Positions 1-47,059 of a stretch of DNA of 47,059 bases are shown here, piece after piece (position 1 is the first letter of the stretch; every line of letters starts with the position of its first letter). The notes beneath the pieces were generated by a model. It ran no database searches and was not told the DNA's origin. It saw only the letters and a program-made list of their open reading frames with translations. The stretch is from assembly GCA_017392525.1 (NCBI GenBank), contig JAFOVD010000004.1, positions 1-47,059 on the forward strand, in the 5' to 3' direction. This DNA is from Lachnospiraceae bacterium (lineage in GTDB: Bacteria > Bacillota > Clostridia > Lachnospirales > Lachnospiraceae). Position numbers and translations under genes: made by a program.

Positions 1-37
1 CAAATTAGGCAAATCTTCTTTTTTCTCACAAAAATAC

Positions 38-67
38 TTGAGATGAGTTCAAAACATATAGTAAGAT
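38..67 (+). promoter_or_regulatory. Probable promoter of the methyltransferase gene
   Basis: A -35-like TTGAGA at 38-43 and a -10-like TAAGAT at 62-67 are separated by 18 bases. They lie just ahead of the inverted repeat at 77-102 and the coding start at 130. The assignment rests on motif matching only. Confidence 0.45.
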
Positions 68-76
68 TTATGTCAT

Positions 77-102
77 GAGTATCTACCAGAGCTTAGATAC
101 TC
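77..102. repeat. 9-bp perfect inverted repeat before the methyltransferase
   Basis: GAGTATCTA at 77-85 and TAGATACTC at 94-102 form a perfect 9-8-9 inverted repeat. It lies just downstream of the -10 box and upstream of the ribosome site, where a repressor operator or a 5' hairpin would act. No terminator-type T-run follows. Confidence 0.6.
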
Positions 103-129
103 CATCATATGCTAGAAGGAGACGATATA

Positions 130-750
130 ATGTTAGACAATAAGGGATTTGATTTATGGGCTGATGGTTACGATAAAGCCGTGGGTATTTCCGAAGAAGC
201 AAATACCTATCCATTTGCTGGATACAAAGAAGTTCTTGGAGGGATTTTCCAAGAAATCTTATCCACAAAAGGTGCAAAGGTTTTAGATATTGGATTTGGT
301 ACAGGAACACTTACTACAAAACTTTACGAGAACGGTTGCGAAGTGTATGGCCAAGACTTCTCTAGTAGAATGATCGAGCTTGCGAAAGCAAAAATGCCAA
401 ATGCAAAACTATATCAAGGCGACTTTACAAAGGGGTTAGTACCTGAATTAAACACATGTAAATTTGACTATATAATTGGAACTTATTCTATGCATCATTT
501 ATCCGATGCGCAGAAGAAGATCTTCTTTAGAGATTTATTAAATCAGCTAAACGAGGGTGGCAAACTGATTATAGGTGATGTTGCTTTTAACACTAGAGAT
601 GAACTTGAGAAATGTAAATCCGAAGCCGGTGACGATTGGGATGACGATGAAATTTATTTTGTAATCGATGAATTAAGGAATGAATTTCCAAATCTTTCCT
701 TCGAGCAGAAATCTTATTGCTCGGGAATTATTTCCATTCAGAAATTATAA
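130..750 (+). CDS. Class I SAM-dependent methyltransferase
   Basis: This is a 206-residue cytosolic methyltransferase of the Rossmann (class I) type. The glycine-rich SAM-binding motif DIGFGTGTL is at about residues 53-61. It is followed by an acidic/aromatic second motif (VYGQDFS) and a motif IV-like IIGTYSMHHL. The ATG at 130 is preferred to the in-frame ATG at 109 because AGAAGGAG at 114-121 sits at correct spacing only for 130. The substrate cannot be told from sequence. Proteins of this size in Firmicutes are usually annotated only as methyltransferases. The gene stands alone on the plus strand, with an inverted repeat near its promoter that suggests local control. Confidence 0.85.
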   Translation: MLDNKGFDLWADGYDKAVGISEEANTYPFAGYKEVLGGIFQEILSTKGAKVLDIGFGTGTLTTKLYENGCEVYGQDFSSRMIELAKAKMPNAKLYQGDFTKGLVPELNTCKFDYIIGTYSMHHLSDAQKKIFFRDLLNQLNEGGKLIIGDVAFNTRDELEKCKSEAGDDWDDDEIYFVIDELRNEFPNLSFEQKSYCSGIISIQKL

Positions 751-763
751 CTAAATAACATAT

Positions 764-928
764 TTATTCAAAAATCGCACGACATATCATAATAGAAGCG
801 AAAATTAAAGAAAGAATAAAAATAATAAGTCGCTCGTACTTTTTTATATGCTCATTTTTAATAAAAAAAGATATTAATACAAACACAACTAACGCTATAC
901 ATGAAATAGATGACAATGTTTGATACAT
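764..928 (-). CDS. Small two-helix membrane protein (54 aa)
   Basis: This short reading frame has a good AAGGAG ribosome site seven bases before its ATG. It encodes 54 residues. Two hydrophobic stretches (about residues 7-22 and 34-48) are separated by a charged segment, KNEHIKKYERL. That pattern fits a small hairpin membrane protein. It converges on the methyltransferase gene, with 13 bases between the stop codons. I do not recognise the family. Calling it coding rests on the ribosome site and the regular hydrophobic/charged pattern; homologues would settle it. Confidence 0.55.
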   Translation of the reverse strand: MYQTLSSISCIALVVFVLISFFIKNEHIKKYERLIIFILSLIFASIMICRAIFE

Positions 929-1036
929 AGCTGATCTCCTTATTGTGGTTTAACCCAATAGAAAGTAACCATTGGTGGTGATAACAGTACAATTCCGTTA
1001 TCTACTCTATTTGATTCGCATGCCAAATACAACCCC

Positions 1037-1076
1037 TACCACCGCGAATCGACTTATACCACCGCGAACGGACTAT
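1037..1076. repeat. Two tandem 20-bp repeats
   Basis: Two adjacent 20-base units (1037-1056 and 1057-1076) both begin TACCACCGCGAA and then read nCGACTTA or nGGACTAT. They are more GC-rich than the surrounding intergenic DNA. The rest of the 929-1089 gap holds nothing else I can name. Confidence 0.6.
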
Positions 1077-1089
1077 TTAGCGTCTCATC

Positions 1090-1124
1090 AAAAAAGGATG
1101 TGGAAATGATACATTTCCACATCC
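1090..1124 (-). terminator. Rho-independent terminator of clpB
   Basis: A 13-bp perfect stem (1096-1108 with 1112-1124, 3-base loop) is followed on the minus strand by six T residues. It lies 15 bases past the clpB stop. Confidence 0.92.
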
Positions 1125-1139
1125 TCTATCACTACAAAA

Positions 1140-3731
1140 TTATCCGGCAACCACTTCTCCGCAGAGTGCATCATCTTTCACATCAATCCGAATCACATCA
1201 CCCATAGAGATATCACCACCCAAGATGATACGAGCAGCCAGTGTTTCCACATGCTTCTGCAGATATCTCTTCAATGGTCTTGCTCCAAATGCTGGATCAT
1301 AGCCATTCTCTGCAACATACTGCTTTGCCGCTTCTGTCAATTCCACATGGAGATCACGATCTGCCAGACGTTCGTTGAGTTCTACAAGAAGCAGATCGAT
1401 AATATTTCCAATATGATCCTTCGTCAAAGGCTTAAACATGATAATCTCATCGAGACGATTCAAAAATTCTGGGCGGAAACTGCCTCGAAGCAAATCCATA
1501 ACAGACTTTTCTGTCTCAGGCGAGATATCTCCCTGATCATCCATTCCATTCAGCAAGAATTCGGAACCAAGGTTTGATGTCATAATAATAATCGTATTCT
1601 TAAAATCTACAGTTCGTCCCTGCGAATCTGTAATTCGACCATCATCAAGAACCTGCAGCAGTACATTAAACACATCCGGATGCGCTTTCTCAACTTCATC
1701 AAAAAGCACAACGGAATACGGTTTTCTACGTACAGCCTCTGTCAACTGGCCGCCTTCATCATAGCCAACATATCCTGGAGGCGCTCCAATCAGACGAGAC
1801 ACACTGTATTTCTCCATGTACTCACTCATATCCAGACGAACCATATTGTTCTCATCATCGAAAAGTGCTTCCGCAAGTGTCTTTGCAAGTTCCGTCTTAC
1901 CTACACCTGTCGGTCCTAAGAATAGAAATGATCCAATTGGCTTGCCCGGATCCTTGATTCCAGCTCGACTACGGATGATAGCTTCCGTCACTTTCTGCAC
2001 CGCATCGTCCTGTCCAACGACTCTCTTATGCAGTTCCTGATCCAGATGTAAGGTCTTATTTCTCTCCGTTTCATTCAATTTTGAAACAGGGATTCCCGTC
2101 CATCTACTGATGATTTCAGCAATTTCATCCTCTGTCACCGCCTCATGCACCAGACTGACATCTTTTGTCTTTAAGCGTTCTTCCTCTTCTTTTAACGCAT
2201 TTTCAATCTGTGGGAGTTTTCCATACTGCAGTTCTGCTGCCTTTTCCAGATCATAATTCTGCTGCGCACTAGCGATTTCATTTTTCACAGCCTCTAATTG
2301 CTCACGTAATTCGGAAACCTTGTTCACCGCATGTTTCTCATTATCCCACTGCGCTTTCTTAGAATTAAATGCATCTCGAAGCTCAGACAATTCCTTCTGT
2401 AATTCGCCCAAACGCTCCTTACTTAGCGTATCCGTCTCCTTCTTCAGTGCCGTTTCTTCGATTTCCAGCTGCATGATACGGCGGTTCATCTCATCAAGTT
2501 CCGCTGGCATCGAATCGAGTTCCGTCTTAATGGAAGCACATGCCTCGTCCACCAGATCGATGGCCTTATCCGGCAGAAAACGATCGGAAATGTAACGATC
2601 CGACAACGTTGCCGCAGCTACGAGTGCCGCATCCTGAATCTTCACACCATGGTACACTTCGTAACGATCCTTAATTCCTCGTAAGATGGAAATGGTATCT
2701 TCCACCGTCGGTTCATCCACCATAACTGGCTGGAAACGACGCTCCAGAGCCTGATCTTTCTCGATATATTCCCGATATTCATCAAGCGTTGTCGCACCAA
2801 TACAATGCAACTCTCCACGTGCCAACATCGGTTTCAACATATTGCCAGCATCCATCGCGCCTTCTGTCTTACCGGCACCAACAATCGTATGAAGCTCGTC
2901 AATGAAAAGTATAATCTCGCCATCACTATTTCGAATCTCATCCAAAACGGCCTTCAGACGCTCTTCAAATTCACCACGATATTTCGCGCCGGCAACCAAC
3001 GCACTCATATCCAATGCAAATAATTTCTTATCTTTCAATGTCTCTGGTACATCACCACGGACAATTCTCTGTGCCAATCCCTCAACAGCTGCCGTTTTAC
3101 CAACACCAGGTTCACCAATCAATACCGGATTATTCTTCGTCTTTCTTGAAAGAATTCGAATCACATTTCGAATCTCAGAATCTCTACCGATGACCGGGTC
3201 GAGCTTCTGCTCTCTTGCTCGCTCCACCATATCATATCCATACTTCTCAAGGGTATCATAGGTCGCTTCCGGATTATCCGAGGTCACACGCTGATTGCCT
3301 CGCACAGTAGAGAGAGCCTGTAGAAAACGATCTCTCGTAATTCCAAATTCGCGGAACTTCTCCTTTATCGCACGATTCGGATGTTTGATCATGGATAAGA
3401 ATAGATGCTCAACGGAAACATATTCATCGCCCATCGCCTTGGCTTCATCCTCTGCATGAATCAAAACTTCATTCAAATTCTTGCCGACATAGACCTGACC
3501 AGCGCCACTGACTTTCGTCAATTTCTCGAGCATCTGAACCGCATCATTTCTAAAATACTGCAAATCTATCTCCATCTTCTCAATCAGTTTCGGTATCAAA
3601 CCATCTTCCTGATTCAGAAGGGAAACCAGCAGATGCTCCTGCTCAATCTCCTGATTTCCATAATCGTATGCAAGCTTTTCTGTTCCATTCACAGCTTCCA
3701 TAGATTTCTGTGTGAACTTCTGTATATTCAT
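1140..3731 (-). CDS. clpB: ATP-dependent disaggregase ClpB
   Basis: This is an 863-residue Hsp100 AAA+ chaperone that extracts polypeptides from aggregates together with DnaK. It has the full family length. An N-terminal Clp repeat domain (EQEHLL) is followed by NBD1 with Walker A GEPGVGKT near residue 205 and Walker [11 protein letters not shown] long Glu/Lys-rich coiled-coil middle domain follows, containing the WTGIPV segment, then NBD2 with Walker A GPTGVGKT near residue 605. The ClpP-binding IGF/L loop is not apparent in NBD2, which fits ClpB rather than ClpC. The ATG at 3731 is preferred to 3746 because the GGGAGG ribosome site lies between the two. The gene is monocistronic and controlled by a CIRCE operator over its promoter. 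Confidence 0.97.
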
Positions 3732-3797
3732 AAAAACACCTCCCACTTAACCATCGTTGTTTGGTTGTTTATCCAAGCTTGTTTGCTTTCTAGTCTT

Positions 3798-3826
3798 GTT
3801 ATAACACCAGAATTAGCACTCGTCAA
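3798..3826 (-). promoter_or_regulatory. clpB promoter
   Basis: TTGACG (3826-3821) and TATAAC (3803-3798) are spaced by exactly 17 bases on the minus strand. The -35 box overlaps the CIRCE element, so HrcA binding would block RNA polymerase. Confidence 0.85.
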
Positions 3827-3839
3827 TAGAGAGTGCTAA
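3813..3839. promoter_or_regulatory. CIRCE operator (HrcA binding site)
   Basis: TTAGCACTC (3813-3821), nine bases, then GAGTGCTAA (3831-3839) matches the canonical CIRCE inverted repeat at all 18 positions. CIRCE is the known site of the heat-shock repressor HrcA. Confidence 0.97.
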
Positions 3840-3865
3840 TAATTTTATAAAATTTTTCGCAACAT

Positions 3866-3902
3866 GAAAAAAAGCGCAAGAGGAATCCTCGCCTCTTGCG
3901 CT
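3866..3902 (-). terminator. Terminator of the amino-acid ABC operon
   Basis: An 11-bp perfect stem (3873-3883 with 3892-3902) is followed by a T-run on the minus strand. It lies 18 bases past the ATPase stop codon. Confidence 0.92.
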
Positions 3903-3919
3903 AAATCATACATTCTATC

Positions 3920-4657
3920 TTATTTATAAACAGACGCCTTCAAGAACTCCTTCGTTCTCTCAGACTGTGGATTGTTGAAAAGCTGGTCCGGTGTGCCCTG
4001 CTCCTCAATCTGACCCTGATCCATGAAAACAACGCGGTCTGCGACATCACGCGCAAATCCCATCTCGTGTGTTACGATGATCATCGTCATACCCTCTTCT
4101 GCGAGTTCCTTCATGATATTCAGAACCTCGCCAACCATCTCAGGATCCAGTGCCGATGTCGGCTCATCAAAAAGCATGAGCTTTGGATTCATACAGAGTG
4201 CACGTGCGATAGCAACACGCTGCTTCTGCCCACCGGAAATTCTACGAACATCCGCATTGGCAAATTCCGCCATGCCAACCTTCTCGAGGTACTTCATTGC
4301 CGTCTTTCTCGCTTCCTCCTTGGAAACTTTCAACACCTTCATCTGTGGCTTCATGCAGTTTTCCACAACCGTCATATTTGCAAACAGATTAAACTGCTGG
4401 AAACACATACCAACCTTCGCACGGAAATGATTCACATCCTTGGTGTGAAGTACATCCTGGCCAAACACAAGAATCTGGCCATCATCCGCATGCTCCAATA
4501 AATTAATGCAACGAAGAAGTGTCGACTTACCAGAACCGGAGCTTCCGATCAGGCAGACGGTCTCGCCTTCCTGCACCTCGAAATCCACGCCCTTCAAAAC
4601 TTCAAGCTTACCGAAGCGCTTATGAATATTTTTTATTTCTACCATAGGTGCTGCCAT
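3920..4657 (-). CDS. Amino-acid ABC importer, ATP-binding subunit (probable lysine)
   Basis: This 245-residue ATPase belongs to the polar amino-acid transporter (GlnQ/HisP/ArtP) group. It shows Walker [11 protein letters not shown]-loop FQQFNLF, signature RISGGQKQR, Walker [13 protein letters not shown] and the switch histidine in VTHEMG, in that order and at family length. The stop of the upstream permease (TAG, 4660-4658) directly abuts this ATG. The ribosome site AAAGGAGGT lies inside the permease's last codons, so translation is coupled. A lysine riboswitch heads the operon, so lysine import is the best substrate guess; family membership alone would not specify it. Confidence 0.93.
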
Positions 4658-5368
4658 CTAAGCCACCTCCTTTGTCGACGGACGATTCATATGCTTCTCA
4701 ATCGCATTTAAAATCAAACTTGTCACTGTTGTTAATATCAGATAAATCATCGCTTCGATGAAATAAGTCTCCGTGAAATGGAACGTCGAACCGGCAATAC
4801 TCTTCGCCTGGAACATCAACTCTGTAATAGAGATAATCATGAGCACGGAAGAATCCTTGATATTAACAATGAATTCATTTCCAATCGCAGGGAATGCATT
4901 TCGAATCGCCTGTGGAAGCACAACCGTAAACATCGTCTGCGCATTTGACATACCAAGCGATCTCGCTGCTTCCGTCTGTCCCGGATCCACTGCCTGGATT
5001 CCGGAACGAACGATTTCCGCCATATACGCACCCGTATTTACAGAAATTACGGTAATGGCCGCTTCCATCGGACTCCAATAGATGAAGTTCAACATTGCAT
5101 AATAGATGAATACCGCCTGCACCATCATTGGTGTTCCACGGAAAATCGTAATATATAAATTAATAATCAAGTCGCCAAGTTTCTTAAAGAAGCGAGCCGC
5201 CCCGCTTGCTGTGAAATCAAGTTTCACAGCGCGGAAACCACCCACCAAGAGTCCCAGGATAAGTCCCAGGACAGTGCCCGTAATGGCAATCAAAAGTGTT
5301 GTGCGAACACCGAGCCATAAGCTAGGGCCATATGTTGTTAAGATATCTGTACAATTTGAAATAAACAT
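4658..5368 (-). CDS. Amino-acid ABC importer, permease subunit (probable lysine)
   Basis: This 236-residue inner-membrane permease is of the HisM/GlnP type (BPD_transp_1 domain). About five hydrophobic helices are visible. The EAA-type coupling loop reads EAARSLGMSNAQTM, and FRGTPMMVQ near the first third is typical of the family. It starts one base into the stop codon of the binding-protein gene (TAATG), so the two are translationally coupled. Only one permease is present, so it is expected to act as a homodimer. Confidence 0.93.
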   Translation of the reverse strand: MFISNCTDILTTYGPSLWLGVRTTLLIAITGTVLGLILGLLVGGFRAVKLDFTASGAARFFKKLGDLIINLYITIFRGTPMMVQAVFIYYAMLNFIYWSPMEAAITVISVNTGAYMAEIVRSGIQAVDPGQTEAARSLGMSNAQTMFTVVLPQAIRNAFPAIGNEFIVNIKDSSVLMIISITELMFQAKSIAGSTFHFTETYFIEAMIYLILTTVTSLILNAIEKHMNRPSTKEVA

Positions 5369-6222
5369 TATTCATTTTCAGCCGGCTGACGCTCTACGGC
5401 TGCCTCCATCATCTGATTTCTCTCTTCTTCTGTAATCTGGGAAAGTGCTCCCTCCAGCTGTGCCTGGAATTCCGGATCCGTCTTTCGAACCGCAATGGAA
5501 ACCGTTGTATTCGCTGTGAATCCCTGGCCTTCTGCAAATCGAACAATCGTTAAGTCCGGATTTGCTTCTGTCACACCGAGGGCTACCGGAAGTTCCGATA
5601 CAACACCATCAATCGCGCCGCTCTGCAGTGCCTGAATTGCCGCAGGAAATGTTTCTGCTGCCGCTTTATGATTTACATCCTCGATCTGATCAATGACTTC
5701 ATCATAAACCGTGTTCATCTGTCCCTGAATCGTAGCGCCTGCAAAATCCTGAATGCTAGTCGCATCCACATATTTGCTGTTTGCACTTACAATCATAACT
5801 TCCTCTGACTCATAGTAAGGAGAAGTGAAATTTACCTCTTCTTCTCGTTCAACAGTATCTGTCATACCTGCGATAATGCAGTCAATCTGCTGATTCTGAA
5901 GAGATAAAATCAAGTTATCCCAATCGAGTTTTACAATCTCTACTTCCTTGCCAAGGATTTCGCCAAGTCGCTTTGCCATCGCAACGTCATAGCCATCTGC
6001 ATAATCTGCAGTTGAGAGCTGGATTGTCGTATCGCTCGCTTCTGGCGTCGTCCAGTTGAATGGTGCGTAATTACATTCCATACCGACACGAATCACATCG
6101 GATTCTGCCGCACTTGCGCGCTTTGCGCTACAGCCAGTCAGTGTCGCACCTGTAGAAACCAGTGCAGCTGCTGTCAATGTAAGGGCAAGTAGTTTCTTTG
6201 CATACTTTGTGAATTTGCTCAT
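5368..6222 (-). CDS. Amino-acid ABC importer, substrate-binding lipoprotein (probable lysine)
   Basis: This 284-residue extracytoplasmic binding protein (SBP_bac_3 family) has a type II signal peptide ending in the lipobox LTGC, with Cys at about residue 31. The mature part opens with IRVGMECNYAPFNW and contains GYDVAMAKRLGEILG, both typical of polar amino-acid receptors. It is the first gene of a three-gene operon (receptor, permease, ATPase). It lies behind a lysine riboswitch and terminator, which is the main reason to call it a lysine receptor. An ornithine or arginine specificity is not excluded by the protein sequence. Confidence 0.92.
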   Translation of the reverse strand: MSKFTKYAKKLLALTLTAAALVSTGATLTGCSAKRASAAESDVIRVGMECNYAPFNWTTPEASDTTIQLSTADYADGYDVAMAKRLGEILGKEVEIVKLDWDNLILSLQNQQIDCIIAGMTDTVEREEEVNFTSPYYESEEVMIVSANSKYVDATSIQDFAGATIQGQMNTVYDEVIDQIEDVNHKAAAETFPAAIQALQSGAIDGVVSELPVALGVTEANPDLTIVRFAEGQGFTANTTVSIAVRKTDPEFQAQLEGALSQITEEERNQMMEAAVERQPAENE

Positions 6223-6285
6223 CTTAGTCCTCCTGTTTCTTCCTCATGAAATAGTAGCAACTAAAGCAATTCGCTCTTTGGAATC

Positions 6286-6316
6286 AAAAAAACCGTATGC
6301 ACTATTGCATACGGTT
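6286..6316 (-). terminator. Riboswitch-controlled terminator
   Basis: An 11-bp perfect stem (6291-6301 with 6306-6316, loop of 4) ends in a T-run on the minus strand, between the lysine aptamer and the receptor gene. This is the expected expression platform: lysine binding should favour termination. Confidence 0.9.
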
Positions 6317-6325
6317 TTGTATCAT

Positions 6326-6489
6326 CGTAAAATAGCGCCACTTCGTTTTCGAAGGAGTGACTCGGATATTCTCCGGGCCCCCACGCACCAAACCCGCCAG
6401 CCTGATACGTTCGGCGATGGTTACCTTTCCCTTCGTTCACAGCCCGCCGGCTCCAGAAGGTACTCATCTGCATCGCTACCTCTATTGCT
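6326..6489 (-). ncRNA. Lysine riboswitch (L-box)
   Basis: Read on the minus strand, this leader carries the conserved L-box blocks in order. They are ATAGAGGTAGCG near the 5' end, GATGAGTA, GAAGGGAAAGG, CATCGCCGAACG, GGCTGGCGG, and a closing GGCGCTATT that pairs with the 5' AATAG of P1. These match the Bacillus lysC lysine riboswitch core as I know it. The aptamer is followed by a terminator (6286-6316) and the amino-acid ABC operon. Exact ends are estimated from the P1 pairing. Confidence 0.92.
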
Positions 6490-6537
6490 TTAATTTTAAA
6501 TTCTGTTTCCTAACTAATTGTTATTGAAACATGTACA

Positions 6538-6566
6538 ATCTTAGTATCTATGCACATCAATGTCAA
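6538..6566 (-). promoter_or_regulatory. Promoter of the lysine riboswitch operon
   Basis: A perfect TTGACA (6566-6561) and TAAGAT (6543-6538) are spaced by 17 bases, about 40 bases upstream of the aptamer. Confidence 0.85.
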
Positions 6567-6617
6567 CTAATTTTGTTAATTTTGTTAATTCTGTTGCATT
6601 TTTATTGTTTGCTTCAC

Positions 6618-7676
6618 CTAACTTTCGTTAGATTTTGTACAATTTATCTGAACAAGACCACCACTAACAATAAATTGCAAATCTTCCGGTAGTTCAGCAC
6701 GAACATCCATTGGTTTTCCGGTAACAGGATGAACAAATTCTAGCCGATAAGAATGTAACGCATGTCGGTTCAATGCCCTCTTTTGCATGGAACTATCATA
6801 ATAATGGAACGTACCATTTCCATACAAATCATCTCCCAGCAGTGGATGATCTATAGAACTCATGTGCACACGAATCTGGTGTGTCCGTCCGGTTCCAAGT
6901 TGAAGTTTAATCAATGAAAACTCTCCATAATCACCTATCTTCCAATACCTGGTTAATGCGTAGTCTCCTTGTTCATAATTTACTTCACGCATAATTGTAG
7001 AACCTTCAACCCTTCCAATGGGGGCCTCGATACATCCATCATCATCCAATATGCTATAACTCAAACAATCGCCGACACTTTCTAAATCACATGAAATTTT
7101 ACGATTCTCTACAAGTGCAAGATATGTTCTGTGAATATCACGCGATGTAACATCCTGAGAAAGAATTGCCGAACTGAGCATATTTTTCGCAATTAACGTC
7201 AGGCCACTTGTATTACGATCTAAGCGATTGATACACCGAAATACAAAAGTTTCTCCTTGCCTTTTATAATAATCTATCACCGCATTGGCCAAGGAATCAT
7301 CGTAATGATTCTGAGACGGATGAATCGGAAGTCCTGCTGGTTTATTTACAATAAGAATATCCTCATCTTCGTATACAATTGGCAGTTTTTCTGTCTCATC
7401 CATCGGTAAGGAACCCTTTGCCTTAAGCGACTTTACAATATCCTCAAAGGACCTAGCAACAATATTTTCAGAGCCCGTATTCTCCTCTAAGCGAATCTCT
7501 AATCGATCCCCTATATGAAGCGGTTGATATAGATGTAGCCACTCTCCATTTACAAGAACACTGTTCTCTGTTTTCTTAAGCTTTACAAAGACCGCATGCG
7601 GATATCGCTTGTCTAAAAGAAACTCACGAATGGATTCCCACTCTTCAGTTATCTGATATTTAAATACTCTTTTCAT
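6618..7676 (-). CDS. RluA-family RNA pseudouridine synthase
   Basis: This 352-residue enzyme converts a uridine in RNA (usually 23S rRNA) to pseudouridine. The catalytic-aspartate motif reads CINRLDRNTSGL, with Asn in place of the commoner His before Arg, as in many relatives. Other family marks are VNKPAGLPIHPS and GRTHQIRVHM-SSIDHPLLGD near the C-terminus. The N-terminal 90 residues include an S4-like segment (VNGEWLHLYQPLHIGD). The target base cannot be told from sequence. The gene is transcribed alone; its ribosome site is weak. Confidence 0.93.
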   Translation of the reverse strand: MKRVFKYQITEEWESIREFLLDKRYPHAVFVKLKKTENSVLVNGEWLHLYQPLHIGDRLEIRLEENTGSENIVARSFEDIVKSLKAKGSLPMDETEKLPIVYEDEDILIVNKPAGLPIHPSQNHYDDSLANAVIDYYKRQGETFVFRCINRLDRNTSGLTLIAKNMLSSAILSQDVTSRDIHRTYLALVENRKISCDLESVGDCLSYSILDDDGCIEAPIGRVEGSTIMREVNYEQGDYALTRYWKIGDYGEFSLIKLQLGTGRTHQIRVHMSSIDHPLLGDDLYGNGTFHYYDSSMQKRALNRHALHSYRLEFVHPVTGKPMDVRAELPEDLQFIVSGGLVQINCTKSNES

Positions 7677-7748
7677 GCCACTAATATTACGGCAAATTTA
7701 CATTATTGTACAGCATGTACATTTCCAACCACAAAATCTTTTTCTATG

Positions 7749-7777
7749 TTGTTTTTTCATCTAATAAACACTAGAAT
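7749..7777 (+). promoter_or_regulatory. Probable promoter of the SPFH gene
   Basis: TTGTTT (7749-7754) and TAGAAT (7772-7777) are 17 bases apart, 40 bases before the ATG at 7817. The -35 match is only moderate. Confidence 0.5.
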
Positions 7778-7816
7778 TAATAATAGAATCATTAAAAAAT
7801 ATAAAGGAGAAAGCAT

Positions 7817-8869
7817 ATGGGTTTAATTATTCTAGCAGTCGTGCTCTTAATTGTTTTAATTGCATGCATCAAAATTGTACCTGAATCAAAGGTATATGTA
7901 ATTGAGCGTCTTGGTAAATACCATGCCACTCTGAACTCCGGTATCAATTTCATCATACCGTTTATTGATGTGGTTCGTTCAAAAGTTTCCCTCAAGGAAA
8001 TGGTTCTGGATTTTCCACCTCAGGGGGTTATCACTAAAGATAACGTTACTATGAAGATTGATTCCGTTGTCTACGCCAAAGTATTCGATGCAAAATTATT
8101 CACTTATGGTGTCGAAAATCCAAGACTTGGTATAGAAACCCTTGCAGCAACTACACTTCGAAACTTAGTTGGTGCGCTGGATTTCGATGATACACTGACT
8201 TCTCGTGACCGCATCAACTCTTCTCTCGAAGCAACACTTGATGAAGCAACTGATGCTTGGGGCATCAAAATTACTCGAGTTGAGGTAAAGAATATTGCTC
8301 CTCCTGCTGACATCCTTGATGTTATGCAGAAACAGATGACAGCAGAGCGTGAAAAACGCCAGGCTGTTACTGAAGCAGAAGCTCATAAGCAGTCCGTTGT
8401 TATGATGGCAGAAGGTGACAAACAGGCTAAAGTTCTTCAGGCTGAAGCTGAAAGAGATGCTGCAATTGCAAGGGCTGAAGGTGAAGCAAAATCTATTCAG
8501 TTACGTGCAGAAGCAGAGGCACGTGCTTTGGAAATGTTAACAGCCGCCAATGTTTCCCCTGAAGTCTTGAAATTAAAAGGACTGGAAGCTTTAAAAGATG
8601 TTGCCGATGGCAACGCTACCAAGATTTTTGTTCCAACAGATTTAACAGATGTAATCAGCAACGTAGCTATTGCCGGTGACAGCTTTAAATCAGGCATGGA
8701 AAACCCTGCTGCAAAAAAAGCTAAACCACTGGACGTTACCGACAAACATATGGCTTCTGCAAAGAATCCTAGAAATGAATCTAAGATTCATCAGCAAGCC
8801 AATCTTGCAAATCAGCAGATGAGCGCACAACAATCTGAATTAACTGATTCTGAAATTTCTATTTTCTAA
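7817..8869 (+). CDS. SPFH/band-7 (stomatin-like) membrane protein
   Basis: This 350-residue protein has one N-terminal membrane anchor (about residues 2-22) and then the SPFH domain. That domain includes VYVIERLGKYHATLNSGINF and the stomatin-type PPQGVITKDNV and ITRVEVKNIAPP. A long Ala/Glu-rich coiled coil follows (about residues 175-245). Such proteins form large oligomers that organise membrane microdomains. No NfeD-type partner lies beside it, unlike many bacterial SPFH loci. The ribosome site AAAGGAG is well placed. The last 60 residues are Ala/Asn/Gln-rich and probably disordered. Confidence 0.92.
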   Translation: MGLIILAVVLLIVLIACIKIVPESKVYVIERLGKYHATLNSGINFIIPFIDVVRSKVSLKEMVLDFPPQGVITKDNVTMKIDSVVYAKVFDAKLFTYGVENPRLGIETLAATTLRNLVGALDFDDTLTSRDRINSSLEATLDEATDAWGIKITRVEVKNIAPPADILDVMQKQMTAEREKRQAVTEAEAHKQSVVMMAEGDKQAKVLQAEAERDAAIARAEGEAKSIQLRAEAEARALEMLTAANVSPEVLKLKGLEALKDVADGNATKIFVPTDLTDVISNVAIAGDSFKSGMENPAAKKAKPLDVTDKHMASAKNPRNESKIHQQANLANQQMSAQQSELTDSEISIF

Positions 8870-8874
8870 TAAAT

Positions 8875-8907
8875 AAAGGTCGCATGGAAATGTCCATGCG
8901 ACCTTTT
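8875..8907. terminator. Terminator after the SPFH gene
   Basis: A 14-bp perfect stem (8875-8888 with 8893-8906) has T residues after it on the plus strand and A/T-rich sequence on the other side. It could stop transcription from both converging genes. Confidence 0.85.
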
Positions 8908-8981
8908 ACAATTCTAACTCATCATGGGGTTTGTATATCGTGGGTTTCATCCCTTGGCTCCATACAAAAACAATTGCCTCT

Positions 8982-9638
8982 CTACTGCTCTGCTCTCTTG
9001 GCAGCAAGCTCCCGTCGAAGTTTCTGATTTTCTTCATTATCCTCAAACTGCCTACACATTTCATGTGCAAAACTAACCGGATACAACTGTACCATCGTCG
9101 AATCAATCAAATCACCAATTACCATTCTAAATGCAATCTTTACAAACTTATCCAAATTGGATTCAAACATCTTCTCAAACTGCTTTACAGATTCAACGTC
9201 AATACGACTAAGATCCGGTGTACTGATATCAACAGGTATCTGAAGCATCTGTGCCATAGATGTAGCTGATGTACCCATCATCTGGTTCATAGCCTCTGAT
9301 GCCGCACTTAGATGCAACTCTGTAACCTCGCCCTGTGTATTGGTACCATCTCCACCCATCATCAAATCAGTCATACATAAAACATCCGGTTCTTTTAAAA
9401 TAAATACATTATTTCCACTAAGACCTTTAATATAATGAATTTGAACAAATACACAAGTCTTATCATAGTCATCAAGCGCTTCACTTCTATTAATCACTTC
9501 CACAACCGGTGTTGTAATCTCCACGCGCTGATTTACCATAACACTAAGAGTCGTAGCTGCATTTCCAAGGCTGATATTACCAATCTCGCCTAATACATCC
9601 ATCTCTTCTTTTGTAAGATTATTAACATATTCACTCAT
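8982..9638 (-). CDS. cheC: CheC-family chemotaxis phosphatase
   Basis: This 218-residue cytosolic protein carries both E-x-x-N phosphatase motifs of CheC/FliY. They are GEIGNISLGNAATTLS near the N-terminus and SEAMNQMMGTSATSMA near residue 110. Known family members dephosphorylate CheY-P and are often bound by CheD. The length fits CheC; the C-terminal FliN-like domain of FliY is absent. No other chemotaxis gene is in the window. The ATG at 9638 is preferred to 9647 because GGGGG sits ten bases upstream of it. The last 25 residues are charged and helical (ENQKLRRELAAKRAEQ). Confidence 0.85.
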   Translation of the reverse strand: MSEYVNNLTKEEMDVLGEIGNISLGNAATTLSVMVNQRVEITTPVVEVINRSEALDDYDKTCVFVQIHYIKGLSGNNVFILKEPDVLCMTDLMMGGDGTNTQGEVTELHLSAASEAMNQMMGTSATSMAQMLQIPVDISTPDLSRIDVESVKQFEKMFESNLDKFVKIAFRMVIGDLIDSTMVQLYPVSFAHEMCRQFEDNEENQKLRRELAAKRAEQ

Positions 9639-9680
9639 AACTCGCATACCCCCGTATGTTTATTTCATAGCTAATTTTAT

Positions 9681-9708
9681 TTTATATTCGACCCAATATC
9701 ACCGTCAA
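9681..9708 (-). promoter_or_regulatory. cheC promoter
   Basis: TTGACG (9708-9703) and TATAAA (9686-9681) are 16 bases apart. This is a sigma-A type promoter rather than the flagellar sigma-28 type. Confidence 0.75.
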
Positions 9709-9806
9709 TCCTTTTACAATTTATTTATTTTTTCTTTATTACCACTATCTCTTTTTTATCAAATTAGGTGCACCCCATTCACTGAAAATGAAGCTTCAAA
9801 CGCAGG

Positions 9807-9840
9807 AAAAAACAGAGCAGGCATTGCCCGCTCTGTTTTT
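9807..9840 (-). terminator. Terminator of the sugar ABC operon
   Basis: An AAAAACAGAGC/GCTCTGTTTTT stem with an inner GGC/GCC pair and T-runs on both sides lies just past the distal permease gene. Confidence 0.9.
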
Positions 9841-9865
9841 GAGGAAAAATTATAAACCGAAACGA

Positions 9866-10744
9866 CTACTCCTTTACTCCACCAAGTGTTACACCTGCCA
9901 CAATGTACTTAGAAAGTAAGATATATACAACGATAATTGGAATAATGGATAACATGATTAACATGTAAACCTTACCCATATCAAACTTCAAGAAATCAGC
10001 AGATCGAAGAGAAGCAATAAGTACAGGCAATGTCTTCTTATCATTACTGCTTACTACCAATGCCGGCATGAAGAAGTTGTTCCAAGAACCTACAAATGTG
10101 AAAATTGCCTGAACAGCCAACGCCGGCTTCATAATTGGAAGCACAATTCTATTGAATGTCTTAAACTCTCCACATCCATCAATTCTCGCTGCCTCTACAA
10201 GTTCCATAGGAAGAGAACTCTGCATGTAACTATACATGAAATAGAAAACTGCAGGAGCGGCAATTGATGGAATGAACAATGGATATAATGTATTCATTAA
10301 ATTCATCTTTGTAATCAACTGAATAAAACCAAGTGCAGAAACCTGTGTAGGCATTACCAGAATCAATAAGATGAAGATAAATGCCGGTTTCTTGAGTTTA
10401 AAATCATAGGCATAAAGTCCATATGCCGTTAATGCTGAAAAGTAGCATGATAACACTGCCGTACAGCTCGATACAATAACCGAATTCTTCAAACCTGAGA
10501 AAATTGGTATATTCGCATCATTTTTAACATTGATAAAGTTCTTTAAAAAGGACTTACCTGGCAGGAAACTGAATCCCTGCTGAATCTGTACATGATTTCT
10601 AGTCGAATTAATAATCAAAATATAAAAGAAGAACAAACATAAGAATGCTAAGATTGCCAAAACAATATAGGAAATGATCAATCTCGGTGTTACTTGTACG
10701 TGCTCCTTTGGTAAATTGTAATTTTCGTTTTTATTTGCTTTCAT
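9866..10744 (-). CDS. Sugar ABC importer permease, MalG type (CUT1)
   Basis: This 292-residue inner-membrane permease has about six hydrophobic helices. Its coupling loop EAARIDGCGEFKTFNRIVLPIMKPAL is split here for reading as EAARIDGCGE and FNRIVLPIMKPAL. It pairs with the MalF-type permease 14 bases upstream in the same operon. No ATPase is encoded here, so a shared MsmK-type ATPase elsewhere is likely, as is common for CUT1 importers in Firmicutes. Context with a GH94 phosphorylase points to cellobiose or short cello-oligosaccharides. Confidence 0.93.
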   Translation of the reverse strand: MKANKNENYNLPKEHVQVTPRLIISYIVLAILAFLCLFFFYILIINSTRNHVQIQQGFSFLPGKSFLKNFINVKNDANIPIFSGLKNSVIVSSCTAVLSCYFSALTAYGLYAYDFKLKKPAFIFILLILVMPTQVSALGFIQLITKMNLMNTLYPLFIPSIAAPAVFYFMYSYMQSSLPMELVEAARIDGCGEFKTFNRIVLPIMKPALAVQAIFTFVGSWNNFFMPALVVSSNDKKTLPVLIASLRSADFLKFDMGKVYMLIMLSIIPIIVVYILLSKYIVAGVTLGGVKE

Positions 10745-10758
10745 TGCACGTCACCCCC

Positions 10759-11721
10759 TTAATGTTTTGCTTTCTTTTTGCTGTGCTTTGAATTTGCCGG
10801 TGAATCTTCTTTATTCAGCGAGAAGTAAACAACCAAGCAGAGAATAGCACTGACAATAAACAAGATGACAGAAAGTGCACCTGCTAAGCCATAGTTCTTG
10901 CTATACAGATGACTGTTCAAGAACATCAAAAGTGTCATGGATGATCTGTTTGGATTACCACTACCATTTGTCAAAATCTGAGGTACATCGAACATCTGGA
11001 GACCACCAATCATAGATGTAATGAGTACATATACGAGGATTGGTCGGATGTTTGGAAGAGTTACCTTGAAGAAAATCTGTCTATGATTTGCTCCATCGAG
11101 TTCTGCTGCTTCAAACAGTGAAGGACTGATACCCATTACTGCTGCCATCAAAAGAATCGTTGTATTACCAAACCACATCAGAAAATTCATTAATGCAATC
11201 AATGCTCTTGTCCAACCTATTGAAGAAAAGAATCGTATTGGATGAGATGGATCGATTGCACCGATTGTTGCTAAAAATCCATTTACAGGTCCGATATCTG
11301 AAAACAGTGCAAAAAATAACATAGAAAATGCACTTGCCATGATTAAGTTTGGCATATAGATAACAACCTTGAAGAACTGCTTACCTTTGATTCTAAGTCT
11401 CTGATCTGTAAACCAAGCAGCAAGAATTAAGGAAACGACAATCTGTGGAATAAATCCTGCAATCCACAGTACAAATGTATTACCTGCATATTCTAAAAAA
11501 TCTGATTCAAAAAGAGATTTATAATTATCTAATCCAACGAAGTTAGGTCCAATAATACTAAGACCACTTCTATAATATTCAAAAAAACTATAATAAATTG
11601 TTGAACAAAGTGGAACTAACTGAAAGATAGCAAATGCCAGAAAGAATGGAAGAATAAATATATATCCCCACTTGGCATAGCTAACGGCTCCGCCCTTACT
11701 CTTAATCTTTTTTCCTGACAT
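10759..11721 (-). CDS. Sugar ABC importer permease, MalF type (CUT1)
   Basis: This 320-residue permease has six predicted helices and the coupling loop EAAELDGANHRQIFFKVTLP. It forms the channel with the MalG-type partner next to it. The ATG at 11721 follows a GAGGTTGAGGG stretch, while the longer start at 11736 has no ribosome site, so the shorter form is preferred. The very basic C-terminus (NSKHSKKKAKH) faces the cytoplasm. Substrate is inferred from the locus, not from this protein. Confidence 0.92.
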   Translation of the reverse strand: MSGKKIKSKGGAVSYAKWGYIFILPFFLAFAIFQLVPLCSTIYYSFFEYYRSGLSIIGPNFVGLDNYKSLFESDFLEYAGNTFVLWIAGFIPQIVVSLILAAWFTDQRLRIKGKQFFKVVIYMPNLIMASAFSMLFFALFSDIGPVNGFLATIGAIDPSHPIRFFSSIGWTRALIALMNFLMWFGNTTILLMAAVMGISPSLFEAAELDGANHRQIFFKVTLPNIRPILVYVLITSMIGGLQMFDVPQILTNGSGNPNRSSMTLLMFLNSHLYSKNYGLAGALSVILFIVSAILCLVVYFSLNKEDSPANSKHSKKKAKH

Positions 11722-11760
11722 AGCCCTCAACCTCATTTCTTATAATGTCTTTTTAAGTTT

Positions 11761-11790
11761 TGTGGCACATGGGTTTCCCCACGTGCCACA
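11761..11790 (-). other. Intercistronic hairpin between binding protein and permeases
   Basis: TGTGGCAC (11761-11768) pairs with GTGCCACA (11783-11790), with TGGG/CCCA stacked inside across one mismatch. No T-run follows on the minus strand, so it is not a classical terminator. Such structures often protect upstream mRNA so that the receptor is made in excess over the permeases. Confidence 0.7.
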
Positions 11791-11805
11791 ATGTTTTCAT
11801 ACATA

Positions 11806-13209
11806 TTACTCTGGCCAATTAACCTTTGTAATTTCAGGATACTTCTCTGTGATAGTCTTTTCGAAGTTTTCCTTAGCTTCATCCATAGTTACATTTCCAT
11901 CAAAGTAATCCTTGAATGCCTTCTGGATAGATTCGTTACATCCCTGATCATATGCGCCTACATTGCTCATATCAATCTTCTGAGCTGTTTCAGAGAAGAG
12001 TGCAACGTGGTTCTGTCCACCCAAGAAATCTGAACCATAAGATTCATCATTAGCGATTTCATCCATACCAGATACAGTATTTGTGTAATCCTGGATTTCC
12101 TGGTTACGTGTCATAGATGACATGATGTCTTTGTCGCATGTAAGCTTTAACATAACGTCCTTGATTGTATCAACATCATCTGTTCCATTTGCTGCGCAAA
12201 GCCATGTACCACCCCAATAGTATGGAGCAGGGCCTTCACAAACTGCCCAATCACCATATGCACCGTTGCCAACTTCCTGAGCGCCGTCTGGATCAGCAAG
12301 TGCATTACCAAGTAATGTGAAGTTGATTCCCCATGTAGAATAGAAGAATCCGAGTACATCACCATCTGGACCCTGATCTGATGCCCAACCATCTGACCAA
12401 AGAGATGTCTTGTTGTTGTAACCCTTATCTGTGTAATTCTTTGTCTGCTCTACCCATCTCATAATCTGTGGGTCAACATTAACTTCGTTGTCTGTTACCC
12501 AAGGAGTAGAAACATTGTTAGAGAATGTACGATATGAATCATCATATCCTGATAACATCTTGTAGCCTGCTGCATTAGCCTGCTCTGCAACTGCATCAAA
12601 CTTATCCCAATCGCTTAATGCTGCCTGCACTTCTGTAGGATCATCTGTGCCAAGTACTGCCTTAGCAATTGATCTACGGTAAGCAAACAGACCAGGTGTT
12701 GCCTGCCAAGATGTACCCTTCTGTGCACCGTTGGAATCTGTAACGATATCCTTGGTGTACTGATACTGATCTGAGAGATCATCCTCTGTCAGACCGATAT
12801 CATTTACTACGTCCAATGTGTAGTCAGAATCAACATACTTTAATGCATAATCTGCTTCAACTAAGAAAATATCAATCTTATCATTGTCATCAGCAGACTC
12901 CTGTGCAAGAAGTGCTTCATCCAACTTGTTCTGATAGTTGTTGTTTGCATTTTCATTGATTGTCCACTTAACAATCGTTCCATCATTTAAAGTTGTTGTT
13001 GACTTATCCTTGGATACCTCTTTTACCTCTGGATAATAGTCATTAAATCTGCTCTGGAACTCATCGTTCCAGCACCAAATATTCAAATAATGCTTGCCAT
13101 CATCTGAACTAGCACTCTTTGAACCGTCGCTGCCACCACAGCCGACCATTGGTACTACCATTGCTGCAGCCATTGATACAGCTACAACTTTCTTCATTAG
13201 ACCCTTCAT
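11806..13209 (-). CDS. Sugar ABC importer, substrate-binding lipoprotein
   Basis: This 467-residue receptor of the SBP_bac_1 (CUT1) type has a signal peptide ending MVGC, with the lipidated Cys at about residue 24. A Ser/Gly linker follows. The mature domain is Trp/Asp-rich (LNIWCWNDEF, PYYWGGTWLC), as in oligosaccharide receptors. The start at 13209 has GGGAGGT eight bases upstream. It lies between lacI and the two permeases and opposite the GH94 phosphorylase, so cellobiose or cellodextrin is the likely ligand. Confidence 0.92.
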   Translation of the reverse strand: MKGLMKKVVAVSMAAAMVVPMVGCGGSDGSKSASSDDGKHYLNIWCWNDEFQSRFNDYYPEVKEVSKDKSTTTLNDGTIVKWTINENANNNYQNKLDEALLAQESADDNDKIDIFLVEADYALKYVDSDYTLDVVNDIGLTEDDLSDQYQYTKDIVTDSNGAQKGTSWQATPGLFAYRRSIAKAVLGTDDPTEVQAALSDWDKFDAVAEQANAAGYKMLSGYDDSYRTFSNNVSTPWVTDNEVNVDPQIMRWVEQTKNYTDKGYNNKTSLWSDGWASDQGPDGDVLGFFYSTWGINFTLLGNALADPDGAQEVGNGAYGDWAVCEGPAPYYWGGTWLCAANGTDDVDTIKDVMLKLTCDKDIMSSMTRNQEIQDYTNTVSGMDEIANDESYGSDFLGGQNHVALFSETAQKIDMSNVGAYDQGCNESIQKAFKDYFDGNVTMDEAKENFEKTITEKYPEITKVNWPE

Positions 13210-13276
13210 ACAAAATTACCTCCCAATTGTTGTACACTCGGGGCTTGGTAGATGTGATTTGGCGCCTTTCCTCAAT

Positions 13277-14284
13277 TTAGACGTCCCCTACCGATTGTCC
13301 CTCTAATAATTTACCATTGACCTCAATCTGCTCCGTCAAACTGGTTTTCGGATTTTCAATAATTTCTACAAGTTTTCTAGCTGACTGCCTGCCAATCTCT
13401 TCTGTATTTTGATAGTAAGTAGTCAACTTTGGATGAATTACTTGTGCGATATTAACTCCGTCATATCCAGTCACGCTAATGTCCTGGGGCACTTTCAACC
13501 CTCGTCTCTCCAGAACTTGTCGTCCTCCGAGATAAGAGTAATCGTCGGGATACATGATTGCAGTCGGTGGATCCGCCAGGTTTAGGAGAGTTTCTGTAGC
13601 TCTCGCACTGTCATGCGTATGATGATAACGTGCCTCAACCACGTATTCATCCGGCACTTCAATGCCTCTCTCCTTTAACGCCCGGTAGAAACCAACCAAT
13701 CGCTTCTCCGTAACCGATGTCCGTTCCCCGTGAATCACAGCGATTTTCCGGTGACCGTGATCAATTAGGTACTTAGTTAACTGATATTGACCTTCAATAT
13801 TGTCTGACATAATGGAACTATGATTATTGTATACATAATCAATACTTACTGTAGGTATCTCAGAATCCACCAAATCTAATACTGCTTTAGATCTGAAATC
13901 CACGCTGGCAATTAGCACGCCGTCGCATTTCCGATACCTTGTGTGTTCCAGGAAGGAAATATTACGCCCTCCGATATTCTGACTAATAAAGGTAACATCA
14001 TATCCCAAACGTTCCAACTCGTCTTTCGCACTATTTAATATGGCTGAAAAATACTCATGCGTCAGCCCACATCGAGTATCGTCTACAAATAGCACTCCAA
14101 TATTGTGGGAACTGTTGGTTTTCAATTGTCTTGCTGCTGCATTAGGCATATAATGCAATTTCTCGGCAGCTTTCAAAACTTTATCGATGGTCTCCTGGCT
14201 AATATCGGAATACCCATTCAGCGCTTTGCTGACCGTTGCAGGAGAAACACCGCAAGCTTTCGATATGTCTTTAATAGTAACCAT
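13277..14284 (-). CDS. LacI-family transcriptional repressor
   Basis: This 335-residue regulator begins with a typical LacI helix-turn-helix: IKDISKACGVSPATVSKALN. The hinge helix is NAAARQLKT, followed by a periplasmic-binding-protein-like sugar sensor. The ATG at 14284 is chosen because family proteins begin just before IKDI; a longer start at 14296 is possible. The start at 14335 has no ribosome site. Two LacI-type operators overlap its own promoter, so it probably represses itself, the transporter and perhaps the divergent phosphorylase. The inducer is probably a cello-oligosaccharide; that is inferred from context. Confidence 0.94.
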   Translation of the reverse strand: MVTIKDISKACGVSPATVSKALNGYSDISQETIDKVLKAAEKLHYMPNAAARQLKTNSSHNIGVLFVDDTRCGLTHEYFSAILNSAKDELERLGYDVTFISQNIGGRNISFLEHTRYRKCDGVLIASVDFRSKAVLDLVDSEIPTVSIDYVYNNHSSIMSDNIEGQYQLTKYLIDHGHRKIAVIHGERTSVTEKRLVGFYRALKERGIEVPDEYVVEARYHHTHDSARATETLLNLADPPTAIMYPDDYSYLGGRQVLERRGLKVPQDISVTGYDGVNIAQVIHPKLTTYYQNTEEIGRQSARKLVEIIENPKTSLTEQIEVNGKLLEGQSVGDV

Positions 14285-14380
14285 AACTATGGCCATCCTT
14301 TCGACCTGGCTTGTCTCATGTTCTTGTTCCATCATAACATTTCTGCCGAAAAGAATTCGTAGAAACTTTATGATTTCTTA

Positions 14381-14394
14381 ACAGAAATTTCTGT
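14381..14394. promoter_or_regulatory. Perfect 14-bp palindrome in the lacI leader
   Basis: ACAGAAATTTCTGT is fully palindromic. It lies about 35 bases downstream of the predicted lacI transcription start. It could be a third regulator site or a small hairpin. Confidence 0.5.
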
Positions 14395-14412
14395 CTTTCG
14401 CCGAAACAAACC

Positions 14413-14426
14413 CGATAACGTTTTCG
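14413..14426. promoter_or_regulatory. LacI-type operator O1
   Basis: CGATAACGTTTTCG is palindromic at 12 of 14 positions with the central CG typical of LacI-family operators. It lies just downstream of the lacI -10 box. Confidence 0.7.
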
Positions 14427-14433
14427 CAATTTC

Positions 14434-14462
14434 ATTGTATGGCTCGAATACGTTTTCGTCAA
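14434..14462 (-). promoter_or_regulatory. lacI-transporter promoter
   Basis: TTGACG (14462-14457) and TACAAT (14439-14434) are 17 bases apart on the minus strand. Operator O2 fills the spacer and O1 covers the start region. Confidence 0.8.
14445..14458. promoter_or_regulatory. LacI-type operator O2
   Basis: CGAATACGTTTTCG is palindromic at 12 of 14 positions and closely resembles O1. Centre-to-centre distance to O1 is 32 bp, about three helical turns, so both face the same side of the DNA. Confidence 0.7.
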
Positions 14463-14537
14463 CTAGACAAATTATCCAACTTTCGACTGCGGTTTTAGTA
14501 CAATTTTACACAAAATTCGTTATTTCGCGTTTTATTC

Positions 14538-14565
14538 TTGCATTTCCAATCATGAAACCTATAAT
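14538..14565 (+). promoter_or_regulatory. Probable promoter of the GH94 phosphorylase
   Basis: TTGCAT (14538-14543) and a perfect TATAAT (14560-14565) are 16 bases apart. Start would be near 14572, giving an untranslated leader of about 185 bases. Confidence 0.65.
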
Positions 14566-14590
14566 GAAATTAGACTTACGAAATCGTATT

Positions 14591-14615
14591 CGGAAACATT
14601 GTGCAAATGTTTTCG
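14591..14615. repeat. 10-5-10 inverted repeat in the phosphorylase leader
   Basis: CGGAAACATT (14591-14600) and AATGTTTTCG (14606-14615) are complementary at 9 of 10 positions. On the minus strand the right arm, CGAAAACATT, resembles the CGAAAACGT half-site of O1 and O2. It lies about 20 bases past the predicted start, where a repressor could block transcription. Confidence 0.6.
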
Positions 14616-14647
14616 GCAAATGAAAGCCTTTGTTTCAGGGCTTTTCG

Positions 14648-14713
14648 GAGATTTCGAGGTTGCGAAATCTACTATAGAATGGGTTGAGGACGAAATCTCT
14701 ATTCGTAGATTTC
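14648..14713 (+). promoter_or_regulatory. Four mutually complementary segments in the phosphorylase leader
   Basis: Segment a, GAGATTTCG (14648-14656), can pair with b, CGAAATCT (14663-14670), or perfectly with a', CGAAATCTC (14691-14699). Segment b extended, GAAATCTAC (14664-14672), pairs perfectly with b', GTAGATTTC (14705-14713), which can also pair with a'. The alternatives are mutually exclusive or form a pseudoknot. The same pattern could instead be four DNA half-sites for a regulator. The rest of the leader shows no further motif I recognise. Confidence 0.55.
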
Positions 14714-14757
14714 TTGTACACACGATTGAAACGTTATTTTAGTCATTGGAGGGATTT

Positions 14758-17202
14758 ATGAAGTACGGATTCTTCGACGATTCAAATAAAGAATACGTCA
14801 TCACAACTCCCGAAACTCCGCTGCCATGGATCAATTACCTTGGATCGGATGCTTTCTTCGGGTTGTTCTCAAATACCGCTGGAGGTTATAACTTCTATAA
14901 AGATGCGAAGTTACTTCGCCTTACACGGTATCGTTATAACAATTGTCCATACGATAGCAATGGAAGATACTACTATATTAAGGATGGAGATACTGTCTGG
15001 AACATCGGCTGGCAGCCAACCCAAACTCCACTTGATTCTTATGAATGTCGCCATGGTATGGGCTATAGCAAAATCACAAGTTCAAAAAACGGATTAGAGG
15101 CATCAATCCTCGCTTTTGTCCCTGTTTCAGATAATTGTGAAATCAATCAGATTACCATTACAAATAACAGTGGCATGTTAAAAGATATCGATCTTTTCAG
15201 TTATATCGAATTCTGTCTCTGGAATGCCGAAGATGATTCCACAAACTTCCAGCGAAACTTCTCAACAGGTGAAGTTGAAGTTGTAGGCAGCACCATTTAT
15301 CACAAGACAGAATATCGTGAGCGAAGAAATCATTTTGCCTTCTATCATGTTAATAAAGATATCGCAGGTTTCGACACTGACCGCGCTAGTTTTACAGGTT
15401 TCTACCACGGTCCGCAGAATCCGGACGCAGTCCATGCCGGTCATTGCACGAATTCTGAAGCTCACGGCTGGTCTCCTATCGGTGCCCACCATCTGAAGGT
15501 TCGTCTAAATCCAGGAAAATCCGAAACATTTGTATTTATTCTTGGTTACTGCGAAAACCCGACAGATCAGAAATTCGTTGCACCGAATGTCATTAACAAG
15601 GCTCCTGCCAAAAAGTTGATTGCATCCTATGCAACCGATGCACAGGTTCATGATGCATTTGAAAAGTTACATGCACACTGGAATAAACTTCTATCTGTTT
15701 ATACTGCAGAAACAGGAAATGAACAGTTAGATCGTTCTGTAAACATCTGGAACCAGTACCAATGCATGGTTACATTTAATATGAGCCGCTCCGCAAGTTA
15801 TTTTGAAAGTGGAATGGGGCGCGGTATGGGATTTAGAGACAGTTCCCAGGATTTACTTGGATTTGTTCATTTGATTCCTTCACGTGCCAGAGAGCGAATT
15901 ATTGATATTGCAAATACACAGTTTGCAGATGGTTCTGCATACCATCAGTATCAGCCTCTTACCAAAACCGGTAACCTCGGCGTCGGTTCCGGATTTAACG
16001 ATGATCCACTTTGGCTTATTGCCGGAACAAGTGCTTATATCCGTGAAACCGGAGATTTCAGTATTCTAGACGAGATGTGCGAATTTGATAACGGCAAAGG
16101 TGACGAACCTGCTGCACCACTTATGGAGCATCTCAGAAGAAGTTTTAACTATACACTTACACACAAAGGACCTCACAACCTTCCATTAATTGGACGTGCT
16201 GACTGGAACGACTGTCTGAACCTGAACTGTTTCTCTGAAACGCCGGGTGAAAGTTTCCAGACAACCGGACCTAGCGAAGGACCTGTTGCTGAATCTGTAT
16301 TTATCGCCGGAATGTTCGTAAAATACGGCAAAGAATACGCAGATATCTGCCGTCATATCGGTTTGAACGACGAAGCTGATAAAGTTGAAAAAGAAGTAGC
16401 TGCTATGACAGAAGCAGTAGAGACAGCCGGTTGGGATGGACACTGGTTTATCCGTGCATTCGATGCACACTCTAACCCAGTTGGTTCCCATGTCTGTGAA
16501 GAGGGACAAATTTTCATTGAGCCACAAGGCATGTGTATCATGGGTGGCATCGGTGTAGAAGACGGCAAAGCACTCGAAGCATTAAAATCTGTCGAAGAAA
16601 AGCTGGATAGTAAATATGGAATTATGCTGAACCAGCCAGCATATACAAGATATCATGTGGAGCTGGGAGAAATTTCCTCCTACCCTCCTGGATATAAAGA
16701 AAACGCCGGTATATTCTGCCATAACAACCCTTGGATTGCATGTGCAGAAACCGTCGTTGGACATGGTTCAAGAGCCTTCGAAGTATACAAGAAAACAAAT
16801 CCGGTATTCCTCGAAGACATCGGTGAAATTCACCGCACAGAACCTTATGCATACTGCCAGATGGTTGCCGGCAAGGATGCGCCTACCCATGGTGAAGGCA
16901 AAAACAGCTGGTTAACCGGAACAGCAGCATGGACATTTGCAACCATTAGCCAGAACATCCTGGGAATTAAACCAACCCTGGACGGACTAATGATTGACCC
17001 TTGTATCCCCGGACACGTAGATGGCTATCACGTTAATCGAATTTATCGTGGTGTCACCTATCATATCGAAGTGAAAAACCCGACTCACGTTGAATGCGGC
17101 GTCAAATCCATCTCCTTGGATGGCGTCGAGATCCAGGGACAAATCATACCTGCAAGTGACATTTCTTCTGATGAAGTAACTGTTCTTGTTGTTATGGGTT
17201 AG
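14758..17202 (+). CDS. GH94 glycoside phosphorylase, probable cellobiose phosphorylase
   Basis: This 814-residue cytosolic enzyme cleaves an imported beta-glucoside with phosphate to give glucose 1-phosphate plus glucose, saving ATP. The N-terminus ([38 protein letters not shown]) and the length of about 810 match cellobiose phosphorylases of GH94. The catalytic acid region reads [15 protein letters not shown], and the phosphate-site region includes [16 protein letters not shown]. The ATG at 14758 follows GGAGGG; a TTG at 14746 lies upstream of that site. Divergence from a CUT1 importer supports a cellobiose role. Laminaribiose or other GH94 specificities are not fully excluded. Confidence 0.93.
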
Positions 17203-17346
17203 TTTCTTCAAACCGTCTTTTGTTGTAACAGGATATCTCGTGAACACATTCACTGATTTAGTCTTTCACTGTATCTGTGGGGCTACTGTAACTATGGTTC
17301 TCCGAGGTACCTGAATAAAAATCGACTAAAGACCCTCCTTATTAGA

Positions 17347-17386
17347 AAGAGCCGGTGCATGAACCCCTCATGCACCGGCTCTTATA
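17347..17386 (+). terminator. Terminator after the phosphorylase gene
   Basis: A perfect 16-bp stem (17347-17362 with 17368-17383, loop of 5) is followed by a short T-rich stretch. The remaining gap to 17516 shows no gene or clear motif. Confidence 0.8.
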
Positions 17387-17516
17387 TTATGTTTTCTTGA
17401 CGTGGCTGCTGTTAGGGTGGATTCGTGCTTTTTCTTTGGAGGACTTTTAAGACATCCTCTCTTGATGATTTTACCGCACTACAGCGCTTTTCTCCCTCTG
17501 TACGGTATTTCACTTC

Positions 17517-18650
17517 TTACTTAGTTCCGTAGCGTTTCTCCTTCCATTCCTCAATTTTATTCAGGAAATAATTCTTGTAAGTAAAATCAAGGATTGCAAC
17601 TGCAGGAATCGCAAACAAGATTCCAACAACACCAAACATACGACCACCGACAATAATACCGATTAAAATCCAGAGACCGGACACTCCAAAACTTTCTCCA
17701 AATAGCTTTGGTTTCAAGATATATCCATCAAAGGTTTGCAAAATCACAGTAAAAATCAGAAATGCAAGTGCATACCACGGTTTTACCAGAAGCAGAATAA
17801 ATGCACCCAAAACAGCTCCAACCAATGGCCCGAATGTCGGTGCAAGATTTGTTACACCCACAATCATAGATACCAACACAACATATTTCATTCCACAAAT
17901 CATCATGAAAACTGCGTTTACTATGCCGACAATCAGCGCATCTATCAAACTGAATGCAATATAACGGACAAGAATCTGATCGCACTTATGCCAAAACTCT
18001 GCTGAATTCTTATAAGCACGTTCTGTCAGAAGTGCCTTCATCAGACGCTTAAAACTTAACTTTAATCGCTTTGCATCTAACAGGAAATAAACCGACAAGA
18101 TTATTCCCAACACAATATTTGCCACACTAGAACCAATATCCTTGGATGTGTCAATCACACCTGTAGCATCCTCCGGAATAAGTTTCTCCAACTGCTGCAA
18201 GAAACTATCACTGGAATTTACAAAAGAACTAATATCAATATTCTTGCCGGACGCATTATTATTCAAATCCTTTAATAGGTTCTGGAGACTCGTTATATAA
18301 TCTCCTGAATTGCTAACAAATGTCATTATGCTATGGATAAGCTGTGGAATCATATTTCCAAGCAATACACCTAGAAATGTTAAGATTCCTACAACCGAAA
18401 GTGCAACTGACAGGTTTCGACGTAAAATCTCACCTTTAACTTTGAAAAAAACTTTTCTTTCCATCAGAACTACCAATGGATTAACACAGTATGCAAAAAC
18501 GAGTCCTAAGAAAACCGGAAATATAAAGCCTCCCAGTATGCCCAGGAACCCAAAAAAAGATCCTATATTCGAAATCAGAAAGTATAAAATCACTGCCGAA
18601 CATGTAGCAATTGTATACGGAATCCATCTGTCACCTGAAAATTTCTTCAT
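17517..18650 (-). CDS. AI-2E/PerM-family membrane transporter
   Basis: This 377-residue polytopic membrane protein belongs to the AI-2E transporter family (UPF0118). Marks are the N-terminal paired helices with FPVFLGLVFAYCVNPLV, a central amphipathic region (about residues 100-165), and the C-terminal block TNLAPTFGPLVGAVLGAF, FGESFGVSGLWILIGII. Substrate is unknown; family members have been linked to AI-2 export or ion/proton exchange. It appears to be transcribed alone. Direct repeats lie 41-88 bases ahead of its ATG. Confidence 0.9.
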   Translation of the reverse strand: MKKFSGDRWIPYTIATCSAVILYFLISNIGSFFGFLGILGGFIFPVFLGLVFAYCVNPLVVLMERKVFFKVKGEILRRNLSVALSVVGILTFLGVLLGNMIPQLIHSIMTFVSNSGDYITSLQNLLKDLNNNASGKNIDISSFVNSSDSFLQQLEKLIPEDATGVIDTSKDIGSSVANIVLGIILSVYFLLDAKRLKLSFKRLMKALLTERAYKNSAEFWHKCDQILVRYIAFSLIDALIVGIVNAVFMMICGMKYVVLVSMIVGVTNLAPTFGPLVGAVLGAFILLLVKPWYALAFLIFTVILQTFDGYILKPKLFGESFGVSGLWILIGIIVGGRMFGVVGILFAIPAVAILDFTYKNYFLNKIEEWKEKRYGTK

Positions 18651-18690
18651 ACTAAACTACCTCTAAAATTATCTGCCATAATAACTATTA

Positions 18691-18738
18691 CAATCAACTG
18701 CCACAACAACCAACTACCAAGCAATCAACTGCCACAAC
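18691..18738. repeat. Direct 17-bp repeats upstream of the AI-2E gene
   Basis: CAATCAACTGCCACAAC occurs exactly at 18691-18707 and 18722-18738, a 31-base period. A degenerate third core (CTGCCATAATAACTA) lies at about 18673-18687. The array is within the likely promoter region of the gene starting at 18650. Confidence 0.8.
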
Positions 18739-18790
18739 TATCTAAGTATTTTCACACCATATTCAGTATAGGTCACCCTATAATGGCATG

Positions 18791-20239
18791 TCAATTTCCA
18801 TCGCTTTTTGTTTTTGATTCCACTTCCAACTTCTTTTGGTTTTGATTCCATTTCCACAACATCACTAGGAAGATTGCGCCACGCATCATCAAATCAATGC
18901 ACATGGCAATCCACACACCCTTCAGTCCGATTCTAACAGCCAAAAATGCGGCAATCGGTATACGAATCAACCACATGGTGCAGAGATTCACAAGACTTGG
19001 TTTCAACGTATTACCGGTTCCTCTAAACACGCCACCTGCAACAATTGCTGCACCGAATAGCGGTTCGGCAAGGGCTTCTATTCTTAAACAGGCCACACCT
19101 AACTGCTGCACCTCTTTTACCGGAGTCAAAATCTGCATCATCCATGGCGCAAGGGCATATAACAAAATTCCTGTACCTGCCATAACAAGTATTCCCAAAC
19201 CAACTACAAGACAGCCAAACCTGCCGGCAAGCCGCTTTCTGTTTGCTCCGACACTCTGCCCCACCAGTGTTGTGCCGGCAACAGAGATTCCAAATCCAGG
19301 CATATAACAGAAACTCTCTGCTGTAATGGCAAACGAATTTGCTGACAATGCAACTGCCCCCAGGGGAGAAACTATTCTGGTAATCATCACCTGAGCAGAC
19401 CCAAGAATAATCTCCTCAATTGCTACCGGGTAGGCAATCTTAATCGCCTTTTTCAAGTGCTTCACATAAGAGCCACCTGATATCAACCGATCGGAGGCAC
19501 GATACTTTAACTTATCCACACGTTTGTAGATAATATAGAGCATAGCCAACGTTCCCACCGTTTCCGCACACATAGTACCCAGAGATGCACCCACAACGTC
19601 AAGATTTGCACCATACATCTGAAATCTATATCCGAAAAATGTTACCGTCCTGGTTGGGAAAATCAGAATATAGTTAAATAAAACATCTAATCCGCAGATA
19701 ACAATACTGATTACGGAACTTAGTTTCACCATTCCGCTGGATTGCAGCATTCCAGAACTGAGGAATTCTGTCATCAGAATCGGTAAAGCCACTATATAGA
19801 CAAAGAGGTAACGAGAGGCATCTCTTGCAATATCTTCTGTTCCACCAAGCCAATAAGGCAGATGACGATAGATCAATAGTCCAAGTAGCAAAATCAAACC
19901 TGAAAAAAGAAGACCGGTAATGAATCCATGCTTCATAATTCTTCTGGCCTCACGGTCCTCTTCCGCTCCAATTTTATGTGCCACCTGCACTTGAAATCCA
20001 ATAGCCAGTGCAGATAATACTCCCCCTGTCAGCCATAGTGTCGTCGACATCAATCCAATGGCCGCAGATTTATATGTTCCCAGCTGTCCTACCATGGCAG
20101 CATCAATGTATTGCATCACTACCGATGTCAACTGTGCCAAGATAGCAGGAAAAGCCAGAGACAGCACAAGCTGTATCTGGCTATTTAAAGGCATTTCCTC
20201 TCCTTTTCTCACTTTTTCCAGTAATACCTGTTCATTCAT
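18791..20239 (-). CDS. MATE-family efflux transporter
   Basis: This 482-residue membrane protein has about twelve helices and the duplicated MATE architecture. Typical blocks are YIDAAMVGQLG near residue 45 and AGTTLVGQSVGANR in the second half. MATE proteins export cationic or amphiphilic compounds with Na+ or H+ entry. The start codon overlaps the stop of the MalY-type gene by one base (TAATG), so both are coupled. It is the last gene of the DUF3737 operon, which has a CIRCE-like promoter site. The exported compound is unknown. Confidence 0.93.
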   Translation of the reverse strand: MNEQVLLEKVRKGEEMPLNSQIQLVLSLAFPAILAQLTSVVMQYIDAAMVGQLGTYKSAAIGLMSTTLWLTGGVLSALAIGFQVQVAHKIGAEEDREARRIMKHGFITGLLFSGLILLLGLLIYRHLPYWLGGTEDIARDASRYLFVYIVALPILMTEFLSSGMLQSSGMVKLSSVISIVICGLDVLFNYILIFPTRTVTFFGYRFQMYGANLDVVGASLGTMCAETVGTLAMLYIIYKRVDKLKYRASDRLISGGSYVKHLKKAIKIAYPVAIEEIILGSAQVMITRIVSPLGAVALSANSFAITAESFCYMPGFGISVAGTTLVGQSVGANRKRLAGRFGCLVVGLGILVMAGTGILLYALAPWMMQILTPVKEVQQLGVACLRIEALAEPLFGAAIVAGGVFRGTGNTLKPSLVNLCTMWLIRIPIAAFLAVRIGLKGVWIAMCIDLMMRGAIFLVMLWKWNQNQKKLEVESKTKSDGN

Positions 20240-21420
20240 TAATGATTCACTTTCTCCTGATATTTTCGTATACCATCCTTCAGGCGATTCATCCCATCAA
20301 CGACATTGCAACGGGCTGTCGCAATATTAATTCTCAAGAATTTATTTCCATTTCCACCATAGACATCACCGCCGGTAACCCAAAGTCCCGTCTCTTTTCG
20401 AATAAACTTTGCAAGCTCGCGTCCGTCCTCTGCAACCTTCGATATATCCACCCACAGAAGATAAGTTGCATTCGCCGGAATTAAATGCACCTCCGGAATA
20501 TTTTCTCTAAGGTACGCCGAAACAAACTGGCGGTTTTCATATAGATATTCACGCAACTGTTCTACCCAGTCCCATCCATTTTGAAAAGCACTTATAGCAG
20601 CCTGATATGCAAATGCATTACCCTCTGCCACTTCATCCGTATTCAATCCGCGCCATACCTTGTGATGAATAAATCGATTTTCCGCATACACCGCAGATGT
20701 CTGAATTCCGGCAATATTAAAGGTTTTGCTCGGCGAAAGACAGGTCACAGAATTCATTCTCGCATGCTCCGACACACTTGCAAATGGAGTATAGGATTCT
20801 CCGGGATTAACCAGGTCACAATGCAATTCATCGGAAATAACTACTACACCATTCTCCCATGCCAGTTCACCAATCTTGAAAAGGTCCTCTTCCTCCCAGA
20901 TATGCCCAATAGGGTTATGGGGATTGCATAATATCATAAGGGTAGTCTGCGGATCTTCCATCTTTCTCTTAAGGTCAGAAAAATCCACATGGTAAGTACC
21001 ATTTTCATATATCATAGGGCTCTCCAGTACTTTTCGCCCATTATTTAAAATAGAATTATAAAAAATATTATAGACCGGTGTCATAAGAAGAACATTTTCT
21101 GCCACGTTGGTAAGGCTTCGAACCATACTGGAAATAGCAGGCACCGCACCGGTTGCAAATATCAATCGTGTCTTCTTCATCTGGAAATCATGATGATTCT
21201 TCCACCAGTTTACATATGCTTCAGCCCATTCCTCCGGCTCAATTGTATAGCCATAAGTCTTGTGAGAAGCTCTATTTTGAATAGCCTCTGAAACCTCCGG
21301 AAAGGTTTCAAAATCCATATCTGCCACCCACATTGGGAGTTCCCCCGGCTTAATATCCCACTTTAAGGAATCTACATATTTCTCCGTTCTGTCTACCTTT
21401 TTATCAAAATCATACTTCAT
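20239..21420 (-). CDS. MalY/PatB-family PLP-dependent C-S lyase/aminotransferase
   Basis: This 393-residue fold-type I PLP enzyme is close to MalY/PatB cystathionine beta-lyases. The N-terminus (DRTEKYVDSLKWD, ELPMWVADMDF) is characteristic. The PLP-binding lysine is in SPSKTFNIAG, the NPHNP motif is at about residue 170 (CNPHNPIG), and RINIA near the end carries the carboxylate-binding Arg. It probably cleaves cystathionine or other cysteine conjugates. It is coupled by one-base overlaps to DUF3737 upstream (TGATG) and MATE downstream. Confidence 0.92.
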   Translation of the reverse strand: MKYDFDKKVDRTEKYVDSLKWDIKPGELPMWVADMDFETFPEVSEAIQNRASHKTYGYTIEPEEWAEAYVNWWKNHHDFQMKKTRLIFATGAVPAISSMVRSLTNVAENVLLMTPVYNIFYNSILNNGRKVLESPMIYENGTYHVDFSDLKRKMEDPQTTLMILCNPHNPIGHIWEEEDLFKIGELAWENGVVVISDELHCDLVNPGESYTPFASVSEHARMNSVTCLSPSKTFNIAGIQTSAVYAENRFIHHKVWRGLNTDEVAEGNAFAYQAAISAFQNGWDWVEQLREYLYENRQFVSAYLRENIPEVHLIPANATYLLWVDISKVAEDGRELAKFIRKETGLWVTGGDVYGGNGNKFLRINIATARCNVVDGMNRLKDGIRKYQEKVNH

Positions 21421-22319
21421 CAGCTATGGTATTCCTCCTCAGAAAAGTCAGCATAATCAATTGTTCTACCAATATTATCGCAAATAATCTCTGTTTTTTC
21501 AGGATTAATTTTATCTTTTTCAAGCATAACGGTTCCTATCTCATCCGCGCGAATCACACCGCTTCCCGGATTCAAAACAGAGTCTAATTTGCCGACAATT
21601 TCAGCATCAATATTCTCACAGAATTCAAACGCAAGTACTGTATTCATCAACTTACAATTTACAAGTTTAAGATTTTCAATATAACAAAATCCCTGAAGGC
21701 TCTCGATTGTACAATTAACCAGCGTCAGATTTTTTGCATTCCATCCCAAATACTCACCGGAAATCGTCGAATCATACACAGTAACATTCTCTGTATTCCA
21801 GAATGCGTCCTTCATCAGAAGTCTGGAGTTATGTATCTCTACATTTTTCGCTCCGTCAAATCCATAGTTGCCAATGATAGTCACATTGTTTAACTTCATA
21901 TTTTCAGAATTCATGGCGATATAATGTCCGTTAATATCGACATTCTCCAATTCTACATCCTTACAGTTCCACAGTGTTTCTTCCGCATTTGGAAATGATA
22001 CGTTGCGAAGCTTCACTCCATGGCACTTTCTAAAATTCTTTGGTGCCACAACAGTTGTATCTTCTACGGTGATATTGTCTGTGTACCAGATTCCGGCACG
22101 TCCCATTTCAAAGATTGTCGAATCTTTCAATACAATATCCTTCGCATACCAAAGTGGGTATTTCCACTTGAACTCCACATGTTCTAATGTAATATCTCTC
22201 GATTCCTTAAGCGGCGATTCTCCGTCCTTAAAAATTGAATTTTTAACAAGCAGATTCTGTCCTCGAAACAGGGCTCTCTCCCCTGTCAAAACCTGTTGAT
22301 CTACTATTTTTTTATTCAT
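21420..22319 (-). CDS. DUF3737 beta-helix protein
   Basis: This 299-residue protein of the DUF3737 family has no signal peptide. It is built of about ten short repeats of the form N-[hydrophobic]-x-[DN]-[ST], e.g. KDIVLKDSTIF, DNITVEDTTVV, KDVELENVDIN, ENLKLVNCKL. That pattern predicts a right-handed parallel beta-helix. I know of no established biochemical role. The ATG at 22319 is chosen because GGAGG lies about ten bases upstream; the earlier ATG at 22337 has none. It leads the operon with MalY and MATE; in my recollection this association recurs in Clostridia. Confidence 0.88.
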   Translation of the reverse strand: MNKKIVDQQVLTGERALFRGQNLLVKNSIFKDGESPLKESRDITLEHVEFKWKYPLWYAKDIVLKDSTIFEMGRAGIWYTDNITVEDTTVVAPKNFRKCHGVKLRNVSFPNAEETLWNCKDVELENVDINGHYIAMNSENMKLNNVTIIGNYGFDGAKNVEIHNSRLLMKDAFWNTENVTVYDSTISGEYLGWNAKNLTLVNCTIESLQGFCYIENLKLVNCKLMNTVLAFEFCENIDAEIVGKLDSVLNPGSGVIRADEIGTVMLEKDKINPEKTEIICDNIGRTIDYADFSEEEYHS

Positions 22320-22343
22320 ATGAATCCAGTCCTCCATCTATAA

Positions 22344-22379
22344 ATTATACAATTAGCACTCTCTGCTTTTAATTGCTAA
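22344..22379 (-). promoter_or_regulatory. CIRCE-like operator and promoter of the DUF3737 operon
   Basis: TTAGCACTC (22353-22361), exactly nine bases, then AATTGCTAA (22371-22379) matches the CIRCE consensus at 16 of 18 positions, with the left arm perfect. A perfect TATAAT (22349-22344) lies three bases beyond it on the minus strand, and a weak -35 (TTAAAA) falls inside the element. Binding of HrcA here would block the promoter. Confidence 0.65.
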
Positions 22380-22452
22380 ATTAATTTTGCGCAATTTAAT
22401 GCAGATATACTATACCACTCCTTCGTACCTTCATCAAATAAAGATTCTATAA

Positions 22453-22484
22453 ACAAAAGGGCAGGTGCCGAAGCACCTACCCTT
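22453..22484 (-). terminator. Terminator of the opp operon
   Basis: A stem of 11 pairs with one internal mismatch (22457-22468 with 22473-22484) has a CGAA-type tetraloop and ends in TTTTGTTT on the minus strand. Confidence 0.85.
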
Positions 22485-22513
22485 ACTAAATTCATATGAA
22501 ACTACGTAATAAA

Positions 22514-24232
22514 TTACTTAGCTGACTTATCAGCATACATGAAGTACTTGTTACCGAATGCTGTAGAGTAAACGCCGGAAACATTAGACTTCTGCATGTA
22601 GACATCATTATAGAAATAGATAGGAATAACTGCATATGTATCCATAAGCATATCCTCTGCCTGATGAAGAAGTTCTGCACGAGCAGCTGTATCTGTTTCT
22701 GCATAAATCTTCTGGATTAATTCATCATATCCAGACCAGTCTGGAGCTGCAGCACTGTCTGTCTTACCAAGCTGTGGATCATTATTTCCTGAAGCAGATG
22801 AGAAGATTTCAAGCATGTTGATAGGATCATCGTAATCAGCTACCCAACCTTCACGAGCGAATGTGAAGTTACCCTGCTTACGCTCATCAAGGAATACGTT
22901 CCAATCTTCTGTTTCAATTGTCATTTCGATACCAACAACACTAAGATCCTGCTGGATACATTCAGCAACCTTCTGGTGTCCATCATTTTCATTTAAGATA
23001 TATGGGATAGAGATTGCTTCGCCGTTTAATGTTGTCTTGTATGTTCCATCACCATTGTCTTCTACTTCACAACCAGCCTTTTCAAGTAATTTGATAGCAT
23101 CTTCAGCCTTAGCTGAGCCTGTTTCATCAGCATCATAGTATGATGATTCGTAAGCTTCGCCGTTACCATCTTCCATTCCTTCAGGAACGAATGAATCAGC
23201 AGCAACCTGTCCTGTCTGACCAACTGTTTCTACGATGTAGTCACGGTCGATAAGAAGAGAGATAGCTTCACGGAATGCGTTAGCCTGATCAGCTGTCATT
23301 CCTGAGAAAAGATCAGAACCTACGTTAAATGCAACATAGTATGTACCTAACTGATCAACAACATGGAATTCATCATTATCTTTTACAGATGCGATTTCAT
23401 CTGTAGGAATACTATCGATGAAGTCAAGATCACCACTGTTGTATGCAGCATATGTTGCTGTATCATCAGCAGAAAGCATGTAGTTAAGCTTTTCAAGCTT
23501 TACATTATCAGCATTGTAGTAGTTGTCGTTCTTTACATATGTCATAGATTCGTTATGCTTCCATTCAGAAAGTGTGAATGCACCGTTAGAAACGAATCCA
23601 GCTTCCTGACACCATGCACCAGGTGTTGTTCCATCAGAATTAGCAGCCTCTACAGCAGCCTGTGGAACTGGCATATAGATAGGGAATGCAAGTAACTGAT
23701 TGAAATATGGACATGGAGCTGTAAGCTTAATTGTTAATGTATAATCATCATCAGCTGTTACAGCCAGTGTTCCATCATCATTTCTTGCAACTACATCGAA
23801 AAGGTATGCATAATCAGATGCTGTTTCCTTTGCAACTGCACGATTCCATGAATAAACAAAATCATTTGCTGTAAGTTCTGAACCATCAGACCACTTAGAC
23901 TCGATCATATGAACAGTGTAAGTTAATCCATCGTCAGAAACTTCTGGCATCTCCTTAGCAAGTGCTGGAGCTAATTCGCCAGATTCATCATAAGTTAATA
24001 AACCTACGAATGAGTTAACTGCAAGAATTGCACCGTCAACTGATGAGTTCAGTGCTGGATCAAGATAATCCGGTTCTGATGCAATATTTACATATAATGT
24101 GCTTGTGTCTGTATTTACAGCAGTAGCACTTTTTGCGCTGTCACTAGAGCTTTTCTTGGAGCCTGAACCACAAGCAGCAAGAGAAACTACCATTGTAGCA
24201 GCTAACAGTAATGATAGTACTTTTTTCTTCAT
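22514..24232 (-). CDS. oppA: Oligopeptide ABC importer, substrate-binding lipoprotein
   Basis: This 572-residue receptor (SBP_bac_5 family) has a lipoprotein signal peptide ending LAACGSG, Cys at about residue 21. A Ser-rich linker follows, then the family opening YVNIASEPDYLDPALNSS and a YTVHMIESKWSDGSELTANDFVYSW block. It captures peptides outside the membrane for OppBCDF. It is the last gene in the operon, 60 bases after oppF, with its own AGGAGGG site. It is very acidic and its codon use suggests high expression. Confidence 0.93.
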   Translation of the reverse strand: MKKKVLSLLLAATMVVSLAACGSGSKKSSSDSAKSATAVNTDTSTLYVNIASEPDYLDPALNSSVDGAILAVNSFVGLLTYDESGELAPALAKEMPEVSDDGLTYTVHMIESKWSDGSELTANDFVYSWNRAVAKETASDYAYLFDVVARNDDGTLAVTADDDYTLTIKLTAPCPYFNQLLAFPIYMPVPQAAVEAANSDGTTPGAWCQEAGFVSNGAFTLSEWKHNESMTYVKNDNYYNADNVKLEKLNYMLSADDTATYAAYNSGDLDFIDSIPTDEIASVKDNDEFHVVDQLGTYYVAFNVGSDLFSGMTADQANAFREAISLLIDRDYIVETVGQTGQVAADSFVPEGMEDGNGEAYESSYYDADETGSAKAEDAIKLLEKAGCEVEDNGDGTYKTTLNGEAISIPYILNENDGHQKVAECIQQDLSVVGIEMTIETEDWNVFLDERKQGNFTFAREGWVADYDDPINMLEIFSSASGNNDPQLGKTDSAAAPDWSGYDELIQKIYAETDTAARAELLHQAEDMLMDTYAVIPIYFYNDVYMQKSNVSGVYSTAFGNKYFMYADKSAK

Positions 24233-24292
24233 AAAAAGACCCTCCTAAAATTTTTATATTCCAATCTCCGCCCTCGCTGGAGTTGAAACCAA

Positions 24293-25339
24293 TTACTTAT
24301 TGTGACAAGCCACAAAATGACCATTTCCACGGTCCTTAAGCTGTGGCATCTCCATAGCACACTGTTCTGTAGCATATTTACATCTAGTACGGAATGGACA
24401 TCCGCTAGGCATATGAAGTGGACTAGGTACGTCACCCTCTAAAACGATACGACTGCTCTTTCTTGCCGTTTCAGGATCCGGAATAGGAACTGCTGAAAGC
24501 AAGCTTAATGTGTATGGGTGCATTGGATTGTTGTTGAGCTCATCCGCATCAGCAATTTCCATCATTCTACCCAGATACATAACTGCAATACGATCTGAAA
24601 TATGATGAACTACCAGGAGGTCGTGTGCAATAAACAGATATGCAACACCAAGTTTCTCCTGTAACTCTTCAAACATGTTAACAACCTGCGCCTGAATAGA
24701 AACATCCAGAGCAGAAACAGCTTCATCACAGACGATGAATTTAGGATCTACCGCAAGTGCTCTTGCAATTCCGATACGCTGTCTCTGTCCACCGGAGAAC
24801 TCGTGTGCATAACGCATCGCATGCTCTGCATTCAATCCAACTAATTCCATAAGAGATAAAATCTTGTCACGTCTCTCGGCCTTGCTGCTGTATAACTTAT
24901 GTACATCCAGTGGTTCACCAATGATATCTTCGACTGTCATTCGAGGATTTAATGATGAATATGGATCCTGGAATACCATCTGCATTTCCTTACGATATGG
25001 AAGCATATCCTTATTGACTTTCTTGCCATAGATTGGTCTGCCTGTAGCATCTACAATCAACTTGTCATTTTCATCATACTGCTCACCGCTATCGAAAAGT
25101 ACTTCGCCATCAAATGTAATCTTACCTGCTGTTGGTTCATATAGACGAAGTAATGTACGACCTACTGTTGTCTTACCACAACCTGATTCACCTACAAGAC
25201 CAAGTGTCTCACCTGGGCGAATCGCAAAGGAAATATCATCTACCGCCTTCAGAGGTACCTTATGTAACCCCTGAGAAACCGGAAAATACTGTTTTAAATG
25301 TGAAACCTCAAGAAGGTTCTTTGTTTCTTTCTCGCTCAT
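24293..25339 (-). CDS. oppF: Oligopeptide ABC importer ATPase OppF
   Basis: This 348-residue ATPase has Walker [10 protein letters not shown], signature [10 protein letters not shown], Walker [15 protein letters not shown] and switch His [14 protein letters not shown]. The C-terminal oligopeptide-transporter extension has conserved cysteines ([16 protein letters not shown]) that can hold an iron-sulfur cluster. It pairs with OppD, encoded five bases upstream. About 25 extra residues ([19 protein letters not shown]) are inserted after the Walker A region, as in many clostridial OppF proteins. Confidence 0.94.
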
Positions 25340-25344
25340 TCTTC

Positions 25345-26346
25345 TTAAACCTCCTGTGCTTCAAATGCTTCTTTAATATTCATCCAGCATGCTGCTGTAT
25401 GTCCATCACCAATCTGAATCTCATCCGGCTTCTCTGTAAGGCAGATCTTCATAGCTGCATCACATCGAGGACAGAATGCACATCCTTCCGGCATATTCAG
25501 CAGGTTGATTGGCGTTCCTCCAATTGGAACCAGTTTTTCGTTCATATTGTCATGTCTTGGGATAGAACGAAGTAATCCCTTTGTATATTCGTGAGCCGGA
25601 CGATAGAAGATATCATCTGCTGTACCACGTTCACATACTCGACCGCCATACATAACCATGATTTCATCACACATAGATGCGATAACACCAAGGTCATGAG
25701 TAACCATGATAATTGCCATTCCCAGCTTCTTCTGAAGATCCTGCATAAGTTCCAGAATCTGTGCCTGAATTGTAACGTCAAGAGCTGTTGTAGGCTCATC
25801 TGCAATCAATACATCCGGTTCACAGCAAAGTGCCATAGCAATCATAACACGCTGTCTCATACCACCGGAAAGTTCATGAGGATACTGCTTTACACGGCTC
25901 TCCGGTTCATTTACACCAACCAGAGTAAGCATCTCAATTGCTCTCTTCTTCGCTTCCTCTTTTGTCTTATTTGTATGGAGAAGAACTGCTTCCTCCAACT
26001 GATACCCAACTGTAAATACAGGATTTAATGATGTCATTGGATCCTGGAAGATGATTGAAATCTTCTCTCCACGGAACTTCTGCATCTGCTTTTCACTGTA
26101 GTTTAAGATATTTTCACCGCGGAACTTAACTTCTCCGCCTGTTACTCGACCAGTTTCAGCCAGAATCTGCATAATAGAATATGCAGAAACGGACTTACCG
26201 GATCCGGACTCACCTACAATACCAAGTGTCTTACCCGGTTCCAACTTAAATGAAATACCATTTACGGCCTTAACCTCACCAGCATCTGTAAAGAAGCTAG
26301 TATTGAGATCATTTACTTCTAATAAATATTTGCTTTCTTCACTCAT
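25345..26346 (-). CDS. oppD: Oligopeptide ABC importer ATPase OppD
   Basis: This 333-residue ATPase has Walker A GESGSGKSV, Q-loop FQDPMTSLNPVF, signature LSGGMRQRVM, Walker B VLIADEPTTALDVT and VTHDLGV. The C-terminal cysteine cluster reads GCAFCPRCDAAMKIC. It acts as a heterodimer with OppF on the OppBC channel. Ribosome site GGAGCGA lies seven bases before the ATG. Confidence 0.94.
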   Translation of the reverse strand: MSEESKYLLEVNDLNTSFFTDAGEVKAVNGISFKLEPGKTLGIVGESGSGKSVSAYSIMQILAETGRVTGGEVKFRGENILNYSEKQMQKFRGEKISIIFQDPMTSLNPVFTVGYQLEEAVLLHTNKTKEEAKKRAIEMLTLVGVNEPESRVKQYPHELSGGMRQRVMIAMALCCEPDVLIADEPTTALDVTIQAQILELMQDLQKKLGMAIIMVTHDLGVIASMCDEIMVMYGGRVCERGTADDIFYRPAHEYTKGLLRSIPRHDNMNEKLVPIGGTPINLLNMPEGCAFCPRCDAAMKICLTEKPDEIQIGDGHTAACWMNIKEAFEAQEV

Positions 26347-26357
26347 GACTTCGCTCC

Positions 26358-27449
26358 TTAATTAAGTTTAGAATCAAATGCATCGCGGAGACCATCACCG
26401 AGAAGGTTCAAGGCCAATACGATTAAACAGATGATAACTGCTGGTATAACCAGACGTGATGGATAGGACTGCATTGCACCACGGGCATCATTTGCCAAAC
26501 TTCCGAGAGAAGTAAGTGGTGCGGAAACACCTAAACCAAGGAATGACAGGTATGACTCAGTGAAGATTGCACTAGGTACCTGAAGTGCTGTTGTAATAAT
26601 AATTACAGATAAGCAGTTTGGAAGGATATGACGTCTTAAGATTCGTCCGTCCTTTGTACCGATACATCTTGCAGCAAGTACATATTCACTGTTTTTAATG
26701 GTAAGGATCTGTCCTCGAATAAGTCTTGCCATTGTTACCCAATAGAGCAATCCAAATACGAAGAACATCGAAATCATATTCGGTCCGAGTGCAGCAAGTG
26801 CTGTACCCTTGATTTTACTTGCCAGCACCTCCTTCAATACAACGGAAAGCAGAATGATAATCAACATATCCGGAAGGGAATAGATGATATCAACAATTCT
26901 CATCATAATCATATCTACTTTTCCACCGAAGTAACCGGACACAGAACCATAAATCAAACCGATGATAAGAACCATGATAGCAGCTACAATACCTACGGAA
27001 AGAGAAACTCTTGTACCATAGATTACTCGGATAAAGTAATCACGACCCAGGGAATCTGTTCCGAAAATATGTGGAAATAAAGACTCTCCGGTAGATTCCA
27101 TATATTTCATCTCTGCATTAGAGTACTCAAACATTCCAAGATTTGATGCACTCTTATCACGTACACCATTTACTGTAATCATATCTGAGTAAGAATATGG
27201 AACAAATATTGGGGCAATAATAATAATTGCAATAATCAAAGCTAAAACGACGATAGAACCCATTGCAAGCGGATTCTTCTTCAGACGTCTCATACCATCT
27301 TTGAAGAATGTTGTGGATTCACCCATAACTTCCTGCTGTGCCTTTTCTTCATCTGTAGCTTTTTCAAAATTCTTACTATTAAACTTGGACAAATCTACCT
27401 GTGAGGATAGGATCTGTCTCTTCTTTAATTCTAAATTCTCATTTGACAT
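26358..27449 (-). CDS. oppC: Oligopeptide ABC importer permease OppC
   Basis: This 363-residue permease has a long N-terminal cytoplasmic stretch, then the OppC N-domain (RLKKNPLAMGSIVVLALI). FGTDSLGRDYFIRVIYGTR follows, typical of OppC/DppC. Five further helices include the coupling loop YVLAARCIGTKDGRILRRHI. It forms the channel with OppB. The approximately 50-residue soluble segment after helix 1 is usual for this family. Confidence 0.94.
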   Translation of the reverse strand: MSNENLELKKRQILSSQVDLSKFNSKNFEKATDEEKAQQEVMGESTTFFKDGMRRLKKNPLAMGSIVVLALIIAIIIIAPIFVPYSYSDMITVNGVRDKSASNLGMFEYSNAEMKYMESTGESLFPHIFGTDSLGRDYFIRVIYGTRVSLSVGIVAAIMVLIIGLIYGSVSGYFGGKVDMIMMRIVDIIYSLPDMLIIILLSVVLKEVLASKIKGTALAALGPNMISMFFVFGLLYWVTMARLIRGQILTIKNSEYVLAARCIGTKDGRILRRHILPNCLSVIIITTALQVPSAIFTESYLSFLGLGVSAPLTSLGSLANDARGAMQSYPSRLVIPAVIICLIVLALNLLGDGLRDAFDSKLN

Positions 27450-27473
27450 AACTTAAAATACCTTTCCTCCAGA

Positions 27474-28388
27474 TTAGTTATTAAAGTCAATTCGTGGATC
27501 TGTAAACTTGTAAGCAATATCTGTAAGAAGGTTTGCTACAACCATCAAAATAGCCAAGAAAATCGTTACAGCCATGATTGTTGTGTAATCACGGTTAGTA
27601 ATTGATGTAACGAACGCAGATCCAAGTCCACCGATTGTAAAGATATTCTCTACAACCATAGAACCGGTCAGAATGTAAGCAATCTGTGGTCCTAAATAGG
27701 TGATAACCGGAATAAGAGCATTTCTTAATGCATGAACAAAGATTAACTTCACTCTTGAAACACCCTTTGCCTTTGCTGTTCTAACATAATCCTGATTCAA
27801 AGCATCTAACATACTTGTCTTTGTAAGACGAGTAATATATGCCATTGGATATACACTTAAAGAAATGATTGGCAGAATATAATTCGGATTTGATGAATTA
27901 TATACAGGAATCCATTTCAACTCTAAGCAGAAAAGAAGTAGAAGCAATGTCGCCAATACGAAGGACGGCATCGCAGTTCCTAAAGTTGTAAAAAATACAA
28001 TCAATCGATCCGGCCACTTATTTCTGGTCAATGCTGCAATAGATCCAAGAACAATACCAATAATTGTTGCAAAAATCATAGCGCTGATACCAAGTTTTGC
28101 TGAAACAGCAAACTTAGATGTAATATCCGGCCAAATCTCTCGACCTGACTTCAATGACACTCCCCAATCTCCATGGATTAGATTACCCATGTAGAGAACA
28201 TACTGTGTCGTAACTGGCTTATCCAAATTGTAACGAGACTCTAATTCAGCCTGTACTGCAGGGTCAGTTGCTTTTTCCTTGTTGAATGGTCCTCCAGGGA
28301 TTGCATTCATTGCAAAGAAGGTAATTGCACTGACGATTAAGATTGATACGATTGCCAATAAAACACGTTTTCCAATGTACTTAAGCAA
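27474..28388 (-). CDS. oppB: Oligopeptide ABC importer permease OppB
   Basis: This 304-residue permease (from the chosen start) has six helices and the coupling loop DYVRTAKAKGVSRVKLIFVHAL. The start is uncertain. The TTG at 28388 gives the usual OppB opening LKYIGKRVLLAI, but its ribosome site is weak. An in-frame ATG at 28433 would add 15 residues atypical for the family and has no ribosome site either. First gene of oppBCDFA. Confidence 0.9.
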   Translation of the reverse strand: MLKYIGKRVLLAIVSILIVSAITFFAMNAIPGGPFNKEKATDPAVQAELESRYNLDKPVTTQYVLYMGNLIHGDWGVSLKSGREIWPDITSKFAVSAKLGISAMIFATIIGIVLGSIAALTRNKWPDRLIVFFTTLGTAMPSFVLATLLLLLFCLELKWIPVYNSSNPNYILPIISLSVYPMAYITRLTKTSMLDALNQDYVRTAKAKGVSRVKLIFVHALRNALIPVITYLGPQIAYILTGSMVVENIFTIGGLGSAFVTSITNRDYTTIMAVTIFLAILMVVANLLTDIAYKFTDPRIDFNN

Positions 28389-28548
28389 TTTACTTTCACA
28401 CTCTCTTTCTAGAATACTTGACAATAAATACAACGCATCAATAAATACACATTCTTGCTTGCATGGTCCTCTCTAGCACATCTGTCTTCTGTAAAAAGAC
28501 AAATCAACCATTTTGTCATTCTATAGTGAACAGTTGTCGCTACCACGC

Positions 28549-28604
28549 AGACACAAAAGGTAAAAAATAATGTGGGTCCTATTGCAACCCACGTCTTTGT
28601 GTCT
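28549..28604 (-). promoter_or_regulatory. Attenuator-like hairpin in the opp leader
   Basis: On the minus strand GTGGGT (28592-28587) pairs with ACCCAC (28577-28572) and is followed by ATTATTTTTTA, a terminator-like shape. A second 9-bp perfect inverted repeat encloses it: AGACACAAA (28549-28557) and TTTGTGTCT (28596-28604). It lies about 180 bases before the oppB start. Confidence 0.5.
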
Positions 28605-28662
28605 CGCACTTGATTAATTTCACATGCATAAATTGAAATATATTCATGTCTTCTTATACAAA

Positions 28663-28689
28663 TTTATAGTTTTTTCATAAGTTTGTCAA
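28663..28689 (-). promoter_or_regulatory. Possible opp promoter
   Basis: A perfect TTGACA (28689-28684) is followed after only 15 bases by TATAAA (28668-28663). A -10 shifted by two bases would give 17. It would place the hairpin at 28549-28604 in the transcript leader. Confidence 0.45.
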
Positions 28690-28786
28690 TCCTTTTTCAC
28701 AACTCTTTTGTACCAAACATGATACACTACACCTATTTGTTTTTGTGTAATTTGCTAGGTTTTCTCCCAGTTGTGTTTTCTTATGT

Positions 28787-28812
28787 TAACGTTTTATCGC
28801 GCTAAAACGTTA
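28787..28812. repeat. 26-bp near-perfect palindrome upstream of opp
   Basis: TAACGTTTTA (28787-28796) and TAAAACGTTA (28803-28812) are perfect inverted arms around TCGCGC. Each arm holds an AACGTT core, also seen in the LacI-type operators of this window. The rest of 28434-28950 is AT-rich and holds no gene that I can support. Confidence 0.7.
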
Positions 28813-28950
28813 GTGTATAAAAATACATTCCATGTATATTTATATCTATCTATGCTGTATATTTTAAAATTATATACCATCCCATTTCTCGCATCAATTT
28901 AAAAAACACCTGATTTGGCTGTTTTCCCATGGCGTACATATGTATAAATA

Positions 28951-28998
28951 TAAAAAGTCTTCATACCAAATGTTCCTACACCTTGATATGAAGACTTT
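28951..28998 (-). terminator. Terminator of trxA
   Basis: A 12-bp perfect stem (28954-28965 with 28987-28998) with a 21-base loop ends in a T-run on the minus strand, about 55 bases past the trxA stop. Confidence 0.8.
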
Positions 28999-29052
28999 AT
29001 TATCGTTATTTCATGGAAAGTATTTGCTCTATTGAGCTAGTGATGCTTTCTA

Positions 29053-29373
29053 TTAGGAAAGAAGCGCATCCAACTTCTCAGCAAGTGCATCTTCTGACTG
29101 CGCACCGATGGCATTGTCAACCCTCTGGCCGTTCTTGAAGAAAACAAAGTTTGGAATAGACATTACCCCATACTTCTGGCAAAGAGACTGTGCTTCATCA
29201 GAATTAAGTTTTCCGATTTTTACACGTCCTTCGTATTCTTCTGCAAGACTTTCAACTGTTGGCATCATCATCTGGCATGGACCACACCAATCAGCATAAA
29301 AATCAACCATTACCGGAATATCACTATTCAAAACTTCCTGCTCGAAGTTTGCTTCTGTAAAAATATGTTCCAT
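29053..29373 (-). CDS. trxA: Thioredoxin
   Basis: This 106-residue cytosolic disulfide reductase has the active site WCGPC at about residues 29-33 and the conserved cis-proline in SIPNF. The length and start (GAAAGGAG, then ATG) are standard. It follows coaBC in the same direction after 55 bases, so it may share the pantothenate operon transcript or have its own promoter in that AT-rich gap. No thioredoxin reductase gene is adjacent. Confidence 0.96.
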   Translation of the reverse strand: MEHIFTEANFEQEVLNSDIPVMVDFYADWCGPCQMMMPTVESLAEEYEGRVKIGKLNSDEAQSLCQKYGVMSIPNFVFFKNGQRVDNAIGAQSEDALAEKLDALLS

Positions 29374-29428
29374 AATTAGTCTCCTTTCAAATAGAAATTT
29401 GATTTTTACAAATTAGATTTTACACAAT

Positions 29429-30658
29429 CTATTTTGGGATGTCAACATTACTCTTTAATTTTTTTGCAATTCTATCCAAAATTTCATATGCTACATCTTC
29501 TTTTGAAAGGAGAGGCAACTCTTCTGAAATAACGCCGTCATCATTTCCCGGCGAATCGGAAATAATTGTTACAACATTGGTATCTACCCCGAAACCAGCC
29601 CCCTTGGTTTTTAGATTATTTGCAACAATCATATCAAGATTCTTCTTTAGAAGCTTCTTCTTTGAGTTCTCCAACATATTCTCGGTCTCCATCGAGAATC
29701 CGCAAAGAAAAGCATTCTTATCCTGCCCAAGACTTCCTAATATATCATCTGTCCGTTCCAAAGGAATCCCAGCATTTCCCTCAGTCTTCTTGATTTTTTC
29801 TTCCGCAATACTGACCGGACGATAATCCGCAACTGCAGCTGACATGATAATGGCATCTGATTGCATCTGTTTCTCCATCACCGCATCATACATCTGCTTT
29901 GCGCTTATCACCGGTATATATTCTACGCCTTCCGGTGGAGTCAAGTTCGTCGGTCCGCTTACAAGTGTCACATCTGCGCCCATATAGCGCGCCTGCCGCG
30001 CCAGAGCGTAACCCATTTTCCCCGTAGAGTGATTTGTAATATAACGTACCGGGTCAATTGCTTCCTGCGTCGGCCCGGCAGTTATTAAAATTCGCTTTCC
30101 AACAAGATCCTTCGGACGTAAAATCTCTTGATAAATCGCATCCAATAACACTTCCGGTTCCGGCATCTTGCCCACTCCTGTAGTGCCACATGCCAGGTAA
30201 CCATTCGCCGGTTCTATTACACGCATTCCCAAATCACGAATCTTTACAATGTTTTCCTGAGTAATCTTCTTTTCATACATATGTGTGTTCATAGCCGGCG
30301 AAACAAGAATTGGAGCTGTCATTGCCAAGGCCGTAGTGGTCAGCATATCATCCGCCAATCCATGTGCAAGTTTCGCAATCACATTGGCGCTGGCCGGCGC
30401 AATCAACATCACATCAGCCTTTTCGCCAAGAGAAACATGCTCTACTTCAAATGAAAAATTTCGATCAAAAGTCTCCACCAGACACTTATTACCCGTTAAG
30501 GTCTCAAATGTAATCGGATGGATAAAATTTGTCGCATTCTTTGTCATAATCACATGTACATCTGCATGCTGTTTCACCAGCATAGATGCCAGATTTGCAA
30601 TCTTATATGCTGCAATGGAACCCGTGATTCCAAGCACTACCGTCTTATTACGTAACAT
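29429..30658 (-). CDS. coaBC: Phosphopantothenoylcysteine decarboxylase / phosphopantothenate-cysteine ligase
   Basis: This 409-residue bifunctional enzyme performs two steps of CoA synthesis. The N-terminal CoaC domain (about 1-180) is a flavoprotein. It has the catalytic His in VEHVSLG, PASANVIAKLA, and the substrate motif PAMNTHMYE. The C-terminal CoaB ligase begins ITAGPTQEAIDPVRYI-TNHSTGKMG and includes AAVADYRP. It follows panD by 21 bases with an AAAGGAG site. Confidence 0.96.
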   Translation of the reverse strand: MLRNKTVVLGITGSIAAYKIANLASMLVKQHADVHVIMTKNATNFIHPITFETLTGNKCLVETFDRNFSFEVEHVSLGEKADVMLIAPASANVIAKLAHGLADDMLTTTALAMTAPILVSPAMNTHMYEKKITQENIVKIRDLGMRVIEPANGYLACGTTGVGKMPEPEVLLDAIYQEILRPKDLVGKRILITAGPTQEAIDPVRYITNHSTGKMGYALARQARYMGADVTLVSGPTNLTPPEGVEYIPVISAKQMYDAVMEKQMQSDAIIMSAAVADYRPVSIAEEKIKKTEGNAGIPLERTDDILGSLGQDKNAFLCGFSMETENMLENSKKKLLKKNLDMIVANNLKTKGAGFGVDTNVVTIISDSPGNDDGVISEELPLLSKEDVAYEILDRIAKKLKSNVDIPK

Positions 30659-30679
30659 CTTTTCTTCTCCTTTAGCCCT

Positions 30680-31069
30680 CTACATATCTGCAAGGCGACC
30701 ATGTTTCTCATAATTCGTCTTACGCAAAATGTGGTTATCGTCATCCACAAATACCACGCTTGGCTTATGTGTGTCAGCCTCTTCCTCTGACAGATTTGCA
30801 TAGCACATAATAATCACATGATCCCCTACACTAACGCAACGTGCTGCAGCACCATTCAGACAAATCATACCTGATCCCGGTTCTCCGGCAATTGTATAAG
30901 TCTCAAATCGCTGTCCATTCTCCACATCAACAATCTGAACTTTCTCATATTCACGAATATTTGAAGCCTCCAGAAGTTCTGTGTCCACCGTGATGGAACC
31001 TACATAATCCAGTTCCGCCTGTGTAACCGTTGCTCTATGTATCTTGCCCTTTAACATCTCTAACTGCAT
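30680..31069 (-). CDS. panD: Aspartate 1-decarboxylase
   Basis: This 129-residue pyruvoyl enzyme makes beta-alanine from aspartate. The self-cleavage site is the Gly-Ser of YVGSITVD; Ser becomes the pyruvoyl group. The start at 31069 has AGGAG at correct spacing and gives four residues more than the usual MLKGKIHRA start. Nine bases separate it from panC. The C-terminus is slightly longer than in E. coli PanD. Confidence 0.96.
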
Positions 31070-31078
31070 TTCCTACTC

Positions 31079-31921
31079 CTATTCCACAATAAAGTTATCA
31101 ATTAATCTTACTTTACCAATAAATACTGCGATCGCCACCAATACAGGGCCATCGATTCTCTCTATCGGCTGTAACTCATTCCAGTCCACCACTTCTACAT
31201 AATCGATTTTTGCAAGTGGTTCTTCTTCAATTATGTCGGAAATGATACGTCGAATCTTATTAGCATCCTTCTCTCCCTGACGCACTTCTTCCTCTGCTCT
31301 AGAAAGTGCCTTATGAAGCACAACTGCAGCCTTTCTTTCCATAGGTGACATATATGTATTTCTAGAGCTCTTTGCAAGTCCGTCCTCTTCACGAACAATC
31401 GGACAGCCTACGATTTCAATATTGTAATTTAAATCACGAACCATACGGCGAACGATTGCAAGCTGCTGAGCATCCTTTTGTCCAAAGTATGCTCGATCTG
31501 CTTCCGAAATCATAAACAACTTTGTTACAACGGTACATACTCCATTGAAATGAACCGGTCTTCTAGCGCCGCAAAGGTGCTCTGAAAGTGTTTCAACCCC
31601 TACATGTGAACAGAAATCCGGTGCATACATCTCCTCCGGTTCCGGATGGAAAATCAAATCTGCACCAATAGACTCACAAAGCGCACAATCCGCCTCAAAG
31701 TCCCTGGGATATGTTGCAAGATCCTCCTTTGGTCCAAACTGAATTGGATTTACAAAATCTGAAACGATAACAATATCATTTTCTTCTCGCGCTCTCTTTA
31801 TTAAGCTTCCATGTCCTTCATGTAAATATCCCATAGTTGGAACAAGTCCGATTGTCTTGCCCTCTCTTTTCCATTTACGTACATGCTCTTTTACTTCACT
31901 GATTTTCTCTGTTCTATACAT
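31079..31921 (-). CDS. panC: Pantothenate synthetase
   Basis: This 280-residue ATP-dependent ligase joins pantoate and beta-alanine. The nucleotide-binding HxGH motif is in PTMGYLHEGHGSLI. The pantoate-site NPIQFGPKEDLATYPR and the KMSKS-like SSRNTYM are both present. It lies between panB and panD in pathway-consistent order. The AAGGAGG site lies in the end of panB at an unusually long 14-base distance. Confidence 0.96.
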   Translation of the reverse strand: MYRTEKISEVKEHVRKWKREGKTIGLVPTMGYLHEGHGSLIKRAREENDIVIVSDFVNPIQFGPKEDLATYPRDFEADCALCESIGADLIFHPEPEEMYAPDFCSHVGVETLSEHLCGARRPVHFNGVCTVVTKLFMISEADRAYFGQKDAQQLAIVRRMVRDLNYNIEIVGCPIVREEDGLAKSSRNTYMSPMERKAAVVLHKALSRAEEEVRQGEKDANKIRRIISDIIEEEPLAKIDYVEVVDWNELQPIERIDGPVLVAIAVFIGKVRLIDNFIVE

Positions 31922-31930
31922 GGTGTCTTT

Positions 31931-32767
31931 TTATGCCTCCTTCTCAAGTTTTTCCATAAGCTCATCGTCAATCTTAAACGTATGCTCTACTTCTGGGAAA
32001 CTCATTGCCTTTACATCTTCGTCATAGGAACGGAATGCCTCTACCATCTGCTCTCCGATGTTTGCATAATGCTTTACGAACTTCGGCTTAATGCCATCGA
32101 ACATATTTAACATATCCTGATATACCAATACCTGGCCATCGCAACCAGCACTTGCACCAATTCCAATAGTAGGAATATGTAATTCCTTTGTAATCAAATC
32201 TGCCAATTTTGCAGGTACACATTCCAATGTCACCATAAATGCACCTGCTGCCTCTACAGCCTTCGCATCTTCAATCAATTGACGAGCTCTATCCTCGTTC
32301 TTGCCCTGTACCTTAAATCCACCGAAGGCATTGATTGACTGTGGTGTTAAACCAATATGTGCAACTACCGGAATATCTGCCTTAGTTATCGCTTCAATCT
32401 GTCGGCATACAGAAGCGCCACCCTCGAGCTTAACCGCCTGTGCATGTCCCTCTTTAATCAAACGTCCTGCATTCTTTACCGCATCATAATCAGATGTCTG
32501 ATAAGAAAGAAACGGCATATCCGCCACAAGGAATACATCCTTTAAACCTCTGGCCACACATGCTGTATGATGAATCATATCCTCCATAGTAACCGGAAGG
32601 GTGTCATCATATCCCATCATTGTCATTCCAAGAGAATCTCCTACAAGAATAGCATTGATTCCAGCCTTCTCCATAAGACACGCTGTTGTATAGTCATAGC
32701 ATGTCAGCATGGAAATCTTCTTTCCCTCTTCCTTCTGTTTCTGTAAAGTAGTTACTGTATTTTTCAT
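31931..32767 (-). CDS. panB: 3-methyl-2-oxobutanoate hydroxymethyltransferase
   Basis: This 278-residue enzyme makes ketopantoate from 2-ketoisovalerate and methylene-tetrahydrofolate. Family marks are [10 protein letters not shown], the metal-binding [11 protein letters not shown], the KLEGG motif and GFKVQGK. It follows the DUF2520 gene by 16 bases with AAGGAG upstream. Complete length; no anomaly. Confidence 0.96.
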
Positions 32768-32783
32768 TTTCTTCTCCTTATAT

Positions 32784-33680
32784 TTAGATAGAATCCAGTT
32801 CTTTCTCTAAAGCAATATTTAACTTTGTAAAATTCTTCGTAACATGTTTTTCTTCTGCAACCTCCAATGCCTGTTTCGACAGTAACCGATAGATTTCCCC
32901 CACATCATGGTCCAACTTCATAAGTTCTTCCAACTCTGTTCGTACTGTTTCCACATCATTTCTCTCCACAGGACCGGTCAACGCCTCTCTACATCCTGCA
33001 TCTGCAATACGATCAGCATTCAGACGTAGCAATGGCGATAGTGCATCATGTGCGTTGCCATCACTAAATCCCACAGATTTTAAGACCTGTTCTGCACTAT
33101 GGAAAAGACCCACCATGAGATTGCTGGCCATAACAGCCGCACTGTGATAACGAAGTTTCTGACTAGAGTCCAGTTGCTGCACAGTAATACCTGTACACTC
33201 CAACAACTCTTTCAGTTCTTCACCTGTGCCCGGCACATTGGATTCAATTGTAAATAAAGCTTTTGAGATTTCCCGGTAAGACTCGTATCGACTTGATACG
33301 GCCAGGAGTGGATGGACAGAAAAGCCATAGGAACTGGTCTCTTCTATTCCTGAAAAGATTTGTGAGGTCAAAGCCCCACTACAGTGACAGATCAGCTTCG
33401 GAACATCGGTTAAATACTTCTTTACCTGCTGCCAGACATTTTGTATTTCACCATCCGAAACCGTGAGGAACAAGACATCACTCGCCGTGATTATTTCCTC
33501 TAAATTCTTATAAACTTTTGTTTTCGTAAAATTTGCTGATTCTCTTGCGGACTGTTCTGTCCGACTATAATATCCCATTACCGGGATACCGTGTTCGGTA
33601 AAATGCTTACCTAGGCTTGTGCCGACTTTACCGGCACCAATAAAACCAACCCTGAGATTCATAGCAGTTTTCGTACGCAT
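32784..33680 (-). CDS. Rossmann/DUF2520 oxidoreductase, candidate ketopantoate reductase
   Basis: This 298-residue protein has an N-terminal NAD(P)-binding motif ([17 protein letters not shown]), a strand-end TVSDGEI, and LICHCSGAL. The C-terminal half is helical DUF2520 ([20 protein letters not shown]). It heads the panB-panC-panD-coaBC operon. No panE/apbA gene is present here. A ketopantoate reductase named PanG, of a type different from PanE, has been described from Francisella with relatives in Firmicutes. I recall it has this architecture, so that role is likely but inferred from position. The ATG at 33680 has AAGG seven bases upstream. Confidence 0.85.
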
Positions 33681-33798
33681 GCCACCACCTTCTTTCTGGC
33701 GGTGAATGGTCCTATTCTCACGATATAGGCCGATGCTGCATCTGTACTATCCGTGCGTTATTACGTTTTACGGTATAGTTTCTTCTCGAATACCATCC
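33681..33798 (-). promoter_or_regulatory. Structured leader of the pantothenate operon
   Basis: The transcript between the promoter and the first gene can form two hairpins. One is GGTAT/ATACC (about 33788-33770). The other is CACG-ATAG/CTAT-CGTG (about 33755-33720) with an inner GATG/CATC. A known Firmicute RNA, the pan motif, precedes pantothenate genes, but I cannot confirm that this is one. Confidence 0.35.
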
Positions 33799-33805
33799 GT
33801 TTTTC

Positions 33806-33834
33806 AATATAGCACTTTGTTAAGATTTTGACAA
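33806..33834 (-). promoter_or_regulatory. Promoter of the pantothenate operon
   Basis: TTGTCA (33834-33829) and TATATT (33811-33806) are 17 bases apart on the minus strand, about 125 bases before the first ATG. Confidence 0.7.
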
Positions 33835-33870
33835 TAGCAATCGGCCATTACCTTTGATTATTTTGCCCTA

Positions 33871-34995
33871 TTATATAACATAGAACCAGGTTTCATCCTG
33901 CTCTACTTCTCCGGTGATTTTATCACCATTTTCATTTTTATATGAAAGTTCCTGATTCTTAATTGTAACTGTTGTCCCAGCAGGAATAGAACGAGTTATG
34001 AAACAGTTACCACCAATCACAGTATTTTCACCAATCACAGTTTCGCCACCTAAAATAGACGCACCTGAATAAATCGTCACATTGTCTTCAATGGTAGGAT
34101 GTCTCTTCACACCACGAAGACTCTGGCCTCCACTGGTAGATAACGCTCCCAGAGTAACTCCCTGATAAACCTTTACATGTTCACCGATTACTGTTGTTGA
34201 ACCAATAACAATCCCCGTTCCATGATCGATAAAGAAATATTTACCGATGGTCGCTCCCGGATGAATATCAATTCCGGTAATACTATGTGCATATTCTGTC
34301 ATCATACGTGGAATCAACGGAACATTTAACATATAGAGTTCGTGCGCCAATCGGTTAATTGTAATAGCAACCAGTCCCGGATAAGAGAGGATAATTTCAT
34401 CCTTATTCAACGCAGCCGGATCCCCCTCAAGGGTTGCCTCAAGATCTGTATCCAGATATTCACGAATCTTAGGAATCTGCTGAAAGAAACGAATAGCAAT
34501 ATTTCTTGCTCTTGCTGTTACCGCCTCTTCTGACATATCTACTTCACATTTCTCACCTGCACTGCAGCGACGATCATTTAAAAACTTCACATGGAGCGTC
34601 TCTGTATCCCCATCATTTGCACAGCTTTCATCTGCACTTACACCATCTGCCTTGGTTCCTACATGTCCTGCACGTACACCTGCACGATCCGGTGTATAAG
34701 ATTTATTTTCACGTTCGTTTTCATTCTGATATTGAAGTACAAATCCTATCTGCTTTGTAAGATTATAAATAATATCCTCAATCAGTACATTTAAATTACT
34801 ATCCAGATTATAACTCTTATATACTTTATCTCTATAATACCCAGGGTATAATACACGAAGTAATTTTTGCGTAATCTGACGAACTGCTTCTTGATCCGGC
34901 TGACTAAACACTTCTGTCTTGTCAATATCACGCCCACGTTTATAATCATCCAATATTAAATCAACTACTTCGCGAACTCTATTATTGTCATTCAT
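33871..34995 (-). CDS. Serine O-acetyltransferase with extended N-terminus
   Basis: This 374-residue enzyme makes O-acetylserine for cysteine synthesis. The C-terminal half is a left-handed beta-helix hexapeptide domain. It has [20 protein letters not shown], including the catalytic His, and [17 protein letters not shown]. The N-terminal helical part is of the clostridial EpsC/SatA type. About 60 residues (about 105-165) of low-complexity, Asp/Glu/Cys-bearing sequence are inserted between the two and make it longer than usual. The ATG at 34995 follows AAGGGAG; the GTG at 35004 does not. It lies 40 bases downstream of the TPR gene. Confidence 0.92.
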
Positions 34996-35035
34996 AAAGT
35001 ACACTCCCTTAACGTAATCTTCCTCTTTTTACCTG

Positions 35036-36454
35036 TTACTGCTCCGTTGTCTGCGTTTCTGAAGTATCCTCAGAGCCAACAGTTCCACCCAAATCTTTAA
35101 TCTGCTTCTTACAATTACTTGCATGATCTCCATTCGGGAATAACTCTAAATATTTATTATAGTATGTAATCGCATTCTCACTGTCATTCAGGAAACGATA
35201 ACTCTGAGCAATATAATATACCGGATTACCATCGTGATATGATTCATTTACATCTGTAATCGTCTTAAATGTATCAATTGCTGTCTGATAATCTCCTGAC
35301 TGATATGCAGAATAAGCTGTATTATATGCGCTACTTAAGGATTCTTCATTAACTGCAGCATTGATTGTATCGTATAATGCCTGTCCATTTGTATCCAGCA
35401 AATCGCGATTAATTGTAGACAGAGATTGCTTGGCTGCTTCTAAATCCTTTTCTGTATAGGAATTATTAGCTGCAATCAAATTCTCATAACTTGTCTTTGC
35501 GTCATCCTGTCCAGTATATTTCTCCAACTGTGACTGCAAATCTTCCACCTGACTCTGCAGTGTCGCAATAGAATTAGATGAATTTGCCACTTCATTGTTA
35601 GCATCTACAAGGGAATTTGCAGCATTATTATTGGCATTCTGTCGGATTGTAGGAATAATTAAAAAGAAACAGATTAACAATCCAATTACCAGTCCAACCA
35701 AAATATTTACAACACTCGCGCGACTGTTATCAAGGAAATCACGGAATGAAGTATTTGGCATCATAACAGAATCATTGCCATCCTGGAATTTAATCACATT
35801 TTCCTTACGCTTTTTCTTCTTATTCGCGTTCTGCGCACGAAGAGCTTCCTTTACCTCCGCCATATAACGAAGCGTCACTGTATTTTTAACATCGATTTTG
35901 TTCGCAGCACTCAGTTCCTTCCGAGCCTCTTCGTATTCACCATCCTGAATGCAAATTAAAGCCAATAGCTGATGCCCCTCTACCAGCTTTGAATTCATAC
36001 CAAGCACACGTCGAAGCTGAATACGCGCAAGATCTCGACTTCCGGCACGGCAGTACTCCAAAGCCTGATTATACTTACGAATCGTCTTATTCATCTTATC
36101 AAGCATACCGCTTGTATTCTGAAGCACATTCAGATATTCATCCGCACGATTATCTTCAAATTGAAGATTCTTGGAAATAACCCATTCTGCCAATGCAGAA
36201 ACAAGATCTCCAATTTCAAAATAACACAATCCAAGCAGATTACGTGCATCTGTATGGTTTTTATTGTAACGTAAGCACTCCTTTAGAGAACGGATTGCTC
36301 CGGAAATATCACGTACCTTTGCACGTTCCAGACCGTCATTATAAAATGCCTCTGCTGTACGCATTATCTTACGATACACTTCTAAATTGGCATTACAATA
36401 TGGACAAGCATGTGTATGCTCATCAACTTCATTTCCACAATAAAAGCAAATCAT
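35036..36454 (-). CDS. Zinc-ribbon, TPR-repeat membrane protein
   Basis: This 472-residue protein starts with a zinc ribbon (CFYCGNE, then CPYCNA: cysteines at 3, 6, 17 and 20). Several tetratricopeptide helices follow (about 30-215), then a basic stretch (KKKKRKE). One membrane helix (about 252-272, VVNILVGLVIGLLICFFLI) leads to an extracytoplasmic coiled coil (about 290-325) and more TPR repeats (about 375-450, SYRFLNDSENAITYYNKYLE). The architecture suggests a scaffold joining inside and outside. No specific function is known to me. It follows the 48-residue gene by 11 bases. Confidence 0.85.
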   Translation of the reverse strand: MICFYCGNEVDEHTHACPYCNANLEVYRKIMRTAEAFYNDGLERAKVRDISGAIRSLKECLRYNKNHTDARNLLGLCYFEIGDLVSALAEWVISKNLQFEDNRADEYLNVLQNTSGMLDKMNKTIRKYNQALEYCRAGSRDLARIQLRRVLGMNSKLVEGHQLLALICIQDGEYEEARKELSAANKIDVKNTVTLRYMAEVKEALRAQNANKKKKRKENVIKFQDGNDSVMMPNTSFRDFLDNSRASVVNILVGLVIGLLICFFLIIPTIRQNANNNAANSLVDANNEVANSSNSIATLQSQVEDLQSQLEKYTGQDDAKTSYENLIAANNSYTEKDLEAAKQSLSTINRDLLDTNGQALYDTINAAVNEESLSSAYNTAYSAYQSGDYQTAIDTFKTITDVNESYHDGNPVYYIAQSYRFLNDSENAITYYNKYLELFPNGDHASNCKKQIKDLGGTVGSEDTSETQTTEQ

Positions 36455-36465
36455 GACCCGGCTCC

Positions 36466-36612
36466 TTATCGTTCGTTCTTCTTGGATGCATTTGTAATTT
36501 CACGTAAAATATCTGTCATATCCGTGAGATCACGTTTATGAATCGCGTCCTCTGCTTCTTCTACTTCCATACTTGGTTTATATTTCTTTAATTCTTCTTC
36601 AAAATCGATCAT
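36466..36612 (-). CDS. Small acidic helical protein (48 aa)
   Basis: This short gene has GAGAGGT seven bases before its ATG. It encodes 48 mostly charged residues (MIDFEEELKKYKPS ... TDMTDILREIT) predicted to be helical and soluble. Its stop codon overlaps the AAGGAG site of the TPR gene 11 bases on, so the two are surely co-transcribed and probably coupled. I do not recognise the family; a small partner of the TPR protein is possible. Confidence 0.7.
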   Translation of the reverse strand: MIDFEEELKKYKPSMEVEEAEDAIHKRDLTDMTDILREITNASKKNER

Positions 36613-36705
36613 AATCCATACCTCTCGAATCTATACATTCAAAACAAAATTTTACCACAAAACCTTATTCTATGCCACTAGCACAGGTCAAAATACCCTC
36701 TAAAT

Positions 36706-36753
36706 GCAAAATAGGATTTGTATCTATCGCATAACGATAAATTCCAAATCCTA
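36706..36753 (-). terminator. Terminator of the cdd-fapA unit
   Basis: TAGGATTTG (36712-36720) pairs with CAAATCCTA (36745-36753), with TATCG/CGATA stacked inside. On the minus strand it ends in a short ATTTTG T-run. Confidence 0.7.
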
Positions 36754-36777
36754 CTTCTATATCTACTAAAGCAACTA

Positions 36778-38190
36778 TCAGTTCATCTTCTCCATACGAA
36801 TTCCGTTATCATTTCGTACAAATTCGATATTTTCCTGCGGATCTTTTAGAATCAGATGCTTATCACTAATTCCTATCTCCACTCCCGGATAAACATTCTG
36901 AAAGACTTTTATTGTTGCTCGTTTTCCACGAGCCATAATTGTCTTAATATTCTCCAATTCCAGTCGATACTCGCCTTGTAACGCTTCATTTTTTATTTTT
37001 ACTCTCAGAAGTTCTGTTCTCCTAGGATCGCTTCTATAATTCATATTTCCCTGTGCTTTTGCAACTTCATCAAACTTTTTTATGCCTTCTTGAATTCGAT
37101 CCAAGCCTCTCTGAATCTCATCAATCTGACGCTGTAAAATAGCCATTTCTTTAGAACGCTGCGGACTAACACCAGAAAACAGCTTTGTCACAACGCCAAA
37201 GGCATTGCCAACAGTATATGCTTCTATGCCTTCCACTGCGGCCATTGTTCCTCCTAGCACAGATGAATGCTCTCCTGTCATAATAATTTTCATGTCTGAA
37301 CTTACATCCGAATTAAAAAAAACATCTGCCTGAATATTACCACCTGCGCGAACCTGTGCGAACTCAATGAACTGTGCTTTAACCTCACCATTCGCTTTCA
37401 GCACCGTACGTCCATTCCCCTTAACACCACCTTTTAAAAAGAGGTCTCCTTTCGCCTGTATGTTACAGTTTTCTACAATGCCATCAATCGTAACACTACC
37501 AGCCGCAATAACAGATGCACCGTTGGAAACATTGCCATGAATAACTACATCACCTCGGAAATCAACATTTCCAATATCGACACCTACATTTCCACTAATT
37601 TCGTAAATCGGAGAGATGTTTATTCTCTTACCATCATTTGTCAACTCAATTTTACCGGCCTTGGTTGCACGATAGGTCAATCCATCATCTGATCGTTCAA
37701 ATCCAGTACCTCTAAGGGGTGGAAGTTCACGAACCAGTTTCGCCTTTACTTCCATTCCAAGGACGTTCCGACCGTTAATACCAGGAACAGCCGGCTTATA
37801 CTCAGCAATTATCTGTCCTTCCTCGACCGTCTCAACTGTTTTCATTCCCATATAGTCTACAGTACCGTCTTCTCGTACTGGTGGTTCTGCAGATATTTCT
37901 GTAGCAAAATGGTATACATATTCTCCAGGTGTTCCCTCAATCATTGCATCACCCTTTGCAACCTGTACCTCTGCTTCATATATTGGATGTTCAACCAAAT
38001 CTATGATAGCATCCTGATCCACTCCATAAACAACCCCGTTATTGTTCAATGCCTGAATCAAATCACGCGCCTTATATTCATATGGTTTTTGGCCAAAGTC
38101 CGGACGTGGAAGCGTGATAGATGCGCGCATCATATCATCACTTACATGTACGTCTAATTCAGCTTCTGCCATTAAAGGTGCATCGCTCAT
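36778..38190 (-). CDS. FapA-family (DUF342) protein
   Basis: This 470-residue protein of the flagellar-assembly-A/DUF342 family has an N-terminal domain and GRNVLGMEV. A central repetitive beta-helix follows (VDIGNVDFRGDVVIHGNVSN, AAGSVTIDGIVENC, AKGDLFLKGGVKG), then a C-terminal coiled coil (about 355-435). FapA-type proteins have been linked to cell-envelope or flagellar functions, but the exact role is unsettled. The ATG at 38190 is nine bases after GGGGG; TTG at 38193 is less likely. It follows cdd by 24 bases. Confidence 0.88.
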   Translation of the reverse strand: MSDAPLMAEAELDVHVSDDMMRASITLPRPDFGQKPYEYKARDLIQALNNNGVVYGVDQDAIIDLVEHPIYEAEVQVAKGDAMIEGTPGEYVYHFATEISAEPPVREDGTVDYMGMKTVETVEEGQIIAEYKPAVPGINGRNVLGMEVKAKLVRELPPLRGTGFERSDDGLTYRATKAGKIELTNDGKRINISPIYEISGNVGVDIGNVDFRGDVVIHGNVSNGASVIAAGSVTIDGIVENCNIQAKGDLFLKGGVKGNGRTVLKANGEVKAQFIEFAQVRAGGNIQADVFFNSDVSSDMKIIMTGEHSSVLGGTMAAVEGIEAYTVGNAFGVVTKLFSGVSPQRSKEMAILQRQIDEIQRGLDRIQEGIKKFDEVAKAQGNMNYRSDPRRTELLRVKIKNEALQGEYRLELENIKTIMARGKRATIKVFQNVYPGVEIGISDKHLILKDPQENIEFVRNDNGIRMEKMN

Positions 38191-38214
38191 CAATAATTAC
38201 CCCCGTTATTATCT

Positions 38215-38619
38215 CTACATCACATTTTCCGGACCGAAACTATACGGTAAAAGTTCTCCTAGTGTTGTCTCAACAAATCCATCCTTCTTACCCAAAATAA
38301 CCGAAAAATTCAAAGAACAAAATTCTCGCATCACCTGGCGGCATACTCCACATGGAGGATAGAGTCCATCCTCTATTCCATCCTTTCCGCCAACAATCGC
38401 AATCTTATCAAATTCTTTTTCGCCCTCACTCACTGCCTTGAAAATCGCCGTTCTCTCAGCGCACATCGTCGGGCCATATGCTGCATTTTCAATATTGCAA
38501 CCCTCATATACTTTTCCACTTTTCGTAAGTAATGCAGCTCCAACCTTGCATTTACTATATGGACTATAAGACATTTGCATCGCATGACGTGCAAATGCTA
38601 GTAATTCTTCATTGCTCAT
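38215..38619 (-). CDS. cdd: Cytidine deaminase
   Basis: This 134-residue homotetrameric-type enzyme converts cytidine and deoxycytidine to uridine forms. The catalytic CAE motif (TMCAERTAIF) and the zinc ligands PPCGVCRQ are present, as is YSKCKVGAAL near the start. Length is standard. It is the first gene of a likely two-gene unit with the DUF342 protein. Confidence 0.95.
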   Translation of the reverse strand: MSNEELLAFARHAMQMSYSPYSKCKVGAALLTKSGKVYEGCNIENAAYGPTMCAERTAIFKAVSEGEKEFDKIAIVGGKDGIEDGLYPPCGVCRQVMREFCSLNFSVILGKKDGFVETTLGELLPYSFGPENVM

Positions 38620-38639
38620 AATTTCAATACCTCAAGTTA

Positions 38640-38668
38640 ATTATACTTGTAACCGTACTATTTGTCAC
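38640..38668 (-). promoter_or_regulatory. cdd promoter
   Basis: GTGACA (38668-38663) and a perfect TATAAT (38645-38640) are 17 bases apart, about 20 bases before the ATG. Confidence 0.7.
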
Positions 38669-38698
38669 ATTATTTATTCAAGTCCCCTTTTTTTATAC

Positions 38699-38725
38699 AA
38701 AAAAACGAGACGACCGTGGTCGTCT
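38699..38725 (-). terminator. Terminator of valS
   Basis: ACGAGACGAC and GTCGTCTCGT form a tight stem, followed by seven T residues on the minus strand, 19 bases past the valS stop. Confidence 0.93.
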
Positions 38726-38743
38726 CGTATAAAGTCTAATAAT

Positions 38744-41392
38744 TTATTTCATTGCATCCAGTCGATCACAGACATCCTTCATCATCTGTTCGTACTTCGC
38801 AAGTTTTTCCTTTTCTTCCTGAACCTTTGCTTCTGGAGCCTTGGACAAGAATCTCTCATTGGAAAGCATTCCACGAGAACGCTGAAGTTCCTTCTCAAGT
38901 TTTTCCTTTTCCTTTGTGAGACGCTCCTTCTCTTTCTCCATATCAACCAAATCAGCAAGTGGAAGATAAACTACCGCATCCGCAATCACTACAGAAACCG
39001 CATCTTCCGGAACTGCTGCATCACCTGCTGCAAATTCTACTTCACTTGCATTTGCAAGTCCCATGTATGCATCTACTGTCTTCTCAAAGTTTTTAAGAAC
39101 TGTTTCATTATCTGATGTAATGATTACTTTTGCCTTCTTACTATTTGGAACATCCATATCCTTACGTACATTTCGAATACCCTTTACCAGTTCCTTTGCA
39201 CGCTCAATCATTTCCTCTTCTTCCGCGAAATCATACTTCGCATCGAATTCCGGCCAGCTGGAAATCATAATAGATTCTTCTTCTGGATGAAGTGTACAAT
39301 AGATTTCTTCTGTAATAAATGGCATATATGGATGTAACATCTTGAGGGCATCTGAAAGTACCTTCTTTAATGTCCAAAGTGCGGCATTTGCTGAAGCAGG
39401 ATCATTTTCCTTATTGTACATACGAGGTTTAACAATTTCGATGTACCAGTCACAGAACTCATCCCAGATAAAGTCGTAAACCTTCTGTACTGCAATTCCA
39501 AGTTCATACTTGTCCATGTTTTCCGTTGCATCTTTCGCAAGACGATTTACTTTGGAAAGAATCCACTTATCAGCTTCCTTAAGCTCTGATGCCTCCGGTG
39601 TATGAAGTTCTACACCTTCTAAGTTCATCATAATGAAACGAGATGCATTCCAAACCTTATTTGCAAAGTTTCTTGAATTTTCTACTCGTTCCCAATAGAA
39701 ACGCATATCATTTCCAGGTGCATTTCCTGTAATCAGTGTAAGACGAAGTGCATCTGCACCATACTTATCGATAACTTCAAGCGGATCGATACCATTTCCA
39801 AGAGACTTAGACATCTTACGACCCTGATCATCACGAACCAGTCCGTGGAATAATACCGTATGGAATGGTGCTTCTCCCATCTGCTCAAATCCTGAGAAAA
39901 TCATACGAATTACCCAGAAGAAGATGATATCGTAACCTGTTACAAGCACATCATTTGGATAGAAATACTTCAAATCCTCTGTATTATTTGGCCAACCAAG
40001 TGTTGAGAATGGCCAAAGTGCTGATGAGAACCATGTATCCAAGGTATCTTCATCCTGCTTGAAATGTGTATGTCCGCACTTAGGGCAAACATCCGGCATT
40101 TCTTTAGCAACAATCATCTCACCACATTCTTCACAGTAGTATGCAGGAATTCTATGTCCCCACCATAACTGACGTGAGATACACCAATCACGGATATTAT
40201 CTGTCCAGTTGAAATATGTCTTCTCCATACGCTTTGGAAGAAGCTGAATTTCACCCTTCTTAACAGCCTCTACAGCAGGCTTGATTAATTCATCCATCTT
40301 TACAAACCACTGCTGCTTGATCATTGGTTCAACAGTTGTACCGCAACGGTCATGTGTACCTACTGCATGTGTATGAGGTTCTACTTTCACCAAAAGTCCC
40401 TGTGCCTTTAAGTCTTCCACAAGAGCCTTTCTACATTCATAACGGTCCATACCGGCAAACTTGCCAGCCTTTTCATTCATTGTCGCATCGTCATTGATTA
40501 CAACAATTTCGGCGAGGTTATGACGCTTACCAACTTCGAAATCGTTAGGGTCATGAGCTGGAGTAATCTTAACGCAACCTGTACCGAATTCCTTATCTAC
40601 ATAAGAATCTGCAATAACCGGAATTTCACGATCTGTACATGGAAGTTTCAGCATCTTACCGATAATATCCTGATAACGCTCATCCTCTGGATTAACCGCT
40701 ACCGCAGTATCACCAAAGAGCGTTTCCGGACGAGTTGTTGCGATTTCAACGAATCTGCCTTCCTCACCAACTACCGGATAGTTGATATGCCAGAAGAATC
40801 CATCCTGATCCTCATGTTCAACTTCCGCATCAGAAATAGATGTCTGACAAACCGGACACCAGTTTACAATACGGCTTCCCTTATAAATTAACTTCTTATC
40901 ATATAATCTTGTAAACACTTCAAGAACGGCATCGGAACAGCCTTCATCCATTGTGAAACGTTCTCTGGCCCAATCCGCAGAAGATCCCATCTTCTTTAAC
41001 TGATTGATAATACGTCCGCCGTATTCTTTACGCCAATCCCAGCATTTCTCAAGGAATCCTTCACGACCGAGATCGTCCTTGTCAATTCCCTGTTCCTTTA
41101 ATGCTTTGATAACCTTTACTTCTGTTGCGATTGCAGCATGGTCTGTACCCGGCTGCCACAGAGCATTGTAACCCTGCATTCTCTTCCAACGAATAAGAAT
41201 GTCCTGCATGGTATTATCCAGTGCATGGCCCATGTGTAACTGTCCTGTAATATTTGGAGGTGGCATCACAATCGTAAATGGTTTCTTACTGCGATCTACT
41301 TCAGCATGGAAATATCCATTTTCCTCCCACTTTGTATAAAGTCTTTCCTCGATCCCCTTTGGATCATAGGTCTTTGCTAATTCTTTTGCCAT
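38744..41392 (-). CDS. valS: Valine-tRNA ligase
   Basis: This 882-residue class I aminoacyl-tRNA synthetase charges tRNA-Val. The HIGH-type motif is PPPNITGQLHMGHALD near residue 45 and the KMSKS motif is GRKMSKSLGNG near residue 525. The editing domain lies between (TTRPETLFGDTAV). A zinc-type CxxC knuckle is present (CEECGEMI, CPKCGHTHF). The C-terminal 70 residues form the expected coiled coil. The ATG at 41392 follows AAAGGAAAG; the longer frame to 41446 runs into the leader. Expression is controlled by the T-box upstream. Confidence 0.97.
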   Translation of the reverse strand: MAKELAKTYDPKGIEERLYTKWEENGYFHAEVDRSKKPFTIVMPPPNITGQLHMGHALDNTMQDILIRWKRMQGYNALWQPGTDHAAIATEVKVIKALKEQGIDKDDLGREGFLEKCWDWRKEYGGRIINQLKKMGSSADWARERFTMDEGCSDAVLEVFTRLYDKKLIYKGSRIVNWCPVCQTSISDAEVEHEDQDGFFWHINYPVVGEEGRFVEIATTRPETLFGDTAVAVNPEDERYQDIIGKMLKLPCTDREIPVIADSYVDKEFGTGCVKITPAHDPNDFEVGKRHNLAEIVVINDDATMNEKAGKFAGMDRYECRKALVEDLKAQGLLVKVEPHTHAVGTHDRCGTTVEPMIKQQWFVKMDELIKPAVEAVKKGEIQLLPKRMEKTYFNWTDNIRDWCISRQLWWGHRIPAYYCEECGEMIVAKEMPDVCPKCGHTHFKQDEDTLDTWFSSALWPFSTLGWPNNTEDLKYFYPNDVLVTGYDIIFFWVIRMIFSGFEQMGEAPFHTVLFHGLVRDDQGRKMSKSLGNGIDPLEVIDKYGADALRLTLITGNAPGNDMRFYWERVENSRNFANKVWNASRFIMMNLEGVELHTPEASELKEADKWILSKVNRLAKDATENMDKYELGIAVQKVYDFIWDEFCDWYIEIVKPRMYNKENDPASANAALWTLKKVLSDALKMLHPYMPFITEEIYCTLHPEEESIMISSWPEFDAKYDFAEEEEMIERAKELVKGIRNVRKDMDVPNSKKAKVIITSDNETVLKNFEKTVDAYMGLANASEVEFAAGDAAVPEDAVSVVIADAVVYLPLADLVDMEKEKERLTKEKEKLEKELQRSRGMLSNERFLSKAPEAKVQEEKEKLAKYEQMMKDVCDRLDAMK

Positions 41393-41474
41393 GGTCTTTC
41401 CTTTCTTCTTAGCATTATTGGAAATAATAACGCTTCGCATCAACACTATGTTTCAAACTTATGCATAAGGCAAA

Positions 41475-41700
41475 TAAAAAAGCCCTATGCATCAAACTGC
41501 ATAGGGCGCTATATGCGCGGTACCACCTAACATTTTACTTATCTTATCCGTAACGTGGACGACTCGGGATAACCTACTATCAGTTCAGCAATCCAGCTCC
41601 GAAGCTACCTTCCTGATACCGTTTTACAAGACTTCTTACAGCCGACGAAAGTCTCTCTCTTTGAAGCGTATATCAGTACTCCTCTTCATCATAGCTTTTC
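41475..41700 (-). ncRNA. T-box leader of valS (apparent GUA specifier)
   Basis: On the minus strand the T-box sequence AGGTGGTACCGCGC (41528-41515) precedes a terminator whose perfect stem (41507-41498 with 41491-41482) ends in a T-run. Upstream, Stem I has AGGAGTA followed by CTGATA, pairing with TATCAG. The specifier loop then reads GAAGGTAG, with GTA at 41608-41606, a valine codon, consistent with valS. Uncharged tRNA-Val should stabilise the antiterminator. Confidence 0.93.
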
Positions 41701-41715
41701 AAATATTCTTGCACT

Positions 41716-41744
41716 ATTTTATACTGATATCACTTTTTTTTCAA
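41716..41744 (-). promoter_or_regulatory. valS T-box promoter
   Basis: TTGAAA (41744-41739) and TAAAAT (41721-41716) are 17 bases apart, just ahead of Stem I. Confidence 0.65.
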
Positions 41745-41783
41745 GAGATATCTCGTTTTATATTGTTACAACATCCTCTATCC

Positions 41784-41807
41784 TAAAAATGCAATCACGC
41801 TTTGCAT
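41784..41807 (-). terminator. Probable terminator of the glycosyltransferase pair
   Basis: ATGCAA (41789-41794) pairs with TTGCAT (41802-41807), followed by TTTTT on the minus strand, about 100 bases past the GT2 stop. The stem is short. Confidence 0.5.
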
Positions 41808-41910
41808 CAGGTGTAACACTCGCACCTTTCGAAACGCAACCACAAATCCATATAAATATCAGATGCATTTCTCTTTTGTTATTATTTATATCGACAAGAT
41901 TTTTCATTAC

Positions 41911-42828
41911 TTAACGGTTAAAACCATATCCTGTCTTCGTTTTAATTTTAAATACCAAATTTGGTAATAAAATTTTAAGATTCTTAAATGCGAGTCGCAA
42001 TTTCTGCATTTTACCTGCCTGACGAAACAGATTCTTAAAATACAACATTTCATAGAGTCTATCTAAATCCTTTGCCGGCATAATATCCTCATGCCCTCTT
42101 AACATTTCAATAAACTCATAGCAAGACTCATCTGTAACACTCGTATCTGCAGATAGATTTTTCTCTGTATACGCATGCACATACAGTGGTTTATCCAAAT
42201 AACTAAAACCAATCCCCTGTTCTAATAATAGTAACCACAGGAAATAATCATCTGCCCCATTCTTTGTAATTATATGCTCCAACCAGAAATCCGGAATCAG
42301 ACACTTCGGAATCAGACATTGACCCGGAGAAATAATCTGTGTTCCAACACTAAGGTAGGTCTCCAGATTACTGACAACAGATTTATGATAATTCGTACGA
42401 TACCAGAGGCTTTTCCAATCCTTTTGTTCCAACAATGCATTGGCAACAATCACCTTATAACAAAGCTGGTTTTTGCCTGGATCTTTTGCAATTAACCTCT
42501 TTGCTTCCTCAATAAAACAACAAACTGCGTCATCTTTCAATCTGTCATCCTGATCCAAAAAAATAACATAATCCCCCGTTGCCTGCATAAGTCCGTGAAT
42601 TCTACTCAGATGAATACCGGAATTTTCTCTGTTTTTAACAACTTTAAATGCAGGATTTGCAACAACCGACCCACGAAGAGCAACCGCCTCCCATGGGCTA
42701 TCGTTGACAATAATCACTTCCATCTCATCATCTTCGGAAAGATGCTCGATATTTGAAAGCATATTATCCTGGTATGCCTCTATATAATTATTCCCTTTAT
42801 AAAAAGGTGTGATTATACTAACCTTCAT
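41911..42828 (-). CDS. Family 2 glycosyltransferase
   Basis: This 305-residue GT-A fold enzyme opens with VSIITPFYKGNNYIEAYQDNML. It has the donor-site EVIIVNDSPW and the metal-binding FLDQDDRLKDD (DxD-like). It transfers a sugar from a nucleotide donor, probably to a cell-surface glycan; donor and acceptor are unknown. It is 12 bases downstream of the DUF4422 gene and should be co-transcribed with it. No other polysaccharide genes are nearby. Confidence 0.9.
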   Translation of the reverse strand: MKVSIITPFYKGNNYIEAYQDNMLSNIEHLSEDDEMEVIIVNDSPWEAVALRGSVVANPAFKVVKNRENSGIHLSRIHGLMQATGDYVIFLDQDDRLKDDAVCCFIEEAKRLIAKDPGKNQLCYKVIVANALLEQKDWKSLWYRTNYHKSVVSNLETYLSVGTQIISPGQCLIPKCLIPDFWLEHIITKNGADDYFLWLLLLEQGIGFSYLDKPLYVHAYTEKNLSADTSVTDESCYEFIEMLRGHEDIMPAKDLDRLYEMLYFKNLFRQAGKMQKLRLAFKNLKILLPNLVFKIKTKTGYGFNR

Positions 42829-42840
42829 TTCCCTTTTTCC

Positions 42841-43704
42841 TTAAAATGATTTTTCGTACTTCTTGCCACCGAATTTTGCCTGTAAAAAAGCTCTCCCCTT
42901 AATCCACCAATTAATAGGTTCCGTTGAAAGTAATGGAACTTCCTTAATCTTAACTTCGTCCTCTTCCTGCTTCTTCAAAAGCCATACATTAAATAAAATC
43001 TCACTGACACGCCCGATATATCTCGCCTCAAAAGATGATAAGTCATCTGTGGAAATCAAAGATTCCAACCTCGACAAAATATCAAAAATCCATGTACAGT
43101 ACTCTTCTACGAGATCATTTCTCATAATAAACATATTAAACATATATCCCCAAGTTCGTTCATAGACTCTTTCCAGATATGGCAGATATTCTTTGTAATC
43201 CTCTTTTATAATCTCCTTGGCAATATCAAGATGCTCTGCCTCTAATGTATGGGCATAATGGGAATACAAAGACTCAATAACATACCTCCGCTTAGTCGGT
43301 ACAATGATCTCTACACCACTGTTAAAAATCTTCTCTGCTTTTTTTTGAGACAGACATAATTTTAATACATGTGCCAAATGTGGATTAGAATTACATTCCA
43401 TCTCACTACCATGAATATTTATTCTTGGCACAAGCGCTCGAAGAATAAATGGTGCATTAGAGAAATGTCTTCTGTAATGAGCAAGCCCCAAATAATCATA
43501 TTCCATATTTTTCCATGCATAATATAATCCGGTAAGCTCACAGTAAGAAGAATTCTTATCTGAAATATTTATCCCTTCATCATCTCTTTTGAAATAACTA
43601 CGAATCACTTTCTTGCCCTGTGCTCCTACATGTACCGGCACATACATCTCATCCCGGGGCATCATATAGAACTTATGAGATGCAACAATCACTTTTATAT
43701 TCAT
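42841..43704 (-). CDS. DUF4422 glycosyltransferase-like protein
   Basis: This 287-residue protein has the DUF4422 hallmarks KVIVASHKFYMMP near the start and the block SSYCELTGLYYAWKN followed by YLGLAHYRRHF. The family is common in capsule and exopolysaccharide clusters and is thought to be glycosyltransferase-related. The ATG at 43704 has GGAG nine bases upstream. A terminator-like hairpin ends 21 bases before the start codon, so its expression may be attenuated. It pairs with the GT2 gene downstream. Confidence 0.87.
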   Translation of the reverse strand: MNIKVIVASHKFYMMPRDEMYVPVHVGAQGKKVIRSYFKRDDEGINISDKNSSYCELTGLYYAWKNMEYDYLGLAHYRRHFSNAPFILRALVPRINIHGSEMECNSNPHLAHVLKLCLSQKKAEKIFNSGVEIIVPTKRRYVIESLYSHYAHTLEAEHLDIAKEIIKEDYKEYLPYLERVYERTWGYMFNMFIMRNDLVEEYCTWIFDILSRLESLISTDDLSSFEARYIGRVSEILFNVWLLKKQEEDEVKIKEVPLLSTEPINWWIKGRAFLQAKFGGKKYEKSF

Positions 43705-43725
43705 TTAAAATATCTCCGTATATAC

Positions 43726-43750
43726 AAAAATCCCATAGAAACTATGGGAT
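43726..43750 (-). terminator. Terminator-like hairpin just before the DUF4422 gene
   Basis: ATCCCATAG (43730-43738) and CTATGGGAT (43742-43750) form a perfect 9-bp stem with a 3-base loop, followed by TTTTTG on the minus strand. There is no room for a promoter between it and the ribosome site, so it must lie in the leader of the DUF4422-GT2 transcript. Confidence 0.7.
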
Positions 43751-43831
43751 AGAACTCTCTAGGAAACTGGGTGATTGCCAAACAGATCATCGCATAACTA
43801 ATCGGCAACCACAACCATAGAACATAATACC

Positions 43832-43868
43832 AAAAAAAGGATGGGAAATCCACATAGATTTTCCATCC
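43832..43868 (-). terminator. Terminator of the PH-domain gene
   Basis: A 12-pair stem with one G-T pair (43839-43850 with 43857-43868) is followed by seven T residues on the minus strand. Confidence 0.9.
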
Positions 43869-43899
43869 TTTCTTATTTTTCCACAATATAGAAGGATAT

Positions 43900-44283
43900 C
43901 TACATATCCTGTTCGTCATCCACATCATCATCCATATATTCACGGCTGACAACACGTTTTTTCTGACGCTCTTCCTCTACTTTCTCTGAAAGGAGCTCCT
44001 TAACTCTGGCAGCATCCTTAACTTTCTGAATTTCAAAATCTCCAAGTGAACGGTCTGATGAATGCACACGAATGGTGCCCACACCAAATATTCTCTGTCC
44101 AAGAGGTCTTACAAGTTCCACATCAAGAATACGATACAAACGCACTTCGTCTTGCACCAGATTCAAAAAGCCGGAATCAATAATGAACTTATCCTCTCTT
44201 AACGTATACTTCGTAAAACTCAGTGGTAATCCCAGATGTCTCTTACGATCTGACCACAATTCTACTTTCTCAAGTTCTGCCAT
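43900..44283 (-). CDS. Small bacterial PH-domain protein
   Basis: This 127-residue soluble protein looks like a bacterial pleckstrin-homology (bPH) domain. It has alternating strands (FTKYTLREDKFIIDSG, DEVRLYRILDVELVRP, GTIRVHSSDRSLGDFEI) and an end helix (VKDAARVKELLSEKVEEER). The C-terminal tail is charged and acidic. Such domains are seen in many Firmicutes with no fixed role. It follows metY by 26 bases with a GGGAGAGGAG site and likely shares its transcript. Confidence 0.8.
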   Translation of the reverse strand: MAELEKVELWSDRKRHLGLPLSFTKYTLREDKFIIDSGFLNLVQDEVRLYRILDVELVRPLGQRIFGVGTIRVHSSDRSLGDFEIQKVKDAARVKELLSEKVEEERQKKRVVSREYMDDDVDDEQDM

Positions 44284-44309
44284 AGTAATACTCCTCTCCC
44301 TATTCTTTA

Positions 44310-45584
44310 TTAGATACTCTTTAATGCCTGATCAAGATCAGCAATAATATCACGCTTATCTTCGATACCGCAAGATAATCTTACCATATCTCCCGGAACA
44401 CCGCATTCTAGAAGTTCCTGATCTGATAACTGACGATGTGTACTTGACGCAGGATGAAGCACGCATGTATGAGCATCTGCCACATGTGTTGCAATAATTG
44501 CAAGAGATAAGGCACTCATAAATTTCTCCGCAGCCTCTCTTCCCCCCTTAACACCAAAGGAAACCACACCGCATGTACCATTTGGCATATACTTCTTTGC
44601 ACGTTCATAGTCCTTAGAAGACTTCAGGCCAGGATAATTCACCCATGAAACGTTTGGATGCTGTTCCAAAAATTCTGCAACCGCCTGACCATTTTCACAA
44701 TGACGCGCCATTCGTACCGCCAGAGACTCTAACCCCAGATTGATAAGATAAGCATTCATTGGCGCCTGAATTGCACCGAAATCACGCATCAGCTGTGAAG
44801 TTGCCTTAGTAATATATGCTCCCTCCTTGCCGAATTTCTCTGCATAAACAATACCATGATATGACTCATCCGGTGTACAAAGTCCCGGGAATTTATCTGC
44901 ATTGGCCATCCAGTCGAACTTACCGGAATCAACAATGCAACCACCAACTGTTGCATCATGACCATCCATATATTTTGTTGTAGAATGTGTTACAATATCC
45001 GCTCCCCACTGAAATGGTCGACAATTAATTGGCGTAGCAAATGTATTATCCACAATCAATGGTACTCCATGTGCATGCGCAGCATTTGCAAATCTTTCAA
45101 AATCAAATACTGTTAATGCCGGATTAGCGATGGTCTCGCCAAACACAGCCTTGGTATTCTCCTGAAAGGCTGCATCCAACTCTTCATCAGTACAATCCGG
45201 CTCCACAAAAGTAAACTCAATACCCATCTTTGCCATAGTTACCTTAAACAGGTTATATGTTCCGCCATAAATTGATGCTGAAGCCACTACGTGGTCACCT
45301 GCTGTCGCAATATTAAAAATCGCAAAGAAATTCGCTGCCTGTCCGGAACTGGTCAGCATTGCTGCCGTACCCCCTTCAAGTTCAGCAATCTTTGCTGCCA
45401 CATAATCATTTGTAGGATTCTGAAGTCTGGAATAAAAATACCCACTTGCCTCCAGATCAAACAATTTCCCCATATCCGCACTTGTATCATACTTAAATGT
45501 TGTACTCTGTACGATTGGAATCATGCGGGATTCTCCATTTTTTGGAGTATATCCGCCTTCGATACATTTTGTATCCTGATACAT
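44310..45584 (-). CDS. metY: O-acetylhomoserine sulfhydrylase
   Basis: This 424-residue PLP enzyme of the Cys/Met metabolism family makes homocysteine from O-acetylhomoserine and sulfide. The PLP lysine is in THSTTKYMDGHD. SSGQAANFFAI and the YSRLQNPTNDYV block near residue 55 fit MetY rather than MetB. The length of about 425 residues is typical. No SAM riboswitch or methionine T-box is visible in its short leader, unlike many relatives. Confidence 0.94.
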   Translation of the reverse strand: MYQDTKCIEGGYTPKNGESRMIPIVQSTTFKYDTSADMGKLFDLEASGYFYSRLQNPTNDYVAAKIAELEGGTAAMLTSSGQAANFFAIFNIATAGDHVVASASIYGGTYNLFKVTMAKMGIEFTFVEPDCTDEELDAAFQENTKAVFGETIANPALTVFDFERFANAAHAHGVPLIVDNTFATPINCRPFQWGADIVTHSTTKYMDGHDATVGGCIVDSGKFDWMANADKFPGLCTPDESYHGIVYAEKFGKEGAYITKATSQLMRDFGAIQAPMNAYLINLGLESLAVRMARHCENGQAVAEFLEQHPNVSWVNYPGLKSSKDYERAKKYMPNGTCGVVSFGVKGGREAAEKFMSALSLAIIATHVADAHTCVLHPASSTHRQLSDQELLECGVPGDMVRLSCGIEDKRDIIADLDQALKSI

Positions 45585-45622
45585 ATTAAGTAACCTCCAT
45601 TTTCTATTTCCTTTTCCAATCT

Positions 45623-45651
45623 ATCTTACTATTCCCCAAAACTTTTGACAA
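45623..45651 (-). promoter_or_regulatory. metY promoter
   Basis: TTGTCA (45651-45646) and TAAGAT (45628-45623) are 17 bases apart, about 40 bases before the ATG. Confidence 0.75.
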
Positions 45652-45678
45652 TCAATAGAAATGATTCATTTCCTCAAA

Positions 45679-45719
45679 TAAAACTATAGCCAGCTATAGC
45701 ATTTAACTATAACTGGCTA
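45679..45719 (-). terminator. Terminator of the PfkB kinase gene
   Basis: TAGCCAG-TATAG and CTATA-CTGGCTA form a 12-pair stem with one mismatch, followed by TTTTATTT on the minus strand. Confidence 0.82.
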
Positions 45720-45749
45720 ATTTGTACTCTCTATATCAGTTTTCATTTA

Positions 45750-46679
45750 TTACTTATAATCTACTTCCAACGATAATTCTTCCGGAAGGAATCGTGGGCA
45801 AACATTCTCCTTGGTAGCAATCACCGATGAAGCAAGACGAGTGCCGATTGCACAGGCATCTGCCAAACTCTTACCATAAGTTAAACCTATTGCAGTTCCT
45901 GCGAAAAATGCATCCCCACATCCGGTAGTATCAACAACAGATACTCTCTGTGGCGGACAGAATCCATATGTTCCGTCCTCCTGCGCCCATACAGCGCCCT
46001 GATCTCCCATGGTAATAATCATCTTTGGAATATGTGCCAATTCAACCTTACGAGCAAGGATTTCTCCCATTTCTTCCGGAGCAACATCACAGTAATCCTC
46101 TGAGAATAATAGACCTGCCTCACCCTGATTGCAGACAATACAACCGGTTTTCTTGAGTAAATCACGTCTCTCCATGGCAATTGTCATGTTGGATACTACG
46201 GCGTAAACCTGCTTATTGTATTTCTCTGCCAACTTGAAAATTGTCTTCAAAATTGTAGCATCCATATCAATCTCTACGACGATAGAATCCGCGTTCTTAA
46301 CGATTTCATCACCATGCTCTTCAAACACTTTACCGATGGCGCTTAAATCCGGTCTCTGGGAAATAGATGCCACCACATCTCCCTCATTATCAAAGATTGC
46401 TAGCCATGTACCAAGTCCGCTATCAGTACGTGTCACATAAGACGTATCTACCTTATGACGATTCAATTTATTTATAACATCATCGGATGTTCCGGTATGA
46501 TCCACTACGCTGATAAAAGTTGGCTTAAGTTCCACATTTGCAATATCTTCTGCAACATTTCGAGCAACTCCACCATGTACCTGCATAACACGTCCGACAT
46601 TTCTTCCTGCCGGAATATACTGTGCCTGCGGATATCCCTTAATGTCAACAAAAACGGCTCCTACAACTACAATACCCAT
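45750..46679 (-). CDS. PfkB-family sugar or nucleoside kinase
   Basis: This 309-residue kinase has the C-terminal PfkB signature DTTGCGDAFFAG with catalytic Asp, and ITMGDQGAVW. The N-terminal GGVARNVAEDIANVELKP resembles the GGVARN motif of pseudouridine and nucleoside kinases more than that of fructokinases, but no pseudouridine glycosidase gene is next to it. Substrate is therefore open. It is transcribed alone, with GAGGTAG ahead of the ATG and a palindrome in the promoter region. Confidence 0.87.
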   Translation of the reverse strand: MGIVVVGAVFVDIKGYPQAQYIPAGRNVGRVMQVHGGVARNVAEDIANVELKPTFISVVDHTGTSDDVINKLNRHKVDTSYVTRTDSGLGTWLAIFDNEGDVVASISQRPDLSAIGKVFEEHGDEIVKNADSIVVEIDMDATILKTIFKLAEKYNKQVYAVVSNMTIAMERRDLLKKTGCIVCNQGEAGLLFSEDYCDVAPEEMGEILARKVELAHIPKMIITMGDQGAVWAQEDGTYGFCPPQRVSVVDTTGCGDAFFAGTAIGLTYGKSLADACAIGTRLASSVIATKENVCPRFLPEELSLEVDYK

Positions 46680-46722
46680 GATTCTACCTCATATCTGTTT
46701 TTTATCATTTCTTCTATATTTA

Positions 46723-46736
46723 TTGATTTAAATCAA
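46723..46736. promoter_or_regulatory. 14-bp perfect palindrome upstream of the kinase
   Basis: TTGATTTAAATCAA lies about 45 bases before the kinase ATG, close to a TATAGA -10-like box. It could be an operator, though such AT-rich palindromes also arise by chance. Confidence 0.4.
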
Positions 46737-46895
46737 CAAGTGCGTAACATCTATTGTACTTTGAAACTATAAGAAAAACAAGCAGAAACACTCCTAATTC
46801 CGTTCAAAATGCTAATTTCTTCCATTCCAATCCTTCACTCTGTTTTCTAAAATTTTTAGTGCTGATTATATAATGGTAAACAGAAAATATCCAAC

Positions 46896-46929
46896 AAAAA
46901 AACCTGAAAACCGAAATGGTTTTCAGGTT
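46896..46929 (-). terminator. Terminator of the tRNA unit
   Basis: A perfect 12-bp stem (46901-46912 with 46918-46929) is followed by a T-run on the minus strand, directly past the tRNA-Arg gene. Confidence 0.92.
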
Positions 46930-46935
46930 AACTAA

Positions 46936-47009
46936 CGTGCGAGAGAGGATTCGAACCCCCGACACCTTGGTCCGTAGCCAAGTGCTCTATCCAGCTGAGC
47001 TACTCACAC
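46936..47009 (-). tRNA. tRNA-Arg (ACG)
   Basis: The acceptor arms GTGTGAG and CTCGCAC pair (one G-T). The D-arm (AGCTCAGCTGGATAGAGC) and the T-arm (GGGTTCGAATCC) are canonical. The anticodon stem CTTGG/CCAAG encloses the loop CTACGGA, so the anticodon is ACG, probably edited to ICG. CCA is not encoded after the discriminator G. Confidence 0.96.
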
Positions 47010-47038
47010 ATATATTCTGTTTTGAGTTTCCTCAAAAA

Positions 47039-47059
47039 TGCCGCAGACCGGAATCGAAC
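47039..47059 (-). tRNA. Partial tRNA, 3' end only (cut by window)
   Basis: Minus-strand GTTCGATTCCGGT followed by CTGCGGC and A reads as a T-loop, the 3' acceptor strand and the discriminator of a second tRNA. The 5' part lies beyond the window, so the type cannot be read. A leucine tRNA is possible from the acceptor sequence but is not shown. Confidence 0.75.

Follow-up and report, generated by a model that had tools for sequence, protein, structure and literature searches.

HrcA regulons consist mostly of chaperones and proteases, and the class I operator of the CIRCE/HrcA system reads TTAGCACTC-N9-GAGTGCTAA. In the general model, as given in the available part of a study of L. plantarum, HrcA activity is lost when GroESL is busy (PMC3842655). 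Imperfect operators have been described: the groESL operon of Streptococcus thermophilus, which is over-expressed at 50 °C, carries a CIRCE of the form TTAGCAGTT-N9-GAGTGCTAA (PMC3192767), while the accessible text of another report states a limit of two mutations for CIRCE and describes its gradual loss in Spiroplasma (PMC5138195). The same two-mutation limit elsewhere gave five sites, four at genes called chaperones and one at a dnaJ-like pseudogene, and the CIRCE promoters there are described as behaving like many heat-induced promoters lacking a CIRCE (PMC4245973). In the table rows available for an hrcA mutant of L. plantarum, genes that encode no chaperone and have weaker predicted sites changed by about -1.4 to 1.5 fold, those for catalase and transaldolase and the sorbitol genes being examples of little change; dnaK was called unaltered, and differential expression was reported for an integrase and for a gene whose function is unknown, the tabulated fold changes of both being small (PMC3842655). 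Such small changes in non-chaperone genes count against an expansion of the HrcA regulon.

The window analysed here, a 47,059-nucleotide stretch, derives from a Lachnospiraceae genome (65 contigs, 2.0 Mb, 78.6% complete) that encodes HrcA (G000:C19). An earlier note on this DNA had described a CIRCE-like site with a perfect left arm, a right arm matching at 7 of 9 bases and a nine-base spacer ahead of a DUF3737–MalY–MATE operon, and the same site was found here: the forward strand at 22353–22379 reads TTAGCACTC-N9-AATTGCTAA, with 9/9 matches in the left arm, 7/9 in the right arm and 16/18 in total (Table 1). On the operon strand, both mismatches lie in the first arm, at positions 7 and 9, and the other arm is perfect. 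The element is therefore within the CIRCE limit of two or fewer mismatches with a nine-base spacer, a number of mismatches that appears tolerable given the S. thermophilus groESL site and the two-mutation limit, as these are described in the accessible text of both reports (PMC3192767, PMC5138195). Its location is that of a promoter or 5′ leader operator, 33 bp ahead of the corrected DUF3737 start, 3′ of the promoter-like sequence P1 and over a second one, P2.

At a threshold of three mismatches, the whole window holds just two sites, the DUF3737 element and the perfect clpB CIRCE that the earlier note had offered for comparison, and 100 shuffles of the window gave a mean of 0.02 sites. A dinucleotide-Markov simulation of 584 Mb, matched to the window's dinucleotide composition, yielded 10 sites having at most two mismatches, which corresponds to a chance expectation of 8e-4 sites in a window and 0.034 in a 2.0-Mb genome and agrees with the earlier judgement that a 16/18 match at the right spacing is improbable by chance. 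The element is very probably derived from a CIRCE.

The C-S lyase and exporter assignments made previously stand, as the PatB-family C-S lyase and the MATE protein both exceed their NCBIfam cut-offs (Table 1). The DUF3737 protein had no match to NCBIfam models and no relative among PDB sequences, and the name DUF3737 was absent from the literature searched. Of the 45 DUF3737 loci whose DUF3737 protein is at least 46% identical, 37 carry a MalY gene no more than 700 bp downstream, against 0 of the 12 more divergent loci (one of these 12 ends at a contig edge, and most loci include only about 1.5 kb of downstream sequence), which suggests that DUF3737 and the MalY-type lyase form a functional pair. 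The DUF3737–PatB/MalY pair is common in Lachnospiraceae, and the MATE exporter comes next in the window's operon.

Table 1. Features of the DUF3737 operon, its leader and the clpB comparison site (window coordinates)
Feature	Position	Strand	Details
MATE-family exporter gene	18791..20239	-	NCBIfam TIGR00797, 210 bits (cut-off 147.4)
PatB/MalY-type C-S lyase gene	20239..21420	-	NCBIfam TIGR04350, 370.6 bits (cut-off 340)
DUF3737 protein gene	21420..22319	-	Corrected start, 299 aa
Ribosome-binding site GGAGGA	22330..22335	-	Read directly; DUF3737 start shared with AC2012
P2 promoter-like sequence	22344..22372	-	TTAAAA-N17-TATAAT; overlapped by CIRCE-like element; consensus scan
CIRCE-like element	22353..22379	-	Operon orientation TTAGCAATT-N9-GAGTGCTAA, 16/18; 27 bp
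Leader motif AATTGCGCAAAATT	22383..22396	-	Between P1 and CIRCE-like element; similar in AC2012, L038 and L039
P1 promoter-like sequence	22409..22437	-	TTGATG-N17-TATAGT; TG one base ahead of -10; consensus scan
Terminator-like hairpin	22457..22484	-	Parts DUF3737 operon from oligopeptide-transporter genes upstream
Perfect CIRCE of clpB (comparison)	3813..3839	-	TTGACG -35-like hexamer within spacer and right arm

The consensus scan that returned P1 and P2 gave a third match in the terminator region, and shuffled sequences averaged 1.1 matches. The -10 of P1 is TGNTATAGT in all four sequences compared (the window, its relative AC2012, and the loci L038 and L039), and TTG-N20-TATAGT is also present in AC2012, L038 and L039 with the TTG equally spaced in each. 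No counterpart of the P2 -10 was seen in the AC2012 leader. This pattern of conservation indicates that P1 is probably the main promoter of the operon, which would place the element in the 5′ leader, 29 bp beyond the P1 -10; the hrcA and groES CIRCEs of the same genome also appear, by eye, to lie 3′ of their likely promoters. The earlier note had placed the site between a TATAAT box and its -35, and this needs correction: the element covers the -35-like TTAAAA (22372–22367) and ends 3 bp before the TATAAT (22349–22344). Position 22319 is a more likely DUF3737 start than the mechanical ORF start at 22337, because the ATG of the latter overlaps the GGAGGA and the equivalent upstream ATG of AC2012 runs into a stop.

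The leader motif is near-palindromic, and its counterparts are AATTGCGTTAAATT in L039/G180, AATTGTGTTAAATT in L038 and GATTGCATAAAATC in AC2012, the last with both outer bases altered symmetrically. With at most one mismatch allowed, AATTGCGYWAAATT occurred 18 times across three genomes and a reversed control 7 times, and the DUF3737 promoter accounts for the only two exact matches. This motif may serve as the operator of a further, older regulator that acts on the DUF3737 operon.

Pattern searches of the window's genome identified four perfect CIRCEs, ahead of hrcA, groES, htpG and clpB (the last assigned by Pfam), and five sites with up to three mismatches, comprising these four and the DUF3737 element, versus one for the reversed pattern. 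Across 41 genomes including this one, 146 sites with at most two mismatches (perfect sites included) were obtained, versus 2 for the reversed pattern. The other genomes contain at least 24 imperfect CIRCEs, and 21 of these were examined: 18 one-mismatch sites and three sites in L090 and L091, leaving outside this set one listed site in G073 and two in G067. All 21 precede HrcA, GroES, ClpB, Hsp20, HtpG/Hsp90 or Lon genes and none has a non-stress target, in keeping with regulons made up mostly of chaperones and proteases, with the genes named by N-terminal sequence or, for L110, L114, L118, L121 and L124, by Pfam. A member of the same genus, G002, has a 16/18 CIRCE ahead of clpB. Imperfect sites are thus normal on true targets, and the HrcA interpretation proposed earlier gains from the presence of an HrcA gene and perfect CIRCEs in this genome and from the imperfect sites that do precede heat-shock genes.

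In 11 of the 18 one-mismatch sites the change is the same, GAGTGCTAA to CAGTGCTAA, so that the operator contains a perfect TTGACA -35. These sites (L109–L111, L113–L116, L118, L119, L122 and L123) are clpB, hsp20 or groES CIRCEs of several Lachnospiraceae. AC2012 has a perfect CIRCE ahead of hsp20 (L059, G003:C2:150279); an hsp20 CIRCE was not found in the window's genome, which is 78.6% complete.

Among the relatives found, Lachnospiraceae bacterium AC2012 (L037, identical at this locus to G003) is the nearest: its DUF3737 protein is 90% identical and its gene order, DUF3737–MalY–MATE–AI-2E transporter, is the same. At the equivalent place, AC2012 carries TTAGCACTC-N8-GAGTGGCTAA, which ungapped matches at 14/18 positions and, with four mismatches, is beyond the two-mismatch limit; all 18 bases are present if one spacer base was lost and one base was inserted in the right arm. 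MAFFT misaligns the repeat owing to length differences between the leaders, and the repeats were aligned by eye on TTAGCA. A gap-tolerant score reached 15 for the AC2012 leader and 14 for the window's leader, compared with a maximum of 13.5 among 400,000 random leaders; as the two species are not independent, the AC2012 score counts against chance there and not for selection. The altered copy at the same place makes it probable that the DUF3737-operon site is real. Furthermore, each species retains the arm that is altered in the other, from which we infer that their common ancestor probably carried a full CIRCE.

The four core CIRCEs shared by the two species have perfect arms in both, whereas the DUF3737 site is damaged in both. 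At fourfold-degenerate sites of DUF3737, 30/97 positions agree between the species, while 20/27 aligned bases agree in the leader beside the element and the core-site spacers agree at 7 to 8 of 9 positions. Leaders therefore appear to change at a lower rate than fourfold sites, and an argument from saturation (P = 5e-7 with gaps, 0.0019 without) was dropped as support for the element because of the conserved core spacers and leader flank.

The breadth of conservation was assessed with 57 distinct DUF3737 loci, which are part of those existing; 55 of these had a readable upstream region (one search found DUF3737 matches in 156/397 genomes and returned 30 loci). A score of 14 or more was seen for the window's species and AC2012 only. 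The scan of related DUF3737 promoters suggested by the earlier note thus recovered an altered copy in AC2012, while 53/55 upstream regions score below 14 of 18, the best of them 13. In G001, of the same genus, a CIRCE-like site is absent upstream of DUF3737, while G002 has 48 nt to the contig end and fell outside this comparison. L038 and L039/L061 (L061/G180 is identical in sequence to L039), with DUF3737 proteins 73% identical, lack the repeat although they share P1 and the AATTG motif.

Overall, we consider it reasonably likely, with a probability of roughly 60%, that the site is a real but weak, lineage-specific HrcA operator, as judged from sequence comparison. Against this reading stand the damage to both copies beside perfect core CIRCEs, the scores below 14 in 53/55 upstream regions, the single match of the reversed pattern in this genome at three mismatches and the restriction of the 21 imperfect CIRCEs examined to stress genes. 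The alternative that deserves most attention, although we regard it as unlikely, is a decaying relic: an ancestral full CIRCE in which one arm was damaged in each lineage and useful HrcA control of the operon was lost. Damage to a different arm in each species while the core CIRCE arms stayed intact in both is what such decay would leave, the AC2012 copy is past the two-mutation limit given in the same accessible text that describes gradual CIRCE loss in Spiroplasma (PMC5138195), and the element was not seen outside the species pair among the 55 readable upstream regions. However, the low agreement at fourfold sites means that an unselected site should be gone, yet the window copy still matches at 16/18 with the exact spacing, an argument that is weakened by the fairly conserved adjacent leader (20/27).

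Decay apart, we judge it improbable that the palindrome arose by accident or serves some other repressor whose operator has the same outer TTAGCA...TGCTAA. The per-genome chance expectation leaves some room for accident, and the AATTGCGYWAAATT motif that adjoins the element and recurs in L039/G180 and, in changed form, in L038 and AC2012 would fit another regulator, but AC2012 holds all nine consensus bases, including positions 7 and 9, in the very arm that is altered here. Lower still stands an RNA element, in which a leader hairpin rather than a DNA operator would alter mRNA stability or ribosome access. The AC2012 repeat does fold as a one-bulge hairpin (-8.2 kcal/mol, z -2.33), the site would be within the leader if P1 is used, and the centroid structure of the window's 27-mer alone pairs five outer repeat bases. 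In contrast, the minimum-energy fold of that 27-mer is a different, weak hairpin (-3.5, z -0.62) and the whole window leader prefers other pairings (z -1.28); on these folding results, an RNA hairpin was ranked low as the main explanation and we consider it very improbable.

If the site is a weak HrcA operator, HrcA kept active by GroESL would be bound to the element in the leader of the DUF3737–PatB/MalY–MATE operon in unstressed cells, where it would obstruct polymerase arriving from P1 and mask the -35 of P2. Heat or another stress that engages GroESL would then release HrcA and lead to partial induction of the operon alongside the hrcA operon, groESL, htpG and clpB. In this scheme, we infer that HrcA binds and represses, that the operon responds to heat, that P1 and P2 are used and that the cell may benefit. 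As for its origin, the chances seem about evenly balanced that HrcA in a small group of Lachnospiraceae recruited a chaperone-free operon, with a full CIRCE in the ancestor and tuned-down versions in the living species. Protein-folding stress would thereby be linked to C-S lyase chemistry and to export. A real operator here would also represent an unusual expansion of an HrcA regulon to an uncharacterised protein, a C-S lyase and an exporter, and would provide a first condition for studying DUF3737.

Compared with the CIRCE/HrcA class I operator, the DUF3737 element has the same arms, the nine-base spacer, a promoter or leader position and HrcA encoded in the genome, but differs in having two arm mismatches, in being seen in one species pair and in preceding an operon with no chaperone or protease. 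In the same genus, CIRCEs ahead of clpB and hsp20 (L004, L056 and L059) overlap a -35-like hexamer, as read by eye, in the way that the element overlaps P2, but no counterpart of P2 was seen in AC2012 and the shared P1 would place the element in the leader. The S. thermophilus groESL CIRCE controls a core chaperonin operon, unlike the DUF3737 element, but as given in the available part of that report its first arm is mismatched at the same positions, 7 and 9, and its other arm is likewise perfect (PMC3192767).
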